The position numbers and the translations under genes were made by a program. A stretch of DNA of 64,000 nt from Candidatus Saccharimonadota bacterium (lineage in GTDB: Bacteria; Patescibacteriota; Saccharimonadia; Saccharimonadales; Saccharimonadaceae), in NCBI GenBank assembly GCA_028288995.1, contig JAQGHF010000003.1, positions 248,001 through 312,000 on the forward strand, in the 5' to 3' direction. The notes under the pieces were generated by a model. That model had not been told where the DNA came from. It saw only the letters and a list, made by a program, of their open reading frames with translations, and made no database searches. Shown piece by piece: positions 1 to 64,000 of the stretch. Position 1 is the first letter of the stretch, and every line of letters starts with the position of its first letter.

Positions 1-1
1 T

Positions 2-2047
2 TTCAGTGTCTCGAGCAATGGCAAATGGGTCGTCGCGGAACTGTATGATAGCGGGACTGCAACCCTTGATCTGGATACATTAACGGCGCGTCAAATAACA
101 ACGAATGGGTATCTGTATGGTCGTGGAATGGATCCAACTGAAGAGCTGGCGATTTCAAATGACGGCAAAAGTGTGGCAGTCACTGGTCAAAACGCTGGAT
201 TCCACGTGTTTGATGTGACAGATGAGTGTGGTCAAGAGCTTATTGGTAATTTAACACCTTTGTCTGCTACATCGCAGTGTCCATCGAGTGATCTTGGGAT
301 TGGAGTATCATTTCCTAATTTTGCGTCGGCTCACCATCCCCGTTTTTTCGGAGATGGTCATCAATTAGAGCTTGTGGTGAATAGTTGGGTATCTGGTGCT
401 CGACGGGTCACTCTTGTAACAAATGGGACGGCTACCGCGCATCAACTAAAGATTTTGTCTCTTGGGGACTCATTCGCCAGCGGAGAGGGGGAGACTGACG
501 ATAGGTACTACGAACCAGGGACAAATCAGCTATTTGATACATGCCATGTAAGCACTCGCGCCTATCCTTCATTGATTGCAGGGAAGCTTGGCATTAGTGA
601 CATCGATGCGAAGAATCTTGCTTGTTCGGGGGCGAAAATAAGTGACATCATTGGACGAGACGATGACTATTGGGGACAAGGCGATCGTTTAGGTGCTGCC
701 GGGTTACATCTCTCAAAATCAGCAAAAGCGGCTGCAAAGGACAAAGCAGTAGATGATTTTCAGCCAGGAAGAGCGTTACAATCAAGCTTTATTGATCGTT
801 ATAACCCTGAAATAGTAACGATTGGGGTTGGAGGGAATGATGCAGGTTTGATGGGGAAGCTGCGTACTTGCGCAATGCCGGGAACGTGCGAATGGGCTGA
901 GGGGGTTGGCATTGAAGAAACAGCTGGGGAGATTAGGCGATTGTTTGATATACTCGGATCTTTTTTCTCTGTCCTAGCGGGTAAAGTGGAACCTTCGCGC
1001 GTATTTATCGTAGGATATCCCGATATTATTGATCCAGATGGGTTTTGTGATCCAGCAACGGTCTTCTTGATGGATCGTAGTGAGAGAATATTTATACAGA
1101 ACAGCGTGGGTTATCTTAATCAGGTGATTCATGCCGCGACTGATAAAGCAGGGTTTACCTACGTAGATGTGGAACATAGTTTTGATGGAACGAAATTATG
1201 TAGTGGCATGGCATCGACCTCGATGAATAGTGTGCGAATTGGCGATGATATTGCGGTAATTGATGTGTTGCCAATGCTAAAGATCATTGGTGCGGAAACA
1301 TTTCATCCGACACCAAACGGACATGACTTGATGGCGAACACAATACTCGCGAAGTACCCCGGAATGATGCGTGGTACTACAGAGACGGAAAGGAGAGATA
1401 TAGAACCCCCTCCTTACTGGAACGTTGAAGGTGTTGCCGCTGAACGATCCTCGTTCGCAGCAGATTTTGCTTATAGCGATGACACAGATTCTCGACAACT
1501 GACGATTCGGCTGCCAGATGGAACACTACAACCTCATTCGATTGTGACAGTTGAAGTTCGTTCTGAGCCAACACGGCTCGCAACGTTTGTCGTAGGCGAG
1601 CAAGGTGGAATACAGGGAACTGTTACTATTCCTGCTTCCCAAGATGAGGGATTCCATACGCTCCATCTATTAGGTGTTAACAGAGCCGGTATCGACATTG
1701 ATATGTATCAATTCATAACGACCGGAGAATTAGCAAATGTGCTTGCGCGTGGCGTCGGAGAAGGTGATACGGATAATTCGATAGACTCAGCAGGTATTTC
1801 TTCGCCGTCAGTAGAACGTGGACAGAGTGACTTTTTGTCGAGTCTCGCCAGTGTGTTGGGCACGCAGACGGTCAAAAATGTAGATTCGAAGCTTCAAGAA
1901 GTTTTATCTCCAGCTATTTCGTATATGAACAGTCGCGCATGGTCTATATGCTGGGTGTTGTTTGGGTTAGCGGTACTTATCATAGCGACCTTGTCGACAT
2001 TCTGCACGATTCTTCTCTTGAAGCGATGGGCGAAACCAAGCTCTTAG
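2..2047 (+). CDS. Membrane-anchored SGNH/GDSL hydrolase with propeller-like N-terminal part (5' end outside window)
   Basis: The frame is open from base 2, so the gene starts before the window; the in-frame ATG at 128 is internal. The visible N-terminal part is strand-rich with SNGK and NDGK turns, as in WD40/PD40 propeller blades. From about base 445 an SGNH hydrolase domain follows: block I LSLGDSFASGEGE with the nucleophile Ser, block III GVGGNDAG, and block V FHPTPNGHD with the catalytic His (about base 1304). One hydrophobic helix at about 1945-2020, followed by KRW, ends the protein and probably anchors it. Family members hydrolyse ester bonds in lipids or acylated glycans; the substrate here is unknown. 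A surface location is inferred. Family assignment is firm, the propeller part less so. Confidence 0.82.
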   Translation, partial: FSVSSNGKWVVAELYDSGTATLDLDTLTARQITTNGYLYGRGMDPTEELAISNDGKSVAVTGQNAGFHVFDVTDECGQELIGNLTPLSATSQCPSSDLGIGVSFPNFASAHHPRFFGDGHQLELVVNSWVSGARRVTLVTNGTATAHQLKILSLGDSFASGEGETDDRYYEPGTNQLFDTCHVSTRAYPSLIAGKLGISDIDAKNLACSGAKISDIIGRDDDYWGQGDRLGAAGLHLSKSAKAAAKDKAVDDFQPGRALQSSFIDRYNPEIVTIGVGGNDAGLMGKLRTCAMPGTCEWAEGVGIEETAGEIRRLFDILGSFFSVLAGKVEPSRVFIVGYPDIIDPDGFCDPATVFLMDRSERIFIQNSVGYLNQVIHAATDKAGFTYVDVEHSFDGTKLCSGMASTSMNSVRIGDDIAVIDVLPMLKIIGAETFHPTPNGHDLMANTILAKYPGMMRGTTETERRDIEPPPYWNVEGVAAERSSFAADFAYSDDTDSRQLTIRLPDGTLQPHSIVTVEVRSEPTRLATFVVGEQGGIQGTVTIPASQDEGFHTLHLLGVNRAGIDIDMYQFITTGELANVLARGVGEGDTDNSIDSAGISSPSVERGQSDFLSSLASVLGTQTVKNVDSKLQEVLSPAISYMNSRAWSICWVLFGLAVLIIATLSTFCTILLLKRWAKPSS

Positions 2048-2048
2048 G

Positions 2049-2060
2049 TATAATGGCTGT
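2049..2060 (+). promoter_or_regulatory. -10 box of murE-like gene, leaderless arrangement
   Basis: TATAAT at 2049-2054 is followed by six bases and then the ATG at 2061, so transcription should begin at or next to the start codon. No Shine-Dalgarno is present. No good -35 hexamer lies at 16-18 bp. Confidence 0.6.
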
Positions 2061-3368
2061 ATGGCATCACTACGAAAAATAGTAAAAACACTTATACCAA
2101 CGGGGTTATTTAAAAAAATTGAACCGTATGGTCACCTTGGTGAGGCAGTCCTCATGAATGTCCGCTATGGATTTCCTGGAAAAAAACTGCGCATTATCGG
2201 CGTGACTGGCACGAATGGTAAAACGACAACGTCGTTCTTGATTCACCGATTGCTCCACGAAGCTGGCATCAAAGTGGCATTGCTGACGACGGTTGCGAAC
2301 GGTATTGGTGATAATATCATTCCTCAGTCTGAGCACATTACCACTGCACAAGCGGGCGTACTGCAGAGGAAGTTTCGAGAATACGCTAACGCTGGGGTTG
2401 AATGGGTGGTCGTTGAAACCTCAAGTCACTCGTTGGCACAGCATCGTGTCTGGGGTGTACCGTATGAGATTGCGGTCATGACGAATATTACGCATGAACA
2501 CCTCGATTACCATGGGACGTTTGAGAACTACATCGAGGCAAAAAGGCGTTTGTTTAAAATTGCCAACAAACACGGGCTTCGATTTGGCGTCGTGAACAAG
2601 CAAGATCCTAGTGCCGATAAGTTCATGAAGACTGTTGCGAACTCAACAACATATGGCATCGGAACAGGGGAACTATCAGCGACGAATGTAAAACTTGCCG
2701 CAGACCACTCGTCCTACACGGCGACAATCGATGAGGATTCTTATGATATTCGTGTTAATATTCCTGGTGAATTTAATGTGAGCAATAGTCTCGCTGCAAT
2801 TGCAGTAGGACGAAAACTAGGACTCTCAAAAGCTGAAATCGAAAAAGGCATCGCTGCTCTAGAGGGTGTTCAAGGACGAATGAATGTGATTAATGAGGGG
2901 CAAAAGTTCCAAGTTATTGTCGACTTTGCCAGTACACCTGACGCATTTGAACGCTTTTTTGAAAGTGTCCGTCCGCTGACTAAGGGCAAGTTAATTGCCG
3001 TATTCGGTTCTGCTGGACGACGTGATGAAGCAAAACGTCCTGTCCAAGGTCGCATTGCTGGTCAAAACGCTGATGTCGTGATTGTGACAGAAGAAGACGA
3101 TAGAGATATTGATGGTAATCAGATCATGGAAGAGATTGCTGTTGGCGCAAAGAGTGCTGGTAAAAAAGACGGCAAGGACTTATTCCTTATCCTGAACCGT
3201 GAAGAGGCGATTGGATTCGCGATGACCCAGGCTTTGTCAAAAGACGACGCCGTGGTGTTACTTGGCAAAGGTCATGAGCTTACCATTGAACGTGCTGACG
3301 GAACCTACCCTTGGAATGAAGCTGACGTAGCTCGTGCAGCGCTTCAAGCTCTGAAACAGAGCGAATAA
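2061..3368 (+). CDS. murE: MurE-type UDP-N-acetylmuramyl-peptide ligase
   Basis: ATP-dependent ligase that would add the third amino acid to UDP-MurNAc-L-Ala-D-Glu in cytoplasmic peptidoglycan precursor synthesis. The Mur ligase P-loop GVTGTNGKTTT lies at residues 47-57, followed by VETSSHSLAQHR of the central domain, NITHEHLDYHG, and the C-terminal GKGHE motif. At 435 residues it is shorter than usual MurE (about 490), mainly because the N-terminal UDP-binding domain is small. Where meso-DAP enzymes read DNPR and lysine enzymes read D(D/N)PN, this protein reads TEEDDRDIDG, so the amino acid added cannot be inferred. It is expressed from its own leaderless promoter and converges on the downstream minus-strand gene with a 13-base gap. 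Confidence 0.85.
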   Translation: MASLRKIVKTLIPTGLFKKIEPYGHLGEAVLMNVRYGFPGKKLRIIGVTGTNGKTTTSFLIHRLLHEAGIKVALLTTVANGIGDNIIPQSEHITTAQAGVLQRKFREYANAGVEWVVVETSSHSLAQHRVWGVPYEIAVMTNITHEHLDYHGTFENYIEAKRRLFKIANKHGLRFGVVNKQDPSADKFMKTVANSTTYGIGTGELSATNVKLAADHSSYTATIDEDSYDIRVNIPGEFNVSNSLAAIAVGRKLGLSKAEIEKGIAALEGVQGRMNVINEGQKFQVIVDFASTPDAFERFFESVRPLTKGKLIAVFGSAGRRDEAKRPVQGRIAGQNADVVIVTEEDDRDIDGNQIMEEIAVGAKSAGKKDGKDLFLILNREEAIGFAMTQALSKDDAVVLLGKGHELTIERADGTYPWNEADVARAALQALKQSE

Positions 3369-3381
3369 GTAATTCCCGAGA

Positions 3382-4257
3382 TCAGTCGATTGTCAGTGTG
3401 GTGCAGCGAATGTACCCGCCACCTTTTGCGAGCTCGGCGACCTCTGGAGTGAGTACCTTGAGACCGCGTGATTCAAGCGACGCTTTTAGTTTTGGTGCGT
3501 GCGCACTCATGATGACTGTTTCACCGGTTGAAACAAGGTTACAGGCGAAGGCGCGAGTTGCCTCTTCGAGCGATACTCTAATCTTTTCTACACCATCAAA
3601 CTCAGCTAATATCTTTCGACTCTCTGGTGTGAATGCTTCGGGACAATAGGCGATTAAGCCTTTCTTGCCGTCCTCCGGCGCTTTTATGATTGAGAGCGCC
3701 AGGTCGATGTCGTAGAAAAAGCTGTCAGCCCAGCCGGAAACCGCATTATTCATCGGCACTCCGTCGTCATCAAGTTCGGGAACGGTTTGTAATTGAATAC
3801 GTTCGTAGCCTAATTTCTTCGCAGCGAACGCCTGAGCTTTTTCGTCACTTCGGTAACCTTGACCGCAAAACAGGAAATTGCCACAGGCGAGCGCATCACC
3901 TTGACCGCTAAACTTAAGGCCTTTTGGCACTTCAAAAACGGTTTTACCAAGCTGCTCGAGGACTTGCTTGGCGTAGGCTTCTTCGGCTTTTCGAACATCT
4001 GGTAAACGCGCGAGAATCGCTTTGTCTCCACGAACTAATGCCCAGTTAGCGGCGTAGACACCATCTTGGCTATCAATAGGTGAGGGAACTGCCGCAATGG
4101 TAACCCCCGCAGCGGAAAGTGCCTGGGTGATAAAGTGATGTTCTGAGACTGCCTTTGCAAGATTAACATTTTGGTCGTCGTAGTAAGGATTAATGGCCTG
4201 TTCAGCGCTAAAGTGCTGGGCATCAGACATGAGAACAGTACGGTTAATAAGTGTCAT
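3382..4257 (-). CDS. Amidinotransferase/DDAH-family protein with altered active site
   Basis: Member of the guanidino-modifying superfamily (COG1834-like, related to dimethylarginine dimethylaminohydrolase and arginine deiminase). Seen in order: GVYAANWALV (family VFTANAGLV), FSGQGDAL (family FEGxGDAL), GQGYRSDEKA (family GxRT), SFFYDIDLALSII (family YHLDTAL), AFACNLV, and the C-terminal GGGYIRCTTL carrying the nucleophilic Cys. The family acidic residue in EGxGD is Ser and the catalytic His of YHLD is Asp, so normal hydrolase chemistry is doubtful. The ATG is preceded by GGAGG with good spacing. It lies 32 bases behind FemAB on the same strand and is probably cotranscribed with it. The Cys alone would allow an altered or binding function. 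Confidence 0.75.
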   Translation of the reverse strand: MTLINRTVLMSDAQHFSAEQAINPYYDDQNVNLAKAVSEHHFITQALSAAGVTIAAVPSPIDSQDGVYAANWALVRGDKAILARLPDVRKAEEAYAKQVLEQLGKTVFEVPKGLKFSGQGDALACGNFLFCGQGYRSDEKAQAFAAKKLGYERIQLQTVPELDDDGVPMNNAVSGWADSFFYDIDLALSIIKAPEDGKKGLIAYCPEAFTPESRKILAEFDGVEKIRVSLEEATRAFACNLVSTGETVIMSAHAPKLKASLESRGLKVLTPEVAELAKGGGYIRCTTLTID

Positions 4258-4289
4258 TTTAGGATCCTCCGGAATTTCGTCTCTATTTT

Positions 4290-5324
4290 TTAATAGTAGT
4301 AATCTTTAGTGCGTTTGTAGTAGAAGTGACGATAGACACGCTCACCAAGTTTCGTCCATGATTTGTAGCGAATAGGGCTAATCACGAGGTCGTAGCAACC
4401 GATATAGTCGGTGACAGTTTTGTTAAATGCGGTTTTGAACAATCCGATGCCATAGTGTGGGTGATCGGAATTATCGAGTTCGTCACTCGGGGGAGAACCA
4501 CAGAAGTCATGGATGAGTGCACCACGAGACTTCGCCCATTCAATCACGTTCCACTGAAGGAAGTGACTTGCACCGTACGCGGTTCGTTTTCGAATTGAGG
4601 CACCATCTTTGTAAGTACTCTTTGTGCCATAAGTCATGGCATAGGCACCGGCGACAACCTTACCCTCGTAGGAGGCAAAAAATAATTGCCCATAGCCAGC
4701 CTCTTCGAATCGTTGCCAGAAGTCTTTGTAGTAATTATAACTACGAATACCAAATTGTCCTTCGGCTGTTTCGCTGAGGAGTTTGTACATTGTCTTGCAG
4801 TGCTTATCTGTTGCTTCAACGAGTTCGACGGTAACACCATCACGTTCTGCACGACGGATAGCATGGCGTCCCTTCCCGGGGAGACTCATGAGGATATCAT
4901 TGAGCTTTGGAGAGAGATCCAGAGTAATGGTTGATGGGTTAGGGATAATCGGCGCAGCTTTCTTCAGTCCGTGTCGAGTTAACGTCGGCTGTTGAGTTCG
5001 TAGTAACTCGGTTTCAATACGAATCGCAAATACACCACGCTTTTTGGCGAATGACCCCAGCTGCTTGAGAGTGTCAAACAGAGCTTTCGAGCTGGTCACG
5101 TTTGGTCCCTTTGGGAGGTACCAAAGCTTCCCAAGTGGCGGGGTATTCTTTTCGAGTACCGTCACCGCCAGCTTATTTACAAAAAGAAACCGATGTTTGT
5201 ATCCACCAGTTTCTTTTTGCTGTGCGTATTCGTAACTTGAAAAAACGTTTCCACCATCTGGGTTTGCAAGAATGAAAGCATCCCAGGTTGAGATTTCTTC
5301 AGAAGTGGCAAAGCGTACAGACAT
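4290..5324 (-). CDS. FemA/FemB-family peptidoglycan interpeptide-bridge aminoacyltransferase
   Basis: FemAB enzymes use aminoacyl-tRNA to add amino acids to the peptide side chain of lipid II. The protein has the double GNAT-like layout: an N-terminal half with KLWYLPKGPNV, a central SLPGKGRHAIRRAERDGVTV segment, and a second half with FFASYEGKVVAGAYAMTYG, the GASHFLQWNVIEWAKSRGA motif and DFCGSPPSD. I place the start at the ATG at 5324 (MSVRFAT), not the upstream in-frame ATG at 5345, because a TACAAT -10 box (5332-5337) lies seven bases before 5324, inside the longer version. The donor amino acid and bridge composition cannot be read from sequence. It lies upstream of the DDAH-like gene in the same orientation. 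Confidence 0.85.
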   Translation of the reverse strand: MSVRFATSEEISTWDAFILANPDGGNVFSSYEYAQQKETGGYKHRFLFVNKLAVTVLEKNTPPLGKLWYLPKGPNVTSSKALFDTLKQLGSFAKKRGVFAIRIETELLRTQQPTLTRHGLKKAAPIIPNPSTITLDLSPKLNDILMSLPGKGRHAIRRAERDGVTVELVEATDKHCKTMYKLLSETAEGQFGIRSYNYYKDFWQRFEEAGYGQLFFASYEGKVVAGAYAMTYGTKSTYKDGASIRKRTAYGASHFLQWNVIEWAKSRGALIHDFCGSPPSDELDNSDHPHYGIGLFKTAFNKTVTDYIGCYDLVISPIRYKSWTKLGERVYRHFYYKRTKDYYY

Positions 5325-5337
5325 TACATCAATTGTA
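5325..5337 (-). promoter_or_regulatory. -10 box of FemAB gene, leaderless arrangement
   Basis: On the minus strand TACAAT (5332-5337) is followed by seven bases and then ATG at 5324. This overlaps the 5' part of the longer open frame and decides the start. Confidence 0.5.
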
Positions 5338-5372
5338 CCGTACATCGTGCTTCGAATGAAGCAGGTATGCTA

Positions 5373-5852
5373 CTAAGCCGTTGGTGCTTGGTTATTTCGA
5401 GAGAGGTAGTCGATTTCTTTGATGATATCGAGGAGTGCTTCGGCACGGCGAGTTTCATCCGTAATTCCTTGTGCCACTGCGTGGGCAGGAGCAATCAATG
5501 AACTATCGTCGGTGCTACGAATGAGCATTAAGTAAGTATCAAACTTCTCTTCGGCCGGAAGGTCTACCTTATCGATAAGCGGGCGAAGCTCGCCGAGTGC
5601 GCTTTTCTTGATGCCCTCAAGGTCACTACTTGCGGGTGCTGAAGAAAATGATGATTCTGATGCAGCTGGCACGAAAGAAGGCTGCGGAAGTTCCGTCGGC
5701 TGGTCAAGAGGAGGAAGGGTTGGGGTTGGATCGGGTGCTGTGGCAGTGGTGGCAGGTTCTGGTACGTCAGGCAGCACACCGGCAAGTGCTTTTGCAAGTT
5801 CTTGATCGTCACTAATTGGTTGTTGCTGCTCGTCTTGCGGAGTAATATCCAT
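5373..5852 (-). CDS. Small acidic proline-rich protein of unknown function
   Basis: I do not recognise a family. The 159-residue protein has an acidic start, a Pro/Thr/Ser-rich low-complexity middle (about residues 30-80), and a predicted helical C-terminal half beginning near LEGIKKSALGELRPLIDKVD and containing AEEKFDTYLMLIRSTDD. There is no signal peptide or membrane segment, so a cytoplasmic adaptor-like protein is the most that can be suggested. The ATG at 5852 is chosen because AGAGG precedes it; an in-frame GTG lies two codons upstream at 5858. It heads a minus-strand group with FemAB and the DDAH-like gene and diverges from the isomerase gene. Confidence 0.6.
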   Translation of the reverse strand: MDITPQDEQQQPISDDQELAKALAGVLPDVPEPATTATAPDPTPTLPPLDQPTELPQPSFVPAASESSFSSAPASSDLEGIKKSALGELRPLIDKVDLPAEEKFDTYLMLIRSTDDSSLIAPAHAVAQGITDETRRAEALLDIIKEIDYLSRNNQAPTA

Positions 5853-5927
5853 GCCCACCTCTAACTATTATGCTTATGCTTCTTTTAAAAATACTGTATC
5901 ATAGATTCAAAGGGTAGGGCAATACTA

Positions 5928-6971
5928 GTGAACGATACTTTAGATAATGAAAATATTTTGGCACAACGAGACCCCGGGGGAGCTCTCCGGGTTGCCGCAG
6001 AGCAATTCTCGCAAGCATCTTTTGATGCAGTCGTAGAAAGTAAAGAAAACGATGACCGTGAAATTACGAGCGTCGTTGTGACGGGCATGGGCGGGTCAGC
6101 GCTGGCTGCACTGCTCGCCAAAGTGTGGCTTAAAAATGATAGTACTATTCCATTTGAAGTTATTCGTGGCTATGATTTACCGGCATACGTAAACAGTCAC
6201 ACATTAGTTATTGCCAGCAGTTACTCCGGTAACACAGAAGAAACAGTTAGCGCGCTTGGACAGGCGAGTGGCAAAGGTGCACAGCTTGGTGTGATTGCAT
6301 CTGGCGGTAAGCTTGTTGAAATCGCTGATGGTTCTGGCATTGCTCACGTGACGCTGCCAACTGGACTACAGCCTCGTATGGCAGTTATCTATAACCTTCG
6401 TGCGCTACTCGCGCTATTTGAAAACTTTGGTGTCGTCCAAGGGAAATTACAAGAAATTGAAGCATTATCACAGTGGCTTGGACAAGAGAGTGTTGCTTGG
6501 GGACCAACAATCCCTGCCGAGCAGAACTACGCAAAACAACTCGCAAAAGAAGCCGTTGGGAAGACACCCGTCTTTTATGGCGGTGCACTGACCGCACCGG
6601 TCGCCTATAAATGGAAGATTAGTTTCAATGAAAACGCCAAGAACGTCGCGTTTTGGAATGAATATCCAGAATTTAACCATAATGAATTCCTCGGTTGGAC
6701 GTCACACCCAGTCGAGAAGCCATTCGCTGTCTTTGACCTTATTAGTTCGTTTGAGCACCCGCAAATCCTCAAGCGTTTTGAAATTTCTGATCGACTCCTA
6801 AGCGGGTTGCGACCAAAGGCAACTGTTGTGAACCTGGTTGGTGACTCATTAATTGCACAGCTATTATGGGCTTCAATTCTCGCTGACTATGTCAGTATCT
6901 ATGTCGCTATCCTAAACGGCGTTGATCCAACACCGGTTGAACTTATCGAGAAGTTTAAAAAAGAACTTTAG
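5928..6971 (+). CDS. Bifunctional phosphoglucose/phosphomannose isomerase
   Basis: Interconverts glucose-6-P or mannose-6-P with fructose-6-P, linking glycolysis, the pentose phosphate route and nucleotide-sugar supply. Two SIS domains are visible: the first with VVTGMGGSALAALLAKVW and the phosphosugar loop ASSYSGNTEETVSA, the second with the FNENAKNVAFWNEYPEFNHNE segment typical of the bact-PGI C-terminal domain. At 347 residues it has the length of the archaeal/actinobacterial PGI/PMI type, not classical Pgi (about 550). The start is GTG at 5928; no clear ribosome site precedes it. zwf at 15734 would take the glucose-6-P it makes. It converges with the ABC permease gene, 31 bases apart. Confidence 0.88.
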   Translation: MNDTLDNENILAQRDPGGALRVAAEQFSQASFDAVVESKENDDREITSVVVTGMGGSALAALLAKVWLKNDSTIPFEVIRGYDLPAYVNSHTLVIASSYSGNTEETVSALGQASGKGAQLGVIASGGKLVEIADGSGIAHVTLPTGLQPRMAVIYNLRALLALFENFGVVQGKLQEIEALSQWLGQESVAWGPTIPAEQNYAKQLAKEAVGKTPVFYGGALTAPVAYKWKISFNENAKNVAFWNEYPEFNHNEFLGWTSHPVEKPFAVFDLISSFEHPQILKRFEISDRLLSGLRPKATVVNLVGDSLIAQLLWASILADYVSIYVAILNGVDPTPVELIEKFKKEL

Positions 6972-7002
6972 AACTTCGTTGGAAGTTGAAAGATCGTCTG
7001 GG

Positions 7003-8235
7003 TTAGTCGTATTGGCGAAGTGCGTCGATAGGGTCTTTTCGCGATGCGCGAATCGCAGGGTAGAGACCAAAGAGTGTGCCGATCACTAATGAAACACCAA
7101 TTGCAATTCCGGCAATTTCCCACGTAAAGATTGGGAAGAACGGCAAGAAGCTGCTGATGCTAAATGCGAGTAGATAGCCAATAACATAGCCACTAATGCC
7201 ACCACCAATGCTGAGAGCGAGTGATTCGATGAGAAACTGCGCAACGATGTCTTTGTTACTGGCGCCGAGGGCTTTACGGATACCAATTTCGCGGGTTCGC
7301 TCAGCAACACTGACGAGCATGATATTCATGATACCGATACCACCAACAAGGAGTGAGATTGCTGCGATTGCCGTCGTCGTGCCTGCTATGGCGGTAAACA
7401 GACGGTTCGTTGGCTGTGCGATTTGATCACCGGATAATATTGTAAAATCGGCTTCGCCCATGTGATTTTTTAGGATGGCTTTATTAATGTCGATAATAGC
7501 TCTGTTTAGGTTACTCACCGAATCACTTTGTACGTCGATTTGTTGAATCTGCAGTGCACCTTGGTTGAGTGATTGTCCGGCGCTCTGACCAATGATGACC
7601 GATGCGTCGAAATCGACACCGTTGTAGTTAATGGGATTATTTTGTCGTTTTAGGACACCGATAATAGTGAATGCCTGACCTCTAATAGTAATATTCTTGC
7701 CGATTGATCCTTCGGTGCCAAATACGTCGACCGAGAGCTGCGGACCAATAACCGCTGTGTAAGGACTAAGATTATTATCAAGAAATTGCCCGTCTTGAAC
7801 CTTTAAGCCACCAATGTCTGCGAGTGCTGGAGTCGAGGCCACGATTGCCGTATTCACTGGTGCGCTTGATTCGGCTTTTACTGCACCAGACAACACCATC
7901 ATCGGTGCTACCCCAGAGACGTGATTGATGGCTTCGATAGTATTGATGTCGTTAATGGTTAAGGTGCTGGCAGCAAAGTGTTGTGGAGCGGGGAACTGCG
8001 CCAAATCTTGTAGCGGTGTCTCAGATTCTGAGCCAGGACGTATCACTGCAATATTACCGCCGAGCGCATCAACTTGATTACTGACGATCTTGCTTGCACC
8101 GCCGCTGAGAGAAAGAATTGTTGTGATACTTGCAACACCAATGGTGATACCGAGCATGGTTAAGTTACTGCGCATGCGATTACTACGGAGCGACTGCTTC
8201 GCGTTTTGGATGTGGTTCATGAATAGGAAACGCAT
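7003..8235 (-). CDS. MacB/FtsX-like ABC transporter permease
   Basis: Inner-membrane subunit of a type VII (MacB-like) ABC exporter or mechanotransmission complex. An N-terminal membrane helix (SNLTMLGITIGVASITTIL) is followed by a large extracytoplasmic MacB_PCD domain (about residues 50-270) and a C-terminal FtsX domain with three helices, including ISLLVGGIGIMNIMLVSVAERTREIGIRKALGA split over the loop and the second transmembrane segment. 410 residues is the usual length for the permease when the ATPase is a separate gene. The first ATG overlaps the TAA of the ATPase gene by one base, so the two are translationally coupled. The substrate is unknown. Confidence 0.9.
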   Translation of the reverse strand: MRFLFMNHIQNAKQSLRSNRMRSNLTMLGITIGVASITTILSLSGGASKIVSNQVDALGGNIAVIRPGSESETPLQDLAQFPAPQHFAASTLTINDINTIEAINHVSGVAPMMVLSGAVKAESSAPVNTAIVASTPALADIGGLKVQDGQFLDNNLSPYTAVIGPQLSVDVFGTEGSIGKNITIRGQAFTIIGVLKRQNNPINYNGVDFDASVIIGQSAGQSLNQGALQIQQIDVQSDSVSNLNRAIIDINKAILKNHMGEADFTILSGDQIAQPTNRLFTAIAGTTTAIAAISLLVGGIGIMNIMLVSVAERTREIGIRKALGASNKDIVAQFLIESLALSIGGGISGYVIGYLLAFSISSFLPFFPIFTWEIAGIAIGVSLVIGTLFGLYPAIRASRKDPIDALRQYD

Positions 8236-9032
8236 TACGCTTTTACTTCCGTCATCTTTGATCTTCGGCGCTTTTTTGTCACTTTTCCGAGTGGCTTCTT
8301 TTCGTTAGGGTCTTTTTTACGGTTTGGTGCTGCGGTATCGGTATCGATCTTGCCATCGAGCATGGTAATCACACGACTGGCGTAGGTTGTCAGGCGAGGG
8401 TTGTGCGTCACCATAATAATAGTGTTGCCACGTTTATATAGGTCAGAGAGTTCCTCCATAATAATATGACTCGACCCCGAATCAAGATTGCCGGTTGGCT
8501 CGTCAGCCAAGATAATTGAAGGATTGTTGACCAGTGCGCGGGCAATCGCGACACGCTGAGTTTGTCCACCAGATAGTTGGTACGGCATATAATACTCGCG
8601 CTCACCAAGGTGAAAGTTATGGAGAATAGCGCTGGCCTGTTTCAGGCGATTAATCTGCGTTGTTCCCTTGTAGACAAGAGGAAGCGCTACATTTTCGATG
8701 ACGTTCAGACGAGTGACGAGGTTGAAACTCTGGAAAATAAAACCAATCTGCTGACTACGAATACGCGCCTGGCGACTAGCGCTGAGGCTGGCAACGGGGC
8801 GATCTTCGAGGTCGTATTCACCCTCAATCTTGCTATCAAGTAGACCTAATATATTTAATAGCGTCGTTTTACCACAGCCGCTTGGTCCCATGATTGCAAT
8901 AAACTCACCCTTACGAATCGTTAGGTCGATGCCATCGATTGCATAGTGTTCGGCATCACCAATCCCGAACCTCTTTTTGAGGTCCCTGAGGACGATGACT
9001 GGTTCAGTCTTTGGTCTTTTTATAGTAGCCAT
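8235..9032 (-). CDS. ABC transporter ATP-binding protein (MacB/LolD type)
   Basis: ATPase partner of the downstream permease. Motifs: Walker A GPSGCGKTTLL, Q-loop FIFQSFNLV, signature LSGGQTQRVAIARAL, Walker B IILADEPTGNLDS and H-loop MVTHNPRLT, followed by a basic tail (KKRRRSKMTEVKA). I start it at ATG 9032 (MATIKRPK): on the minus strand TTGTGT, 17 bp, CATAAT and seven bases lead directly to this ATG, whereas the longer versions at 9041 and 9068 lie inside or upstream of that promoter. LolD/MacB-type ATPases energise export or lipoprotein/peptide handling through the permease; the cargo here cannot be read. Confidence 0.9.
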   Translation of the reverse strand: MATIKRPKTEPVIVLRDLKKRFGIGDAEHYAIDGIDLTIRKGEFIAIMGPSGCGKTTLLNILGLLDSKIEGEYDLEDRPVASLSASRQARIRSQQIGFIFQSFNLVTRLNVIENVALPLVYKGTTQINRLKQASAILHNFHLGEREYYMPYQLSGGQTQRVAIARALVNNPSIILADEPTGNLDSGSSHIIMEELSDLYKRGNTIIMVTHNPRLTTYASRVITMLDGKIDTDTAAPNRKKDPNEKKPLGKVTKKRRRSKMTEVKA

Positions 9033-9068
9033 TTCCTTCATTATGAGAGGAGTCTGCTTGCGACACAA
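9033..9068 (-). promoter_or_regulatory. Promoter of the ABC ATPase-permease operon
   Basis: Minus strand: TTGTGT (-35), a 17-bp spacer, CATAAT (-10, 9040-9045), then seven bases to ATG 9032. This would give a leaderless mRNA. Confidence 0.5.
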
Positions 9069-9116
9069 CCGTAATTATGGCGTGGAAATAACAACCCTTT
9101 AAAAGTGGGTGACTGA

Positions 9117-9122
9117 TATACT
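9117..9122 (+). promoter_or_regulatory. -10 box of tRNA-Ser
   Basis: TATACT ends ten bases before the first base of the mature tRNA. No convincing -35 is visible. Confidence 0.45.
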
Positions 9123-9132
9123 GAAATCATAC

Positions 9133-9222
9133 GGAGAGGTGGCCGAGTGGTTGAAGGCGCACGCTTGGAAAGCGTGTGTACAAGCAATTGTACCGTGAGT
9201 TCGAATCTCATCCTCTCCGCCA
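9133..9222 (+). tRNA. tRNA-Ser (anticodon GGA)
   Basis: The acceptor strands GGAGAGG (9133-9139) and CCTCTCC (9212-9218) pair, followed by discriminator G and an encoded CCA (9220-9222). The anticodon stem CACGC/GCGTG encloses the loop TTGGAAA with anticodon GGA (9167-9169), which reads UCC and UCU. The long variable arm expected of class II tRNA-Ser is present (about 9177-9194), and the T arm contains the usual GTTCGAATC. It is a complete 90-base gene. Confidence 0.97.
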
Positions 9223-9236
9223 GATTAGTCAGGTTG

Positions 9237-9276
9237 AAACCCCCGGCAAGCGCAAGCCGCTCGGGGGTTTTATTTT
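9237..9276 (+). terminator. Intrinsic terminator after tRNA-Ser
   Basis: AAACCCCCG on the 5' side pairs with CGGGGGTTT on the 3' side around a GC-rich loop, followed by TATTTT. Confidence 0.8.
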
Positions 9277-9338
9277 GCCTTGTCGACGGGACCGTCGAGC
9301 GGAAGGGTCGCTTCCTTGCTGCTAAACCGCTCATGCGC

Positions 9339-9355
9339 TACAATCTGGGATAGGA
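9339..9355 (+). promoter_or_regulatory. -10 box of pilin-lectin fusion gene
   Basis: TACAAT at 9339-9344 is followed by eleven bases to ATG 9356, giving a leader of only a few bases. AGGA abuts the ATG. Confidence 0.4.
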
Positions 9356-10543
9356 ATGTGGGCTACTCCAAAATTACTTGCTGATCATTCGCGCCGACGG
9401 GGGTTCACAATCGTCGAGCTCTTGATTGTGATCGTAGTGATTGGCATCTTGGCTGCCATCACGATCGTCGCCTACAACGGTATTCAGCAGCGGGTCAAGA
9501 TCGCTGTGATTCAGAGCGATCTTGAGCAGGGAGCGAAGCAGCTTGAGACCTACAGGTTCGGCACAAGTACGAGTGAGCAGTACCCAGTAGACCAAGCGAC
9601 AGCCAACCTCAAAGCAAGTCCTGGGACGACCCTGAACTACCAGGCCAACAATAGCACCGTCCCGCCAAGCTACTGCCTTACAGCGGTCAATGGGAGTCTG
9701 AACTACTGGGTGTCCAACACCAGCACGAGTCCCACCGCTGGAACTTGTACGGGTGTTCTCTCTAGCGGTGCCTCGTGCCCGACTGGCTTCATTGTGGTCC
9801 CCGGGAGCAGCACCTTCGGGACAAGTGAGTTCTGTGTCATGAAATACGAAGCGAAGAATGTAGGTGGTCTTGCAACCAGCCAGGTGAGCGGACTGCCGTG
9901 GAATGCCCTGTCTCAATCATCGGCGACATCCGCAGCAACCGCCGCATGCAGCGGCTGTCATTTGATTACTGACGCTGAGTGGCTCACAATCGCACAGAAC
10001 GTCCTCGGCGTGGCTAGTAACTGGAGCGGCGGTTCCGTTGGTTCTGGCTACATCTACTCGGGACACAACGACAGTTCGCCAATAGTGCTCCTTGCGGCAA
10101 GTACTGATAGCGATGGGTACTCCGGGACTGGAAATACAACGGGCAGCAACCAACGCCGAACACTCACGCTATCTAACGGCGAGGTGATTTGGGACCTGGC
10201 CGGAAACGCGACTGAATGGACATCGGGTACTGTCGCTGCAAATCAGCAACCTGGGCAAACAACTGACGGCAACTATGTCTTTCGAGACTGGAATAATCCC
10301 GCGATCTTGCCTCATGGTTTCTCTGGCACGAACTTTCCGAGCTATGCGAGATCTGGAGCGAGTGGTTGGACGTCCACCCAGGGGATCGGGCAGCTCTACT
10401 CCTACTATAATGGCGCAGTGCCAGTTGGTATCTCTCGCGGAGGCGACCTTACTAGCACGGGATGGGCGGGAATCTACGCCATGACTCTCAACAAGTCTCC
10501 GTCTGATACGAACTACGCCAATAGCTTTCGGGTCACAAAGTAG
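9356..10543 (+). CDS. Type IV pilin-like protein fused to an FGE/C-type-lectin domain; possible diversified adhesin
   Basis: Residues 14-45 form a class III prepilin signal and hydrophobic helix: RRGFTIVELLIVIVVIGIL, with the Gly-Phe cleavage site and Glu at +5, so a prepilin peptidase and pilus machinery should process it. After a short pilin-like region, from about residue 145 comes an FGE-sulfatase/C-type-lectin fold: GFIVVPGSSTFGTSEFCVMKYE split over its entry, then DLAGNATEWTSG (family DxxGNVWEW), SRGGDLTSTGWAGIYAM, and a final SFRVTK (family GFRxx). The C-terminal 35 residues resemble the variable region of retroelement-diversified proteins. GC content and codon use are higher in C/G than in its neighbours, suggesting transfer. 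Pilin part and FGE-like fold are clear; a role as a tip adhesin is inferred. Confidence 0.8.
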   Translation: MWATPKLLADHSRRRGFTIVELLIVIVVIGILAAITIVAYNGIQQRVKIAVIQSDLEQGAKQLETYRFGTSTSEQYPVDQATANLKASPGTTLNYQANNSTVPPSYCLTAVNGSLNYWVSNTSTSPTAGTCTGVLSSGASCPTGFIVVPGSSTFGTSEFCVMKYEAKNVGGLATSQVSGLPWNALSQSSATSAATAACSGCHLITDAEWLTIAQNVLGVASNWSGGSVGSGYIYSGHNDSSPIVLLAASTDSDGYSGTGNTTGSNQRRTLTLSNGEVIWDLAGNATEWTSGTVAANQQPGQTTDGNYVFRDWNNPAILPHGFSGTNFPSYARSGASGWTSTQGIGQLYSYYNGAVPVGISRGGDLTSTGWAGIYAMTLNKSPSDTNYANSFRVTK

Positions 10544-10560
10544 TCGACAAGGAGACTACT
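10539..10560 (+). repeat. Inverted repeat at the 3' end of the pilin-lectin gene
   Basis: AGTAGTC (10539-10545) and GACTACT (10554-10560) form a 7-bp stem with an 8-base loop overlapping the stop codon. No T-run follows, so it is not a standard terminator. Retroelement target genes often have such a hairpin just after the variable region. Confidence 0.5.
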
Positions 10561-10609
10561 CAAAAGAACAATCAATCGGCTCCTGTAACGGTCTCTTATC
10601 GCCAAGCTG

Positions 10610-10622
10610 TATACTTAAGTAA
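10610..10622 (+). promoter_or_regulatory. -10 box of MazG-like gene, leaderless arrangement
   Basis: TATACT (10610-10615) then seven bases to ATG 10623; no Shine-Dalgarno. Confidence 0.5.
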
Positions 10623-10880
10623 ATGACTACGACTCCAAAAGAGACGGCGAAGGACACAATGCTGCTTCTGATGGAAGAGTTGGGTGAACTTGCTAGAGCC
10701 ATTCGTAAACACGAAGGAATGAGTAGGGATCACGAGTATGATGTTGAATTGTCCGAAGAACTCGCCGACGTTCAGCTGTATCTTGTACATTTAGCAAACC
10801 AAACGGGTATCGACCTAGGTGTTGCTGTGACAGCTAAAGAAGAAAAGAACGAAGCTCGATTCAATAAAAGGCAGGGCTAG
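10623..10880 (+). CDS. MazG-like nucleotide pyrophosphohydrolase
   Basis: All-alpha NTP pyrophosphatase of the MazG-like group, which hydrolyses nucleoside triphosphates (often non-canonical ones) to monophosphate and pyrophosphate. The metal-binding acidic motifs are visible: LLMEELGELARAIRK (EExxE) and, about 30 residues later, SEELADVQLYLVHLAN (ExxD). At 85 residues it is a single minimal domain. It stands alone between the pilin-lectin gene and the long nrd regulatory region; proximity to ribonucleotide reductase fits nucleotide-pool housekeeping but proves no link. It has its own leaderless promoter. Confidence 0.8.
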   Translation: MTTTPKETAKDTMLLLMEELGELARAIRKHEGMSRDHEYDVELSEELADVQLYLVHLANQTGIDLGVAVTAKEEKNEARFNKRQG

Positions 10881-10942
10881 CTCTGTTGACTCTTTTGCTT
10901 CGGGTAACGGGCTAAAATAATGTTTTTAAGAATAATCACACT

Positions 10943-10958
10943 ACGCTACATATAGCGT
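10943..10958 (+). promoter_or_regulatory. NrdR-like box 1 upstream of nrdA
   Basis: ACGCTACATATAGCGT matches the general NrdR consensus ACACWATATATWGTGT at 13 of 16 positions and sits inside a longer perfect inverted repeat with 11-bp arms (10938-10963). Confidence 0.6.
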
Positions 10959-10975
10959 AGTGTTTCTAATTTACA

Positions 10976-10991
10976 ACGCTATCCATAGTTT
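10976..10991 (+). promoter_or_regulatory. NrdR-like box 2 upstream of nrdA
   Basis: ACGCTATCCATAGTTT matches the NrdR consensus at 12 of 16 positions. Its centre is 33 bp from that of box 1, close to the 31-32 bp usual for paired NrdR boxes. Confidence 0.5.
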
Positions 10992-11046
10992 TAAAGGGTT
11001 AAATCCCGCTTATGCTGCATGTAGTTAAAAAAACATAATAAAATGC

Positions 11047-11075
11047 TTGAAAAACCATATGTGGGGGCATATAGT
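11047..11075 (+). promoter_or_regulatory. Main promoter candidate of the nrd operon
   Basis: TTGAAA (11047-11052), a 17-bp spacer and TATAGT (11070-11075). The spacer contains CCATATGTGG, and ACTACATATGTAGT lies about five bases after the expected start, so the -10 box is bracketed by similar CATATG palindromes. Confidence 0.6.
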
Positions 11076-11281
11076 CTTACATAAGCACTACATATGTAGT
11101 ACTGACATCAAAATACACATTTAGCAAGTTTAGAACACTCGACCGCTACATCGGAGTTCTTCTTGCACCTCAGAAATATTGACTTTTGGAATATTTTTGA
11201 GGCACTCGGGAGGTGGTGTGATGCCGTGAGGCGATGTCACCAAAAAGATAACAAAACAAGTAAGTAGTATAGGGGAATTCA

Positions 11282-13687
11282 ATGAGCGCAATCACAGTGG
11301 TAAAACGCGATGGCACCCGCGAACCATTTGACGCAAACAAGATCAATCTTGCATTGGTTGAGGCTAGTGAGGGTCTTCCAGACCAAATCAGCAAGGTTGT
11401 CCAAGTTGCATCAGAACTTCAGTTAACTTTGTTTGATGGTATTACGTCAGAACAGCTCGATGAAGCAGTTATGCATACTGCACTGCAGAACGTAAAAGAC
11501 GATCCTGATTTCGACATCATTGCGATGCGATTGCTCCTTAAGAACATTTACAAGAACATTCTCGGTGAATATCGTACTGCTGAAGAACTAAAGAAGCTTC
11601 ATGAGACAAAATTTGCCGAGTACCTAAAAGAGGGTGTGGCGACTGGACTCCTTGACGAGCGTATGAATGGAAAGTTATTCGATCTTAAGAAGCTTGCGAA
11701 AGCACTTGATCCATCAAAAGACCAACTTTCTAAGTACCTTGGTGTTGTAACGAACAAAAATCGTTATGCACTTCGCAAGCAAAGCGGAAGCCCAATGGAA
11801 GTTCCACAATATACTCACATGCGTATCGCAATGGGACTCAGTTTTAACGCTAAAGATCCAACTGCATGTGCACTCGACTTCTACGAGCACATGGCGAACC
11901 TCGACTACGTTCCTGGTGGATCAACTCGTGTGAATGCTGGTGGTTCATTTCCACAACTTTCAAACTGTTTCTTGATTGAAGTCCAAGACGACATGGAATC
12001 AATCGCAAAGGGTGTCCGCGACGTTATGTGGATTGCCAAAGGTACCGGGGGGATCGGAATCAGCTTGAACAAGCTCCGAGCAGCGGGGTCTCCGGTAAAG
12101 ACGACTAATACTGAGTCGACTGGTCCTATTCCATTCATGAAGATGATCGATACGGCACTCTTCGCCGTTTCACGTAAAGGTAAGAAGCAAGGTGCAGCAG
12201 CACTATACATGGAAAACTGGCACGTTAACTTTCCTCAGTTCCTCGACCTCAAGCAGAACTCTGGTGACCCATACCTTCGAACTCGCCTCGCTAATACTGC
12301 CGTATTCATTAGCGACGAATTCATGAAGCGAGTTGAAAAAGACCAGGACTGGTACTTGTTTGACCCAGCAGAAGTAAAAGATCTTCCAGAACTTTACGGT
12401 GCTGAATTTTCAAAAGCCTACCAAGGCTACGTCAAGAAAGCCGAAGCTGGTGAAATGCGCGACTTTATCAAGACTAAAGCGCGTGAACAATTTCGTCAGA
12501 TTTTAATCACACTTCAGGCAACAAGCCACCCGTGGCTGACGTGGAAGGATACGATCAACGTTCGTGCATTGAACAACAACACGTCAACGATTCACCTTTC
12601 AAACCTTTGTACTGAAATCACGTTGCCACAAGACAAAGACAACACAGCCGTTTGTAACCTTGTCAGTATTAATCTGACGTCACACCTTAATGCAGACAAG
12701 ACATGGGACTGGGATCGCCTCGCTGAATCAAGTCGAAGCGCCATTCGTCAGCTCGACAACCTTGTCGACATCACGAACACTCCAATCCCAGAAGCAATGT
12801 ACTCTAATAATCAAAACCGCGCACTTGGTCTTGGATTTATGGGTTTCACCGATGTGATTGAAAAACTTGGCTATAGCTACGAATCAGAAGAAGCGTATGA
12901 CCTCATCGATCAACTTGCTGAGTACATTAGTTACTATGCAATCGATGAGTCTGCAGAGCTCGCAAAGGCGCAAGGCTCATACCCAACTTTCAAGGGAAGT
13001 GGTTGGAGCAAGGGAATCCTTCCAATTGACACTATCGACACACTTGCAGCTGACCGTAAGGTTAAAGTTGACGTGAACCGCAAGACTCGTCTTGACTGGG
13101 ACAAGCTTCGCATCAAGGTCAAAAAGGGCATGCGTAACGCAACACTGATGGCAATCGCGCCAACAGCGAACATTGCACACATTGCAGGAACGACTCCCGG
13201 ACTCGATCCACAATTTGCACAAATTTTCTCTCGTGCAACTTTGAATGGTAAGTTCCTCGAAGTGAACACTAACCTTGTTCACGACCTAAAGAACCTTGGC
13301 ATCTGGGACGACGTAAAAGAACAAATCTTGATCGCTCAAGGCGACGTTCAGAGTATCGACGCTATTCCACAAGCTTTGAAGGACGTTTACAAGACAAGCT
13401 TCCAACTCAGTCCGTACAGCTTTATCGAAGTTGCAGCACGCGCACAGAAATGGGTTGATCAAGCGATCAGCCGCAACATGTACCTTGAAACTCGTGATAT
13501 CGACGATATGGTCGCTATCTACAGCGAGGCATGGAGGCGCGGACTCAAGACAACATACTACCTACACGTCAAACCTCGTCACTCTGCTGAACAATCGACG
13601 ACAAAGGTAAATAAAGCTGAAAGTTCAGACGGAAGCGCGCGAAAAGTTGGCTTCGGATTTGCGAAGAAGCAGGAAGTGGGAGTATAG
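11282..13687 (+). CDS. nrdA: Ribonucleotide reductase alpha subunit lacking the C-terminal CxxC tail
   Basis: Reduces ribonucleoside diphosphates to deoxy forms with the beta subunit. An N-terminal ATP-cone (VVKRDGTREPFDANKINLAL) is followed by the ten-stranded barrel. Active-site residues are all there: Cys229 in LSNCFL and Cys458 in AVCNL (the redox pair), radical Cys443 with Asn441 and Glu445 in SNLCTEITLP, and the radical-path tyrosines 759/760 in TTYYL. The normal C-terminal tail with a CxxC pair, which reduces the active-site disulfide, is absent: the protein ends ...GFGFAKKQEVGV with no Cys after residue 458. A 58-codon gene 83 bases downstream ends CDSCQ. GGGGAA precedes the ATG. First gene of the nrd operon. 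Confidence 0.95.
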   Translation: MSAITVVKRDGTREPFDANKINLALVEASEGLPDQISKVVQVASELQLTLFDGITSEQLDEAVMHTALQNVKDDPDFDIIAMRLLLKNIYKNILGEYRTAEELKKLHETKFAEYLKEGVATGLLDERMNGKLFDLKKLAKALDPSKDQLSKYLGVVTNKNRYALRKQSGSPMEVPQYTHMRIAMGLSFNAKDPTACALDFYEHMANLDYVPGGSTRVNAGGSFPQLSNCFLIEVQDDMESIAKGVRDVMWIAKGTGGIGISLNKLRAAGSPVKTTNTESTGPIPFMKMIDTALFAVSRKGKKQGAAALYMENWHVNFPQFLDLKQNSGDPYLRTRLANTAVFISDEFMKRVEKDQDWYLFDPAEVKDLPELYGAEFSKAYQGYVKKAEAGEMRDFIKTKAREQFRQILITLQATSHPWLTWKDTINVRALNNNTSTIHLSNLCTEITLPQDKDNTAVCNLVSINLTSHLNADKTWDWDRLAESSRSAIRQLDNLVDITNTPIPEAMYSNNQNRALGLGFMGFTDVIEKLGYSYESEEAYDLIDQLAEYISYYAIDESAELAKAQGSYPTFKGSGWSKGILPIDTIDTLAADRKVKVDVNRKTRLDWDKLRIKVKKGMRNATLMAIAPTANIAHIAGTTPGLDPQFAQIFSRATLNGKFLEVNTNLVHDLKNLGIWDDVKEQILIAQGDVQSIDAIPQALKDVYKTSFQLSPYSFIEVAARAQKWVDQAISRNMYLETRDIDDMVAIYSEAWRRGLKTTYYLHVKPRHSAEQSTTKVNKAESSDGSARKVGFGFAKKQEVGV

Positions 13688-13769
13688 CCTATGGAATCTG
13701 GCAATTAGAACCACTCAAAGCAAAAATTAACCAAAAAAGAATATAGTAAAGAATAAGGGGACTTCAGAA

Positions 13770-13946
13770 ATGAACGCATCAACAATTATCAACGACACAA
13801 TGACACTAGATGAGAAGCTCGCAGCAATCGACGCAGCAATGGCTAACGCGCAGGCGCAAGCTGACGATGACGCACGATCAAACGGTTTTACCGCTGCAGC
13901 ACCACTTGATCCAGCTGACCTCACCATGTGTGACAGTTGCCAGTAA
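13770..13946 (+). CDS. 58-residue protein ending CDSCQ; candidate separate swinging tail of ribonucleotide reductase
   Basis: A small gene between nrdA and nrdB. ATG 13770 has its own ribosome site (AAGGGG, nine bases before), and an in-frame stop at 13728 rules out readthrough from nrdA in this frame. Residues 11-37 (TLDEKLAAIDAAMANAQAQ and on) should form an alanine-rich amphipathic helix; then comes a flexible linker, FTAAAPLDPADLT, and the end MCDSCQ. A C-terminal CxxC within the last residues is exactly what NrdA-type alpha subunits normally carry and what the neighbouring nrdA lacks. I infer that this peptide docks by its helix and delivers reducing thiols in trans. Alternatives are a small thiol redox carrier or a metal-binding peptide. 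Confidence 0.75.
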   Translation: MNASTIINDTMTLDEKLAAIDAAMANAQAQADDDARSNGFTAAAPLDPADLTMCDSCQ

Positions 13947-13981
13947 TTAGCAGCTATTAATAAATAATAAACGTTGAGATT

Positions 13982-14002
13982 CGCCCCTTACTTTTAGGGG
14001 CG
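13982..14002 (+). other. Intercistronic hairpin inside the nrd operon
   Basis: CGCCCCT (13982-13988) pairs with AGGGGCG (13996-14002) around a 7-base loop. No T-run follows, so it is more likely a stability or processing element, or an attenuator that sets the alpha to beta ratio, than a terminator. Confidence 0.55.
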
Positions 14003-14017
14003 GTGAGTGGAGATACT

Positions 14018-14140
14018 ATGGCATTCGGTGAACAATTATTTGTTGATGAAACATTTGAACATGACGGACACCCAAGACTATTCGAGGATGACGAGATACT
14101 GGCTAAGCTTGCCCTTACTCAAACCGTTGAACTAAACTAG
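14018..14140 (+). CDS. 40-residue acidic protein directly before nrdB, function unknown
   Basis: ATG 14018 follows GTGGAG with six-base spacing, and the stop codon TAG overlaps the AGGAGG ribosome site of nrdB, so the two should be translationally coupled. The peptide is strongly acidic (FVDETFEHDGHPRLFEDDEIL), has no Cys, and ends TVELN. I recognise no family. Its position suggests a role with ribonucleotide reductase: a subunit-interface peptide, an assembly factor, or simply a leader peptide that couples translation. Coding potential rests on the ribosome site and spacing, not on homology. Confidence 0.55.
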   Translation: MAFGEQLFVDETFEHDGHPRLFEDDEILAKLALTQTVELN

Positions 14141-14147
14141 GAGGAAT

Positions 14148-15140
14148 ATGGCAGGAATTTTAGGAACAGGTATTCAAGACGGATTGCTCTTGAAGCCAAT
14201 AAAGTACAAATGGGCAATGGACCTCTATAACCAGGCAGTGGCAAACACGTGGTTTCCAAACGAGATCCAATTGGGTCAGGATCTTTCTGACTGGAAGAAG
14301 ATGAGCGAAGAAGAGCGACACGCAGTGACGTTCCTTATGAGCTACTTCAACCCAAATGAGCTGTTGGTGAACAAAGCACTCGCATTCGGTGTCTATCCAT
14401 ACGTCAATGCAGCAGAGGCACACCTGTACCTCGCAAAGCAGATGTGGGAAGAAGCAAACCACTGTATGTCCTTTGAATATGTTCTTGAAACATTCCCAAT
14501 TGATCGCGAACAGGCGTATGACGCGCACATTGAAACCCCTTCAATGGCACGCAAAGAAGCGTTCGAGACAAAGTATATCAAGCGTATGACCGAGGAAACT
14601 TTGGACATTACCACGACCGAAGGCAAAAAAGACTTCATTCGTAACTTGATTGCCTACAATATCATCCTTGAAGGTATCTGGTTCTACAGTGGCTTCATGG
14701 TGGCATTGTCATTCCGACAACGAAATTTGCTCCGTAACTTTGCAAGTTTGATTGACTGGGTTGTTCGTGACGAATCACTTCACCTTAAGTTCGGTATTAA
14801 CTTGATCCTGACGGTGCTTGAAGAGAACGAAGACCTCCAGACTGAGGAATTTGCCGACGAGATCAAGCAAATGATCCTTGATGGTGTCGAGATGGAAGAA
14901 GCGTACAATAAAGACCTTCTGCCTAACGGTATTCTTGGGCTGAACAGCGACTACATCAACCAGTACGTGAAGTACTTGGCCGACCGTCGCCTCGAAGAGC
15001 TTGGATTTGAACCACACTACAAGGTTTCAAACCCTGCGAAGTGGATGGCTGGTGCAAACGACACGTTGCAATTGGTTAACTTCTTTGAAGCGACTAACAC
15101 CAGTTACGAAGTGAATGCCGGCACACCGAAGTCTAAATAA
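14148..15140 (+). CDS. nrdB: Ribonucleotide reductase beta subunit with Phe at the radical-tyrosine position (class Ic/Id-like)
   Basis: Ferritin-fold radical-generating subunit. Metal ligands can be followed: Glu71 (NPNELLV), Glu102 and His105 (WEEANHCMSF), the Glu in AYNIILEGIW, and the Glu and His in VVRDESLHLKF. The residue four after His105, where class Ia enzymes have the radical Tyr, is Phe109 (codon TTT at 14472-14474). The 31-residue spacing from Glu71 to Glu102 matches the family. Phe here, with a Glu as first ligand, is as in the Chlamydia class Ic enzyme with a Mn/Fe cofactor; a Mn-only class Id enzyme cannot be excluded. The C terminus is short (YEVNAGTPKSK). The start follows AGGAGG with six-base spacing. 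Confidence 0.95.
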   Translation: MAGILGTGIQDGLLLKPIKYKWAMDLYNQAVANTWFPNEIQLGQDLSDWKKMSEEERHAVTFLMSYFNPNELLVNKALAFGVYPYVNAAEAHLYLAKQMWEEANHCMSFEYVLETFPIDREQAYDAHIETPSMARKEAFETKYIKRMTEETLDITTTEGKKDFIRNLIAYNIILEGIWFYSGFMVALSFRQRNLLRNFASLIDWVVRDESLHLKFGINLILTVLEENEDLQTEEFADEIKQMILDGVEMEEAYNKDLLPNGILGLNSDYINQYVKYLADRRLEELGFEPHYKVSNPAKWMAGANDTLQLVNFFEATNTSYEVNAGTPKSK

Positions 15141-15158
15141 AATGAAGCAGAAATTGAG

Positions 15159-15192
15159 AAGCCCCCGTACGCTATCTGGCGCACGGGGGCTT
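15159..15192. terminator. Bidirectional terminator after nrdB
   Basis: AAGCCCCCGT (15159-15168) pairs with ACGGGGGCTT (15183-15192). It lies between nrdB and a convergent minus-strand gene and can serve both. Confidence 0.75.
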
Positions 15193-15211
15193 TCGGGCTC
15201 TAGGCCTCGGG

Positions 15212-15607
15212 TTACTTCCAATCGATGACCAGTGCCATCACGTCCGGATCCAGAAATTCCGGAACTATGGCAGTCTCTTTACCACCACCGTCGTCTCGAG
15301 GAACGGCGTTGTAGAAGTGGATTCGTGGCATGAGTGCCCCGGTGAAGTAGACGAACTGGTCGTTGGTCTTCACGGGGCGCTGATGCAGTTCGGTACGAAT
15401 ATAGTTCACGTGCCGAAAGTTTACTTCTTTGCCGCGGTGCACCCCTCTCTGGATTGGACCGGGGAGGAGGGTGATCTCGTAGGTGGTGCCTGACATAGTA
15501 CGAAGGTAGACAGTCACTCGTGTGAAGTAGTCTTCGATGTTCTGCAGGCTGAAAATTGCGTCTACGTCCGTTGGGTTGACGACGTATTTACTTTTGGCGG
15601 TGTTCAC
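15212..15607 (-). CDS. 131-residue protein of unknown function
   Basis: I do not recognise the family. The protein is mixed alpha/beta without a signal peptide or membrane segment: N-terminal FSLQNIEDYFTRVTVYLRTM, then strand-rich stretches (TTYEITLLPG, QFVYFTGALM) and a C-terminal LDPDVMALVIDWK. Its GC-rich codon choice differs from the surrounding genes and resembles the pilin-lectin gene and the small gene at 47329, suggesting recent acquisition. It is a single gene, convergent with nrdB across a shared terminator. No ribosome site is obvious before the ATG, so the start is uncertain. Confidence 0.6.
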   Translation of the reverse strand: MNTAKSKYVVNPTDVDAIFSLQNIEDYFTRVTVYLRTMSGTTYEITLLPGPIQRGVHRGKEVNFRHVNYIRTELHQRPVKTNDQFVYFTGALMPRIHFYNAVPRDDGGGKETAIVPEFLDPDVMALVIDWK

Positions 15608-15720
15608 GCGCCACTCCCTTCGTCCGTAGGTGTCTCACTGGTCAGTGGAACATATATATTATAACAATTTAATCTGTTTACGTCAAATATACACTATACA
15701 AAATAAAGTATTCAATGAGG

Positions 15721-15733
15721 TATAATAAAAGGA
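15721..15733 (+). promoter_or_regulatory. -10 box of zwf, leaderless arrangement
   Basis: TATAAT (15721-15726) then seven bases to ATG 15734. AAGGA touches the ATG, too close to act as a Shine-Dalgarno. Confidence 0.6.
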
Positions 15734-16927
15734 ATGAAAACAAAACTTGTCATATTCGGAATTACAGGCGATTTAAGTCGTCGCAAACTATTACCAGCAC
15801 TAAAGGAGATTGTCGGAAGTGGTGAGTTTGAAAACCTGTCTATCGTCGGTGTCTCACGACGTGACGCAAACGTTGCAGAACTCGTTGAAACAGCGACGAA
15901 CAGTGAAGTACTGACTGATTTAACGACTATTTTTACCATGGATCTTGCCCGAGCAGAGGATTACGTCCGCTTGCGCCACTATCTTGATCTTCAAGACGAC
16001 GAACAAGCTTTGATCTACCTCTCTGTGCCACCAAGTGCCGCTGCTGACATTGTCGATTTCCTCGGTCGCGCGGGACTGAATACAAAAAACGTAAAACTTT
16101 TATTTGAGAAGCCATTCGGGTTTGACCTGACGTCCGCACAAGACTTCGTCGAACGTACAGGTCGCTACTACGACGAAGCACAGATTTATCGCATCGATCA
16201 CTATATGGCGAAAGAAGTCGCCGCAGAAGTCATTAGACTCCGTTCTAACGCCGAAAGCAGCGAACATCAGTGGGGAAATGAGTCAGTTGTCTCAGTCGAT
16301 ATCATTGCAACGGAAGAAATCGGCATCGAAGATCGTGCAACTTTTTATGAAGAAACCGGTGCACTGCGTGACTTCATTCAAGGTCACCTGATGCAGTTAC
16401 TTTCCTTGGTATTGATGGACCTTAAGGGACCATTTACGATTATTGATATCGCTTCGCGTCGTTTTAAGGCACTTGAACAACTAAACGTTGCGAATCCTGC
16501 TGATGCGAAGCGTGCGCAGTACGAAGGCTACCAGGAGGAAGTACTCAATCCAGGGAGCCAGACAGAAACATTCGCAAGTGTTCAGCTGACAAGCAATGAT
16601 GCGCGTTGGCTTGGTGTGCCACTTCGACTGACAACCGGAAAGAATCTTGATCAGAAACGAAGCGCAATCACTGTCCGCTATCACGACGGTACAGAAGATA
16701 CATTTGAAGAGGGCAAGATCGTCGCAAAAGATGCGAAACTTCCCGACGCCTACGAACGAGTGTTGGTTGAAGCAATTCGTGGTCGAAAGTATATCTTTAC
16801 AACCAGTCCTGAAGTTCTTCGATCTTGGGAGATTGTCACACCAATTCAAGAGAATTGGCAAATGGATACGACGCCGCTTAAACTATATGAACCAGGCGCT
16901 TCAGTTCGCTCAATCTTAGATAAGTAG
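15734..16927 (+). CDS. zwf: Glucose-6-phosphate 1-dehydrogenase
   Basis: First enzyme of the oxidative pentose phosphate pathway: glucose-6-P + NAD(P)+ to 6-phosphogluconolactone. The N-terminal Rossmann motif reads FGITGDLSRRKLLPAL, and the substrate-binding and catalytic motif is RIDHYMAKE (family RIDHYLGKE) at about residues 155-163. LLFEKPFGFDL supplies the conserved EKPFG. At 397 residues it is clearly shorter than usual (about 480-510), with a trimmed C-terminal domain, but no frameshift is seen. It is transcribed alone from a leaderless promoter, with NrdR-like boxes between it and pyrG. It would produce NADPH and pentose phosphates for nucleotide synthesis. Confidence 0.92.
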   Translation: MKTKLVIFGITGDLSRRKLLPALKEIVGSGEFENLSIVGVSRRDANVAELVETATNSEVLTDLTTIFTMDLARAEDYVRLRHYLDLQDDEQALIYLSVPPSAAADIVDFLGRAGLNTKNVKLLFEKPFGFDLTSAQDFVERTGRYYDEAQIYRIDHYMAKEVAAEVIRLRSNAESSEHQWGNESVVSVDIIATEEIGIEDRATFYEETGALRDFIQGHLMQLLSLVLMDLKGPFTIIDIASRRFKALEQLNVANPADAKRAQYEGYQEEVLNPGSQTETFASVQLTSNDARWLGVPLRLTTGKNLDQKRSAITVRYHDGTEDTFEEGKIVAKDAKLPDAYERVLVEAIRGRKYIFTTSPEVLRSWEIVTPIQENWQMDTTPLKLYEPGASVRSILDK

Positions 16928-16959
16928 ACCGTTGTTATTCGCCGTACAATTGTTGCTAG

Positions 16960-16975
16960 ACGCTATATATAGTGT
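16960..16975 (+). promoter_or_regulatory. NrdR-like box 1 upstream of pyrG
   Basis: ACGCTATATATAGTGT matches the NrdR consensus ACACWATATATWGTGT at 15 of 16 positions and shares the ACGCTA start with both boxes at nrdA. Confidence 0.6.
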
Positions 16976-16992
16976 AGTGACAATACTACAAC

Positions 16993-17008
16993 GTCCTGCA
17001 TCTAGCGT
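16993..17008 (+). promoter_or_regulatory. NrdR-like box 2 upstream of pyrG (weak)
   Basis: GTCCTGCATCTAGCGT is a degenerate copy (11 of 16 identical to nrdA box 1). Its centre is exactly 33 bp from that of box 1, the same spacing as at nrdA. Confidence 0.4.
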
Positions 17009-17026
17009 GTAACACTCATTTAGTGC

Positions 17027-17058
17027 TACAATAAAACCCCATGGAGGTGAAAACAAAC
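17027..17058 (+). promoter_or_regulatory. pyrG promoter -10 box and ribosome site
   Basis: Extended -10 TGCTACAAT (hexamer 17027-17032). An ATG lies eight bases later at 17041, but GGAGGTG (17043-17049) is well placed for a second in-frame ATG at 17059, so two start modes are possible. Confidence 0.55.
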
Positions 17059-18639
17059 ATGGACAAACAGAAGTATATCTTTGTAACTGGGGGAGTCCTT
17101 TCTGGAGTAGGGAAAGGCATTACTGCAGCCAGTATAGGTGCTATCTTGCAGGCCAAGGGCGTAAAAGTTTCTATTCAAAAATGTGACCCGTATCTTAACG
17201 TTGATGCGGGTCTTTTGAATCCAAAAGAGCATGGTGAATGTTTCGTCACAAAAGACGGTGCTGAAACGGATCTTGACCTTGGTCATTATGAGCGTTTTTT
17301 GGATTTGGAATTAACACAGAAGAACGCGACACTGTCTGGAAAACTGCTGAGCCAACTTATTGCCGATGAACGGGCTGGTAAATTTCATGGGCAAACAATC
17401 CAGCTGGTGCCACATCTGACTGGTGCGATTCAAGATGCAATCGAACTCGCTGCCGATGGATCGGAAGTACATATCGTTGAAATTGGCGGAACAGTAGGGG
17501 ATTACGAAGGTCTGAGTTACGTTGAGGCGATTCGTGAATTTGCAAGCCGTGTTGGTCGTGAGAACTGTCTGTATGTGCACGTTGTATATGTGCCATTTAT
17601 TCAGACGAGTAAAGAATTTAAGTCCAAACCAGCACAGAACGCCTTGAATGACCTTCGTGGATTCGGAATTGTGCCTGATTGCGTTGTCGTGCGAACAGAC
17701 GACCCTGCGCCGGTTAGTATTGCGGATAAGATTGCGGCGTTTAGTGGCGTCCGAAAAGATGCCGTCATCTTACTTTCAAATGCTAAGACGGTGTATGAGA
17801 TCCCTCTCACGATTGATGCTAGCGGTATCAACGCTGTCCTCGAGCGATTTACGGGTAATACAAAGAAGGCTGATTTGTCGAAATGGCGAAAGATCGCTGA
17901 CGCGCAAGATGCCACGTATACCCAAAAAGTTCGCATCGGTATGGTCGCAAAATATCTTGATAATGAAGACACGTATATCTCTGTCTTAGAGGCGTTAAAA
18001 GCTGCGGCGTGGCAGGAAAAAGTCGGACTGGAAGTAGTTTGGATTAACGCTGAAGAGTGTGACATAACTGATTTTGAACACATGGATGGATTACTTGTTC
18101 CTGGTGGCTTTGGTAGCCGTGGTATTGAGGGGAAGATCCGGGCTGCAACGTATTCACTTGAGACGAAAAAGCCGTATCTTGGTCTCTGTCTAGGGCTTCA
18201 AATTGCGGTGATTGCCGCTACGCGCCGTGCGGGTTTGAAGGATGCGAACAGTACTGAGTTTGATCCTGACACAGAACATAACGTTGTCTATATTATGGAA
18301 GGTCAGGCAGGAAAAGAATCAACCGGTGGAACACTTCGCCTTGGCAACTATACTGCCGAGTTAATAAAAGGTTCACAAGCGGCAAAGGCCTACGGTGCAA
18401 CCGAGATTGTTGAACGCCACCGTCATCGCTATGAAGTGAATCAAAAATATCTTAAGGACATTGAAAAAGGTGGTCTGACGATTAGCGGACTTTCACCAGA
18501 CGGCAAGTTGGTTGAATACATTGAAGCGCCAGGGAATCCGTTCTTTGTTGCAACGCAGGCTCACCCAGAGTTTAAAAGTCGCCCATATCGACCACACCCT
18601 TTGTTTGTTGGACTGATTAAAGCTGCAGCGGGGAAGTAA
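17059..18639 (+). CDS. pyrG: CTP synthase
   Basis: Makes CTP from UTP using glutamine and ATP. The N-terminal synthetase domain begins KYIFVTGGVLSGVGKGITAAS (P-loop region split after GVLSGVGKG), with CDPYLNVDAG and the EIGGTVGDYEG motif; the C-terminal class I glutamine amidotransferase domain has the nucleophile Cys in LGLCLGLQIA and the catalytic His-Glu in ATQAHPEFKSR. Length (526 residues) is normal. I prefer ATG 17059 because GGAGGTG lies nine bases before it, and the family usually starts at (M)xKYIFVTGG; a leaderless start at 17041 would add six residues. The upstream NrdR-like boxes suggest joint control with ribonucleotide reductase. Confidence 0.96.
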   Translation: MDKQKYIFVTGGVLSGVGKGITAASIGAILQAKGVKVSIQKCDPYLNVDAGLLNPKEHGECFVTKDGAETDLDLGHYERFLDLELTQKNATLSGKLLSQLIADERAGKFHGQTIQLVPHLTGAIQDAIELAADGSEVHIVEIGGTVGDYEGLSYVEAIREFASRVGRENCLYVHVVYVPFIQTSKEFKSKPAQNALNDLRGFGIVPDCVVVRTDDPAPVSIADKIAAFSGVRKDAVILLSNAKTVYEIPLTIDASGINAVLERFTGNTKKADLSKWRKIADAQDATYTQKVRIGMVAKYLDNEDTYISVLEALKAAAWQEKVGLEVVWINAEECDITDFEHMDGLLVPGGFGSRGIEGKIRAATYSLETKKPYLGLCLGLQIAVIAATRRAGLKDANSTEFDPDTEHNVVYIMEGQAGKESTGGTLRLGNYTAELIKGSQAAKAYGATEIVERHRHRYEVNQKYLKDIEKGGLTISGLSPDGKLVEYIEAPGNPFFVATQAHPEFKSRPYRPHPLFVGLIKAAAGK

Positions 18640-18645
18640 TTGCGT

Positions 18646-18659
18646 TATAATACTCACTA
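18646..18659 (+). promoter_or_regulatory. -10 box of argS, leaderless arrangement
   Basis: TATAAT (18646-18651) then eight bases to ATG 18660; no Shine-Dalgarno. Confidence 0.55.
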
Positions 18660-20333
18660 ATGGAAGAAAAAATTTCTCGAGAGATCAAATCGTTATTTGA
18701 TGTCGATGTCCCAGTTCAGCTGACTCGTCCTGAGCCAGAATTTGGTGATTACGCGACAAATATTGCATTGCAACTTGCGGGACGCCTTGGTAAGAATCCG
18801 CGTGAAGTAGCTGATGCAATTACCGCTCGACTTCGCGCATCAGGCGACTTTAGCGAAGTATCTGTCGCTGGACCTGGATTTATTAATATTCGTGTTGCAG
18901 AAGATGCCCTTCGTATAGAACTCGATAAGATGGTGGATACTGGATATGGTAAATCGCATGTCTTCGACGGTAAGATTGTTGTTACTGAATACTCCGACCC
19001 AAACCCTTTCAAAGTGCTCCATGCAGGGCATCTCTACACGAGTGTGATTGGTGATGCGATCTCGAACTTAATTGAACAAGCCGGCGGAAATGTCCACCGT
19101 GTTAACTTTGGTGGTGACGTCGGGCTTCACGTTGCAAAGACGTTGTGGGCTATTATCCGAAAACTCGGTGGTGAGCATCCTGAAAAACTTTTTGATATTC
19201 CCGAGGCTGAGCGATCTGAATGGATGGCAGCATGCTACGTTGAGGGAACCGGCGCATATGAAGACGATGAACAAGCAAAGATTGATATTACTGCTTTGAA
19301 CAAAAAAGTGTATCAAATCCATAATGATAACGATCATGAATCAACACTCGCGCAAATTTATTGGACGTGTCGTGAATGGAGTTATGACTACTTCAACGCA
19401 TTTTATAAGCGAATCGGTACGTCATTTGAGAAGTATTATCCCGAGAGTGAGACTGCACCAACTGGTCTTGCAACTGTGCTTGAACAAAAGGAAAAGGGCG
19501 TCTATGAAGATAGTGAAGGTGCAATTATCTTTAAGGGTGAACCGTACGGTCTCCATACTCGTGTATTCGTAAACAAAGAGGGGCTCCCAACGTACGAAGC
19601 TAAAGATGTTGGTCTGAGTATTAAAAAATGGGATGATTATCATTTTGACGAATCAGTCATCATTACGGGAAACGATATCACCGAGTACATGAAAGTAGTC
19701 CTGAAGAGTATCGAGCAGTTCCAGCCTGAACTCGCAAAACGAACCCTTCATATTACTCATGGAAATGTGAAGCTTGCCGGCGGTGTTAAGATGAGTAGTC
19801 GAAAAGGTAACTTCCTTCGCGCTGTTGATGTGCTAGAGGCTGCAGCTGACGAAAACGAGAAGGCTCAAGGAAACCGTGACGATGCTCCTGTGCTTGGTGC
19901 TATTAAATACGCGTTCCTCAAAAACCGTATCGGACCCGATGTTATTTTTGATCCGCACGAATCGGTGGGACTTCAGGGTAATAGTGGGCCGTACCTTCAG
20001 TATGCTTATGCCCGCGCTGTATCAATTCTTTCAAAACTCCAGGATGAGTATCTGGGCGCACAAACCGACGGATTTGATGTGGGTGAGCGAGGTTTACTTG
20101 TGAAAATGACAGAGTTTGGTGAAGTCATTGAAGAGGCGACAAAGCAGCTTGCGCCACACCTTGTGTGTACGTATTTATATGAACTTGCTCAGACGTTTAA
20201 CCGTTTTTACGAAGCGAGTCGAATTGTTGACGATCCACGCGAGGCAATCCGAGGTCGTCTTGTTAGTGCCTATGCTGGCATTCTAAAGAGCGGCCTTAAT
20301 CTTCTCGGTATTCAAGCTCCCGATCATATGTAA
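18660..20333 (+). CDS. argS: Arginyl-tRNA synthetase
   Basis: Class I synthetase charging tRNA-Arg. The N-terminal additional domain is followed by the ATP-binding HIGH-type motif HAGHLYTSVIGD within SDPNPFKVLHAGHL, and the second signature as KMSSRKGNFLR. The C-terminal DALR anticodon-binding domain includes AQTFNRFYEASRIVDD and the end AGILKSGLNLLGI. Length (557 residues) is typical. It follows pyrG by 20 bases but has its own leaderless promoter. The stretch after it is T-rich (TTTTTTCTTTTTTT) without a clear hairpin. Confidence 0.96.
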   Translation: MEEKISREIKSLFDVDVPVQLTRPEPEFGDYATNIALQLAGRLGKNPREVADAITARLRASGDFSEVSVAGPGFINIRVAEDALRIELDKMVDTGYGKSHVFDGKIVVTEYSDPNPFKVLHAGHLYTSVIGDAISNLIEQAGGNVHRVNFGGDVGLHVAKTLWAIIRKLGGEHPEKLFDIPEAERSEWMAACYVEGTGAYEDDEQAKIDITALNKKVYQIHNDNDHESTLAQIYWTCREWSYDYFNAFYKRIGTSFEKYYPESETAPTGLATVLEQKEKGVYEDSEGAIIFKGEPYGLHTRVFVNKEGLPTYEAKDVGLSIKKWDDYHFDESVIITGNDITEYMKVVLKSIEQFQPELAKRTLHITHGNVKLAGGVKMSSRKGNFLRAVDVLEAAADENEKAQGNRDDAPVLGAIKYAFLKNRIGPDVIFDPHESVGLQGNSGPYLQYAYARAVSILSKLQDEYLGAQTDGFDVGERGLLVKMTEFGEVIEEATKQLAPHLVCTYLYELAQTFNRFYEASRIVDDPREAIRGRLVSAYAGILKSGLNLLGIQAPDHM

Positions 20334-20415
20334 TTTGCTCCTCTTTTTTCTTTTTTTCAAAATGCATTATGATAAGTATATATAAACCAGGGTATCGGGT
20401 TCTAAGGAGTGAATA

Positions 20416-20898
20416 ATGGCAGCGAAATCAACGGTAGCGAAGAAGACGGCAGCGAATAAAGCAGCAGCCAAAAGTGCGATAACGAGGGCGAAGCATACAC
20501 CACTCAAGGAACCAAGAATTCTAGAGATTGCAAAAGAAGGTACTTCTAAAATTGTTGGTACTGGTGCCAAAGAAGCTGGTGGGTTTATCACCTTCGTTCG
20601 CGAACAAGGCGTTGTTGGACTTGCTGTAGGTTTGGCAATTGGTACTGCAGCAGGTGCTGCGGTCAAACAGATCGTTGATGGCTTCATTAACCCAATCGTC
20701 GGATTCCTTATCGGCGGTATCGACCTTGCGAAGGTAAGGTGGGTAATTGTCGCACCACATGCAGATGGCAATGGTGGACTTGTACTGAGCTGGGGCGCAA
20801 TTCTTTCAGCACTCATTACATTGATTGCAACTGCATTTGTGATCTACTGGTTAGTTCACATCGCAAAACTAGACAAGCTTGATAAAAAGAAAGATTAA
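20416..20898 (+). CDS. mscL: MscL-family mechanosensitive channel with basic N-terminal extension
   Basis: Membrane channel that opens under turgor stress. After a Lys/Ala-rich N terminus of about 45 residues comes the MscL pattern: GGFITFVREQGVVGLAVGL, then AIGTAAGAAVKQIVDGFINP (TM1 gate helix and family VxxLVxdIIMP), a short periplasmic loop, and the second membrane helix ILSALITLIATAFVIYWLV, ending in KLDKLDKKKD. Standard MscL is about 130 residues and starts close to the FxxF motif; the extra AKKTAAN-type basic tail is unusual and resembles that on ribosomal protein S20 in this window. AAGGAG sits seven bases before the ATG. Single gene. Confidence 0.85.
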   Translation: MAAKSTVAKKTAANKAAAKSAITRAKHTPLKEPRILEIAKEGTSKIVGTGAKEAGGFITFVREQGVVGLAVGLAIGTAAGAAVKQIVDGFINPIVGFLIGGIDLAKVRWVIVAPHADGNGGLVLSWGAILSALITLIATAFVIYWLVHIAKLDKLDKKKD

Positions 20899-20922
20899 TT
20901 TCTTCCGAACATAATTCAATCA

Positions 20923-20955
20923 AATTATACCTCGTCACCAAGACGGGGTATAATT
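20923..20955. terminator. Symmetric hairpin between mscL and msrB, overlapping the msrB -10 box
   Basis: A 14-bp stem (20923-20936 with 20942-20955, one G-U pair) with a 5-base loop. Its 3' arm contains TATAAT (20949-20954), the -10 box of msrB, and its 5' arm gives TATAAT on the other strand. It may end mscL transcription, but it also places the promoter in an inverted repeat. Confidence 0.55.
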
Positions 20956-20960
20956 GTTAT

Positions 20961-21356
20961 ATGACAACACCGGCAGACTACAAGGCAAAGCTCACTGACG
21001 AGCAATATAATATACTGTTCAATAAAGCGACAGAGGTGCCCTTTAGTGGTGAATATGATCAAATGTTTGCAGAGGGTGAGTATGCCTGTGCGGCCTGTGG
21101 TACGGTACTTTTTGATAGTGACAAAAAATTTGATGCTTACTGTGGTTGGCCAAGTTTTTATGATGCCAAACCTGGCGCAGTTATATTTCACGAAGACACG
21201 ACGCTTGGTATGAAGCGTGTTGAGGTTACCTGTGCAACGTGTGGTGGTCATCTTGGACATGTCTTTGAGGGCGAAGGACTCGATATCCCGACCGACCAGC
21301 GCTACTGTATTAATTCACTGAGCCTTACGTTTATCCCAAAAGTCGCTGAACGGTAG
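20961..21356 (+). CDS. msrB: Peptide-methionine (R)-S-oxide reductase
   Basis: Reduces methionine-R-sulfoxide in oxidised proteins. Structural zinc ligands are complete: CAAC at about residues 43-46 and CATC at about 92-95, followed by GGHLGHVFEGEG. The catalytic Cys is in RYCINSLSL near the C terminus, the normal position. 131 residues is the usual length of a stand-alone MsrB. The gene starts six bases after TATAAT, so the mRNA should be leaderless. It is followed by orn, which has a separate promoter. No MsrA is visible in this window. Confidence 0.95.
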   Translation: MTTPADYKAKLTDEQYNILFNKATEVPFSGEYDQMFAEGEYACAACGTVLFDSDKKFDAYCGWPSFYDAKPGAVIFHEDTTLGMKRVEVTCATCGGHLGHVFEGEGLDIPTDQRYCINSLSLTFIPKVAER

Positions 21357-21366
21357 CTATAAAGGG

Positions 21367-21380
21367 TATAATAAACACTA
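21367..21380 (+). promoter_or_regulatory. -10 box of orn, leaderless arrangement
   Basis: TATAAT (21367-21372) then eight bases to ATG 21381. Confidence 0.55.
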
Positions 21381-21938
21381 ATGAGCAACAAAACGAGCAA
21401 AAAGATCCTTTGGATTGATTTAGAAATGACTGGTCTTGATCCTGCAGAGGACCGTATTTTAGAAGTCGCTGCAATTGTGACTGATTGGGATTTTAAAGAA
21501 CTTGAAACCTATGAAGCGGCAGTAAAAGTTGGCGCGAGGCTTATCGAAAAACGAATGCATAAAGGTCCGTCGAAAGATTTTTGGGAAAAGTTTCCCGCGG
21601 TTCGTGATGCGCTACTGAAACAAAATGATGAACAGGGTCGTTCTGGGCGTACTATCGAAAATGAACTGCTTGCCTTGGTTAAAAAACATTTTGATAAGGA
21701 TGTTGCTGTGCTGCTTGGCGGTAACTCGATTCACATGGATCGACGGTTCATTATCAATGAGTGGGGACGTCTTGATGCACGACTCAACTATCGTATGCTC
21801 GACGTCAGTGCATTTAAAGTTGTGTTTGAAGGTAAATACGGCAAGAAGTTTGCAAAGCCAGAAAATCACCGTGCTCTTGATGACATTCGCGGCAGCATTA
21901 TGGAACTGAAATACTACCTTGGGAAGGTCAAAGTATGA
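21381..21938 (+). CDS. orn: Oligoribonuclease
   Basis: DEDDh 3'-5' exonuclease that finishes RNA decay by degrading di- and short oligonucleotides. Motifs: ExoI LWIDLEMTGLDPAEDRILEV (Asp, Glu), ExoII with GGNSIHMDRRFI, and ExoIII HRALDDIRGSI (His, Asp). 185 residues is the normal length. The stop overlaps the next start as ATGA, so the following YjbR-like gene is coupled to it. Orn in the same window as a DHH-family protein, pnp and RNase J covers several steps of RNA turnover. Confidence 0.94.
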   Translation: MSNKTSKKILWIDLEMTGLDPAEDRILEVAAIVTDWDFKELETYEAAVKVGARLIEKRMHKGPSKDFWEKFPAVRDALLKQNDEQGRSGRTIENELLALVKKHFDKDVAVLLGGNSIHMDRRFIINEWGRLDARLNYRMLDVSAFKVVFEGKYGKKFAKPENHRALDDIRGSIMELKYYLGKVKV

Positions 21939-22273
21939 CCCATAAAGAGCTAGAAGCATACCTCCTTAGTTTCTCTAATACGTGGCTCGACTATCCATTT
22001 GGCGAAGGTACTGCTGTCTATAAAATTGGTCACAAGGAAACTGGCGAGGGTAAAATGTACGCCATTATTGAAGAGGGCAGCAAGCCACTTCGTGTCAGTT
22101 TAAAGTGTGATCCTAATTTGGCCGAAACATTACGTGCAAAATACGAAACGGTTGTGCCGGGATATCATCTGAACAAAAAACACTGGAACACTATTATTTG
22201 TTCAGGCCAATTAGACGACGAAGAGATCAAAGATCTTGCTCGCCTTAGCTACAATCTTGTTGCCGGTAACTAA
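21935..22273 (+). CDS. MmcQ/YjbR-family protein
   Basis: Small protein of the MmcQ/YjbR fold (CyaY-like DNA-binding fold in the family description; biochemical role not established). Seen: TWLDYPFGEGTAVYKIG (family xxxdyPfg..v.vfkv), MYAIIE, LRVSLKCDP, VVPGYHLNKKHWNTI (family pgyhmnkkhWntv) and a C-terminal helix EIKDLARLSYNLV. 112 residues is typical. It overlaps orn by four bases and converges on a minus-strand gene with a four-base overlap. Confidence 0.85.
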   Translation: MTHKELEAYLLSFSNTWLDYPFGEGTAVYKIGHKETGEGKMYAIIEEGSKPLRVSLKCDPNLAETLRAKYETVVPGYHLNKKHWNTIICSGQLDDEEIKDLARLSYNLVAGN

Positions 22274-22986
22274 TCCGCCGCTGTAAAGTTTGCGAACGAT
22301 GCTTGCGTTGGCTTGAGGTTGTCATAGGCTGACTGCAAGAATGTTTTGAGTCCAGCGCTGCCCGTTGATGTATAGATCTGGTTCATGAGCGTCATTAATG
22401 TACCAAGTTGGTACGCCATCTCTCGTGCATAGGTGCGGTCAAAGACAGCATTAAGTCGCGCGTCTTCTAGGCGTGCCGAAAGGGCAGTGGTCGATTCTGA
22501 TGCCACAATACTTTTACTAAGACTCTTGGTATTAATACCTGCAGCCGTCAGTGGTGCTGTAATATCTCGGTTTGTATTTGTCATGTAAAGGTTGAGGTTG
22601 CTGTTCAAGCTACGAAGTTCGCTACTTTTGAGGTTTGGTTGTGCGGCGGTCACAACCACCTGCGTTGCTGTCAGTCGAGCAGACAGGTGCTCCAAGGGGT
22701 CTTTTTTACTGGCTGTAATGTTGCCCACTATTACAGCCAGGATGATAACCAAAACGACGATTGCCGCACCAATGAGAAGTAACTGTTTAATACCGAAAGA
22801 GAATATTGGTTTTTTGGGTGCATGTGGCGCAATTTGATTAAGATAATCAGTTGGTAAGCCGGTAGGTGCTGAAGGCTGTCCGACGTACGTAATCGGTGGA
22901 GACACCGGAGCTGGTGCGTGGGGTGGAACTGGCTCTGAGGGTGGAGTTTGAGATGGTGTCTCTTGCGGCGATTGATTAGGATACAT
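22270..22986 (-). CDS. Proline-rich membrane-anchored protein of unknown function
   Basis: No family recognised. The first 75 residues are a Pro/Thr/Ser/Gln-rich cytoplasmic-type tail (SQTPPSEPVPPHAPAPVSPP), then one membrane helix QLLLIGAAIVVLVIILAVIV (about 79-98), then an extracytoplasmic helical domain of about 135 residues without Cys (SSELRSLNSNLNLYMTNTN, REMAYQLGTLMTLMNQIY). The layout, Pro-rich tail then TM then helical domain, recurs in Saccharibacteria-type envelope proteins and resembles the tail-anchored protein at 43704. ATG 22986 is preceded by GGGGCA; a longer frame begins at 23007. Divergent from dnaG. Confidence 0.6.
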   Translation of the reverse strand: MYPNQSPQETPSQTPPSEPVPPHAPAPVSPPITYVGQPSAPTGLPTDYLNQIAPHAPKKPIFSFGIKQLLLIGAAIVVLVIILAVIVGNITASKKDPLEHLSARLTATQVVVTAAQPNLKSSELRSLNSNLNLYMTNTNRDITAPLTAAGINTKSLSKSIVASESTTALSARLEDARLNAVFDRTYAREMAYQLGTLMTLMNQIYTSTGSAGLKTFLQSAYDNLKPTQASFANFTAAD

Positions 22987-23030
22987 ACTGCCCCAATTTA
23001 AGCACAAACAATAACAGAGGTAAAGGGTGC

Positions 23031-23042
23031 TATAATGTACAC
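23031..23042 (+). promoter_or_regulatory. -10 box of dnaG-rpoD operon, leaderless arrangement
   Basis: TATAAT (23031-23036) then six bases to ATG 23043. Confidence 0.6.
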
Positions 23043-24794
23043 ATGCAGGACATGAAAGAGGAAGTCCGGTCTCGCCTCAATATCGAGGACGTTGTCGGGG
23101 AGTACGTGCAGCTCAAGCGAGCGGGGCGTAACTTCAAAGGGCTCAGTCCTTTTACGGGTGAACGAACCCCGAGCTTTTACGTCAGTCCGGATAAAAATAT
23201 TTGGCATGATTTTTCTTCAAATAAAGGGGGCGATGTCTTTAGCTTTGTCATGGAAGTTGAGGGAATTGATTTCCGCGCTGCCCTTGAACTTCTTGCTCGT
23301 CGCGTCGGCGTCGATTTGGCGCAGTACGATTCTGCAGGTGCCCAGGAGATGGCGAAGCGCAAAAATCGTCTTTATGAAATTCTTGAACTGGCGACGCAGT
23401 ACTATCAGCAGAGTTTACTGAAAAACCAACATGCTGTCGAGTATGTCTTTGGGAAACGAAAATTAAGTAAAGCGATTGTGCAATCCTTCCGCATTGGCTA
23501 CGCACCGTCAACTGGTGATGCATTGGTTAACTTCTTAAAAATGAAGAAATTTACGCAAAAGGAAGCGCAGGATGCCGGGCTTTTAAATCGGTATAACGGT
23601 GATCTTTTTCGTGGTCGCATGATGGTGCCGCTGATGGATGGTTCGGGACGAGTAATTGGCTTTACCGCTCGAATCTTAAATGATAACGAACCAAACGCAC
23701 CGAAGTACTTAAATACTCCAGAAACGATGCTGTATAACAAAGGTCGTCATGTCTTTGGTCTATCACAAGCAAAAGAAGCAATTCGTAGGGATGATTATGC
23801 GGTAATTGTAGAAGGCAACCTTGATGTTGTGAGTAGTCATCAAGTTGGCGTGTCGCAAGTTGTTGCAACCGCCGGAACTGCAATGACGGAGAGTCACCTG
23901 AAGGCGTTAGTACGTCTGACGCCAAATGCACGCCTGGCTTTTGATGGTGATGCGGCTGGGCTTGCTGCGACCGAACGGGCAATTCCTATCGCGCAGTCAG
24001 TCGGCATTGACCTGACGATTATTAGCCTCTCTGACGGCGCGAAAGACCCGGATGAGCTTATTCAAATAGACCCCGCCCTGTGGCAAAAGGCAATTGATGA
24101 AGCGGAACCCGTCATTGATTGGATTCTCACGCAGTATTCAAGACGAGAAGACTTAACGACAGCGATAGGGAAGCGCAAATTTACGACTGCGGCGCTTCGT
24201 GTGATCCGTGCACTACAAGACCCCGTGGAACAAGAACACTATCTGCAGAAGGTTTCAACGTACACCGATTCATCGATCGAAACCTTGAAAGAGAAGCTTG
24301 CTGGTACGGATGAACCTGACGAGAAGATTCTTAAAAAAGTTGCTCAATCCAGTGAACCAGTAAAGGTAGATCCTAATGGCTACCAAGAAAATCTGCTGGC
24401 TGTTGCGCTCATCGACCCAGCGGTTCGGGAGCTCTTGAAGGATGTGCAGCCAGATATGCTCGCGACAGATGAGCAGAAAGCGGTGCTGGAATATACCAAG
24501 AATAGCTCGGAAGTGCCCGCCGATGTGCCCACCGACTTGCAAAATTACGATACGTATGTGAAAATAGTATTATTAAAGGCCGATGCTCGCTATGGGGAGT
24601 GGAGTGACGAAGATCGTTACTTCGAAACTGCCCGCCTGGTCCGCCAACTGATAACAGAACACAAGAAAATCGCAAAAGACTCTCTGACAGCACAACTACG
24701 CGCCGCCGAACAAAACGGTGAAGACACGCGTGCAACGGAGATCAGACAACAGCTCAATGAACTTATAAAGGAGATACCTCGTGCCCAGAAGTAA
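23043..24794 (+). CDS. dnaG: DNA primase DnaG without zinc ligands
   Basis: Synthesises RNA primers at the replication fork. The N-terminal domain follows the zinc-ribbon sequence pattern, but all four metal ligands are replaced: CPFH reads SPFT ([15 protein letters not shown]) and CFGC reads DFSS ([15 protein letters not shown]). The fold may persist without metal. The TOPRIM catalytic core is intact: [18 protein letters not shown] (catalytic Glu), and [14 protein letters not shown] (DxD). The RNA polymerase fold part with KYLNTPET and the helicase-binding C-terminal region follow. 583 residues is normal. It starts leaderless at 23043 and overlaps rpoD by 14 bases. Confidence 0.95.
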
Positions 24795-25806
24795 GAAAAC
24801 TGAAGATCCAATTATCGATGAGGAATTAAATGACGAAACAGCCGAAGACACAACCGTAGTCAGTGGTGCCCTCGTTACCGATATCGATGAACCAGCGCCT
24901 GAAGACCTCGAAGAGGAAGAAGTTGATGATGGAGAAGACCTCCTCAGCCAAGACCAGTACTTTGACGATGCCAGTGATGACAGCGTTCGTCTCTACCTCC
25001 GTGAAATTGGTAAAATTCCCCTTCTTAACGCCGAAGAAGAACTAGCCCTCGCAAAGAAGGTTGTCACTGGAGACAAGAAATCAAAAGACAAGATGGCTGA
25101 AGCAAACATGCGTTTGGTTGTCTCGATTGCAAAGCGTTACAGTGGTCGTGGACTCGACTTCCTCGACCTTATTCAAGAAGGTAACACCGGACTACTCCGT
25201 GCGGTTGAAAAGTTTGACCCTGAAAAAGGATTTAAATTCTCTACCTACGCCACATGGTGGATTCGCCAGGCGATTACTCGTGCGATTGCTGACCAAGCTC
25301 GTACCATTCGTATCCCTGTTCACATGGTGGAAACCATCAACAAGTTGCTTCGTACGCAGCGTCGTATGACTCAAGAACTGAACCGTGAACCAACCATTGA
25401 AGAGCTTGGAAAAGAGCTTGAAATGGAACCGGAAAAAGTTGAATATGTCATGAAGATCAAGCAAGACATTACGTCACTCGATGCTGGTGTTGGACGTGAT
25501 GGTGACGACGAAGATTCAGTGCTTCGTGACTTTATCGAAGACGAAGAGAGCGCAACTCCAGAAGAGTCTGCCGCATCTCAGCTTTTGAAAGAGCAAGTAC
25601 AGGCAATCCTCTCGACACTTTCAGACCGTGAACAGAAGATCATCAAGATGCGTTTTGGTCTTGAAAATGGTAAGAGTCACACCCTTGAAGAAGTAGGGCA
25701 GGAATTTGCTGTTACTCGTGAACGTATTCGTCAAATCGAAGCCAAAGCACTCGCCAAGCTTCGTAAGCACAAAGACTCAAAGAAACTTCACGAATACTTG
25801 AACTAA
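24781..25806 (+). CDS. rpoD: Primary RNA polymerase sigma factor (sigma-70/RpoD)
   Basis: Housekeeping sigma factor. A short acidic N terminus (in place of a full region 1.1) leads to region 1.2 [16 protein letters not shown], region 2 with [19 protein letters not shown] and the -10-reading [17 protein letters not shown], region 3 ([14 protein letters not shown]), and region 4 with MRFGLENG and the -35-reading helix [18 protein letters not shown]. 341 residues. The start codon is GTG, 14 bases inside dnaG, preceded by AAAGGAG; this dnaG-rpoD coupling is the widespread macromolecular-synthesis operon order. It should read the TTGNNN/TATAAT promoters seen across this window. Confidence 0.97.
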
Positions 25807-25824
25807 AATAAGTTCAAAGTAAAG

Positions 25825-25852
25825 AAACGCAGGTATTCATACCTGCGTTTTT
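25825..25852 (+). terminator. Intrinsic terminator after rpoD
   Basis: AAACGCAGGTA (25825-25835) and TACCTGCGTTT (25840-25850) form an 11-bp stem with loop TTCA, followed by Ts. Confidence 0.9.
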
Positions 25853-25886
25853 CTTATGCTTTCAAACCAGAGGTAGAAGTGCTAAC

Positions 25887-28778
25887 ATGACCTTAATGGG
25901 ACCAGAGCGAAAACCACCAGCTTTTACTCGTCGTAATCACGGTAGCGAACGTCGAGGTGTCTTCTCGGTGCCAGCCGATATTGATACGCTTGCGTACCGC
26001 CAGGAACAGTCAAAACAGTCGAAGGCACGAATGCTCGCAAAGCGACGCGAGATTGAAAAAGCTCGAGCAGAAATGCTACAAAAGACTGATCTTGGAAATA
26101 AGGCGCTACCTGCCTACAAACACAAACAAGAAATCCTCGCGAACATTGAAGCGTACAAAGCAGTTATTCTTGGTGGTCCAACAGGAAGTGGAAAGAGTAC
26201 ACAGCTTCCGCAGTATCTCTATGAAGCTGGCTACGATAAAACGATTGTTCTTGTTCCGCGTCGTATTATTGCTGATGGACTTGGTGAACGTATTCGTGAC
26301 GAATTTAAAGATCAACTAGGTTCCGACGAATCAGAAAACCTCGTCGGTATCGTGCACGGTGAGCGAGTGGAGCTGCATGATGATAACCGAGTGCTCATCA
26401 TGACTCCAAATACGTTTAATCGTATGGAAAAAGACATTGCCGAAAAGTACGGCGACAAGAAAGTTGCGATTATTTCAGATGAAATTCACGAAGCGAATCT
26501 ATTCACAGAAATCGCAACCGGTATTGCCGCAATGGCGGTACAAGATCACGACGACTGGCGACTTGTCGCAGCGAGTGCTACACACAACTCGGAAAGCTTA
26601 CAGAAGTCATTCCAAGCCTTAAACAAAGATAGCTACGTACCTATGATCAACATTGAGGGTCGTCCTTTCAATGTCGACATGAAAGAAGAGCAGGGTCTAA
26701 ACTTAATGGAACTGTACGCGAAGGTGGGTAAAGAGTATGAAAAAACGATGCTCTTTACGTCTGGAAAACGTGAAATCGATCACATTATCGAAGAAACGAT
26801 CGCTGAACTCAACAAGAGTGACCCGGATGCCTCAAAGTCTGTCGTATTTCGGAAACTCCATGGCGAACTGAGCGAATTTGAACTTTCTCACATCGACGAT
26901 CCGGTTCCTGAAGGTTCCCGATTAGTTATTGTTTCTTCACCGGCAGGAATGTCCGGTATTACGATTCCGGGTGTCACGCTTGTCGTCACGGATGGTACGA
27001 TTAATCGCCAAGAGCTTGATGAAGATGGTATTCCAGGACTCGTCCGACACTACCTTTCGAAGGATGAAATTATTCAGCAAATTGGTCGCGCAGGACGCGA
27101 CGTTCCTGGCGGTATTGGCTATATTGTAGATCCAACGACCGTGATGGACGATGAGCTTCGAAAACGTGGGAAAGAAGTGGAAATGCCGCAAATGGGATAT
27201 CAGCCATTTGAAGAACGTGAACAGCACGCACCGCCAGAAATTTACCACACGAACTTGTCTCGAGTTGTGCTGAGTGTCGCTGTTCTTGATTTTCGATTCG
27301 GTGATATTAACGAATATATTCCTCACTCAGTGGCACCATCGGCGATTATTAACGCCGAAGAGTCATTATCACGACTGGGTGCATTAAATGATGAGGATAA
27401 GATTACCGATACTGGTAAAGAAATGGACAAATTCCCAATAAGTCCTGAGCTTTCTCGAGGATTGGTTGAAGCAAAAGAAGCTGAACTACGAGGTGAACGA
27501 ACAGCGATGCACCTTGCGCGTGCAGCCTTTATTGCTGCGGCTGTCGAAGCAGGTGGATTACAGGACTTTACGGCAAAAAAGCCTAAGACATGGCGCGCGT
27601 TGATACGACCTGACGTAAATGATGACTTTATTGCGCAACTCGACCTGATGACGGCAACACAGGGACTCGACCGTCTCGAGCCAAAAGAAGCCTTTGAGTT
27701 CATGGATAAGTTCAGCATTCATCCAAAACGACTAGAACGTGCAGAAAAGGTGACTCGAAAGATTCTTCAGGCTTTTGAGATGAGTAAAGAGAATATTATT
27801 GTTACCCCACCAGTACCTGACGAAGAAGCATTGCTACGAACCGACCTTGCCGCTGGTATGATTGACCTCGTCTATGAAGAAGCCGGCAAGTCATACCGTA
27901 AAACGCTGTACAAGAATATCCATGGTGACGAGACAGCAACGAAGCGTTTGATTAGCCAACGAAGCGTCTCGGAACCCAAGAGAGGGCAGCTCGTTGCGGG
28001 TATTCCTCGTTGGTATGAGAAGCAGTCTAAAGATGGTGTGAAGCGATTTGATGTGATTGAAATGACGCTGATGGTTGAACCTTCGGTTGTGGGGCACTAC
28101 GCACTGCAGAACGAGCTTCTTGTTGGGCGATTATTGTCACCGCAAATGGATGGTGACCGAATTGTCGAACGTGAACAAATGATGTTTGGTTCAATTACCA
28201 TCGGCAACCCAGTAAAGAGTGACTCATTGGAACTTATTCCTAAAGCCAGTCAAGAAGTTTTGATTGAACGCACGCTTGAGAAGCCTGGAGCTGCCCAGAA
28301 GGCCCTTCGTTCTATTGCTGATGAGTTGGAATGGTATCGACGGGCTTTTACTGATGAAATGCTAGGAGAATATCGAAAAACAAAAGCTCCCGAGGATATT
28401 ACTAAGGACAGTATCGAAGAGCTTCTTCGAGAATTTGCCGGGCGTACTCGAACGATGACCGAAATTGATCGTCGCCTCAGTGAGCATTTGTATCGCAAAA
28501 ACATCACGATTAATCGTTATTTCGATGAAGATGCGCGCCGTGAATTGCAACGTCGATCGCCACGCTCAATTGAAGTACCGGGTGTCGGTGTGCTTCGTGT
28601 GCTGTATGATAACGGAACACCATATGTTACCCGTGGCGCAGGACTCTCTGAGACTCAATTTAAGGCTGCCGCACACCAGCGTCTAACGCTACCAGATGGA
28701 CGTGAGATTTTGTTCCAGAACGAAAAACAAGGTGGCGGGAGCGAACGTCTGACCGCAGACGAGCTCTTAAAACTCTAG
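25887..28778 (+). CDS. DEAH-box ATP-dependent helicase (HrpA/HrpB-like)
   Basis: RNA helicase of the DEAH/RHA group. Motif I GGPTGSGKSTQLPQYL, motif II DEIHEAN, motif III SATHN, and motif VI QQIGRAGRDVPGG are in order within the first 430 residues, followed by a ratchet/winged-helix region and a long C-terminal part (about residues 560-963) without a motif I can name. Bacterial HrpA is about 1,300 residues and HrpB about 800; this 963-residue protein is neither exactly. Its likely role is remodelling of structured RNA or ribosomes. It follows the rpoD terminator and converges with the next minus-strand gene with a 12-base overlap. Confidence 0.88.
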   Translation: MTLMGPERKPPAFTRRNHGSERRGVFSVPADIDTLAYRQEQSKQSKARMLAKRREIEKARAEMLQKTDLGNKALPAYKHKQEILANIEAYKAVILGGPTGSGKSTQLPQYLYEAGYDKTIVLVPRRIIADGLGERIRDEFKDQLGSDESENLVGIVHGERVELHDDNRVLIMTPNTFNRMEKDIAEKYGDKKVAIISDEIHEANLFTEIATGIAAMAVQDHDDWRLVAASATHNSESLQKSFQALNKDSYVPMINIEGRPFNVDMKEEQGLNLMELYAKVGKEYEKTMLFTSGKREIDHIIEETIAELNKSDPDASKSVVFRKLHGELSEFELSHIDDPVPEGSRLVIVSSPAGMSGITIPGVTLVVTDGTINRQELDEDGIPGLVRHYLSKDEIIQQIGRAGRDVPGGIGYIVDPTTVMDDELRKRGKEVEMPQMGYQPFEEREQHAPPEIYHTNLSRVVLSVAVLDFRFGDINEYIPHSVAPSAIINAEESLSRLGALNDEDKITDTGKEMDKFPISPELSRGLVEAKEAELRGERTAMHLARAAFIAAAVEAGGLQDFTAKKPKTWRALIRPDVNDDFIAQLDLMTATQGLDRLEPKEAFEFMDKFSIHPKRLERAEKVTRKILQAFEMSKENIIVTPPVPDEEALLRTDLAAGMIDLVYEEAGKSYRKTLYKNIHGDETATKRLISQRSVSEPKRGQLVAGIPRWYEKQSKDGVKRFDVIEMTLMVEPSVVGHYALQNELLVGRLLSPQMDGDRIVEREQMMFGSITIGNPVKSDSLELIPKASQEVLIERTLEKPGAAQKALRSIADELEWYRRAFTDEMLGEYRKTKAPEDITKDSIEELLREFAGRTRTMTEIDRRLSEHLYRKNITINRYFDEDARRELQRRSPRSIEVPGVGVLRVLYDNGTPYVTRGAGLSETQFKAAAHQRLTLPDGREILFQNEKQGGGSERLTADELLKL

Positions 28779-29336
28779 AGACTGCGCAACAGCGTCAAGT
28801 TGTTCGTAGAAATTTTCCAATGATCCGTTGTTCATAATAAAGAAGTCAGCTGCTGCGATAGGACCGCCTTTTTGTAATGTCTCAATTTCGTGTTGATCAC
28901 GAGCTGCAGATATTTGTGGTGTTTGAGGACGATCTAAACGACTTTCCAACCAGTGGTAACGCATGTGTTTTGGTGAGGTGATAGCAATGACAGTTGTTTC
29001 ACCGGGAAACTCGTGTTTGATTGCTTTGTATTCATCCCAAGTGTAGATGCCATCAGCAATAATGCGATGCTGTCCGGCGTCGGCAAGGTCGTGGATTTGT
29101 TTGATAATACGTTTAACGACAAAATCGCTGCCTTCTTTTTCGCGTATTTCGACACGGAATTTGGTTTCGTTTTCTTCACCTTTTTCGATGCCGGCTTCAG
29201 CCATTGCTTCGTAGATAATGCCACCAAAATAGACTTTTGGGAATCCTTTTTCGGTGAAATGTTCAACTGCGGTTGTTTTGCCCGAGCCGGTTAGACCGAC
29301 AAAAGCGAGAATTTTCAGATTTTCGTGATGGCTCAT
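28767..29336 (-). CDS. P-loop nucleotide kinase-like protein (dephospho-CoA kinase/UPF0200-like)
   Basis: P-loop NTPase of the nucleoside/nucleotide kinase group. Walker A is FVGLTGSGKTTAVEHF; FGGIIYEAMAEAGIEKGEEN and FRVEIREKEGSDFVVKRI follow the pattern of archaeal UPF0200/dephospho-CoA-kinase-like proteins, with RIIADGIYTWDEY as the Walker B region and HWLESRLDR as lid arginines. The substrate is not established; dephospho-CoA or a nucleotide are both possible. I start at ATG 29336 (MSHHEN) because TATAAT lies exactly six bases before it on the minus strand; the longer frame begins at 29357. Divergent from polA. Confidence 0.7.
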   Translation of the reverse strand: MSHHENLKILAFVGLTGSGKTTAVEHFTEKGFPKVYFGGIIYEAMAEAGIEKGEENETKFRVEIREKEGSDFVVKRIIKQIHDLADAGQHRIIADGIYTWDEYKAIKHEFPGETTVIAITSPKHMRYHWLESRLDRPQTPQISAARDQHEIETLQKGGPIAAADFFIMNNGSLENFYEQLDAVAQSLEF

Positions 29337-29388
29337 ACAGTCATTATAACAGAGCAAAATAACTCTTATTAACTGTTATACTAAGGAT
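29337..29388. promoter_or_regulatory. Divergent leaderless promoters of the kinase gene and polA
   Basis: Minus strand: TATAAT (29343-29348), six bases, ATG 29336. Plus strand: TATACT (29377-29382), six bases, ATG 29389. The two -10 boxes are 28 bp apart, so polymerases would compete. Confidence 0.6.
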
Positions 29389-31920
29389 ATGAAACGGCTG
29401 GCAGTTATTGATGGAAAATCCGTATTTTATCGTGGGTATTATGCGATGCCTGGATTGGCGCTTCCAGACGGAACGCCAACTGGCGGTGTATTCGGTTTTA
29501 CGTCGATCGCCATCGAACTTATTAAGAAACTAGAGCCTGATTATGTCGCCGTCGCCTGGGATATTAAAGGCACCAGTGCTGCAAAACGCCTCGAAATCTT
29601 TGAACATTATAAAGCTGGTCGTACAAAACCGGCGGAAGATTTTTACGCGCAACTTCCGATCCTTCGCGAAGTACTTGAGGCGTTTAACTGGCCGCTCTAT
29701 GAACTCGACCAGTACGAAGCTGATGACATTATGGGAACATTCGCTGCGCAGGCCAAAGAAGATGGTATTGAAGCCTGTCTCGTAACTGGTGACTATGACC
29801 TCCTGCAATTGATTGATGACAATACGGGTGTATACATTACCCGAACAGGCAGCACGGACCTCGTACGCTATGATGACGATGCGTTTGAAAAGAAGTATGG
29901 TGTCAAAGTCAGTCAGTTTGTTGATTACAAGGCACTGGTAGGGGATAGTAGCGATAATATTCCCGGTGTCCCACGAATTGGACCAAAGGCAGCGCAAAAC
30001 TTATTAACAGCATATGGTGACCTTGATGGGATTTATGCTCATGTCGACGAAGTGAAGGGTGCGCAGCAGAAGTATTTGGCTGAAGGTAAAGAGTCTGCTT
30101 ACATGAGTCAAAAACTCGCGCAGATTTTTACGGATGCACCAATCAAAATTGACTGGGAAGAGACAAGTATTGAACGAACACGCGTCGATAAGATCCTTGA
30201 AGTACTCCACAAATATCAATTCAATTCGTTGGTTGCACGTCTTCCAAAGCATATGAAACTTGGGGACGAGATTGTCGAAATAGAGGAAGCAAAGGTTGAA
30301 ATCACTGGACTTGATATCGTCGAGTGGCCAGAAACATTACGGATTGATGGTCCAGTACTGATTGATGTGATTGACGACGCATTGTGGGTATCGACAGATA
30401 AAAAGACCGTTGCCTCAAAGCTAGTAAAAGATATTGATTCGAGCATTTGGACCGCACTCGAAATGGCGACAGTTGTTAGTTATGACGTAAAGGATGTCTA
30501 TCACAAGCTTGCGGCGCTTGAAGCTTTTCCAAGGTTCTCTGATGTTCACGATATTCGCCAAGGCGCATTCCTTATTGATCCACTGATGCGCGATAGATCT
30601 GCCGTGGCACTCGTCGGGCAGGAGGAGCCTGAAACGGTGCAACTGCTCGCTGGGTTATGGACTGTGTACGACAGCCAAGTTGCCTTTTTTGAGAAAGAAC
30701 CAAAGGTTGCACGTATCGCTCATGACCTCGATTTCCCGCTCACATACACGCTTTTTCGTATGGAACATAAGGGTGTATTGGTTGACCCCGCAGTCCTTAA
30801 CAAAATGAGTGACGAGCTTGGTGCAGAGCACAAAAAACTTGAACAAGAAATGTATTCAATGGTTGGCTATGAGTTTAATATCGGTAGTCCCACACAGCTT
30901 TCAGAAGTGTTATTTACGAAATTACAACTTCCAACGACTGGTATCAAAAAGGGTAAGACTGGCTACAGTACAGGTCAAGCAGAGCTTGATAAACTTCGAG
31001 GACAGCATCCGATTATTGAACTGATTGAACAAACTCGGGAGCTTGCGAAGCTCAAAAATACCTACACCGACTCACTACCAAAACTTGCCGATGAGCACAA
31101 TCGAATTCACACGACATTCAATCAAGACGTTGCGGCAACTGGACGGTTAAGTAGTACAAATCCAAACCTTCAGAACATTCCGATTCGCACCGAACTTGGT
31201 CGAAAGATTCGCGAAGCGTTTATTGCCGATGGCGATAAGGTATTGGTAAGTGCAGACTACTCGCAATTTGAACTTCGTCTTGCTGCAGTGCTTGCTGATG
31301 ACAAAAGTTTGATCAATGACTTTAATGGTGACGTTGATATTCACACCAAGACAGCTAGTGAAGTCTATGGTATTCCGATGGATGACGTGACGAAGAGCCA
31401 ACGACGTGACGCGAAGGTGATTAACTTCGGCGTGCTATACGGCATGAGCCCACATGGACTGGCGGCAAATACTGGCATGTCATTTGGACAAGCAAAAGAT
31501 TTCATCGATCAATATTTTGCGCTTCGTGCACCGATTCGAAAGTTTATTGATGACACGCTTCAAAAGGCTCGGACTGAGGGCTACGTTGAAACCTATTTTG
31601 GTCGCCGCCGTCCCACACCAGATATTCAGAGTAGTAACTTTATGGTACGTGCCGCTGCCGAGCGTGCCGCTGCAAATATGCCAATTCAAGGAACCGAAGC
31701 TGACCTTATGAAGCTTGCGATGATCCGCGTTGACGAGAAGCTGGGGGACTTGGGTGAACAAGTATTGCAGATTCATGACTCAATCCTTGTTGAATGTCCT
31801 GAAGAGAACGCAGACAAGGTTGCTGAAATTCTTAAATCAACTATGGAAGAGATTGCACCAGAGCTCGGCATTTCACTGCGTGTCGATGTGCATAGTGGAA
31901 AGAACTGGGGAGATCTGTGA
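29389..31920 (+). CDS. polA: DNA polymerase I
   Basis: Gap-filling and primer-removing polymerase. N-terminal 5' nuclease domain (about 1-290) with FYRGYYAMP, VTGDYDLLQL, and the helix-hairpin-helix GVPRIGPKAAQNLL. The middle region (about 300-440) has the exonuclease fold position, but no DxE pair is visible, so proofreading is probably absent. The polymerase domain has motif A DYSQFELRLAAVL, motif B RRDAKVINFGVLYG and motif C QIHDSILVE, all intact. 843 residues is normal. It starts six bases after TATACT, and its TGA overlaps the GTG of the next gene. Confidence 0.96.
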   Translation: MKRLAVIDGKSVFYRGYYAMPGLALPDGTPTGGVFGFTSIAIELIKKLEPDYVAVAWDIKGTSAAKRLEIFEHYKAGRTKPAEDFYAQLPILREVLEAFNWPLYELDQYEADDIMGTFAAQAKEDGIEACLVTGDYDLLQLIDDNTGVYITRTGSTDLVRYDDDAFEKKYGVKVSQFVDYKALVGDSSDNIPGVPRIGPKAAQNLLTAYGDLDGIYAHVDEVKGAQQKYLAEGKESAYMSQKLAQIFTDAPIKIDWEETSIERTRVDKILEVLHKYQFNSLVARLPKHMKLGDEIVEIEEAKVEITGLDIVEWPETLRIDGPVLIDVIDDALWVSTDKKTVASKLVKDIDSSIWTALEMATVVSYDVKDVYHKLAALEAFPRFSDVHDIRQGAFLIDPLMRDRSAVALVGQEEPETVQLLAGLWTVYDSQVAFFEKEPKVARIAHDLDFPLTYTLFRMEHKGVLVDPAVLNKMSDELGAEHKKLEQEMYSMVGYEFNIGSPTQLSEVLFTKLQLPTTGIKKGKTGYSTGQAELDKLRGQHPIIELIEQTRELAKLKNTYTDSLPKLADEHNRIHTTFNQDVAATGRLSSTNPNLQNIPIRTELGRKIREAFIADGDKVLVSADYSQFELRLAAVLADDKSLINDFNGDVDIHTKTASEVYGIPMDDVTKSQRRDAKVINFGVLYGMSPHGLAANTGMSFGQAKDFIDQYFALRAPIRKFIDDTLQKARTEGYVETYFGRRRPTPDIQSSNFMVRAAAERAAANMPIQGTEADLMKLAMIRVDEKLGDLGEQVLQIHDSILVECPEENADKVAEILKSTMEEIAPELGISLRVDVHSGKNWGDL

Positions 31921-32339
31921 TTAAGGCAGTTATTTTCGATTGTTTCGGTGTCGTCCTCGACATTATGCGCGGAACCAAAATTGATCAAACGATGGAACTC
32001 TTAAAAGAGCTGAAAGGTCAGTACAAATTAGCGATGCTGACAAATACCCCCAGTCGTTACTCACTTGACCAACGGTTTCAACCGGGCGAGCTGGATGAGC
32101 TTTTTGATGTCGTTGTTGCATCGGGTGAAGTGGGCTGGGATAAACCTGCGCCAGAAATTTACACAATGACTGTTGAGAAGTTGGGCGTGGAGCCAGAAGA
32201 GTGTTTATTTATTGACGACATTCCGGCGTTTACTTCAGTAGCTGCAACGCTGGGCATCCACACGTTTACCTACTCGAACGTACCTGAATCAATTACGGCA
32301 ATCAAAGCACTATTAGAGGAAAACAAACAAGGAAAATAA
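31917..32339 (+). CDS. HAD-superfamily hydrolase, compact form without cap domain
   Basis: Core Rossmann-type HAD domain. Motif I is VIFDCFGVVLD (nucleophile Asp; the second Asp of DxD is Phe, as the DFGG subgroup also lacks it), motif II MLTNTPS, motif III Lys in GWDKPAPEIY, and motif IV FIDDIPAF. Relative to HAD-IA proteins of about 200 residues, the whole cap region after motif I is missing (140 residues total); the frame is intact, so this is a real short form or an in-frame deletion. Start GTG 31917 overlaps the polA stop (GTGA), and the stop TAA overlaps the dut start, so it is coupled on both sides. Substrate unknown. Confidence 0.75.
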   Translation: MIKAVIFDCFGVVLDIMRGTKIDQTMELLKELKGQYKLAMLTNTPSRYSLDQRFQPGELDELFDVVVASGEVGWDKPAPEIYTMTVEKLGVEPEECLFIDDIPAFTSVAATLGIHTFTYSNVPESITAIKALLEENKQGK

Positions 32340-32788
32340 TGATGGAAGTAAAAGTAAAAAAATTACGCGAAAATGCGACGCTCCCCGAATATCAAACCAA
32401 CCAAGCTGCAGCGATGGATATTCATGCGTGTTTGGACGAGCCGATGACGGTGGAACCGATGGAGCGATGTATGATACCAACGGGACTAGCTTTCGAAATT
32501 CCTGAAGGGTACGAAATGCAGATCCGTGCGCGCAGTGGGCTGAGTATCAAACATGGTATTACGATGGTCAATGGTGTGGGAACGATCGATGCGGACTATA
32601 GGGGAGAGCTCAGCGTGTTGATGATTAATCTGAGTAAAGAAACTTTCACCATTGAACCCGACATGCGCGTTGCACAGCTGCTGATTAGCAAGTTTGAAAA
32701 AGTATCCTGGCAACTCGCCGAAGACCTGTCGGAAACAACTCGTGGCGCGGCTGGTTTTGGTAGTACTGGATTTGACAAGAAAGCGTAA
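32339..32788 (+). CDS. dut: dUTP diphosphatase
   Basis: Converts dUTP to dUMP + PPi, preventing uracil incorporation and feeding dTMP synthesis. All five trimeric dUTPase motifs are seen: AAAMDIHA (I), RARSGLSIKHG (II), VNGVGTIDADYRGEL (III, catalytic Asp), RVAQLLISKF (IV) and the C-terminal lid GAAGFGSTGF (V). 149 residues is typical. It starts at the HAD gene stop; a second ATG follows immediately (32342). It complements the family-4 uracil-DNA glycosylase at 44122. Confidence 0.95.
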   Translation: MMEVKVKKLRENATLPEYQTNQAAAMDIHACLDEPMTVEPMERCMIPTGLAFEIPEGYEMQIRARSGLSIKHGITMVNGVGTIDADYRGELSVLMINLSKETFTIEPDMRVAQLLISKFEKVSWQLAEDLSETTRGAAGFGSTGFDKKA

Positions 32789-32806
32789 AACTACTAAGGT
32801 TAAATT

Positions 32807-33412
32807 ATGGCTAATTACAGAACATCTCGTATCATTCCCATCGTCCTCGTTGTCGTTATCATCATCATCGCAATTGCATCACTCGTTTCACTTGCTCGTG
32901 TTGTCTTCTTTTCTGGATCATCAACAAGTAGCACGACGCAAGTTGACGTGAGTCGCGATGCACTTCTAAACACAACGGTGGAGCACAGTGTGACGATGAC
33001 CGTTCGTGGACCAATTGTCGCGGATGAGGCGTTTCACTCATACAAGATTGATATTGCACCAAATAATCGTCATGTTGTGACGTATACGGGCTATCTAGAC
33101 ACCGTCGTTGATCAGATTTCACTTGGTAACAGCGTCGCGTCATACACTGAATTTGTTCATGCACTTGATAAGGCAAACCTAGCAAAAGGTAAGCAGCTGA
33201 CGGGCGATAATAACGATACCAGTGGCGTCTGTGCAACCGGTAATGTTTATACATTTACCATTTATAATGGTACGACTGACGTGAAAGATTTGTGGACATC
33301 AACCTGTAGTGGGTCAAAAGGATCACTTGATGCCAGCGTGACGCAGTTGACCAGCTTGTTCATCAAACAGATTCCTGGCGCTGACAAATTGATCTCTAAT
33401 ATCAATCTCTAA
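32807..33412 (+). CDS. Membrane-anchored extracytoplasmic protein of unknown function
   Basis: No family recognised. An N-terminal membrane helix (IIPIVLVVVIIIIAIASLVS, about residues 8-27) anchors a mostly strand-rich extracytoplasmic domain of about 170 residues with two Cys (GVCATGN and STCSGSK), which could form a disulfide. Similar one-helix proteins are common in this lineage's envelope. It follows dut by 18 bases and may be in the polA-HAD-dut transcript. AAGGT precedes the ATG with moderate spacing. Confidence 0.6.
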   Translation: MANYRTSRIIPIVLVVVIIIIAIASLVSLARVVFFSGSSTSSTTQVDVSRDALLNTTVEHSVTMTVRGPIVADEAFHSYKIDIAPNNRHVVTYTGYLDTVVDQISLGNSVASYTEFVHALDKANLAKGKQLTGDNNDTSGVCATGNVYTFTIYNGTTDVKDLWTSTCSGSKGSLDASVTQLTSLFIKQIPGADKLISNINL

Positions 33413-33445
33413 ATTCTGAAACGAATAGAAAAAGGAGCACATCTT

Positions 33446-34315
33446 GTGCCTGAATTACCCGAAGTAGAAACGGTCCGTCGAGGACTTTCCGAACTTATTA
33501 TTGGTAAAGTACTTGCCAGTGCGACACATGATACCCCGAAGAGCTTCCCGAATAGCGAAAGTGATGTGAAGCAATTTTTGGTGGGCGCTCGCGTTACTGC
33601 TATTCGTCGTCGTGCGAAAGTACTGATGATCGATCTATCGACAAACTATTCGCTGGTTGTTCACTTGAAGATGACGGGGCAGTTGGTGTTTGTCGGTAGG
33701 GATACGCGCTTTGGCGCCGGTCACCCAAATGACAGTTTGGTGAATACACTCCCCGATACATCGACACGCGTGACGCTTGAATTCGAGGATGATTCGCAGC
33801 TGTTCTTTAATGATCAGCGAAAGTTTGGATGGGTACGATTGATGCCGACGCTCGAGATCCCGAACCTTTCGTTTATGCAAAAAGTTGGTCCAGAGCCGCT
33901 CGAAGCAGACTTCACGCCTCAGCAATTTGCTGAACGTTTTAAACGGCGCGCGAGGACGAATATTAAAGCAGCCATCTTGGATCAGTCTGTTATTGCGGGT
34001 GTCGGTAATATTTATGCTGACGAATCGTTGTGGGGTGCGAAGATTCACCCGCAGCGACTCGTCGAAACGATCACGCCTGCTGAGTTTGAAAAGCTATACA
34101 CGGAACTTCGCGCAGTTATGAACCTTTCGATTGAAAAAGGTGGTTCGTCGAACCGTAATTATGTGAATGCTGAAGGAAAGAAGGGAAGCTACATGGACTT
34201 TGCTCGTGTCTTTAGGCGTGAGGGGCTGCCATGTCCGCGTTGTGGCACAACAATTGAGAAACTGCGCGTTGCTGGTCGGGGAACGCATATTTGTCCGTAC
34301 TGTCAGACACTGTAG
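33446..34315 (+). CDS. mutM: Formamidopyrimidine-DNA glycosylase
   Basis: Removes oxidised purines such as 8-oxoguanine and nicks at the abasic site. The N terminus PELPEVETVRRGL supplies the catalytic Pro2 and Glu3. The helix-two-turn-helix has VIAGVGNIYADESLWGAKIHP, split at its conserved GVGNIYADE core, and the C-terminal zinc finger is complete (CPRC and CPYC, 16 residues apart). 289 residues is normal. The start is GTG 33446 with AAGGAG upstream, required to place Pro at position 2. It keeps its zinc cysteines, unlike DnaG here. Confidence 0.95.
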   Translation: MPELPEVETVRRGLSELIIGKVLASATHDTPKSFPNSESDVKQFLVGARVTAIRRRAKVLMIDLSTNYSLVVHLKMTGQLVFVGRDTRFGAGHPNDSLVNTLPDTSTRVTLEFEDDSQLFFNDQRKFGWVRLMPTLEIPNLSFMQKVGPEPLEADFTPQQFAERFKRRARTNIKAAILDQSVIAGVGNIYADESLWGAKIHPQRLVETITPAEFEKLYTELRAVMNLSIEKGGSSNRNYVNAEGKKGSYMDFARVFRREGLPCPRCGTTIEKLRVAGRGTHICPYCQTL

Positions 34316-34335
34316 CTGCCGGCTATACTATCGTT

Positions 34336-34348
34336 TATACTAAAGACA
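34336..34348 (+). promoter_or_regulatory. -10 box of holA-like gene, leaderless arrangement
   Basis: TATACT (34336-34341) then seven bases to ATG 34349. Confidence 0.5.
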
Positions 34349-35251
34349 ATGATTACCTGGTTTACCGGAGAGAACACATTTGATATTCAGCAAGCCGTGA
34401 AGGCTATTTTAGAGAAGTTCGATGGCACTGCGGAACGAATCGACGGAACGATGATTGAACTAAAAAATATTCCTGATCTTTTAATGGGTGGCACATTGTT
34501 TGCCGAAAAACGCTTGGTGATTATCAAGGATCTTTCACAAAATAGTGCTGTCTGGGAGAAGCTTCCTGAATGGATTGATCGTATCTCGGACGATATTGAT
34601 GTCGTGTTGATCGATAGCAAACCTGATAAGCGAACCACTGGCTATAAAGAAGTGAAGAAACGTGTCGTCTTGAAAGAGTTCCCCGTTTGGGGAGATCGCG
34701 ACCAACCACTTGCTGAAGCGTGGGTACTGAAACAGGCTGAGAGTCTTGGACTACACTTGGATAAAAAACTAGCGCACCATATTGTGGAACGAGTGGGACT
34801 TGATCAATGGCAGCTCATCAACGGGCTAGAGAAGCTCTCATTTCTTGAGACTGTGACGCCTGAAACGATCAATGACAGTATTGAGCCGAATCCTTCCGAA
34901 AATGTCTTTCAGTTATTTGAACTTGCACTTGAGAGTCGCCGCGAAGCGGTCCACGATATGATTCGAACGCTTGAACTCGTTGAGGATCCGTATAAGTTAT
35001 TTGCACTGCTTTCGTCGCAAGCATTTCAATTGGTAGCTGTCGCAAGTGCTGGACCTGCCAATAACCCTGCGAAAGAGTTTGGTATTCATCCGTACGTTGC
35101 GGGAAAGTTATCACGTCATGGCAATAGGCTAGGGGCGCGTGGTTCGGCACGTATTCTGGCGACTTTTGCGCAGACTGATGCTGATATGAAACGTTCAAGA
35201 GGCGAGCCGTGGCTGCTGATTGAGCGAACGCTCCTATCGATGAGTAATTAA
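34349..35251 (+). CDS. holA: DNA polymerase III delta subunit-like protein
   Basis: Clamp-loader subunit that opens the sliding clamp. The N-terminal domain lacks a working P-loop, as expected for delta (ITWFTGENTFDIQQAVKAIL), with a DVVLIDSKPDKRTTGYK strand/switch region. The C-terminal region carries LFELALESRREAVHDMIRTL and LLSSQAFQLVAVASA, matching the DNA pol III delta C-terminal helices. 300 residues is slightly shorter than E. coli HolA (343). It is divergent in sequence, so the call rests on the general pattern and its place just before rpsT, where holA lies in many bacteria. Confidence 0.8.
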   Translation: MITWFTGENTFDIQQAVKAILEKFDGTAERIDGTMIELKNIPDLLMGGTLFAEKRLVIIKDLSQNSAVWEKLPEWIDRISDDIDVVLIDSKPDKRTTGYKEVKKRVVLKEFPVWGDRDQPLAEAWVLKQAESLGLHLDKKLAHHIVERVGLDQWQLINGLEKLSFLETVTPETINDSIEPNPSENVFQLFELALESRREAVHDMIRTLELVEDPYKLFALLSSQAFQLVAVASAGPANNPAKEFGIHPYVAGKLSRHGNRLGARGSARILATFAQTDADMKRSRGEPWLLIERTLLSMSN

Positions 35252-35284
35252 AAAAATAACCTCCCGAGACGAGAGGTTATTTTT
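35252..35284. terminator. Bidirectional terminator between holA and rpsT
   Basis: AAATAACCTC (35254-35263) pairs with GAGGTTATTT (35273-35282) around a 9-base loop, with A-run before and T-run after, so it serves both convergent genes. Confidence 0.85.
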
Positions 35285-35304
35285 GCATATGAGTAGCGAG
35301 AAAA

Positions 35305-35679
35305 CTATTTTTTTGCTGCTGGTTTCTTGGCAACGGTAGTTTTGACTGGAGCTTTCTTTGCTGGAGCAGCTTTAGCGGCTGGCTTCTTCGCAGCAGTAGT
35401 TTTAGCTGGCGTAGCTTTCTTGGCAGTACCAAGCTTTACACCTGCAGCTTTTGCAGTTTTTGAAAGACTCGCCTTACGCCGCGCAGCAGTGTTCTTGTCG
35501 AGGAGATTCTTTTTTACAGCTGTGTCGATTTCGCTCTGTGCCTTTGAAAGGGTAGCAGCACTAGGGTTCGCAGTGAATGCCTTAACAGCGTCTTTGATAT
35601 CACGCTTAATACCAACGTTTCGTTCGTTGCGTTTGATGGTTTGTTTTGCTCGCTTGATAGCGGATTTGATGATTGGCAC
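35305..35679 (-). CDS. rpsT: Ribosomal protein S20 with long Lys/Ala/Pro tail
   Basis: Small-subunit protein binding 16S rRNA. The S20 core occupies about residues 1-85: PIIKSAIKRAKQTIKRNERN, then the second and third helices with DTAVKKNLLDKNTAARRKASL. Standard S20 ends here (about 86-90 residues). This protein adds about 38 residues of AKKPAAK and TPAKTTAAKK type repeats, resembling histone-H1-like tails. The start is GTG 35679 with AAGGAA upstream. A similar basic tail is at the N terminus of MscL here. Confidence 0.93.
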   Translation of the reverse strand: MPIIKSAIKRAKQTIKRNERNVGIKRDIKDAVKAFTANPSAATLSKAQSEIDTAVKKNLLDKNTAARRKASLSKTAKAAGVKLGTAKKATPAKTTAAKKPAAKAAPAKKAPVKTTVAKKPAAKK

Positions 35680-35737
35680 TATGGGTTTCCTTGTCTCTAT
35701 AAATGCTATTAGTAGCTTGTAATCTATTCAAAGGGTG

Positions 35738-35766
35738 ATTATAGAGGAAAACGCGTTAATTGTAAA
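35738..35766 (-). promoter_or_regulatory. rpsT promoter
   Basis: Minus strand: TTTACA (35761-35766), 17 bp, TATAAT (35738-35743). This gives a leader of about 50 bases with AAGGAA before the GTG start. Confidence 0.6.
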
Positions 35767-35782
35767 GTGTCAGTAGCATTTG

Positions 35783-35812
35783 TTGACGACCCTAAAACCC
35801 TTATGGTATAGT
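35783..35812 (+). promoter_or_regulatory. Promoter of the DHH-like gene
   Basis: TTGACG (35783-35788), 18 bp, TATAGT (35807-35812); leader of about 40 bases to ATG 35860. Confidence 0.6.
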
Positions 35813-35859
35813 AATCCCATAAACGTACGGTTAACGCCAAAAAAAGAAACATAAGCAAT

Positions 35860-37545
35860 ATGGACGATATAAAAGCCAAACAACAGATTGTCGAAAAGAT
35901 TAAGTCAGCGACGAACATTCTCGTGACCGTTTCGAATAGTCCTTCTGTTGATGCGTTGTCTTCGGCACTGGGGTTAACGCTGCTGCTTGATAAGCTGGAA
36001 AAACATCCAACTGCGGTCTTTAGTGGAGACGTTCCACCGGCTATCGCATTCCTCAAACCGGAGGAGACTTTTGACGAAACAACCGATAGTCTTCGTGATT
36101 TTATCATTGCGCTCGATAAAGAGAAGGCTGACCACCTCCGCTACAAAGTAGAAGGTGATAGCGTCAAAATCTTTATTACGCCGTACAAAACGACCATTAC
36201 CAGTGATGACCTTGAGTTCAGCCAGGGTGATTTCAATGTAGAGTTGGTGATTGCGCTTGGTGTCGATATTCAGGAGCACCTTGATGGTGCCTTAGAATCA
36301 CATGGGCAGATTCTTCATGATGCAGATATTATTACCGTGACGGCTGGAGAGCAGGTCAGTAACCTCGGTGGTATTGACTGGCACGATGACCAGGCAAGTA
36401 GCCTGAGTGAAATGGTGAGTGGGCTTGCTGAAGCGCTCAAGAGTGACAAAAACAAATCACTGCTTGATGCATCAATCGCTACTGCCTTTCTTACGGGTAT
36501 TGTCGCCGAGACAGACCGCTTTAGTAACACACATACAACCTCTCGTGTCATGACCATTGCTGCACAGCTTATGGGCGCCGGTGCTGACCAGCAATTAATT
36601 GCTTCTAAACTGCAAGAATCACATCAAATCGGAAATCTTGACGTTACTAAGGATGAAGCATCACATGAAGCTCCTAAAGAAGACGAGAAAGAAGCGTCTC
36701 AGTACAAAGAGTCCTTATCAATTAGCCACAAGCCAAGTGAAACACTAGAGGAAATGGACAAACGCGTGAAAGCTGCTGAACAGGAAGAAGCAGTGATTGT
36801 CGCTGATGAAGCATTAACTGTTGAACAAGGTGAACACACTGGCAATACACATGCTGCTGGTGCGTATGCCTTTGACGATGAAGGCGATGCTCACAAAGAA
36901 GAAATTGTGACCGAGCCAACGCCCGAGCCAACCCCTACGCCTAGTCCTGAGCCGTCTGTCATATCTGAGTCTACCGTTTCGCATACTCTCGCTTCTGAAC
37001 CAGAGATCGAACCCTCACTTGGTGGAACACTGAACGCGACTACTGAGCAAGCGGCCGAAGACGCACGTCGTGCTGAAGAAAATGATCAAAATAAGACAAT
37101 TTTGACGCATTCATATCTTGATTCATCACCAGGGGGTGCACCACCTAGCTCTGCAACAGGAGCTGGATCGTCCTATGTTCTTGGGCATGATGAAGTGGCT
37201 ACAACTGAAGAGCCTGTCGCTTCGTCGGCAGCACAACCTGAAACAATGGGTCATGAACTAGTTATCGAGCCATCTGTGGCGCCGATTCCATCAACTCCAG
37301 TAGACCTTGGACTTCCAATGCCACCAGCAGTACCAGACTTTTCTGCGCAGCCTGCAGCTGGTTCAGCGTACGCGCTCGACGCAGCACCAGCAGCACCCGC
37401 AGTGCAGCCTGAAATCCTAGGTGATATTCTTGCTCCAGAGCCTCCTACCGCACCTCCTGCACCTGTACAGCCACCAGTTCCACCAGTAACGCCTCCTTCT
37501 AATGATCCTGGTCAATTCCAGATACCCACTCAGCCGGATCAGTAA
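35860..37545 (+). CDS. DHH-superfamily (NrnA-like) protein with degenerate active site and long disordered tail
   Basis: The first 260 residues follow the DHH/DHHA1 phosphoesterase plan of NrnA/RecJ-like proteins: SNSPSVDALSSALGLTLLL aligns with the HxxPDGDAxGSALAL motif, and TGIVAETDRFSNTHTTSRVM with the TGxxTDTGxFxxxNTT motif. The His and Asp metal ligands of motif I are largely replaced (Asn, Ser, Val), and no DHH triplet is seen, so nuclease activity is doubtful. Residues about 275-561 are acidic then Pro/Ala-rich and probably disordered. It sits directly before truB, where nrnA lies in many bacteria (infB-rbfA-nrnA-truB), so it is probably a positional orthologue that has changed function. 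Confidence 0.7.
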   Translation: MDDIKAKQQIVEKIKSATNILVTVSNSPSVDALSSALGLTLLLDKLEKHPTAVFSGDVPPAIAFLKPEETFDETTDSLRDFIIALDKEKADHLRYKVEGDSVKIFITPYKTTITSDDLEFSQGDFNVELVIALGVDIQEHLDGALESHGQILHDADIITVTAGEQVSNLGGIDWHDDQASSLSEMVSGLAEALKSDKNKSLLDASIATAFLTGIVAETDRFSNTHTTSRVMTIAAQLMGAGADQQLIASKLQESHQIGNLDVTKDEASHEAPKEDEKEASQYKESLSISHKPSETLEEMDKRVKAAEQEEAVIVADEALTVEQGEHTGNTHAAGAYAFDDEGDAHKEEIVTEPTPEPTPTPSPEPSVISESTVSHTLASEPEIEPSLGGTLNATTEQAAEDARRAEENDQNKTILTHSYLDSSPGGAPPSSATGAGSSYVLGHDEVATTEEPVASSAAQPETMGHELVIEPSVAPIPSTPVDLGLPMPPAVPDFSAQPAAGSAYALDAAPAAPAVQPEILGDILAPEPPTAPPAPVQPPVPPVTPPSNDPGQFQIPTQPDQ

Positions 37546-37573
37546 TAACTCGCCCCGTAAAGCATAATTAGGG

Positions 37574-37586
37574 TATAATCCCTTCT
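37574..37586 (+). promoter_or_regulatory. -10 box of truB, leaderless arrangement
   Basis: TATAAT (37574-37579) then seven bases to ATG 37587. Confidence 0.55.
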
Positions 37587-38246
37587 ATGCAAGAAGATAG
37601 TGTCCTTTTGATTGATAAGCCGAGCGGCATGACCAGCTTTGGCGTTGTTGCACGTGTCCGTCGAAAACTATCTCAGCAACTAGGCAAGAAAGCCAAAGTA
37701 GGGCACACGGGAACACTCGACCCGTTTGCGACTGGTCTTATGATCATTGTGACTGGTAAAGAATGTCGTAACGCTGGGACCTATTCAAAACTCGACAAAG
37801 TCTACGAAGCAACCATTCGTTTAGGACAGACAAGCTCTACGGGCGACCCTGAGGGTGAGATTACAGAAATCTCTGATATACAACCAACCCTTGATGAAGT
37901 GACCGAAGCGCTCTCGCAGTTCGTTGGTGAGATCCAACAAACGCCACCAATTTACAGCGCCATTAAAATTAATGGGCAGCGTGCCTATAAACTCGCTCGC
38001 AAAGGTGAGACAGTTGAAATGCCGGTTCGCACCGTCACGATCTTTAGTCTCGAACTTGTTGACTACATATATCCAGATATTAAAATTCGCGTGCACGTCA
38101 GCAGCGGCACGTATATTCGAACGCTTGCTGAGGACATAGGAAAAGTCCTTGGAACTGGCGCCTATTGTACCCAACTTCGCCGAACAAAAATCGCCGACTT
38201 TTCAATCGACGATTCTGCTTTAACCAGCGAATACGAAACCTATTAG
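37587..38246 (+). CDS. truB: tRNA pseudouridine-55 synthase
   Basis: Isomerises U55 in the T loop of tRNAs. The start LLIDKPSGMTSFGVVARVR, the catalytic motif GHTGTLDPFATGLM (Asp) and the QTPPIYSAIKINGQRAYKLAR segment are all conserved, as is the VSSGTYIRTLAEDIG motif. At 219 residues it lacks the C-terminal PUA-like extension of longer TruB (about 300), which is common in reduced genomes. Leaderless start. It converges with the VirB6-like gene with only two bases between. Confidence 0.94.
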   Translation: MQEDSVLLIDKPSGMTSFGVVARVRRKLSQQLGKKAKVGHTGTLDPFATGLMIIVTGKECRNAGTYSKLDKVYEATIRLGQTSSTGDPEGEITEISDIQPTLDEVTEALSQFVGEIQQTPPIYSAIKINGQRAYKLARKGETVEMPVRTVTIFSLELVDYIYPDIKIRVHVSSGTYIRTLAEDIGKVLGTGAYCTQLRRTKIADFSIDDSALTSEYETY

Positions 38247-38248
38247 GT

Positions 38249-40906
38249 CTACATAAACTGACTGTAATCAACCGGCTTATCACCGTACTCTGCATCGAGC
38301 GCTTTGTGAATCGCAACAGTTTCCTGAAGACGGTCACCGAGTGATGCGCGGATATCAGGGTTTGTAAGCGCTTCAGTGAGCGTAAGGTAAGTTTTGCGAA
38401 GACCATTGACTGAGTCTGGCGAGCCACTTGCTTTTGCGTCTGCAATAACTCTTTGCATAGAAGATTGAGGATTCGTTCCCTTTAGGTTTGCGATGTCGCC
38501 CCAGAATCCTGCCTTAACGCTTGAAAGGTTACTAGCACTAATTTCACCAAGTGTTTCGGCCACGCTTGCGTTCATTTGTGCCTGGGTAGCGCCGGCAAGG
38601 CTAGGGTTAGCCTGAAGGTCAAATCCACCCTTTTCTTTCATCGTAGCGGCATTACGTGCAAGCACGCGGGTAACCATACTTTGATCGATATCTCTGGACA
38701 TACGCAGTGTACGCATGAGTGATACTTGGCCGTCTTGTGCCGCAGCTTCGACAGCAGCTTCAATAAGTGCAGCTGGTTCTCTTGAAGTACCTGTGCTTGC
38801 GGCGCTTGCCAAGTTGATAGCGTAGTTCTTCAGAGTCGTACCACTCTCGATTGCTCGAGCATTAAGTAACTGGACGCTACTATCAAGTGCTTCTTTTTCA
38901 AGCTTGATAAGTGCGCCACGGGCACTTGCTTCTGCACGTATGAGACCATTTGGATCAACACCGGCAGCAACGTTGAGGAGCGCTCTTGATGCGACCGTGT
39001 TTGCCGTAAAGGCCGAAGAGATATTCTTCTGTTGCATATATGAAGCCGATTGCGCACGCTGCGTTTCTGCTGCAGTAGCCGTAATGTCTGCTTTCATATC
39101 GGTCATGAGGGTATTAAGCTCACCAGTAGCAACGCGTCGTCCAGAACCGTATTCCTTGATGTCGGCATTTGTTACTTCGGTCGCTCGTGTCAACGCAACT
39201 TTACTTGCTTCCAATCGAAGATTTTCAAGGTGAAGGGCAGAACCGGTGCTATTGAGAACATGTTGTGCGTGCGCCTTGTTCTGGTTTTCGATACGCTCTT
39301 TTGCGAGATCAGCTTGGTGCATATCTGTGTGAAGATTGCGGTACCCAGGCATCTTGTGGTAGCGGTTCTCTCCTTCAGTAGTGTATAGACCAGTGCGGTC
39401 CTTCACCCGACGATTGTTGTTATCAAGTGCCCGAGCGATACGACGTGCCCCGTTGTACCATTTGAGGTTATTGTCACGTAATCCACGTTGGCGGTGCATT
39501 GCTGCACGATCGCCAGACCATGCCTTTGTACGGTCCAGAAGCCCCTTCTTTGGATCGTTGACAATTCCGGCGATCTTTCCGAGCAGACCACCACTGAGTT
39601 TGAGGAGGAGTGGTGTAATAACGAGTGGCGCAACTTGAACCGCAAGTCCAAAGATGACAACGGTGATTGATGTCGCATTTTGAATGATAATGCCCCCAGC
39701 AAGCTGTGATCCACCAAAGACCAGTGAGAATGCAGGGAAGAATATGAGCATGGTCATGAAGAGCTCGCGCCACTTCTTGAACCACTGTTCAGTGTTCGGT
39801 AACAGGTAGGCAACGAAGGCTAGTGGTGCGATGACGATGAGGATGATAATAATTGCTTGTCGAGCTGCGAGGATGAGGAGTACGACAAGGATTGTGCCGA
39901 GCAATCCGATAAGCACAGGAACGAGGAGATAGACCGCACTGGCGATGGTTCCACCAGTTGCAATAATGACGCCGATAGTTGCCGCACCACCCGATAGGAC
40001 GAAGGCAGTGATTGCCGACCAGCCCATATCGTTTGAGTTAGTCCAGGTATCATTACTGATATTAAAGGTGTTCTGTCGAATTGTATTAAAGACATCTTGT
40101 AGCGAGTAGCCGAGAATATTCGAGATATCGAGCGCGAGTGCACATATAATGTACGACACGTTCACGAGTACCGCGGCAATGATTAGTCGAGGAAGGAGTT
40201 TCTTTAGACCGTAGTTACTGATGCCCATGTTTGTGAGCTGAGAGTAGATAATGATGAGGAAGACGATAATAAACGCCACGTTGGCAATACCACGCATGAC
40301 GTTCCAGGCGATGTAGAGGTCGTTGTTGGTGTTTGTTGTGTTCGCTGGTTGTACAACGAGAAAGCCTTTTACGATATTAAAGATGTTGTCCATGCCATCT
40401 GCGAGGAAAGTGGTAATAGGGCAGATGATCCAGCCAACACCTTGAATAGTACAAGAACTATAACTGCTCTGGCTACCTTGAGGAGTAATGGTAATAGCTT
40501 GCTTGCTTGATGGGTTCGAGAATACCTTCTGTGAAGAGTAGTCATACGTCGCAAAGGTTGCTGTTTGTGCTGTTGGAGGGTCTACCCCAGGTGTAAAATA
40601 GATGACAAAGGCTTTTACTGTCGCCGGCGGATTTCCGCCACTGTTGTCTGGGGTGTAGAGGTAGTAGTTGGTGCCAACCGGAAGGTTAATGCTATCTCCA
40701 GCTTTTGCTGCAGTCTGGGCGAAGTATTGGTGACCGTCATAAAGGATGCTTGCACCCTTCCACGTAGCAGGGGACGCGGCGGCGTGCGTAGCGGTGTGAC
40801 TACCGAAGGTTGCCCACAACAAGGCCGCGATGAACACGGTCAAGACAAACGTTAAGATACTACGCACGGAGAACCCTCGGCGCGAAGTGGACCACACTCG
40901 TTCCAT
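38249..40906 (-). CDS. Large polytopic membrane protein, VirB6/TrbL-like (type IV secretion-related)
   Basis: 885 residues. An N-terminal signal-like helix (SILTFVLTVFIAALLWATF) is followed by an extracytoplasmic domain of about 150 residues, then a block of about seven to eight membrane helices (roughly residues 190-480; NVAFIIVFLIIIYSQL, KLLPRLIIAAVLVNVSYIIC and others), and a long, charged, Ala-rich helical cytoplasmic tail (about 490-885) beginning DPKKGLLDRTKAWSGDRAAM. This resembles the VirB6/TrbL inner-membrane components found with VirB4 ATPases in CPR genomes; no VirB4 is in the window. It may form part of a secretion or DNA-uptake apparatus. Assignment rests on topology and general resemblance. 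Confidence 0.6.
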   Translation of the reverse strand: MERVWSTSRRGFSVRSILTFVLTVFIAALLWATFGSHTATHAAASPATWKGASILYDGHQYFAQTAAKAGDSINLPVGTNYYLYTPDNSGGNPPATVKAFVIYFTPGVDPPTAQTATFATYDYSSQKVFSNPSSKQAITITPQGSQSSYSSCTIQGVGWIICPITTFLADGMDNIFNIVKGFLVVQPANTTNTNNDLYIAWNVMRGIANVAFIIVFLIIIYSQLTNMGISNYGLKKLLPRLIIAAVLVNVSYIICALALDISNILGYSLQDVFNTIRQNTFNISNDTWTNSNDMGWSAITAFVLSGGAATIGVIIATGGTIASAVYLLVPVLIGLLGTILVVLLILAARQAIIIILIVIAPLAFVAYLLPNTEQWFKKWRELFMTMLIFFPAFSLVFGGSQLAGGIIIQNATSITVVIFGLAVQVAPLVITPLLLKLSGGLLGKIAGIVNDPKKGLLDRTKAWSGDRAAMHRQRGLRDNNLKWYNGARRIARALDNNNRRVKDRTGLYTTEGENRYHKMPGYRNLHTDMHQADLAKERIENQNKAHAQHVLNSTGSALHLENLRLEASKVALTRATEVTNADIKEYGSGRRVATGELNTLMTDMKADITATAAETQRAQSASYMQQKNISSAFTANTVASRALLNVAAGVDPNGLIRAEASARGALIKLEKEALDSSVQLLNARAIESGTTLKNYAINLASAASTGTSREPAALIEAAVEAAAQDGQVSLMRTLRMSRDIDQSMVTRVLARNAATMKEKGGFDLQANPSLAGATQAQMNASVAETLGEISASNLSSVKAGFWGDIANLKGTNPQSSMQRVIADAKASGSPDSVNGLRKTYLTLTEALTNPDIRASLGDRLQETVAIHKALDAEYGDKPVDYSQFM

Positions 40907-41016
40907 ATCGGTGCAATAATAGCATAGAACAGATCAAAAGTCAATGCTCATGCTAATTAAAACTTGTCTTAAGACTCCTGTCATCTAGGTCCGAAAATGT
41001 CGTTTGTAGCACCCCC

Positions 41017-41045
41017 TTGAAAGGGTGGAAGAATTCTGGTACAAT
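41017..41045 (+). promoter_or_regulatory. rpsO promoter
   Basis: TTGAAA (41017-41022), 17 bp, TACAAT (41040-41045), nine bases before ATG 41055. Confidence 0.7.
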
Positions 41046-41054
41046 ACACACCTG

Positions 41055-41321
41055 ATGATTACAGCAGAAAACAAAGCCGCAGCCTTCAAGCTAACGCAGA
41101 CACACAAAACAGACGTTGGTAGCCCACAAGCCCAAGCGTCTGTGCTGACGACTCGTATTAAAGAAGTGACACTCCACCTTCAGACAAACAAGCACGACCA
41201 CATGGGTCGTCGCGGATTGATCCAAATGGTGGCACGTCGTAAAAAGCTTCTGAAATACCTCGAAGCCAAAGACTTCGAAGCTTACAAAGCGACCGTCGCA
41301 AAACTTGGACTCCGTAAATAA
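41055..41321 (+). CDS. rpsO: Ribosomal protein S15
   Basis: Binds 16S rRNA in the platform of the small subunit. The four-helix protein matches throughout: SPQAQASVLTTRIKEVTLHL, the HKHDHMGRRGLIQMVARRK-type segment (NKHDHMGRRGLIQMV), KKLLKYLEAKDFEAY and the end LGLRK. 88 residues is the standard length when started at ATG 41055 (MITAENKA); the longer frame from 41025 runs through the promoter. The stop lies within the terminator hairpin. rpsO before pnp is a common bacterial order. Confidence 0.96.
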   Translation: MITAENKAAAFKLTQTHKTDVGSPQAQASVLTTRIKEVTLHLQTNKHDHMGRRGLIQMVARRKKLLKYLEAKDFEAYKATVAKLGLRK

Positions 41322-41338
41322 TACGGAGTTCTTTTTTT
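41309..41338 (+). terminator. Intrinsic terminator at the end of rpsO
   Basis: ACTCCGTA (41309-41316) and TACGGAGT (41322-41329) form an 8-bp stem overlapping the stop codon, followed by TCTTTTTTT. Confidence 0.8.
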
Positions 41339-41366
41339 ATGAGGGTAGGGAACGCCTTGTAACTGT

Positions 41367-41372
41367 TATAAT
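41367..41372 (+). promoter_or_regulatory. -10 box of pnp with long leader
   Basis: TATAAT at 41367-41372 gives a leader of about 125 bases to ATG 41503. The leader can form GGTGT/ACACC with T/A pairing at about 41410-41438. pnp leaders are autoregulatory in some bacteria; here that is only a possibility. GAAGGAGC is the ribosome site. Confidence 0.5.
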
Positions 41373-41502
41373 AGAAGAGTAAACGTGCATGGATGAGGTG
41401 CTGGATGCAGGTGTTTTTAATAAAAAACGCGTACACCCGTTACCTTCAAACATGTCTATTGCGAAGTAAAGCAGAAGAATTAAAAAAGAAGGAGCCTAGA
41501 CA

Positions 41503-43620
41503 ATGGCAACAATTAATCCATATGGTAAGGATATTATTAAAGTAACAACCGAGTTTGAGGGACGCCCTCTGACACTCGAAGTAAACCGAGTTGGATTTCG
41601 TAGCACTGGTTCGGTGCTCGTCACATACGGAGATACTGTCGTACTTGGTACAGCACAGGTTGGAACGCGTCCAATCGTCTTGGATTATTTCCCGCTCTCA
41701 ATCGACTATGAAGAAAAAATGTATGCAGCTGGAAAAATCAGCGGCAGCCGCTTCATCAAGCGTGAAGGTCGTCCTTCTGACGAAGCAATTCTTATCGGAC
41801 GTATTATTGATCGTCCAATTCGTCCACTGTTTCCAAAAGGCTACCGCCAAGAGGTCCAAGTGGTCGCAAGCGTCCTTTCTATGGACCCGTCTTTCCGTCC
41901 CGACATGGTTGGTATGATTGCCGCCAGTGCAGCACTGATGCTGACTGGAACACCGTTTGATGGTCCTGTTTCTGGACTTCGTATTGGCCGAGTAAATGGT
42001 GAGTTCAAGGCATTCCTTAGTCCTGAAGAACGCGAAGCAAGCGATCTTGACCTGGTTGTTGCTGGTATCGAAAGTGGTATCACGATGGTTGAAGCTGGTG
42101 CTGACCAGGTTCCAGAAGAAGTCGTTGCCGATGCACTTGCCTGGGCGTTTGAACACTACCAACCAGCGATTAAACTCCAAAAAGAATTAGCTGCGAAGAT
42201 TGCGCCTGTAAAGCAGGAATACACACTGACACTTCCAAACGAAGACATCCAAGCAGTCGTTAACGAATGGGTCCATGGCAAACTCGGTGAAGCAATCCGC
42301 AAGCCATATGCCGAACGTAACGAATTGGTTAATCAACTTCGTTGGGCGCTTCACACTGACATGGTTGAGAAGATTAGCGAAGACGAATACAAATCCCTTA
42401 AAGGTGAGTATGACGAAGCCTTTACGTCTGCCGTTCACAAAGATGTTCGTCGTGGCATTGTTGAAGACAACCTTCGTCCAGACGGTCGTAAGTTCGATGA
42501 AATCCGCCAACTTTCAAGTGAAGTAGGAGTATTACCTCGCACACACGGGTCATCACTCTTTACTCGTGGCATGACACAAGGGTTGAATATTATCACCCTT
42601 GCGCCACTGAGCTACGCACAAATGGTTGATACGATGGAAATTAGTGATGGTGAACGTCGTTATATGCACCACTACAATGCACCTGGTTACACTGTTGGTG
42701 AAGTCCAGCGCCTTGGTGGTCCTGGTCGCCGTGAAATTGGACATGGCTACCTTGCCGAGCGCGCCGTCCTCCCTGTGCTTCCTGCTGAAGAAGACTTCCC
42801 GTACGCGATTCGTAGTGTCACCGAAATCATGAGCCAAAACGGTTCAACTTCGATGGCTGCGACCTGTAGCTCAATCTTGGCACTTATGGATGCCGGAGTG
42901 CCAATTAAGGCACCAGTTTCTGGTATTGCCATGGGACTGATGATGGACGGTGACAAGCCATATATTCTTTCTGACATCGCTGATGCCGAAGACTTCGCGG
43001 GCGACATGGACTTCAAATCTGCGGGAACTGCTGCTGGTATTACTGCACTCCAAATGGACATGAAGGTTCACGGACTTCCTGTGGAGATCCTCCGCGACGC
43101 ACTGCTGACTGCTAAAGTTGGTCGTGCGCACATTCTAAAGCACATGCTGACAACACTCGCTGAGCCTCGTAAAGAACTCAGTCCATTTGCCCCACGTATC
43201 GAGAAGATCAAGATTAATCCTGAAAAAATTGGTGCAGTTATTGGTAAGGGTGGAGAAGTGATCAACAAAATTACCGCTGAAACTGGTGCTGAAATCGACA
43301 TCAAAGAAGACGGTTTAATCACTGTTGCTGGTCCGGATGCCGAAAAGATCAAACAGGCAATCGAGTGGATCCGTTCACTCACTGAAGAAGCCGAAGTAGG
43401 CAAGATCTACACTGGTACGGTCGTCAGTATCAAAGAATTTGGTGCCTTCATTAACATCATGCCCGGTCAAGATGGTATGGCGCATATTTCTCAGCTTTCA
43501 AACGAGCGCGTTGAAAAGGTAGAAGATGTGCTCCACGAAGGACAAGTCGTGAAAGCGAAGCTGATTGGTATCGACGAACGTGGTCGCTTTAGCCTTAGCC
43601 TTAAAGATATCGAACAGTAG
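41503..43620 (+). CDS. pnp: Polyribonucleotide nucleotidyltransferase (PNPase)
   Basis: Phosphorolytic 3'-5' exoribonuclease of mRNA decay. Two RNase PH domains are present, the first with TGSVLVTYGDTVVLGTAQVG and AGKISGSRFIKREGRPSDEA (split), the second with GSSLFTRGMTQ, the DTMEISDGERRYMHHYN segment and CSSILALMDAGVPIKAPVSG. A KH domain (IGAVIGKGGEVINKITAETG) and an S1 domain (GTVVSIKEFGAFINIMPGQD) end the protein. 705 residues is standard. It works beside RNase J and Orn, also in this window. Confidence 0.97.
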   Translation: MATINPYGKDIIKVTTEFEGRPLTLEVNRVGFRSTGSVLVTYGDTVVLGTAQVGTRPIVLDYFPLSIDYEEKMYAAGKISGSRFIKREGRPSDEAILIGRIIDRPIRPLFPKGYRQEVQVVASVLSMDPSFRPDMVGMIAASAALMLTGTPFDGPVSGLRIGRVNGEFKAFLSPEEREASDLDLVVAGIESGITMVEAGADQVPEEVVADALAWAFEHYQPAIKLQKELAAKIAPVKQEYTLTLPNEDIQAVVNEWVHGKLGEAIRKPYAERNELVNQLRWALHTDMVEKISEDEYKSLKGEYDEAFTSAVHKDVRRGIVEDNLRPDGRKFDEIRQLSSEVGVLPRTHGSSLFTRGMTQGLNIITLAPLSYAQMVDTMEISDGERRYMHHYNAPGYTVGEVQRLGGPGRREIGHGYLAERAVLPVLPAEEDFPYAIRSVTEIMSQNGSTSMAATCSSILALMDAGVPIKAPVSGIAMGLMMDGDKPYILSDIADAEDFAGDMDFKSAGTAAGITALQMDMKVHGLPVEILRDALLTAKVGRAHILKHMLTTLAEPRKELSPFAPRIEKIKINPEKIGAVIGKGGEVINKITAETGAEIDIKEDGLITVAGPDAEKIKQAIEWIRSLTEEAEVGKIYTGTVVSIKEFGAFINIMPGQDGMAHISQLSNERVEKVEDVLHEGQVVKAKLIGIDERGRFSLSLKDIEQ

Positions 43621-43657
43621 TCCGTAAATCTCTATAGCCACAAGCGTTTTTGCTCTG

Positions 43658-43663
43658 TATACT
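43658..43663 (+). promoter_or_regulatory. -10 box of tail-anchored protein gene
   Basis: TATACT (43658-43663), about 40 bases before ATG 43704; AGGGAG is the ribosome site. No good -35. Confidence 0.45.
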
Positions 43664-43703
43664 GAACGTAACAATTTAGTAAACCTATTTTAGGGAGACG
43701 TAT

Positions 43704-44084
43704 ATGAATCCAGATCAAAATCAACCGCAAACGCCAGCACCAGTAGAGAATCCTACCCCCGAAGTACCAGTGACGCCAGCGTCAGTTCAACCGGTAGTTC
43801 CAGCTCCGACGGAATATGCTTCAGCTCCAATTGTTGAGGCAGCACCAGCATCTGTTGAGGCTCCAGCCGCAGGCGCTCCGAACTCATTCGGGGCAGCTCC
43901 AGTTAGTTCTGAGCAAACGGGTGTCCTGGGTGCGCAACCTGCACCAGTAGTTGATCCGTCACTTAGTGCGGCGCCACTGCTGACTCATGACAGCAAGCCA
44001 AAAAATAAGAAGCTTCTTATATTGATTGCCATTGTCGTGGTACTTGTTATCGTTGCAGTTGTATTGCTCGTTGCATCAAAGTAG
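43704..44084 (+). CDS. Proline/alanine-rich tail-anchored membrane protein, function unknown
   Basis: 126 residues. The first about 95 are low-complexity Pro/Ala/Val/Ser-rich sequence (for example PVTPASVQPVVPAPTEYASA) without predicted structure. A short basic stretch SKPKNKKL precedes a single C-terminal membrane helix ILIAIVVVLVIVAVVLLVAS, with only a Lys after it. The cytoplasmic Pro-rich tail plus C-terminal anchor suggests a membrane-tethered disordered scaffold; no function can be assigned. AGGGAG lies nine bases before the ATG. The Pro-rich part and anchor resemble the first half of the protein at 22270. Confidence 0.6.
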   Translation: MNPDQNQPQTPAPVENPTPEVPVTPASVQPVVPAPTEYASAPIVEAAPASVEAPAAGAPNSFGAAPVSSEQTGVLGAQPAPVVDPSLSAAPLLTHDSKPKNKKLLILIAIVVVLVIVAVVLLVASK

Positions 44085-44105
44085 ACTTCAACCTTTTTCA
44101 CCTGC

Positions 44106-44111
44106 TATGCT
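44106..44111 (+). promoter_or_regulatory. -10-like box of the uracil-DNA glycosylase gene
   Basis: TATGCT, ten bases before ATG 44122. An in-frame ATG overlaps the box at 44107. Confidence 0.35.
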
Positions 44112-44121
44112 AGAAGATAGT

Positions 44122-44718
44122 ATGGGGACGAAACAATCTCAGATTGAGCAAATTGCGGCAGACATTCGAGATAAGAATGTCTGCCCAGATTTGGCCAAAC
44201 AGGCGACGAATCTTGTGATGGGGGATGGCAACCTTGATAGTGACATCGTCTTTATCGGTGAAGCACCAGGCAAGAATGAGGATTTACAGGGTCTTCCGTT
44301 TGTTGGCGCGGCTGGCAAATTTCTTAATGAGATGCTGGCTGCAGCTGGACTTGAGCGAAAAGACGTCTATATTACGAATATTGTAAAGTATCGTCCGCCA
44401 AACAATCGCGACCCTCTTCCAGAGGAAAAAGCTGTGTTTTGGCCGTATCTACTTAAACAATTACAGGTTATTAATCCGAAAGTGGTAATCACTTTGGGGC
44501 GCCACAGCATGGAATATTTCCTTCCGGGCATGAAAATAGGGGAGATCCATGGTCAGCCAAAAAGAATTCAATTTGGAGATCACAAAATAGTTATTATGCC
44601 GCTTTTTCACCCGGCTGCAGCTTTATATAACGGGAGTTTACGTCAGACACTGATTGATGACTTTTTAAGAGTACCGGACGTCATCAAGCAGATCGAAACA
44701 TTGCCAAACCAAGCCTAG
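44122..44718 (+). CDS. Family-4 uracil-DNA glycosylase lacking the Fe-S cluster cysteines
   Basis: Excises uracil from DNA. Catalytic motifs are kept: VFIGEAPGKNEDLQGLPFVG (motif A and the PFVG loop) and LFHPAAALYN (motif B His). The protein otherwise aligns with Thermotoga-type family-4 enzymes, which carry a 4Fe-4S cluster held by four Cys (CxxC near the N terminus, VKCRPP, and a Cys about 15 residues later). Here VKCRPP is IVKYRPP, the fourth Cys is Phe in KAVFWPYL, and only one N-terminal Cys (NVCPDL) remains near the CxxC place. The cluster is therefore probably absent. ATG 44122 is preferred; 44107 is an alternative, and the far longer frame from 44026 overlaps the upstream gene. Confidence 0.9.
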   Translation: MGTKQSQIEQIAADIRDKNVCPDLAKQATNLVMGDGNLDSDIVFIGEAPGKNEDLQGLPFVGAAGKFLNEMLAAAGLERKDVYITNIVKYRPPNNRDPLPEEKAVFWPYLLKQLQVINPKVVITLGRHSMEYFLPGMKIGEIHGQPKRIQFGDHKIVIMPLFHPAAALYNGSLRQTLIDDFLRVPDVIKQIETLPNQA

Positions 44719-44729
44719 TTTGCTATAAT
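44701..44729 (+). promoter_or_regulatory. RNase J promoter
   Basis: TTGCCA (44701-44706), 17 bp, TATAAT (44724-44729) with an upstream TGC extension. The same -35 and spacing occur at rpsF. Confidence 0.7.
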
Positions 44730-44744
44730 AAGACCACTTGAACA

Positions 44745-44804
44745 GAGAGGGTTGTGATAATTTCTAAGAATCACTGAACTGATTATCCTAATCTCACACC
44801 TCTC
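44745..44804 (+). other. Structured leader of the RNase J mRNA
   Basis: GAGAGG (44745-44750) pairs with CCTCTC (44799-44804); after a GT bulge TGTGA (44753-44757) pairs with TCACA (44794-44798), and TAAT/ATTA can extend the stem. It begins about 10 bases after the expected transcription start and lies about 67 bases before the start codon. RNase J attacks 5' ends, so this may protect the mRNA or allow self-control. Confidence 0.55.
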
Positions 44805-44871
44805 GAACTTGAATTTGTAACAACATTTAAATGAACAAAGAAATTATTTTCATAAAGGAGAATAAACATAT

Positions 44872-47115
44872 ATGGGTCAACAAAGACTCGGTACGCCACA
44901 AGCTGACGATACCTCTAAACAAAACCCGCGAAATAACAATGGCGGGAACAACAACGGAAACAATCCGCGTCCAAAGCAGAATAATACTATTCTTGCAGGA
45001 ACACAGACTCGCCGCGGCGAAGTCTTTCGTGCGCAACGACGCACCAGCGAAGGTGTTAACCTCCGTGCGTCACAACACATTATTAATGTGCCAGTGAACA
45101 AATCAATCTTTAACGGTTACGACGGCAAACAATACAGCCTCGCCGACCAAAAGAAGCAACCGCGAACAAACGGTCCGAAGCTTCGTATTATTCCACTTGG
45201 TGGACTCGGCGAAATGGGTATCGGCAAGAACATGATGGCGATCGAATACGATAACGACATTATCGTCATCGATATGGGCTTCCTTTTCCCAGGTGCAGAC
45301 TACCCAGGTATTAACTACATTATTCCTGACACAACCTACCTTGAAGAGAACAAGCACAAGATCCGTGGTATTGTCTTTACTCACGGACACCTCGACCACA
45401 TCGGTGCCTTCCGTCACATTGTTGACAAGATTCCTGCACCAATTTACGGAAGTAAGTTTACCCTCGCTATGGTTCAAAAAACCATGGAAGAAGCGACAAG
45501 CGGTTACGAGCCTGTTTACAATGTCATGGATCCAGAAGCACACGAACGCGTACAGCTTGGTGATAGCTTTAGCATCGAATTAGTTCGAGTAAACCACTCG
45601 ATCCCTGACGCAACTGCTGTCGTTGTTCGCACACCACTTGGTGTTGTTGTCGACACAGGCGACTGGCGTTTCGAAGATGCTCCCGTTGACGGACGAAAGT
45701 TCGACCTCGAGCGATTGACTGAAATCGCCACTAAAGAAGGCATTTTGATGCTCATGAACGAGTCAACCAACTGTGAATCAGAAGGTGGACACGAACATGG
45801 TGAGTTCGACATTCAGGAAAGTATGGGACAGGTTATGGATAAATATCCTGAAAGCCGCCTCATCCTTAGTTGTTTCTCTAGCCAGATTCACCGTATGCAG
45901 GTCATCCTCGACGAAGCAAAGAAGCACAACCGTAAGGTTGCCTTTGCCGGTTACAGCATGATTCAGAACGTTGAAGTTGCGCTACGAACCGGAACTATTA
46001 AAGTTCCTAAAGACGTTATCGTAAAGATGGAAGACATCGTGAAGTTCCCTGATGGAAAAGTAACGATCGTTTGTACTGGTTCACAAGGTGAGTTCAGCGC
46101 CGTTCTTAACCGTATGGCATCTGGTTCACACAAATTTATCAAGATCAAAAGCAGCGACATTATTGTCTTTAGCTCAAACCCAATCCCTGGTAACGAAAAG
46201 TACGTTACTCGTACTGTCGACGGATTGATGCGAGAGGGAAGCGGCGTTATTCAAAACGGCAAAACTCACCTTACTGGCATCGGTCCACTCCACCTTTCAG
46301 GTCACGGCTACTACGACGACCACGTCAAGCTTATCAATGCTTTGAACCCGAAGTACTACCTGCCGATTCACGGTGAGTTCCACATGTTGGTTCACAACGC
46401 TGAGCTTGCGCAAAAAGAAGCCGGTATCCCACGTGAAAACATCTTTGTTTGTGACAGCGGTGACGTGATCGAAATCAACACTGAAGGCGCGAAAAAAGCC
46501 GGACGTGTCCCCGTTGGTGGTGTCATGTACGACGACTCTGGCGCAATCGTGTCAGAAGTAGTCCTTAAAGACCGTATTCACATGGCCAGCGAAGGTATGT
46601 TTGTCGTGATCCTTACCGTTTCAAAGGGAAGCGGACGCCTGCTTACGAGTCCTGACATCATCTCTCGTGGATTTATCTACCTACGTGATAGTGAAGAGCT
46701 GATGGGCGTCATTCGCCAATACTTGAAGCAAAAAGTTGCCCGCACCTTCAACGGTCGCCGAGTTGATCTCGACACTGTGAAGAAGGAAATTAAGGACGAG
46801 CTGACGCACGTGCTGTATGATCAGACTCGCCGAACACCAATCGTGATCCCTGTGATCAACGAAATTGGTGGCGGTGGTAACGGTGGCAAGCAACCTGAGG
46901 GTGACCGCGGACACCAACCACGTCAGCAACAGGGTCGGGGCGGTGGTCCTCGTAATGACCATAATGACCGACGTCCACAAGACGCGCCTCAAGATGCAGC
47001 TACTGCACCCGCAGTTGAAGCACTTGGTCTAGAGACAAAAACTTTCCCAGCACCGATGGTGCCTGATACGGAAGCAGTTGAGCCAAAGAAAGTCCCTGAC
47101 GTTCGCGGCTACTAG
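44872..47115 (+). CDS. rnj: Ribonuclease J with low-complexity extensions at both ends
   Basis: Metallo-beta-lactamase/beta-CASP RNase with 5'-3' exonuclease and endonuclease activity in rRNA and mRNA processing. Core motifs: IRIIPLGGLGEMGIGKNMM region (LRIIPLGGLGEMGIGKNM), the zinc motif FTHGHLDHIGAF, HSIPDATAV, DTGDWRFE, beta-CASP GSQGEFSAVLNRMA, and HLSGHGYYDD. The core begins near residue 100: the first 85 residues are N/Q/G/R-rich, and the last 75 are again G/Q/R- then Pro-rich. Length is 747 against 550-560 for typical RNase J. Such tails often bind RNA or partner proteins; here that is inference. AAAGGAG is the ribosome site. Confidence 0.95.
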   Translation: MGQQRLGTPQADDTSKQNPRNNNGGNNNGNNPRPKQNNTILAGTQTRRGEVFRAQRRTSEGVNLRASQHIINVPVNKSIFNGYDGKQYSLADQKKQPRTNGPKLRIIPLGGLGEMGIGKNMMAIEYDNDIIVIDMGFLFPGADYPGINYIIPDTTYLEENKHKIRGIVFTHGHLDHIGAFRHIVDKIPAPIYGSKFTLAMVQKTMEEATSGYEPVYNVMDPEAHERVQLGDSFSIELVRVNHSIPDATAVVVRTPLGVVVDTGDWRFEDAPVDGRKFDLERLTEIATKEGILMLMNESTNCESEGGHEHGEFDIQESMGQVMDKYPESRLILSCFSSQIHRMQVILDEAKKHNRKVAFAGYSMIQNVEVALRTGTIKVPKDVIVKMEDIVKFPDGKVTIVCTGSQGEFSAVLNRMASGSHKFIKIKSSDIIVFSSNPIPGNEKYVTRTVDGLMREGSGVIQNGKTHLTGIGPLHLSGHGYYDDHVKLINALNPKYYLPIHGEFHMLVHNAELAQKEAGIPRENIFVCDSGDVIEINTEGAKKAGRVPVGGVMYDDSGAIVSEVVLKDRIHMASEGMFVVILTVSKGSGRLLTSPDIISRGFIYLRDSEELMGVIRQYLKQKVARTFNGRRVDLDTVKKEIKDELTHVLYDQTRRTPIVIPVINEIGGGGNGGKQPEGDRGHQPRQQQGRGGGPRNDHNDRRPQDAPQDAATAPAVEALGLETKTFPAPMVPDTEAVEPKKVPDVRGY

Positions 47116-47130
47116 TTCATAAGTTCAGTT

Positions 47131-47250
47131 CGGTAAATTCGACTCTCATTCTCTTTCGGAGGCCGCTCTATGGGGAACAAGTTCGCCCATGGCGCTTGGC
47201 TCGCCCCGTGAGGGGACATCCTCCTCTAGAAAACGAGAGTCGAATTACCG
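47131..47250 (+). ncRNA. Strongly folded RNA element downstream of RNase J
   Basis: Bases 47131-47147 pair with 47235-47250 in a 16-bp closing stem with one bulged A. Inside, GGAGG (47158-47162) pairs with CCTCC (47220-47224), GGGG (47172-47175) with CCCC (47204-47207), CAAG with CTTG (47078-type arm at 47178-47181 and 47195-47198), and CGCC (47184-47187) with GGCG (47191-47194). All helices nest. I match it to no known RNA (not tRNA, tmRNA, SRP or RNase P as far as I can see). No separate promoter is clear, so it may be a 3' untranslated element or a processed small RNA. Confidence 0.6.
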
Positions 47251-47272
47251 GCGCGAACCATGTCAATAAATT

Positions 47273-47302
47273 AAAGGGCCCCGCAACTCGCGGAGCCCTT
47301 TT
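47273..47302. terminator. Terminator after RNase J/RNA element and the convergent small gene
   Basis: AAAGGGC (47273-47279) and CCGC (47281-47284) pair with GCGG (47290-47293) and GCCCTTT (47295-47301), one mismatch, loop AACTC. A and T runs flank it on both sides. Confidence 0.85.
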
Positions 47303-47328
47303 GGGTTCAACGCATTGTTGCGGGGCGA

Positions 47329-47631
47329 TTACATCTTGGTGAACTCGAAATCCCAGTTGAAGCTCCTGCCGGGGAGTAGACCGTGCTCCATTGAGCGCAT
47401 CGTGATTGGACCAACGATTTCCATGTAGTGGGCACCGGCGGGGATTTCTGATTGTTCGAGCGCGACGTTGAGCTTTTCTCCAGATTTGAGACCCTCAGCT
47501 TTCTTAATCGCGGCGTCGAACACCTTGTTGATCAGTGCTTCGTATTGTATGCCGTCGATTAGAATTGCTTCTGGTTCCGGTCTCGGCTCTGATTCTGGTA
47601 CGAGTGGTTTTTTACGTCCGAACTTCCACAT
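47329..47631 (-). CDS. 100-residue protein of unknown function
   Basis: No family recognised. The start MWKFGRKKPLVPESEPRPEP is basic then Pro/Glu-rich, followed by a compact predicted alpha/beta region: ILIDGIQYEALINKVFDAAI, KLNVALEQSEIPAG, YMEIVGPITMRSMEHG and a C-terminal aromatic stretch SFNWDFEF. No signal peptide, membrane segment or Cys. Its C/G-rich codon choice sets it apart from ftsK and rnj and resembles the genes at 9356 and 15212. It lies alone, convergent with rnj. Confidence 0.55.
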   Translation of the reverse strand: MWKFGRKKPLVPESEPRPEPEAILIDGIQYEALINKVFDAAIKKAEGLKSGEKLNVALEQSEIPAGAHYMEIVGPITMRSMEHGLLPGRSFNWDFEFTKM

Positions 47632-47709
47632 AGGTCCACATCCTTTTTCTCTGGAAACTGACTAATACGAGCATAGTTGTCGCCTCGAATTGATGCAACC
47701 ATAAGCCTC

Positions 47710-47738
47710 TTGCAAAATGTAGTAAATTTTGCTATAAT
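47710..47738 (+). promoter_or_regulatory. Upstream ftsK promoter
   Basis: TTGCAA (47710-47715), 17 bp, TATAAT (47733-47738) with TGC extension; about a 50-base leader to ATG 47794. Confidence 0.6.
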
Positions 47739-47777
47739 AACTTTTAGGAAACAGCGCTAAGACCGCTCAAAATGAAC

Positions 47778-47783
47778 TATAAT
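47778..47783 (+). promoter_or_regulatory. Second ftsK -10 box
   Basis: TATAAT ten bases before ATG 47794 would give a nearly leaderless mRNA. No Shine-Dalgarno precedes this ATG. Confidence 0.45.
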
Positions 47784-47793
47784 AAAAAAGATT

Positions 47794-50070
47794 ATGGCTA
47801 AAAGAAAAAAACGAAGCGCTAGTCGCAAGAAATCAGCACCTCAGGCACCGCAGCATACGCTGCCTACTGGATTCTGGTCGCAAGTAGGGGCAATCTTCTT
47901 GATTGCGTTCTCATTGCTACTTATCCTCAGTTGGTTCGGTCTCGGTGGTCCAATCCTTGATTGGCTCTATACAACGTCAATCAGTTTGATTGGCTACGCA
48001 GTGTATGTTGTGCCGTTACTTTTTATCTACGTTGCAGTAGAGACATTCCGATCAGAAGACAATCGTCTACCATTTCCAGTGAAGTTCGCAACTGCGCTTT
48101 CGTTGATCTTTTTCGCGGGTCTTTTTGGTCTATTGAAATCAACTGATGGTAAAACAACCGGCGGCTACATTGGCGACTTGGCAAATAGTGGCATGCTGAT
48201 GCTAGTAAACAGTGGTGTTGCCGCTTTTGTTTACATTCTGCTCATTCTTATCACGGTGCTCTTTATTATTAGAGTTTCTCCAATTACGATTATCAAGAAA
48301 CTTTACGAACTTGCACGTCGTGATACGAGCGAGCAAGATGCAAACGTTAAAGTTATGCGTAATGCCGCTGCACTTGATGCGCCTAAAGGTAAGTCGACAC
48401 TTGCTGCTGATTTCAAGATGAATGCCGGTGTTCCAACTATGGACGAAGAAGACAAGAGACAATCTCGTCTCTCAAGCTTTAAGGGCTCAACGCCTCGTGA
48501 TAAAGCAGCAGAAGACCGTGCTGCACTTGTCACCGTCAGCGACCCTAACTGGGAAGCACCAAGCGTGGACCTTCTTGAAAAGAAACAATCTCCAGCCGAT
48601 GCTGGTGACGTGCAGCAGAACGCACAGATTATTAAAGACACATTAAGTGAATTCAATATCGACGTCGACATGGAAGGGGCAAACATTGGTCCTAAGGTGA
48701 CCCAGTACACCTTGAAACCACCCTCAGGTGTGAAGCTGACACGTATTACGCAGCTTGAAACCAACATTGCATTGAACCTTGCAGCGCAGAGTCTTCGTAT
48801 TGAAGCCCCAATCCCTGGTCAAAAGGCTGTTGGTATCGAAGTACCAAACCGTAAGGCGGCTGACGTGCGTTTGCACTCAATTCTGACGAGTCCGCAGTGG
48901 AAAGCCGATATTGAACCACTGAAGTTTGCGATTGGTAAAGATATTTCTGGTCAAGCAACCCTCGGCGACTTGAACAGAATGCCTCACCTTTTGATCGCTG
49001 GTCAAACTGGTTCAGGTAAGTCTGTGATGATTAACACCTTGCTGACCAGCCTTTTGTACCATAATAGTCCAAGTGAAATGAAGCTGATTCTCGTCGACCC
49101 GAAGCAAGTTGAAATGGCACCATATGAAGATATTCCGCATCTCATCACCCCAATTATTAATGAGCCAGAAAAGACAATTAGTGCCCTCAAATGGGCGGTG
49201 AATGAGATGGAGCGACGCTACAAACTGCTCGCTAATCACAAAGTCCGCGATATCGCGACCTACAACGGCATGATCCGCAGTGGTGCGAAGAAGATTACCG
49301 TTGCTGACGAAGATGGCGTTCCGCAAGAGCATCAGGACGGCGCAATGCCATATATCGTGATTGTGATCGATGAGTTGGCTGACCTCATGATGGTTGCCTC
49401 ACGCGACGTCGAAGCGCTGATTGTTCGTCTTGCCCAGAAGGCTCGTGCTGTCGGTATTCACTTGGTACTTGCAACGCAACGTCCGTCTGTTGACGTTATT
49501 ACCGGTCTGATCAAGGCCAATGTGCCGGCGCGTATTGCCTTTACAGTGGCATCACAGATCGACTCTCGAACGATTCTCGACCAAGTTGGTGCAGAAAAAC
49601 TGCTTGGTCAAGGTGACATGCTGATGCTCACCCCTTCAATGAGCAAGCCAAAACGTATCCAGGGTGCCTGGGTAACCGATGAGGAAGTGGTCAAAATTAG
49701 CGACCACCTCCGTGCGCAGTCGCCTCCACAGTACAACGATGAAGTCGTGAGTATGCCAGTTGTATTAAATGGTAAAGGCGGAGTGGTGATGGACTTTGAT
49801 CACAATGGTGACGGTGATGATGATATGTACCGTGATGCCGTTCGCGTCGTGATTGATAGTGGCAAGGCAAGCGCAAGTCTTTTGCAGCGTCGCCTCCGCG
49901 TTGGCTATGCCCGTGCAGCCCGCCTGGTTGAGAATATGGAAGAGCAGGGAATCATTGGTCCTGCGGACGGTGCACGACCACGAGACGTGCTGGTGGGCAG
50001 CTTTGATGATGTGTTTGGCGTGCGGACGCCTGATGGTGCGACTGATATGAACGGTGAAGACCTCGGCTAG
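47794..50070 (+). CDS. ftsK: FtsK/SpoIIIE DNA translocase
   Basis: Pumps chromosomal DNA through the division septum. Four N-terminal membrane helices (about residues 28-160; VGAIFLIAFSLLLILSWFGL and others), a short linker, then the alpha-beta motor with Walker A AGQTGSGKSVMINTL and Walker B YIVIVIDELADLM, plus LATQRPSVDVITGLIKANVP. The C-terminal gamma winged helix that reads KOPS-type sites is present (SASLLQRRLRVGYARAARLV). 758 residues, a compact linker as in SpoIIIE. It overlaps the convergent deacetylase-like gene by four bases. Confidence 0.96.
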   Translation: MAKRKKRSASRKKSAPQAPQHTLPTGFWSQVGAIFLIAFSLLLILSWFGLGGPILDWLYTTSISLIGYAVYVVPLLFIYVAVETFRSEDNRLPFPVKFATALSLIFFAGLFGLLKSTDGKTTGGYIGDLANSGMLMLVNSGVAAFVYILLILITVLFIIRVSPITIIKKLYELARRDTSEQDANVKVMRNAAALDAPKGKSTLAADFKMNAGVPTMDEEDKRQSRLSSFKGSTPRDKAAEDRAALVTVSDPNWEAPSVDLLEKKQSPADAGDVQQNAQIIKDTLSEFNIDVDMEGANIGPKVTQYTLKPPSGVKLTRITQLETNIALNLAAQSLRIEAPIPGQKAVGIEVPNRKAADVRLHSILTSPQWKADIEPLKFAIGKDISGQATLGDLNRMPHLLIAGQTGSGKSVMINTLLTSLLYHNSPSEMKLILVDPKQVEMAPYEDIPHLITPIINEPEKTISALKWAVNEMERRYKLLANHKVRDIATYNGMIRSGAKKITVADEDGVPQEHQDGAMPYIVIVIDELADLMMVASRDVEALIVRLAQKARAVGIHLVLATQRPSVDVITGLIKANVPARIAFTVASQIDSRTILDQVGAEKLLGQGDMLMLTPSMSKPKRIQGAWVTDEEVVKISDHLRAQSPPQYNDEVVSMPVVLNGKGGVVMDFDHNGDGDDDMYRDAVRVVIDSGKASASLLQRRLRVGYARAARLVENMEEQGIIGPADGARPRDVLVGSFDDVFGVRTPDGATDMNGEDLG

Positions 50071-50783
50071 GAAAAGAGTAATGAAAAATGGGTCAACGCA
50101 TTAGTAATATCAGCTTCAAGTGAGCTGATATTTTCTTGCGTGATAAGGTGACGAGGAGCAAGAAACTGTCCATCATCCAGTCCCGTATCGCATGTCAGTA
50201 TCTTTTTGTAGTGAGCCTGTTTGGCAACCGCCGATGTACTCTGGTTGTAAATTCCGTAGGGTAGTACGAATTCATTTATAATTAGGTTGGGTAGGAAAGA
50301 AAGGAGTGCTTTACGCGATTCTACGAGTTGAAATAAAACTTCTTGGTCACTTAAGCTTTTTGTTTTTCCGATAAATACATTCTGATAAGTACCTCCAGCA
50401 TGTGTGGGTTGAAGAGTATCATTATCGTCGAAAGCAGCAAGTGAGGCATGGGATACACCATGAGGTACAGGTTTATAGCCCTGCTCGTATAGTTTTATAA
50501 TGTCATCACGACTGAGTCTACCTTCGGCACCTATGAGGTCCGTGATGATTGCGGGAACTAATCTTTTTTGTTGAATACCCCAGTCATTTTTAGCAACGAT
50601 TGTTTTAAAAGAATCGTACCCATCGTCGAAATAGTAAACGACGCCATCAAGTTTTTTTTCATTTGCTATAGACTCACAGATAGTAATGATATGTTCTAGC
50701 TGCGCGACGGTAACATCATAGATTGTTTGTATTGATGTGTCGTCTTCAACAATGTTATGCAGGCAAATATTAAGAATCGGCAT
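50067..50783 (-). CDS. Polysaccharide deacetylase (NodB-like) family protein
   Basis: NodB-homology proteins remove acetyl groups from N-acetylated sugars. Motif 1 is YYFDDGYDSF (catalytic Asp and metal Asp), motif 2 HGVSHASL (metal His pair), and the later VLPYGIYN matches the RxPY/PG motif. No signal peptide is seen, so it may act inside the cell on a lipid-linked or nucleotide-linked glycan. Its start overlaps the HAD gene by 14 bases; it is the last gene of the minus-strand glycan group. AT-rich codons mark the whole group as different from its neighbours. Confidence 0.75.
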   Translation of the reverse strand: MPILNICLHNIVEDDTSIQTIYDVTVAQLEHIITICESIANEKKLDGVVYYFDDGYDSFKTIVAKNDWGIQQKRLVPAIITDLIGAEGRLSRDDIIKLYEQGYKPVPHGVSHASLAAFDDNDTLQPTHAGGTYQNVFIGKTKSLSDQEVLFQLVESRKALLSFLPNLIINEFVLPYGIYNQSTSAVAKQAHYKKILTCDTGLDDGQFLAPRHLITQENISSLEADITNALTHFSLLFS

Positions 50784-51405
50784 AGAGCTTTAATGTTGCT
50801 TCAAGTGTCTTAGGGGAGTCAATCAGGATTCGTTCAAATTTATTTTTCTTATACTTTTCATTTTTATCTTCCGAGTCATCTAGCAGAACGGCGTCTTGGT
50901 AAGTGAGGTTGTGTTTTTTAAGATAAGCGTCGAAAAAGCGTATTCCATCCGTCTCATCCTCGTCTTTTAAGTGGTGTATTTTGCTTGAAACAATCCAATC
51001 ATCAAAAATCCTATCTAATTTCATACCTGGAACAGTATGTTCTAAGAAAGAGTCCATGTTATCTGTTGCAATGACTACTTTTGTACCATTGAGCTTTATC
51101 TTAGTAATGTACGTCTCGAGCCCATTCACAGACCATTGCATCTGTTGGCAGCTAATAACGAACTGCTCCCAAAGAAGGTTGTATGGTCTTTTGATGTCCC
51201 TACTCATATTTCTAATTACTTTTCTTGAAGTTATGCCACCTCGCATCCATGTATTGATAATTGGACGATTATCAACGAACAGCCACTTTTCTATTTCTTC
51301 GTAGGTAGAAGCATCGGTGTCTTTTAACTGTTCCCAGAAAAGGCTATGAGATAGCGTTTTATTCCAATCTATAAATAGAATTTTTTTTCGGTTATATCTT
51401 GTCAT
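50770..51405 (-). CDS. HAD-superfamily protein in the glycan group
   Basis: HAD fold: motif I ILFIDWNKTLSH (nucleophile Asp; the general-acid Asp is Asn), a helical C1-type cap (about residues 20-95), motif II VVIATDNMDSF, and motif IV AVLLDDSEDKN. The Asn at the second motif I position argues against standard phosphatase chemistry, though a role on a sugar phosphate in the same pathway is reasonable. 211 residues. It overlaps genes on both sides (ATGA with the glycosyltransferase upstream, 14 bases with the deacetylase downstream). Confidence 0.7.
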   Translation of the reverse strand: MTRYNRKKILFIDWNKTLSHSLFWEQLKDTDASTYEEIEKWLFVDNRPIINTWMRGGITSRKVIRNMSRDIKRPYNLLWEQFVISCQQMQWSVNGLETYITKIKLNGTKVVIATDNMDSFLEHTVPGMKLDRIFDDWIVSSKIHHLKDEDETDGIRFFDAYLKKHNLTYQDAVLLDDSEDKNEKYKKNKFERILIDSPKTLEATLKLYADS

Positions 51406-52343
51406 ACATTTACTTCTTCCTTCAGGAATACGTTGAAATAAAAATTGTGCTTATCTTTAAATATCTCGTCTTTTTGTGATTTTGGCAAGTTAATCTCTTC
51501 GTCTTCAATATGCAAAGCACCACCATTTAATGATGGAATAACAACATTATTTCTTTCGGTCACCATTTTTGTTACCGCTGAAGTCTCTGTGAAGCCATAC
51601 CCTGCAAATCGCGTATCAAATCCGTTAACAGCAACAATTTCTGACTTTATGACTGAAAAAGCACCGCCAAGAATCATATTTGGTAGCATCCAAGCTTTAT
51701 ACTGACCCCTCCAATCTCTTAGGTTACTCGTTTCTTTAACGAGTTGAAGATGTTGGCCGATATATGCTTTATCTTCTTCACATCCTATCCAAGATGCCTC
51801 GTAGGTACAATCTAATCGAAAGTCATTGAGATGAAGATCTGAAGCTGTAAGCGATAGATAGTTTATTCTTTGATCATTTTTGCTCGTAAATTCGAAAAAC
51901 GAGATAATAATTGCTTTCATCCCTCTTTTTACTGCTTCGCAATGAAGAATCACATGCTGTTTTATTGTCGATGTTTCAACAAGAATATCACTATCCATGA
52001 AAAAAATAACTTCACCTGTAGCTGCGGCAATTCCTGTATTTCGAGCCTCGGTTCTTCCTTTATTTTCTGTGTGAAAAATAGGACGTTCGCCATTTTTTAG
52101 CCAGCTACGGTCAAGTGGTTTTACTTGTGAGCCGTCATCAATGATGATGACTTCAACGGGTGAACCATAGTCAAGTATTGATTGATGTAAGAAATAGAGT
52201 GTTCTTTGAAAAATATCGCCGGTATTGAAATAGGGGACAACAACGGAAATAGAGATATCCGATGGGGTATTATCGCTTATTTCTTCAACCGAAAATCCAT
52301 AGTCGTTTATATGATCTTGAAGAAGCTCGTAGCGTGTTTTCAT
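51402..52343 (-). CDS. Family 2 glycosyltransferase
   Basis: GT-A fold inverting glycosyltransferase. ISVVVPYFNTGDIFQRTL and VIIIDDGS form the nucleotide-sugar site, NKGRTEARNTGIAAATGEV the conserved middle, and FFMDSDILVE the DxD-type metal site. The later GYGFTETSAVTKMV corresponds to the acceptor-side ED-type region. No membrane segment, so it is a soluble or peripheral enzyme of 313 residues. Sugar and acceptor are unknown. It is coupled by ATGA to the downstream HAD gene and lies eight bases after the kinase-like gene. Confidence 0.85.
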   Translation of the reverse strand: MKTRYELLQDHINDYGFSVEEISDNTPSDISISVVVPYFNTGDIFQRTLYFLHQSILDYGSPVEVIIIDDGSQVKPLDRSWLKNGERPIFHTENKGRTEARNTGIAAATGEVIFFMDSDILVETSTIKQHVILHCEAVKRGMKAIIISFFEFTSKNDQRINYLSLTASDLHLNDFRLDCTYEASWIGCEEDKAYIGQHLQLVKETSNLRDWRGQYKAWMLPNMILGGAFSVIKSEIVAVNGFDTRFAGYGFTETSAVTKMVTERNNVVIPSLNGGALHIEDEEINLPKSQKDEIFKDKHNFYFNVFLKEEVNV

Positions 52344-52351
52344 ACTACTTA

Positions 52352-53002
52352 TTATAATAGATCAATTATGTGTCGTGTTTGTAAAGATGGCATTGTTTTT
52401 TGCGCTGTCATAATAACTAGATTTGTCACTTCACTAGGGTCTTTTCCTGAAACATCGACCGAAGTAACACCGTCAGTACCGAATAGTTGCACCCCATAGC
52501 CGATCGTCTTTTCAGTAATGAATTGTTGAATTGCAAACTTCGATAACTCTTGTATGGGAGTGATCCCGCGCTTTGAAACACGTTCAAGAAAAGCTTCTGG
52601 GCTGTCAATGCGAGGAACAATTAACGCATTAGGGAGCACAATTGTTCCTTTTGTTATTTCATTTTCTAAAGATTCAATAATGTATTTTCTAGTCTCATTC
52701 TTAGAAGTATTCTTATGAGGGTGTTCAAACTCTTGCATGTCTTCAAACGTAATAAGCGATAGTGGACTTCGGTCGGCAAAAACAATTTGACTCGATGTAT
52801 CGTTGAGTTGTGCGGTTCGTTGCTGCTCGCGTCGTATAAAATCCTGTGCAATGCGCTTATTTGTTTCTGCCCGACCATCACTTTGCACAAAGGGACCGAA
52901 TGCATCGTATTCGGGTATTGTTTGAAATCCTATTTTTGCAAGGTCATTAATGATTGTTGTTTTACCAACATAGCTTGAGCCTTCTATGGAAATGAATTTC
53001 AT
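52352..53002 (-). CDS. P-loop kinase-like protein in the glycan group
   Basis: P-loop NTPase with Walker A IEGSSYVGKTTIINDL and an ADRSPLSL motif resembling the DR(Y/S) of thymidylate/deoxynucleoside kinases; RVSKRGITP may be the lid. 216 residues from ATG 53002, whose ATG overlaps the TGA of the preceding glycosyltransferase (ATGA), which fixes the start; the longer frame from 53059 overlaps that gene needlessly. In this setting it could phosphorylate a sugar or nucleotide for glycan synthesis, but the substrate is not readable. Confidence 0.65.
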   Translation of the reverse strand: MKFISIEGSSYVGKTTIINDLAKIGFQTIPEYDAFGPFVQSDGRAETNKRIAQDFIRREQQRTAQLNDTSSQIVFADRSPLSLITFEDMQEFEHPHKNTSKNETRKYIIESLENEITKGTIVLPNALIVPRIDSPEAFLERVSKRGITPIQELSKFAIQQFITEKTIGYGVQLFGTDGVTSVDVSGKDPSEVTNLVIMTAQKTMPSLQTRHIIDLL

Positions 53003-54348
53003 GCATCCTCGGTTTTTGGTTTTGATGGTTTCGTGTTTTTGAGCGTCGCTAAAGTCCACTTTGCGACTGCAATAAAAGGCCCGACCGAGTGAGTTAATAC
53101 ATAAGCAGTGCCAGTAAGAATACCGGCGGGCTCTATGTCAATAGGTATAAGTTGGCGTTTAATAAATCGAGTTGTAATACCTGCCGGAATAAACCAATAC
53201 AAGATAAGTCCAAAGAGCCATGCTACGAAGAATTGAGGACCGAGTATAACACTAAGGATGAGACTTCCGATCCATACAATCGAGTGAAGCAACCAAATAA
53301 GCAATGACGCATACGCTTGCGCGGTAATGAAGTACGCCTCGAATCGAGAAGTGTACTGTTTATTTTTTAGAATATTTTGAAGAGAAAAATTATATTCAAA
53401 AAAAGGATTAAACCATACTGATTTTTGTTTATAAACATTTGTCACTTTTGAAGGGCTGGATGCAACCTCAAAGAGTGGAATGGGGCTTATAGCGTTTCGC
53501 AAACTACTTTGTAAGAGCCCATACGGCATGTCTTCGTTTAGTACGTTCTCTGGAAGCCTATGTGAAAGAAAGTGCGAGCCTTGCACAAATAAACCATGAC
53601 CCACACTATGGGAGTAACGAGCGTGAAGGATGGTATTGAGGATATTACTCTTTTGTTTGAGCTTAGGGACATGAGAAGACTGAGCTTGAAAACGAGTTAT
53701 TTCTTGCGTCAATGTCCAGAGCGTTTGGTGCATTGCAGCACCCATGCCGAGCAGGTAGCTTACTTTTGACTGACCTATGACGCGATCCGAACTAAACACT
53801 GCAGATTGTTGTAAAATGGGAAGATAAAATCCGTGTTTTTGTCGGTAAGACTCAATAGTGGAACTGACAAATTTAAATGTTTTAGGATCTGGTCGTGAGT
53901 CGGCATTATAAACAACAAAATATGCGGAATTGAGTTCATCTTTTATAGACTCTGCTGCAAAATTAATCTGGTGCGCCATAAGTCCATCAATTCTTGGATA
54001 ATGAACTATTCGCACACGCTTTTGTGCATTACTGCTGAGTGATTTTATGTATTCTTCAACCATGTGTTGGGTGCTTGTTGCTGATACTTTTTCTTTCTGG
54101 GTTGTGGCAATGATGAGTTTAAGTTTTGAAGAGGGGTAGTCTAATGATAGAAAATACTCAATCGTCTGAAGAATCTTTGATTGTTCTTTGTAAGCTGGAA
54201 TACAAACAATAAATGTTGTTTTTGGTGTTGCTTCCAACGCAAGCTGGGCTGAATGTGTGATCCATAGAATGTTTTTCAAAAGGTAGAACAGATTGCGCAA
54301 ACTACGTGCGTATATAAGAGTGATAAGGATAAAATAAAGCACTATCAT
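52999..54348 (-). CDS. Membrane-bound family 2 glycosyltransferase
   Basis: A first hydrophobic helix (LYFILITLIYARSL) is followed by a GT2 domain: TTFIVCIPAYKEQSKILQTI, LKLIIATTQKE, FVVYNADSRPDPKTF (DxD-like), and NVLNEDMPYGLL (ED motif). At least three C-terminal membrane helices (IWLLHSIVWIGSLILSVILG, FFVAWLFGLILYWFIPAG and a later one) complete a processive-synthase-like layout of 449 residues. It may polymerise or translocate a surface glycan, though a QxxRW motif is not evident. It is coupled by ATGA to genes on both sides. Confidence 0.78.
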   Translation of the reverse strand: MIVLYFILITLIYARSLRNLFYLLKNILWITHSAQLALEATPKTTFIVCIPAYKEQSKILQTIEYFLSLDYPSSKLKLIIATTQKEKVSATSTQHMVEEYIKSLSSNAQKRVRIVHYPRIDGLMAHQINFAAESIKDELNSAYFVVYNADSRPDPKTFKFVSSTIESYRQKHGFYLPILQQSAVFSSDRVIGQSKVSYLLGMGAAMHQTLWTLTQEITRFQAQSSHVPKLKQKSNILNTILHARYSHSVGHGLFVQGSHFLSHRLPENVLNEDMPYGLLQSSLRNAISPIPLFEVASSPSKVTNVYKQKSVWFNPFFEYNFSLQNILKNKQYTSRFEAYFITAQAYASLLIWLLHSIVWIGSLILSVILGPQFFVAWLFGLILYWFIPAGITTRFIKRQLIPIDIEPAGILTGTAYVLTHSVGPFIAVAKWTLATLKNTKPSKPKTEDA

Positions 54349-55580
54349 GAGCTTATACGTCCAACGCCAATATAACTTAATCCCAACGCTTTGATAGCGG
54401 ATCCATTAAGTTTGTCATGGCCATCAACAATAATGATTGTTCCGTCGTCTGCAATCTTTTTGTAATCGAGTGAGTTAAAGGCTGCATGGTGTGTTGCTAT
54501 GACAATAACGTCAGATTCTGAAATTGCTTCATCAACTGTTTTCGCGGTTGATAAAGAGGGAGCATACGGGTCGTATGTTGTGACGATATGCTTGTTGCTT
54601 TTCAGAATTTCAACAAATTTAAGTGATGGACTTTCACGAGTGTCATCGATATCTGCTTTGTAGGTTAACCCAAGCACAGTTACTTTTGCGCGATCTATTT
54701 TGTGGGTAGCAAGAGCGGCTTCTAGCTTAGACACAAGGTATGAAGGCATCCTGTCGTTAAGGTTTCGAGCCATAGCTACGAAGCTATTTTCTGCACCCGC
54801 GTTTTTTGCTGCGTCGATAAGATAGTAGGGGTCAACGGGAATACAGTGTCCTCCGACTCCAATGCTTGGGTAGTGTGCGAGAAATCCAAATGGCTTCGTT
54901 GCCGCACCGTCAATCACATTGACGAGATCGATGCCGATTTTATTAAAAGTGATGGCAAGCTCGTTAACATATGCAATGTTTATGTCCCTAAATGTGTTCT
55001 CGACGACTTTGACCGCCTCCGCTTCTTCAATGCTCTTCATGGGATGTATGCTGCTTTCAAGAATAGACGCATAGAAAGCAGCTGCTTGATCAGTGCTCTT
55101 TTTGTCATACCCACCTACAACGCGAGGAATAGTTGAAAGCGACCATATACTGTCGCCGGGATTGATACGCTCAGGACAGTGTGCAAGCATGACGTCGTCA
55201 CCGATACGCAGTGAAGAGTTGCTTTCGAGCTTTTCGACACCAATGTTTCGACAGTAGCCCGGGTAAACAGTTGATTCAATGATAACAAGCTGACCTTTTT
55301 GCAAAAATGGAGATAGAGATTCAAGAAGCGTATTGAGTATGGTAAGATCTGGACTTTTGTCTTCATGAACAGGAGTTGGAACACAGATGATGACGATTTT
55401 CTTGGATTGGACGGCAGCTAAGTCAGCACTAATAGGAAACGATTCTACTGAGCGGAGAAGCGCAACTCGTTCGTTGTTATTTTCGATGCCTATAATCTCT
55501 GTTTTCGATGCAGCAATAAGCCTTGCGAGCGGTAAGCCAACATAGCCGAGTCCGATGACACCAATACCACGTAATTTCAT
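54345..55580 (-). CDS. Nucleotide-sugar 6-dehydrogenase (WecC/UGD family)
   Basis: NAD-dependent four-electron oxidation of a UDP-sugar to the uronic acid. GIGVIGLGYVGLPLARLIA is the Rossmann motif; IVIESTVYPG and the catalytic Cys in GVGGHCIPVDPYYL follow, and the C-terminal domain has VTVLGLTYKADIDDTRESPS (split at its core). The GGHCIPVDP form is typical of UDP-ManNAc/UDP-GlcNAc dehydrogenases. First gene of the glycan group. I start at ATG 55580 because TATAAA with a -35 at 17 bp lies six bases before it; the longer frame from 55604 covers that promoter. Confidence 0.9.
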   Translation of the reverse strand: MKLRGIGVIGLGYVGLPLARLIAASKTEIIGIENNNERVALLRSVESFPISADLAAVQSKKIVIICVPTPVHEDKSPDLTILNTLLESLSPFLQKGQLVIIESTVYPGYCRNIGVEKLESNSSLRIGDDVMLAHCPERINPGDSIWSLSTIPRVVGGYDKKSTDQAAAFYASILESSIHPMKSIEEAEAVKVVENTFRDINIAYVNELAITFNKIGIDLVNVIDGAATKPFGFLAHYPSIGVGGHCIPVDPYYLIDAAKNAGAENSFVAMARNLNDRMPSYLVSKLEAALATHKIDRAKVTVLGLTYKADIDDTRESPSLKFVEILKSNKHIVTTYDPYAPSLSTAKTVDEAISESDVIVIATHHAAFNSLDYKKIADDGTIIIVDGHDKLNGSAIKALGLSYIGVGRISS

Positions 55581-55615
55581 GGCTAATTTATACCATAAAA
55601 ACAAATAAAAATCAA
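55581..55615 (-). promoter_or_regulatory. Leaderless promoter of the glycan operon
   Basis: Minus strand: TTGATT (55610-55615), 17 bp, TATAAA (55587-55592), six bases, ATG 55580. All six glycan genes can be read from it. The rest of the 253-base gap up to rpsF is AT-rich and holds only the rpsF promoter and leader. Confidence 0.65.
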
Positions 55616-55719
55616 CTGCCTTGTATCTGTTAACATAAATAATATTTATAAAACAGAATAAGTTAATGGAAAGTTTATTGCTTCAATTTACACTCAAGCA
55701 TAGACTAGGGTTAGAGCGG

Positions 55720-55748
55720 TTGCCACACCAGAGAATGTAGGGTATAAT
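55720..55748 (+). promoter_or_regulatory. rpsF operon promoter
   Basis: TTGCCA (55720-55725), 17 bp, TATAAT (55743-55748). The leader of about 80 bases contains the small hairpin CGACC/GGTCG (55800-55815) just before the AAAGGAG ribosome site. Confidence 0.7.
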
Positions 55749-55833
55749 AACAGAGATAATAACTCAAGCTTATATGAACTTAAGAGAAGTATAAGCATTC
55801 GACCAGAAACGGTCGGATCCCAAAAGGAGAAGC

Positions 55834-56190
55834 ATGAAGGAATACGAACTAACCGTTCTCATCCACCCTGATCTGGAAGCAGATCTCGAAACACCACTGA
55901 CGAAGGTCCGTGACATCATTAAAAACGCCGGCGGAACAATTGTTCGCGAAGACAACTGGGGCAAGAAGAAACTTGCATACCCAATTCGACGCGAAGAATT
56001 TGGTATCTACGTGTACATGGATGTATCACTTCCAGCAGATGCACCACTCAAGATCAGTAACATCTTCAATATTACTGACGAAGTCTTGCGTTACCTACTT
56101 GTGACAGTAAACGAGAAAGCTCGAAAAGCCCTCGCTGCAGAACAAGCACGTGCTGAAGACACTGCGACCAACGACACGACTAAAGAATAG
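55834..56190 (+). CDS. rpsF: Ribosomal protein S6
   Basis: Binds S18 and 16S rRNA in the platform. MKEYELTVLIHPDLEADLET, the WGKKKLAYPIRREEFGIYVY strand pair and the LRYLLVTV strand match the S6 ferredoxin-like fold. 118 residues includes an acidic Ala/Thr-rich tail of about 20 residues. AAAGGAG lies six bases before the ATG. First gene of the conserved rpsF-ssb-rpsR order. Confidence 0.96.
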   Translation: MKEYELTVLIHPDLEADLETPLTKVRDIIKNAGGTIVREDNWGKKKLAYPIRREEFGIYVYMDVSLPADAPLKISNIFNITDEVLRYLLVTVNEKARKALAAEQARAEDTATNDTTKE

Positions 56191-56215
56191 ATAGAATAAA
56201 GGGGAGTAAACAATT

Positions 56216-56665
56216 ATGGCGAAGAGTATCAATCAAGTAATCCTCATGGGACGCCTTACCCGCGATCCTGAACAGCGCACCACAAGTGGTGGCAAAACTA
56301 TCGCAAGCTTCAGCATTGCTGTTGACCGTGGTGGTGATAGTGACGCAGCTGACTTTTTCGAAGTAACCGCTTGGGAAAAGCTCGGTGATTTGGTGATCCA
56401 ATACCTAGGTAAAGGACGCCGCGTACTCGTACAGGGACGACTTCGCCAAGATAGCTGGGATGACAAAGAAACCGGTAAGAAGCGCTCACGCGTTGAAGTT
56501 ACCGCAACTGACGTTACCTTCCTTGATGGACCCTCTGATGGTCAAGCTGGAAATAGTTCAGCCCCATCTGCACCTCGCTCATCGGGAACGACGAGCAAAT
56601 CTGATGATGTCGTCATTGAAGACATCGAAGACAAACCAATTGATTTAAGTGAAATTCCTTTCTAG
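56216..56665 (+). CDS. ssb: Single-stranded DNA-binding protein
   Basis: OB-fold protein protecting ssDNA. NQVILMGRLTRDPEQRTTSG, IASFSIAVDRG, FFEVTAWEKLGDLVIQYLGK and the VLVQGRLRQDSW strand are all conserved. A Ser/Pro-rich linker leads to the acidic C-terminal tip DKPIDLSEIPF (family DDDIPF), which recruits partner proteins such as primase and polymerase factors. 149 residues. AAGGGGAG is the ribosome site. Confidence 0.96.
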   Translation: MAKSINQVILMGRLTRDPEQRTTSGGKTIASFSIAVDRGGDSDAADFFEVTAWEKLGDLVIQYLGKGRRVLVQGRLRQDSWDDKETGKKRSRVEVTATDVTFLDGPSDGQAGNSSAPSAPRSSGTTSKSDDVVIEDIEDKPIDLSEIPF

Positions 56666-56712
56666 CCCCAAATAATAGAGTGACTAGAAAATAATTCTTA
56701 GGAGAAGAGAAA

Positions 56713-56913
56713 ATGCCAAAACGACTAAAGAAAGATACGCCCGTATATTTTGACTACAAAGACGTCAAAACACTACAACGTTTCGTAAACATCTACGGAC
56801 AGATTGAACCAATCGGTAAGACTGGCCTCAGCGCAAAGCAACAGCGTCAACTCGCGACTGCTATCAAGCGTGCTCGTCACCTTGCGTTGCTACCATTCGT
56901 ATCTCAGGGATAA
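56713..56913 (+). CDS. rpsR: Ribosomal protein S18 (zinc-free form)
   Basis: Partner of S6. [40 protein letters not shown] and ALLPFV match the S18 core. The N-terminal Cys pair of zinc-binding S18 is absent (VYFDYKD where C+ forms have CxxC upstream), making this a C- form, and the usual PRRITG is PIGKTG. 66 residues is short but complete. AGGAGAAG lies before the ATG. Confidence 0.95.
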
Positions 56914-56919
56914 GACAAT

Positions 56920-57489
56920 ATGGCGTACTACCAGCCAACTGATCTAAAAAAGGGTGTCGTCGTGCAAATCGATGGCAAGCCTTTTCGAGTGATCGACTAT
57001 AACCAAAAAGTTATGGGTCGCGGTGGAAGCATCGTGAACGTAAAAATTAAGAACCTCATTGATGGATCAGTCATTCCAAAGACTTTTAAAGGTCAGGAAA
57101 AAATCGATGCTGCTGAAGTAAATAGCCAGAAGGTACAGTACTTGTACAACGACGGAACTGACTTCTTCTTTATGGACCCAACGACGTTTGAGCAGTTCCA
57201 GCTTTCAGCTGACATTGTCGACGAAGCAAAAGGCTACCTCAAAGAAGGTGATGAACTCAGCCTTCAATTCTTTGATGGTCGAGTCATTAACGTTGAGCTT
57301 CCAAAGAACGTTTTCCTCCGAGTAACCTACTCGGAAGACGTTGTGAAGGGGGATACCACTAGTAGCGTTCTTAAGGATGCGACACTTGAAACGGGCTTAA
57401 CCATTAAGGTTCCTGCCTTTATCAAGACGGGCGACATTATCTCTGTTGATACTGAAAACGGTTCGTACCGCGAACGAAAGAAAGACTAA
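56920..57489 (+). CDS. efp: Elongation factor P
   Basis: Helps ribosomes make peptide bonds in proline stretches, which are frequent in the proteins of this window. The KOW-like domain I (DLKKGVVVQIDGKPFRVIDY), the tip loop MGRGGSIVNVKIKNL and two OB domains (FMDPTTFEQFQL, and the C-terminal TGDIISVDTENGSYRER) are clear. The tip residue normally modified is Arg34 rather than Lys. 189 residues. It follows rpsR by six bases and probably shares its transcript. Confidence 0.95.
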   Translation: MAYYQPTDLKKGVVVQIDGKPFRVIDYNQKVMGRGGSIVNVKIKNLIDGSVIPKTFKGQEKIDAAEVNSQKVQYLYNDGTDFFFMDPTTFEQFQLSADIVDEAKGYLKEGDELSLQFFDGRVINVELPKNVFLRVTYSEDVVKGDTTSSVLKDATLETGLTIKVPAFIKTGDIISVDTENGSYRERKKD

Positions 57490-57493
57490 TCGT

Positions 57494-57994
57494 ATGGAGG
57501 CCACCGAAAGGGTAATGGTGGTTTCAACACTTGATACATGTCAGGTGGGGCAAGAATTCGACAGTATTCCGACACATCTCACTATTGCGCCTTGGTTTAA
57601 CCTTCCGATTGAATCATGGAACGCATTTAATACCGAGATGGATGAAGTTGTTCTTGAGCATAGGTTTTCGCCGTCACGCGGCGGAGACGCTGCAGAGTAT
57701 GGTGATGACGGATCGGTCAAAGTGCGCCGTCTGAATCATCCTGATCTTTTTACTATTGTGCAGGTATTTCCTGTGCATGCCGCGGTGTTTGAACTAGCGC
57801 ATCATTTTGATCCTGACATTGATGCAGCCTATTCAAGACTCAATTATTCGCCGCATGTGAGCGATAGTTCTGATCGAGCAATTACAGAGGGTGAGATCGT
57901 TGATCTTTCTAACCTGACTGTATTTCAAAAGCGCGCCGAAACAGGTCGAAAATTAGTAAAAGCAGTTTATCTGTGGGATATCATCAATGGATAA
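57494..57994 (+). CDS. 2H phosphoesterase (2'-5' RNA ligase-like) family protein
   Basis: The two HxT/S motifs of the 2H superfamily are visible: THLTIAPWF (about residues 29-37) and SPHVSDSS (about 117-124). LFTIVQVFPVHAAVFELAHH and a final strand LVKAVYLWDI fit the fold. Family members cleave 2',3'-cyclic or 2'-5' phosphodiesters in RNA or nucleotides; the substrate is unknown. ATG 57494 lies four bases after the efp stop; the longer frame from 57446 is within efp. It overlaps tlyA by eight bases, so the two are coupled. Confidence 0.75.
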   Translation: MEATERVMVVSTLDTCQVGQEFDSIPTHLTIAPWFNLPIESWNAFNTEMDEVVLEHRFSPSRGGDAAEYGDDGSVKVRRLNHPDLFTIVQVFPVHAAVFELAHHFDPDIDAAYSRLNYSPHVSDSSDRAITEGEIVDLSNLTVFQKRAETGRKLVKAVYLWDIING

Positions 57995-58742
57995 AAAACG
58001 CCTCGACGCCGAGATGACTCGTAGGGGATTAGTGCCGACTCGTTCTCAGGCTGAGAGCTTTATTAAGCTCGGCAAAGTAACCGTTAACGGTCAACTTATC
58101 TTAAAACCTGGCTTTTTCGTCAGTCCAACTGCGCAAATTAAAATGGATGTCGACGAACAATATGTCAGTCGTGCTGGTTTGAAACTGGCGAGCGTGGCGC
58201 AGATTTTGAAACTCGATTTTAGGGATAAAATCGTGCTTGATGTCGGCAGTAGTACTGGTGGATTTACGGATTACTCGCTTCGACGCGGTGCAAAGAAAGT
58301 CTTTGCCGTTGATGTCGGTACGGATCAACTGCACCCAAGCCTGCAAGGTCATCCGCAAATTAGCTTGCACGAAAAAACTGACATTCGTGATTTTTATCTT
58401 CGTAAGGAAAAGCCCGGCATTGTCGTCATCGATGTCTCATTTATTAGTCTTCGCGAGATTTTGCCACATATCGCGCGCGAACTTTCGAATGAGCAGACAC
58501 AAATTGTTGCCATGGTGAAACCGCAATTTGAAGCAGGCAAAGACCAGACGAATAAGGGTGTGATTAAAAATGACGCCGTGCGGCGTCAGATCTTAAAAGA
58601 CTTTGAAATATGGGCACAAGAACGATTTTATATTCAGGCAAAGCGAGATAGCGATGTGGCTGGTGCGAAGGGGAACCAGGAACGATTCTACTTGCTGACG
58701 TTGAAGCGGAACTCCACGACGTCACCTGCACGCATCACGTAG
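57987..58742 (+). CDS. tlyA: TlyA-family rRNA 2'-O-methyltransferase
   Basis: Methylates ribose of C residues in rRNA in characterised TlyA proteins (often annotated hemolysin). The N-terminal S4 RNA-binding domain is KKRLDAEMTRRGLVPTRSQA plus KVTVNGQLI; the FtsJ-like SAM domain has DKIVLDVGSSTGGFTDYSLR, VFAVDVG, VVIDVSFISLREILP and AMVKPQFEAGKDQ. 251 residues is typical. Its 3' end overlaps the convergent ychF gene by 55 bases. Confidence 0.92.
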   Translation: MDKKRLDAEMTRRGLVPTRSQAESFIKLGKVTVNGQLILKPGFFVSPTAQIKMDVDEQYVSRAGLKLASVAQILKLDFRDKIVLDVGSSTGGFTDYSLRRGAKKVFAVDVGTDQLHPSLQGHPQISLHEKTDIRDFYLRKEKPGIVVIDVSFISLREILPHIARELSNEQTQIVAMVKPQFEAGKDQTNKGVIKNDAVRRQILKDFEIWAQERFYIQAKRDSDVAGAKGNQERFYLLTLKRNSTTSPARIT

Positions 58743-59770
58743 TCACGACCTTCAGTACGCGTTTTTCCGGCAGCCTTGGCTGCCGTTTCGCTTCCTGCGG
58801 TTACTAAATCGTCAAAATCAACGATCGCTGCGGCAATAAAGCCTTTTTCGAAATCAGTGTGGATCACACCAGCTGCTTGTGGGGCAGTGTTGCCTTTATG
58901 AATAGTCCAGGCTCGAACTTCTTTTTGTCCGGCAGTAAGGTAGCTCTGCAACCCAAGTGTTTCGTAGGCAGTTCGCGCAAGTTGTCCGAGTCCAGATTCT
59001 TCGATGCCATACGCGTCGAGTAATTCGATTGCATCTGCCACCGCAACACCACGAAGTTCTTCTTCGATCTTGGCACAGATGAAAATGCTCGCTGCAGGGG
59101 CAACCAGCGCTGAAAGTTCTTTTTTCCGGGCTTCATTTATGAGACCAAGTTCATCAACGTTAAAGACATAGATGACAGGTTTGGTCGAAAGGAGTTGTAG
59201 CCCTTGAATAACTTCTGTATTCAAACCAGGAATCTCGTGTGCCAACTTTCCTTCAAGTAGTCCAGCCTGAAGCTTCGAAAGTTGTTCAATTTCAGCCTTA
59301 GCTGTAGGGCTAGCTTTTGACTCTTTCTCGAGGCGGGGAAGTTGCTTTTCAATACTTTGTAGGTCAGCAAGGATTAGCTCTGTATTAATTGTTTCGATGT
59401 CTTTTTTAGGGTTCACGACATCGTCGACGTGAATGACGTCAGGATTATCGAAGGCACGGACAACGTGCACAATCGCGTCACACTCACGGATGTTGGCGAG
59501 GAACTTATTCCCAAGGCCTTCGCCTTTACTTGCACCCGCGACAAGACCGGCGATATCGACAAAGGTAACGGTAGCTGGGATCACTTTTTGGGCATCGTAC
59601 ATTTTTTCAAGCACAGCCAGACGCTCATCGGGAACGGCAATGATACCCGTGTTCGGTTCAATAGTTGCGAATGGGTAGTTAGCCGCCAAAATATTATTGT
59701 CGGTCAGTGCGTTAAATAGGGTGGACTTACCGACATTAGGGAGTCCGACGATGCCAATAGATAAACTCAT
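58688..59770 (-). CDS. ychF: Redox-regulated ATPase/GTPase YchF (OLA1)
   Basis: Obg-family P-loop NTPase that binds ribosomes and prefers ATP. GIVGLPNVGKSTLFNALT (G1), VTFVDIAGLVAGASKGEGLG (G3), VFNVDE where G4 NKxD is replaced (the known ATP-preferring change) and the C-terminal TGS domain (AAQAAGVIHTDFEKGFIAA, with GKTRTEGRDYVMRAGDVVEF split) are visible. 360 residues is standard. On the minus strand TATAAT lies eight bases before ATG 59770. Confidence 0.95.
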   Translation of the reverse strand: MSLSIGIVGLPNVGKSTLFNALTDNNILAANYPFATIEPNTGIIAVPDERLAVLEKMYDAQKVIPATVTFVDIAGLVAGASKGEGLGNKFLANIRECDAIVHVVRAFDNPDVIHVDDVVNPKKDIETINTELILADLQSIEKQLPRLEKESKASPTAKAEIEQLSKLQAGLLEGKLAHEIPGLNTEVIQGLQLLSTKPVIYVFNVDELGLINEARKKELSALVAPAASIFICAKIEEELRGVAVADAIELLDAYGIEESGLGQLARTAYETLGLQSYLTAGQKEVRAWTIHKGNTAPQAAGVIHTDFEKGFIAAAIVDFDDLVTAGSETAAKAAGKTRTEGRDYVMRAGDVVEFRFNVSK

Positions 59771-59784
59771 TACTTGTTATTATA
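59771..59784 (-). promoter_or_regulatory. -10 box of ychF, leaderless arrangement
   Basis: Minus strand: TATAAT (59779-59784), eight bases, ATG 59770. Confidence 0.55.
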
Positions 59785-59868
59785 ACAGGGGTAATCAAAA
59801 ACGACCACTGTTTTATCAGGTGGACAATCCTACGAATTTCGATTATGCTTTTATCTGTAAGGTAAGCG

Positions 59869-60492
59869 ATGAAAAAAGCGAAAATGACCCAAAATTCTGA
59901 CGAAAAAACTGCACGGTTCTCGGGTCGTTCTTCAAATCGTCTGGTCAAAATCGTTCTTATTATCGTCCTATTTCTTGTGGTTATCGGCGGCATTATCGCA
60001 CTTGTTGTCTGGCGTAACGCAGCGCTGCCAAAAACTGACACTACAAGCACAACGCCAGCGCCGGTCGCAGCAACCAAAGTCGCCAAGCAATCAGGTCAAA
60101 CACTTGATCCTACAATTGCGACGTCTGCCAATGCCGCCAAGGCGAGTGGTAATGTAGCGAGCGCAGTTGCCATCTACGATACAGCTATCGCTGCCAATAG
60201 CGACAGCGACGAACAGGTTGCGCTTTATATTAGTAAGGCAGTTCTTCAGGCGTCAGACGGTGATGTAAGCGGGGCAATTACTTCAGCCAAAAAAGCTGAA
60301 GCGCTAGCTGGTTTGACACTGGCCACGACAACTCTGCTGGCATCGCTATATCAACAAAATGGCGATAAGGTAAACGCTGCGATATACTTCCGAAAAGCTG
60401 CTGATCTTGTGGTAGATCCAGGCGACGGCTCGACTGTTGGGGATAAGCAATATTATCTCGATACCGCACAGCAGCTGGAGGCTTCCCAGTGA
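59869..60492 (+). CDS. Membrane-anchored TPR-like protein
   Basis: A cytoplasmic basic start (about 25 residues) and one membrane helix (VKIVLIIVLFLVVIGGIIAL) precede a Thr/Ala-rich linker and a helical repeat region with TPR-type spacing: ATSANAAKASGNVASAVAIY, ALYISKAVLQASDGDVSGAI, and LLASLYQQNGDKVNAAIYFR. TPR domains mediate protein contacts. Its place just upstream of an exported protein and pilM/pilN suggests a role in pilus or envelope assembly, though this is inference from position. AAGGTAAG precedes the ATG; the stop overlaps the next start (GTGA). Confidence 0.65.
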   Translation: MKKAKMTQNSDEKTARFSGRSSNRLVKIVLIIVLFLVVIGGIIALVVWRNAALPKTDTTSTTPAPVAATKVAKQSGQTLDPTIATSANAAKASGNVASAVAIYDTAIAANSDSDEQVALYISKAVLQASDGDVSGAITSAKKAEALAGLTLATTTLLASLYQQNGDKVNAAIYFRKAADLVVDPGDGSTVGDKQYYLDTAQQLEASQ

Positions 60493-62420
60493 TCTCGCCT
60501 ATGAAGCGGCTTACAGCGACAACCTTAGCAGTTGTCCTCACCCTTATCCTAGGAGTGATTGTGCCAATACAAACAGCGACAGCCGCGCCTTGGGATGGTC
60601 GTTACTTTAGCAACAACCCGAGGGGAAGTAACTCGTATTTCGATAATAAGCGCTACTTTACGTTGAGTCACTATAATGCTGGACTTTTAAACTACGTTCT
60701 TTCTGCCGGATTGCACGTCTCGAGTCCCGGCGAGATGGTGAACTATCTGAGGGCGATGAATCGTGGTCCAAGTAGCAGTTTATCTCAAAAAAGAGACGTT
60801 GCCGGATCGGCTTTTATCGTGCAAACGATTTTAGGACGAAGTGGTGATGTCGCCAATGCCAATGGTGGACGGAATATCTCTGACGCTGATTTTAATACCC
60901 TCCTCAGCACGCTCAATGCCGCTTCGATTAACTGGAATACGACCGTCTGTACCAACGGCATCAATACAATGTCGGGGGCAAGCAGTAGCAAGGGTCAGGT
61001 CGATATTATGAGGGATCCGGATAAGATTGGCACTCAGCACTGTGAAGATGGTATTAGTATTAGTGATACCAGCGGTCACCAGTATAATATTTTCCATCGT
61101 TGTGCGAACCCAGTTGGTGATACTCAAGGAATTGACAATATTAAGTTCAATCTCACGCCGAGCATATCAACCAATCCAAGTAACGCTGTTACGGCTGGTG
61201 GTACAGCGACAGCAACTGGCGTCGTTAACAATACTGGTCCTACACCGAGTACTGCTGTTGAGTGGCAAGAATCTCAGTTCACGGTTCCTTCAGGCAATCC
61301 TCCTAGTGGTGGAACGAGCAACCAGGATCCAAAAGGTTTCTTCGGAAGAGACACGACAGCGATAGATTCGGGAACGAGAACTTTCCCGATCGGTTTGACC
61401 TCCTTCCCAAAGGCAGTAACGGTTCCTGATCTTCCTGTTGGTACAAAGATCTGCTTCGTGATGTCAGTGCGACCGTACAATCAGAGTACGGGTGATTGGT
61501 ATCACAGCAATCCTTCCTGTGTGGTGATCGCGAAAAGACCCACTGCGCAAATAGTAGGTGGAGACCTCAGGGTGGGGGCTGCATTTGTGGGAAGTACCGT
61601 CCCGGTAGCGGGAAGCAATATTCAAACAAGCGTCACGATCAAAACAGGTAAATCATATGGAACATGGGGTGAATATGGTCTGATTGCTTCAGGTATCATT
61701 ACAGGTGCGGCATCGGGCTCAGCGTATAGTGGCGGTTTGGCTTGTACGACTGGTTGTGCGATCAATACCATCAGTTTTACGAATTCGAGTGGCACGATCG
61801 GAAAATATACGGCAGCAACTAACATTCCTGATGTTGCCTCATCGTTTTCTATATCTGCTTCGACACCACAATTCTCAAGTCTTGCTGACGCAGCCAGTCA
61901 GCGGGTGGAAACATCAAATAACGACATTACAATAAATGGTGGAACGATTCGAAAAGGACAATGGCTTGTGATCAACGCGCCCACCAAAACGGTCACTATT
62001 ACTGGTGATATCAAATACGACAACAGTCCTTTGCAGGCTATAACCGATATTCCTCAGCTCGTCATCATCGCCGATAAAATAAATATCGAAGGTAACGTAG
62101 GGCAGGTAGATGCTTGGCTCGTCGCTTCGGGCGCGACTGGGTCGGTGAACACCTGTAGTGCCTCGAACGGCACGCAGCTTGGTGTGACCGATAAATTAAC
62201 AAGTTCGATGTGTAACAACACACTTGTTATCAATGGTCCGGTTATGGCGAAAACCCTTTACCTCCGTCGTACTGCTGGTGCGGACAATGCTGCACAAACC
62301 AGTATCCCAGCAGAGGTTATCAATCTTCGACCTGACGCATTCTTGTGGGCTACCTCTCAATCATCAAAGAGCGCTCGTCTCGATACGACCTACGTTCAAG
62401 ACTTACCTCCGCGTTTCTAG
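60489..62420 (+). CDS. Large exported protein of unknown function, pilus-adjacent
   Basis: 643 residues. A signal peptide (MKRLTATTLAVVLTLILGVI, then ...TATAAPWDG with an AxA-type cleavage site) directs export. The mature part begins with FSNNPRGSNSYFDNKRYFTL, has a middle strand-rich region with conserved Cys pairs (CTTGC, and CSASNGTQLG to MCN), and ends in a beta-helix-like segment (ITINGGTIRKGQWLVINAP, VIIADKINIEGNVGQVDAW) resembling proteins near type IV pilus operons. No catalytic motif is recognised. GTG 60489 is chosen because GGAGG lies seven bases before it; ATG 60501 is an alternative start. Confidence 0.65.
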   Translation: MISPMKRLTATTLAVVLTLILGVIVPIQTATAAPWDGRYFSNNPRGSNSYFDNKRYFTLSHYNAGLLNYVLSAGLHVSSPGEMVNYLRAMNRGPSSSLSQKRDVAGSAFIVQTILGRSGDVANANGGRNISDADFNTLLSTLNAASINWNTTVCTNGINTMSGASSSKGQVDIMRDPDKIGTQHCEDGISISDTSGHQYNIFHRCANPVGDTQGIDNIKFNLTPSISTNPSNAVTAGGTATATGVVNNTGPTPSTAVEWQESQFTVPSGNPPSGGTSNQDPKGFFGRDTTAIDSGTRTFPIGLTSFPKAVTVPDLPVGTKICFVMSVRPYNQSTGDWYHSNPSCVVIAKRPTAQIVGGDLRVGAAFVGSTVPVAGSNIQTSVTIKTGKSYGTWGEYGLIASGIITGAASGSAYSGGLACTTGCAINTISFTNSSGTIGKYTAATNIPDVASSFSISASTPQFSSLADAASQRVETSNNDITINGGTIRKGQWLVINAPTKTVTITGDIKYDNSPLQAITDIPQLVIIADKINIEGNVGQVDAWLVASGATGSVNTCSASNGTQLGVTDKLTSSMCNNTLVINGPVMAKTLYLRRTAGADNAAQTSIPAEVINLRPDAFLWATSQSSKSARLDTTYVQDLPPRF

Positions 62421-62455
62421 AGTAAAACAACTTGCTTTTACGCTTATGCTTTCGG

Positions 62456-62471
62456 TATAATGAGGGGCAAT
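62456..62471 (+). promoter_or_regulatory. pilM promoter -10 box and ribosome site
   Basis: TATAAT (62456-62461), then GAGGGG (62462-62467) and ATG 62472. The in-frame ATG at 62460 lies within the -10 box and is unlikely to be used. Confidence 0.5.
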
Positions 62472-63521
62472 ATGGCATTACTAAAAGGCGTGGGCGACTT
62501 CTTTGCTCTAGACATCGGAACAAATGCAGTACGAGTACTACAACTCTCTTCAACTGGTCCCGATAGTTGGTCACTCGATCACTTCGGTTATGCGCCACTT
62601 GATGAGCATACAGCCACCAGTAATTCACCCGAAAGCCTACGTAAATTAGGCGAAATTATCATGACTGCAGTAGGGCAGAGTGGTATTAAATCGAAAAGTG
62701 TTGTGATTGGATTGCCTTCAAGCAAAACATTTACGACTGTGATTGAGTTGCCTGTCATGCCAGAGGCAGAACTAAAGAGCACACTTAAATATCAAATTGA
62801 TCAGTATATTCCAATGGCTGCAAACGAAGCGAAGGTTGACTGGGCATTGCTTGGCACGTCACTGCACGACCCAAAGCAACAAGAAATCTTGCTTGCGAGC
62901 ACTGCGAATGCTTATGCAGAAGAACGTCTCGAATTTATTGAGAGCCTCGGTCTTGATGTGATTGCCTCAGAACCAGATCCACTTGCAATGGTTCGTTCAT
63001 TGCTTCCAGCGGGTATCCCTGACGGTCGCCTCATCATCGACGTCGGTGAGTTTTCGACTGACCTCGCGATTACTTTTGGTGACAGCCCACGTCTTGTTCG
63101 TACAATTCCTATGGGAGTAAAGACACTCATTAAAGCTGCGGTGCAGAACTTAAACGTTCAAGAAGACCAAGCTCGTCAGTTCATTTTGAAATTTGGGCTT
63201 GCGCCAGATCGTCTTGAGGGTCAGGTGTACCGCGCACTTGAATCAACGCTTGAAAACTTTGCCACTGAACTGACGAAATCTGTGAAGTTCTTCCAGACTC
63301 GTTACCCTAATACTCCAGTCGGCGGTATCCTCCTGTCTGGTTATGCGGCGATTGTCCCATTGTTTGGTGACTACGTGACTGCGAAAACAGGTGTTCCATC
63401 GGTTATTGCAAACCCATGGCAGAAAGTTCGCGTGTCGCAGTCTGACCAGCAACAACTCATGACCGTTGCCTCCGAGTTCGCAACAGTGATTGGTCTTGCA
63501 CAGCGAAGGAATAAGAAGTAA
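62472..63521 (+). CDS. pilM: Type IV pilus assembly protein PilM
   Basis: Actin-like (FtsA-fold) cytoplasmic ATPase that connects the pilus motor to the inner-membrane PilN/PilO complex. FFALDIGTNAVRVLQLSSTG is the phosphate-1 region, ELPVMPEAELKSTLKYQIDQ the PilM-specific segment, and LIIDVGEFSTDLAI and GGILLSGYAAIVPLFGDYV the second phosphate and adenosine regions. 349 residues is normal. pilN overlaps its stop by one base. Together with the prepilin-like protein at 9356 it indicates a working type IV pilus. Confidence 0.93.
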   Translation: MALLKGVGDFFALDIGTNAVRVLQLSSTGPDSWSLDHFGYAPLDEHTATSNSPESLRKLGEIIMTAVGQSGIKSKSVVIGLPSSKTFTTVIELPVMPEAELKSTLKYQIDQYIPMAANEAKVDWALLGTSLHDPKQQEILLASTANAYAEERLEFIESLGLDVIASEPDPLAMVRSLLPAGIPDGRLIIDVGEFSTDLAITFGDSPRLVRTIPMGVKTLIKAAVQNLNVQEDQARQFILKFGLAPDRLEGQVYRALESTLENFATELTKSVKFFQTRYPNTPVGGILLSGYAAIVPLFGDYVTAKTGVPSVIANPWQKVRVSQSDQQQLMTVASEFATVIGLAQRRNKK

Positions 63522-64000
63522 TGATTGAAATTAACCTTGTCCCTGACGTAAAACAAGAGCTTATCCATGCTCGAATGGTGCGATCAACAGTGGTTTCTGT
63601 TGCTGTCATCGTGACGATCATTGCCGGTGCACTTGTTGCCATCCTTGCTGCCTATGTGTTTGGTGTTCAGACGGTTCGTAGCGCTGTTGCAGACGATGCT
63701 ATTAAAAAGGGAAGTAGTCAGCTTGCGAGCGTTACAGATCTTTCAAAGATCCTTACGATTCAGAACCAGCTGACGAAGCTGAGCGCATTGAACGATGTCA
63801 AGAGCATTGATTCTCGTGTCTTTGACATGCTTCAAGCAGTGATTCCACCAGCACCAAACGCTGTGCAAATCTCTAGCCTTACCGTTGATACAGCAGTGGG
63901 AACTATCTCGCTCCAAGGTCAAACTCCATCATTCCCATCACTTGAGACATTCAAGAAAACAGTCGGACTTGCTAATGTAAGGTACAAGGATGCCGGTGGC
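63521..64000 (+). CDS. pilN: PilN-like type IV pilus protein (3' end outside window)
   Basis: The typical PilN start MIEINLVPDVKQELIHARMV leads into one membrane helix (VVSVAVIVTIIAGALVAILA) and a periplasmic coiled-coil then alpha/beta region (SQLASVTDLSKILTIQNQLT, VQISSLTVDTAVGTISLQG). The INLVP motif is what binds PilM in characterised systems. The gene is open to the last base of the window (160 codons visible of an expected about 200). Start ATG overlaps the pilM stop by one base, so the two are translationally coupled. Confidence 0.88.
   Translation, partial: MIEINLVPDVKQELIHARMVRSTVVSVAVIVTIIAGALVAILAAYVFGVQTVRSAVADDAIKKGSSQLASVTDLSKILTIQNQLTKLSALNDVKSIDSRVFDMLQAVIPPAPNAVQISSLTVDTAVGTISLQGQTPSFPSLETFKKTVGLANVRYKDAGG

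Follow-up and report, generated by a model that had tools for sequence, protein, structure and literature searches.

The hairpin after rnj of a Candidatus Saccharimonadota bacterium belongs to a new family of scattered hairpin repeats

The hairpin that follows the RNase J gene (rnj) of this Candidatus Saccharimonadota bacterium belongs to a new family of scattered hairpin repeats. Judged from its sequence, it is probably (probability about 0.77) one of the copies of a dispersed palindromic repeat of mobile type, which resembles either the miniature elements known as MITEs or the Rickettsia palindromic elements (RPE). This reading is preferred because the element is multicopy, is patchily distributed between related genomes, has sites that are occupied in one genome and empty in another, occurs in both orientations and has in-frame copies. 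It is also preferred because the copies share a covarying head that is near-identical across loci and sits on complementary stems that are private to each locus. The best reading is that the kind of element is known, a dispersed palindrome like RPE or MITEs, and that the shared head on a private stem is what is unusual here. The element is without coding capacity.

Position and fold of the hairpin after rnj

The window is the whole stretch of 64,000 nucleotides that was analysed. No inverted repeat found in the window is longer than the hairpin at positions 47131-47250. The original prediction described a strongly structured element with a 16-bp closing stem that carries one bulge, and the coordinates, the stem, the bulge and the distance of 15 nt from the rnj stop codon (47113-47115) all agreed. 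The minimum free energy (MFE) of 47131-47250 is -59.3 kcal/mol (z -6.6) and none of 200 shuffles was equally stable. The features of the element are shown in Table 1. The 5' arm (47131-47147) has no match at the other loci of this genome and is kept in the orthologous rnj copy of genome G014 with one double compensatory change.

Among the inner helices first proposed, GGAGG/CCTCC is kept in the fold of the family; GGGG/CCCC, CAAG/CTTG and CGCC/GGCG belong to the MFE structure of the single copy. The consensus inner fold places hairpin A (TATGGG..CCCATG) and hairpin B within the GGAGG/CCTCC helix. It has an energy of -56.0 kcal/mol in the window copy, 3.3 above the MFE, and is favoured because the covariation of the family backs hairpins A and B.

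The element did not resemble an intrinsic terminator, as no T tract follows it directly and GCGCGAACC comes after the stem. A clean terminator had been expected downstream. A separate hairpin does lie there, but it scores on the minus strand and its plus-strand tail is short.

Table 1 Features of the element after rnj and of its surroundings in the window
Feature	Coordinates	Strand	Evidence or remark
rnj, RNase J, upstream host gene	44872..47115	+	Pfam RNase_J_b_CASP and RNase_J_C
5' outer arm, locus-specific, CGGTAAATTCGACTCTC	47131..47147	+	pairs with 47235-47250, one bulged A
Conserved core	47148..47235	+	matched by covariance model R1/R2, 103.6 bits
Junction-closing helix, 5' strand GGAGG	47158..47162	+	helix 1 of A3; both-side changes in 4/4 pairs
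Hairpin A	47162..47200	+	helix 2 of A3; invariant flanks CTCTAYG / CRYGTGGCG, invariant U-G pair
Hairpin B, CCCC-GTGA-GGGG	47204..47215	+	helix 3 of A3
Junction-closing helix, 3' strand CCTCC	47220..47224	+	A3 covariation
3' outer arm, locus-specific, GAGAGTCGAATTACCG	47235..47250	+	complement of 47131-47147
Terminator-like hairpin, separate from the element	47273..47301	.	scored on minus strand; plus-strand tail only TTTT

Family size and distribution

When the element was searched by BLAST in its own genome (836 kb, 5 contigs), three copies were found: 3' of rnj, 3' of map and in the interval that separates ftsA from a NUDIX gene. A fourth copy near a ROK-family gene was added by a covariance model (A1/R1) built from nine copies, which gives four copies of the core of about 85 nt in this genome. 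The same core lies within tsaD, dus and mnmA in relatives.

The covariance model detected the family in five of the 17 genomes of the window's genus (g1) and in 25 of the 394 sampled genomes of the same taxonomic family. The carriers in that family fall into six of 61 genera and have at most eight copies per genome. One carrier is Candidatus Saccharibacteria bacterium UBA6039. In a phylum-wide sample, seven of 380 genomes match, where two of these matches are weak and lie outside the family. Genome G187 has four copies with identical cores that are located at contig ends (L067-L070). Assembly from short reads thus stops at the element, and the copy numbers are probably too low.

The original prediction found no known RNA that it could recognise and proposed Rfam and covariation searches. 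At both gathering and permissive thresholds, no Rfam family (6S included) matched the window copy. The element copies at 12 further loci also had no Rfam match. A pattern scan of IMG/VR found no element and blastn against INPHARED found no phage match. Among the papers searched, nothing relevant was found on attC, MITEs or palindromic repeats in Saccharibacteria/Patescibacteria.

Two other repeats were observed. A second family of dispersed palindromes has a core around GAACGGCTTCGCGCC...GGGCCCCGGCGCC...TCGGGCTGCAGATGTTC and outer stems that are likewise locus-specific. Its loci are L151-L180 (mnmA, genus g60), L119 (3' of rnj in G001), L121 and L136. It occurs repeatedly in frame in one same loop of MnmA and matches in 13 of 24 tested genomes, with a maximum of nine in G012. 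Another repeat of about 86 bp recurs near the elements in genomes of genus g60 (L061, L062, L063, L080, and L094).

The conserved core and its covariation

The alignment of 54 copies (A3) exhibits a common three-way junction that consists of the long stem with its closing helix, hairpin A and the short hairpin B. The base of hairpin A is strictly conserved (CUYUAYG...CRYGUGGCGYUYGGC). Because the R1 structure was used to fit A3, the alignment leans towards that fold; 95.2% of its cells are paired compared with 36-47% in slid controls, and double changes occur in 18 of 24 pairs. The cells with double changes number 227 compared with 73.9 expected from shuffles, a count that none of 500 shuffles reached. 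Hairpin A has 97.0% of its cells paired, double changes in 10 of 16 pairs and the U-G pair in 53 of 53 copies. Hairpin B has 92.8% of its cells paired and double changes in all four pairs. RNAalifold on a MAFFT alignment of nine copies gave the same fold. The structure is kept in relatives with strong covariation. Covariation of this kind is no proof of function, because template switching yields compensatory changes without selection.

Locus-specific stems and exchanged heads

The outer stem is 16-40 bp long and self-complementary in nearly every copy (pairing is lost in a few), and its sequence differs by locus. The mean pairing energy is -25.2 kcal/mol for cognate arms versus -12.1 kcal/mol for non-cognate arms. 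At orthologous sites the arms are 87/90% identical for rnj, 80/87% for map and 83-100/87-93% for ftsA; those of the ROK-site orthologues are not kept. Changes in the arms between orthologues are mostly double (TA>CG, AT>CG, and GC>CG).

The paralogues exhibit the opposite pattern. The rnj and map copies of one genome have cores that are 97% identical, and the neighbouring map and ftsA copies of G014 have cores that are 91% identical on arms that are 13/40% identical. The arms of paralogues in genus g1 are mostly 13-63% identical, which is near random (mean 34%, maximum 70%). Two copies in different genomes, in tsaD of G077 and in dus of G181, are 98.8% identical in their cores over 81 bp (BLAST), beyond which the stems are abruptly unrelated. 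At ftsA, the arms of G014 and G015 are 100/93% identical whereas the cores are 81% identical. Near-identical paralogue cores on unrelated stems, together with orthologue stems that carry differing cores, indicate that loci exchange cores but retain their stems. We infer that the plainest cause of this exchange is ectopic gene conversion, possibly triggered by breakage at the hairpin, and it could be ordinary short-tract gene conversion. The whole element of about 133 bp, arms included, is common to many copies in genus g60, so the element can also spread as a unit. A separate observation is a stretch of about 500 bp with the element that is 92-100% identical between two species in surroundings of about 75% identity (L096 1200-1700, L100), which suggests recent transfer or conversion.

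Wobble-type mismatches in the arms fit G-U pairing on the minus strand in 94 cases and on the plus strand in 37 (13:13 in the window's own genus), where related copies are not independent. This minus-strand bias was seen in g60 and other genera and is treated as a lead.

Insertion sites and host genes

One clean site that is occupied in one genome and empty in another was identified. G014 has 148 bp between a DUF3850 gene and the next gene that are missing in G015; the flanks are about 90% identical and the missing segment takes in both arms. No target-site duplication was found at this single site. With G001 as outgroup, G015 may have lost the segment instead of G014 having gained it, because G001 has a copy at the same site with similar left flanks (L010 vs L013).

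The rnj genes of G015, G001 and other species have no element, and their stop codon is followed by a terminator-like hairpin or other sequence. In the close relatives G015 and G001 the terminator-like hairpin comes directly after the stop codon. The rnj gene of G001 (L119) also has a 40-bp perfect inverted repeat just past its stop codon, with arms unrelated to those of the window element.

Copies in frame were found inside TsaD, Dus, MnmA, and a DnaX-like ORF. TsaD (G119 and others) and MnmA (G197, G232, and others) are intact proteins in genomes where the 35-40 inserted residues are absent. In TsaD of G077, the outer stem extends on one side into native codons that are conserved (PLTLPA), and the other arm complements these native codons far better than shuffles (2/1000). 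MnmA of G244 has the same but weaker complementarity (43/1000). These two hand-picked cases hint that the native flank served as the template for one arm, as happens in template-switch mutation.

Most copies with a clear neighbour sit just past a stop codon. A stop codon lies within 60 nt on the 5' side of 20 copies, on the 3' side of six, on both sides of one and on neither side of 21, and five copies lie inside ORFs, where the ORF calls are mechanical and one of the 20 is a tsaD copy that was wrongly included. The excess on the 5' side would suit a structured RNA element that acts in mRNA 3' ends as a stabiliser, RNase barrier or protein-binding site, with a head that binds protein as RNA and copies that are multiple by chance. 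The strong covariation of the core, its invariant plus-strand U-G pair and the 101 G-U versus 19 A-C cells on that strand also suit such an RNA. It is nevertheless unlikely to be the explanation, given the 21 copies without a nearby stop codon, the several copies within coding sequences, the occurrence of both orientations, the very patchy distribution and the arm wobbles that favour the minus strand outside the window's genus.

Comparison with known systems

Rickettsia palindromic elements are short (about 100-150 bp) palindromes that are dispersed in small genomes and occur in frame in protein genes (PMC10969869). The family is similar in that a dispersed palindrome lies in frame in unrelated protein genes, with relatives of TsaD and MnmA that are without it. 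As far as RPE can be compared by description, the family differs in its locus-specific outer stems around a conserved three-way-junction head, in the exchange of heads and in the many intergenic copies past stop codons. The family shares with bacterial MITEs (ERIC, BOX, RUP, Correia, and others) a short non-coding repeat with inverted-repeat structure. It differs from them in that copies in the window's genus have no terminal inverted repeats in common and no duplication of the target site was observed; the element is more MITE-like in genus g60, where arms are common to copies.

REP sequences are likewise palindromic, mostly extragenic and present in several copies, but the element is a three-way junction of about 120 bp. 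Y1/RAYT transposases (PF01797) are absent from all 13 tested genomes of genus g1, and the REP/RAYT link was rejected for that genus. In genus g60, RAYT/Y1 was found in four of six tested genomes with the element and in three of seven tested genomes without a listed hit, and the RAYT loci carry no element copy.

Hairpins that arise by template switching should have perfect stems specific to each locus, and their double changes should be clustered (PMC8794818). They leave the shared dispersed head of the element unexplained.

The attC sites of integrons are folded imperfect palindromes whose structure is more conserved than their sequence, and they lie past stop codons, as the element does. In attC sites the base of the stem is conserved and the apex is variable. 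The element has a conserved apex and a variable base, and identity with attC was rejected as the conserved part is at the wrong end of the hairpin. Exchangeable genes in the map-ftsA interval (L004 6563-7674; L051 1745-2733; L103) lie between two elements in inverted orientation, where the cargo is a membrane protein and NUDIX in G000 and another membrane-like ORF in G014, and G015 is without one of the elements and the cargo. This arrangement and the many elements that begin right past stop codons would fit a recombination site of an integron-like system with elements as cassette boundaries. That explanation is highly improbable in view of the reversed conservation, the mostly solitary copies and the copies inside genes.

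The readings first suggested (a stable small RNA derived from the rnj mRNA, an RNA like 6S or an element through which rnj regulates itself) are scarcely tenable: the element lies inside the presumed rnj transcript ahead of the terminator-like hairpin, but it is not conserved with rnj, is absent 3' of most related rnj genes, has the same core at unrelated loci and matches no Rfam family, 6S included.

Possible mechanism

For a dispersed, mobile-type repeat, what is recognised during movement or head exchange might be a folded single strand, either ssDNA during replication or RNA. Template switching that copies one flank onto the other, selection for folding, or both might make the arms complementary or keep them so. 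No transposition event was observed. Movement would need an enzyme in trans, or ordinary recombination together with replication errors. The position 3' of rnj would represent an insertion that rnj tolerates. It may have a mild stabilising effect on the 3' end of the rnj mRNA, and any such effect would be secondary.

A tentative and rather doubtful extension is that the three-way-junction head itself is the mobile unit, which would enter new sites or replace the head of another hairpin, with the stem then made from the target flank by template switching. Insertion of a bare head into pre-existing hairpins was rejected in two settings. The stems of the rnj terminators in relatives are unlike the arms, and the empty site in the G014/G015 comparison is without arms.

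Meaning of the family

The genomes of this group are small and are regarded as streamlined, yet those of this family contain dispersed palindromes, some of which lie in essential tRNA-modification genes. The hairpins described here are also a warning that a hairpin may covary strongly without being a functional RNA. If the head is indeed the mobile unit, the family would represent a mobile element that brings no inverted repeats of its own and makes them from the sequence of the host. The conserved heads and locus-specific stems offer a natural system for asking whether long hairpins come from selection, transposition or template switching during replication.
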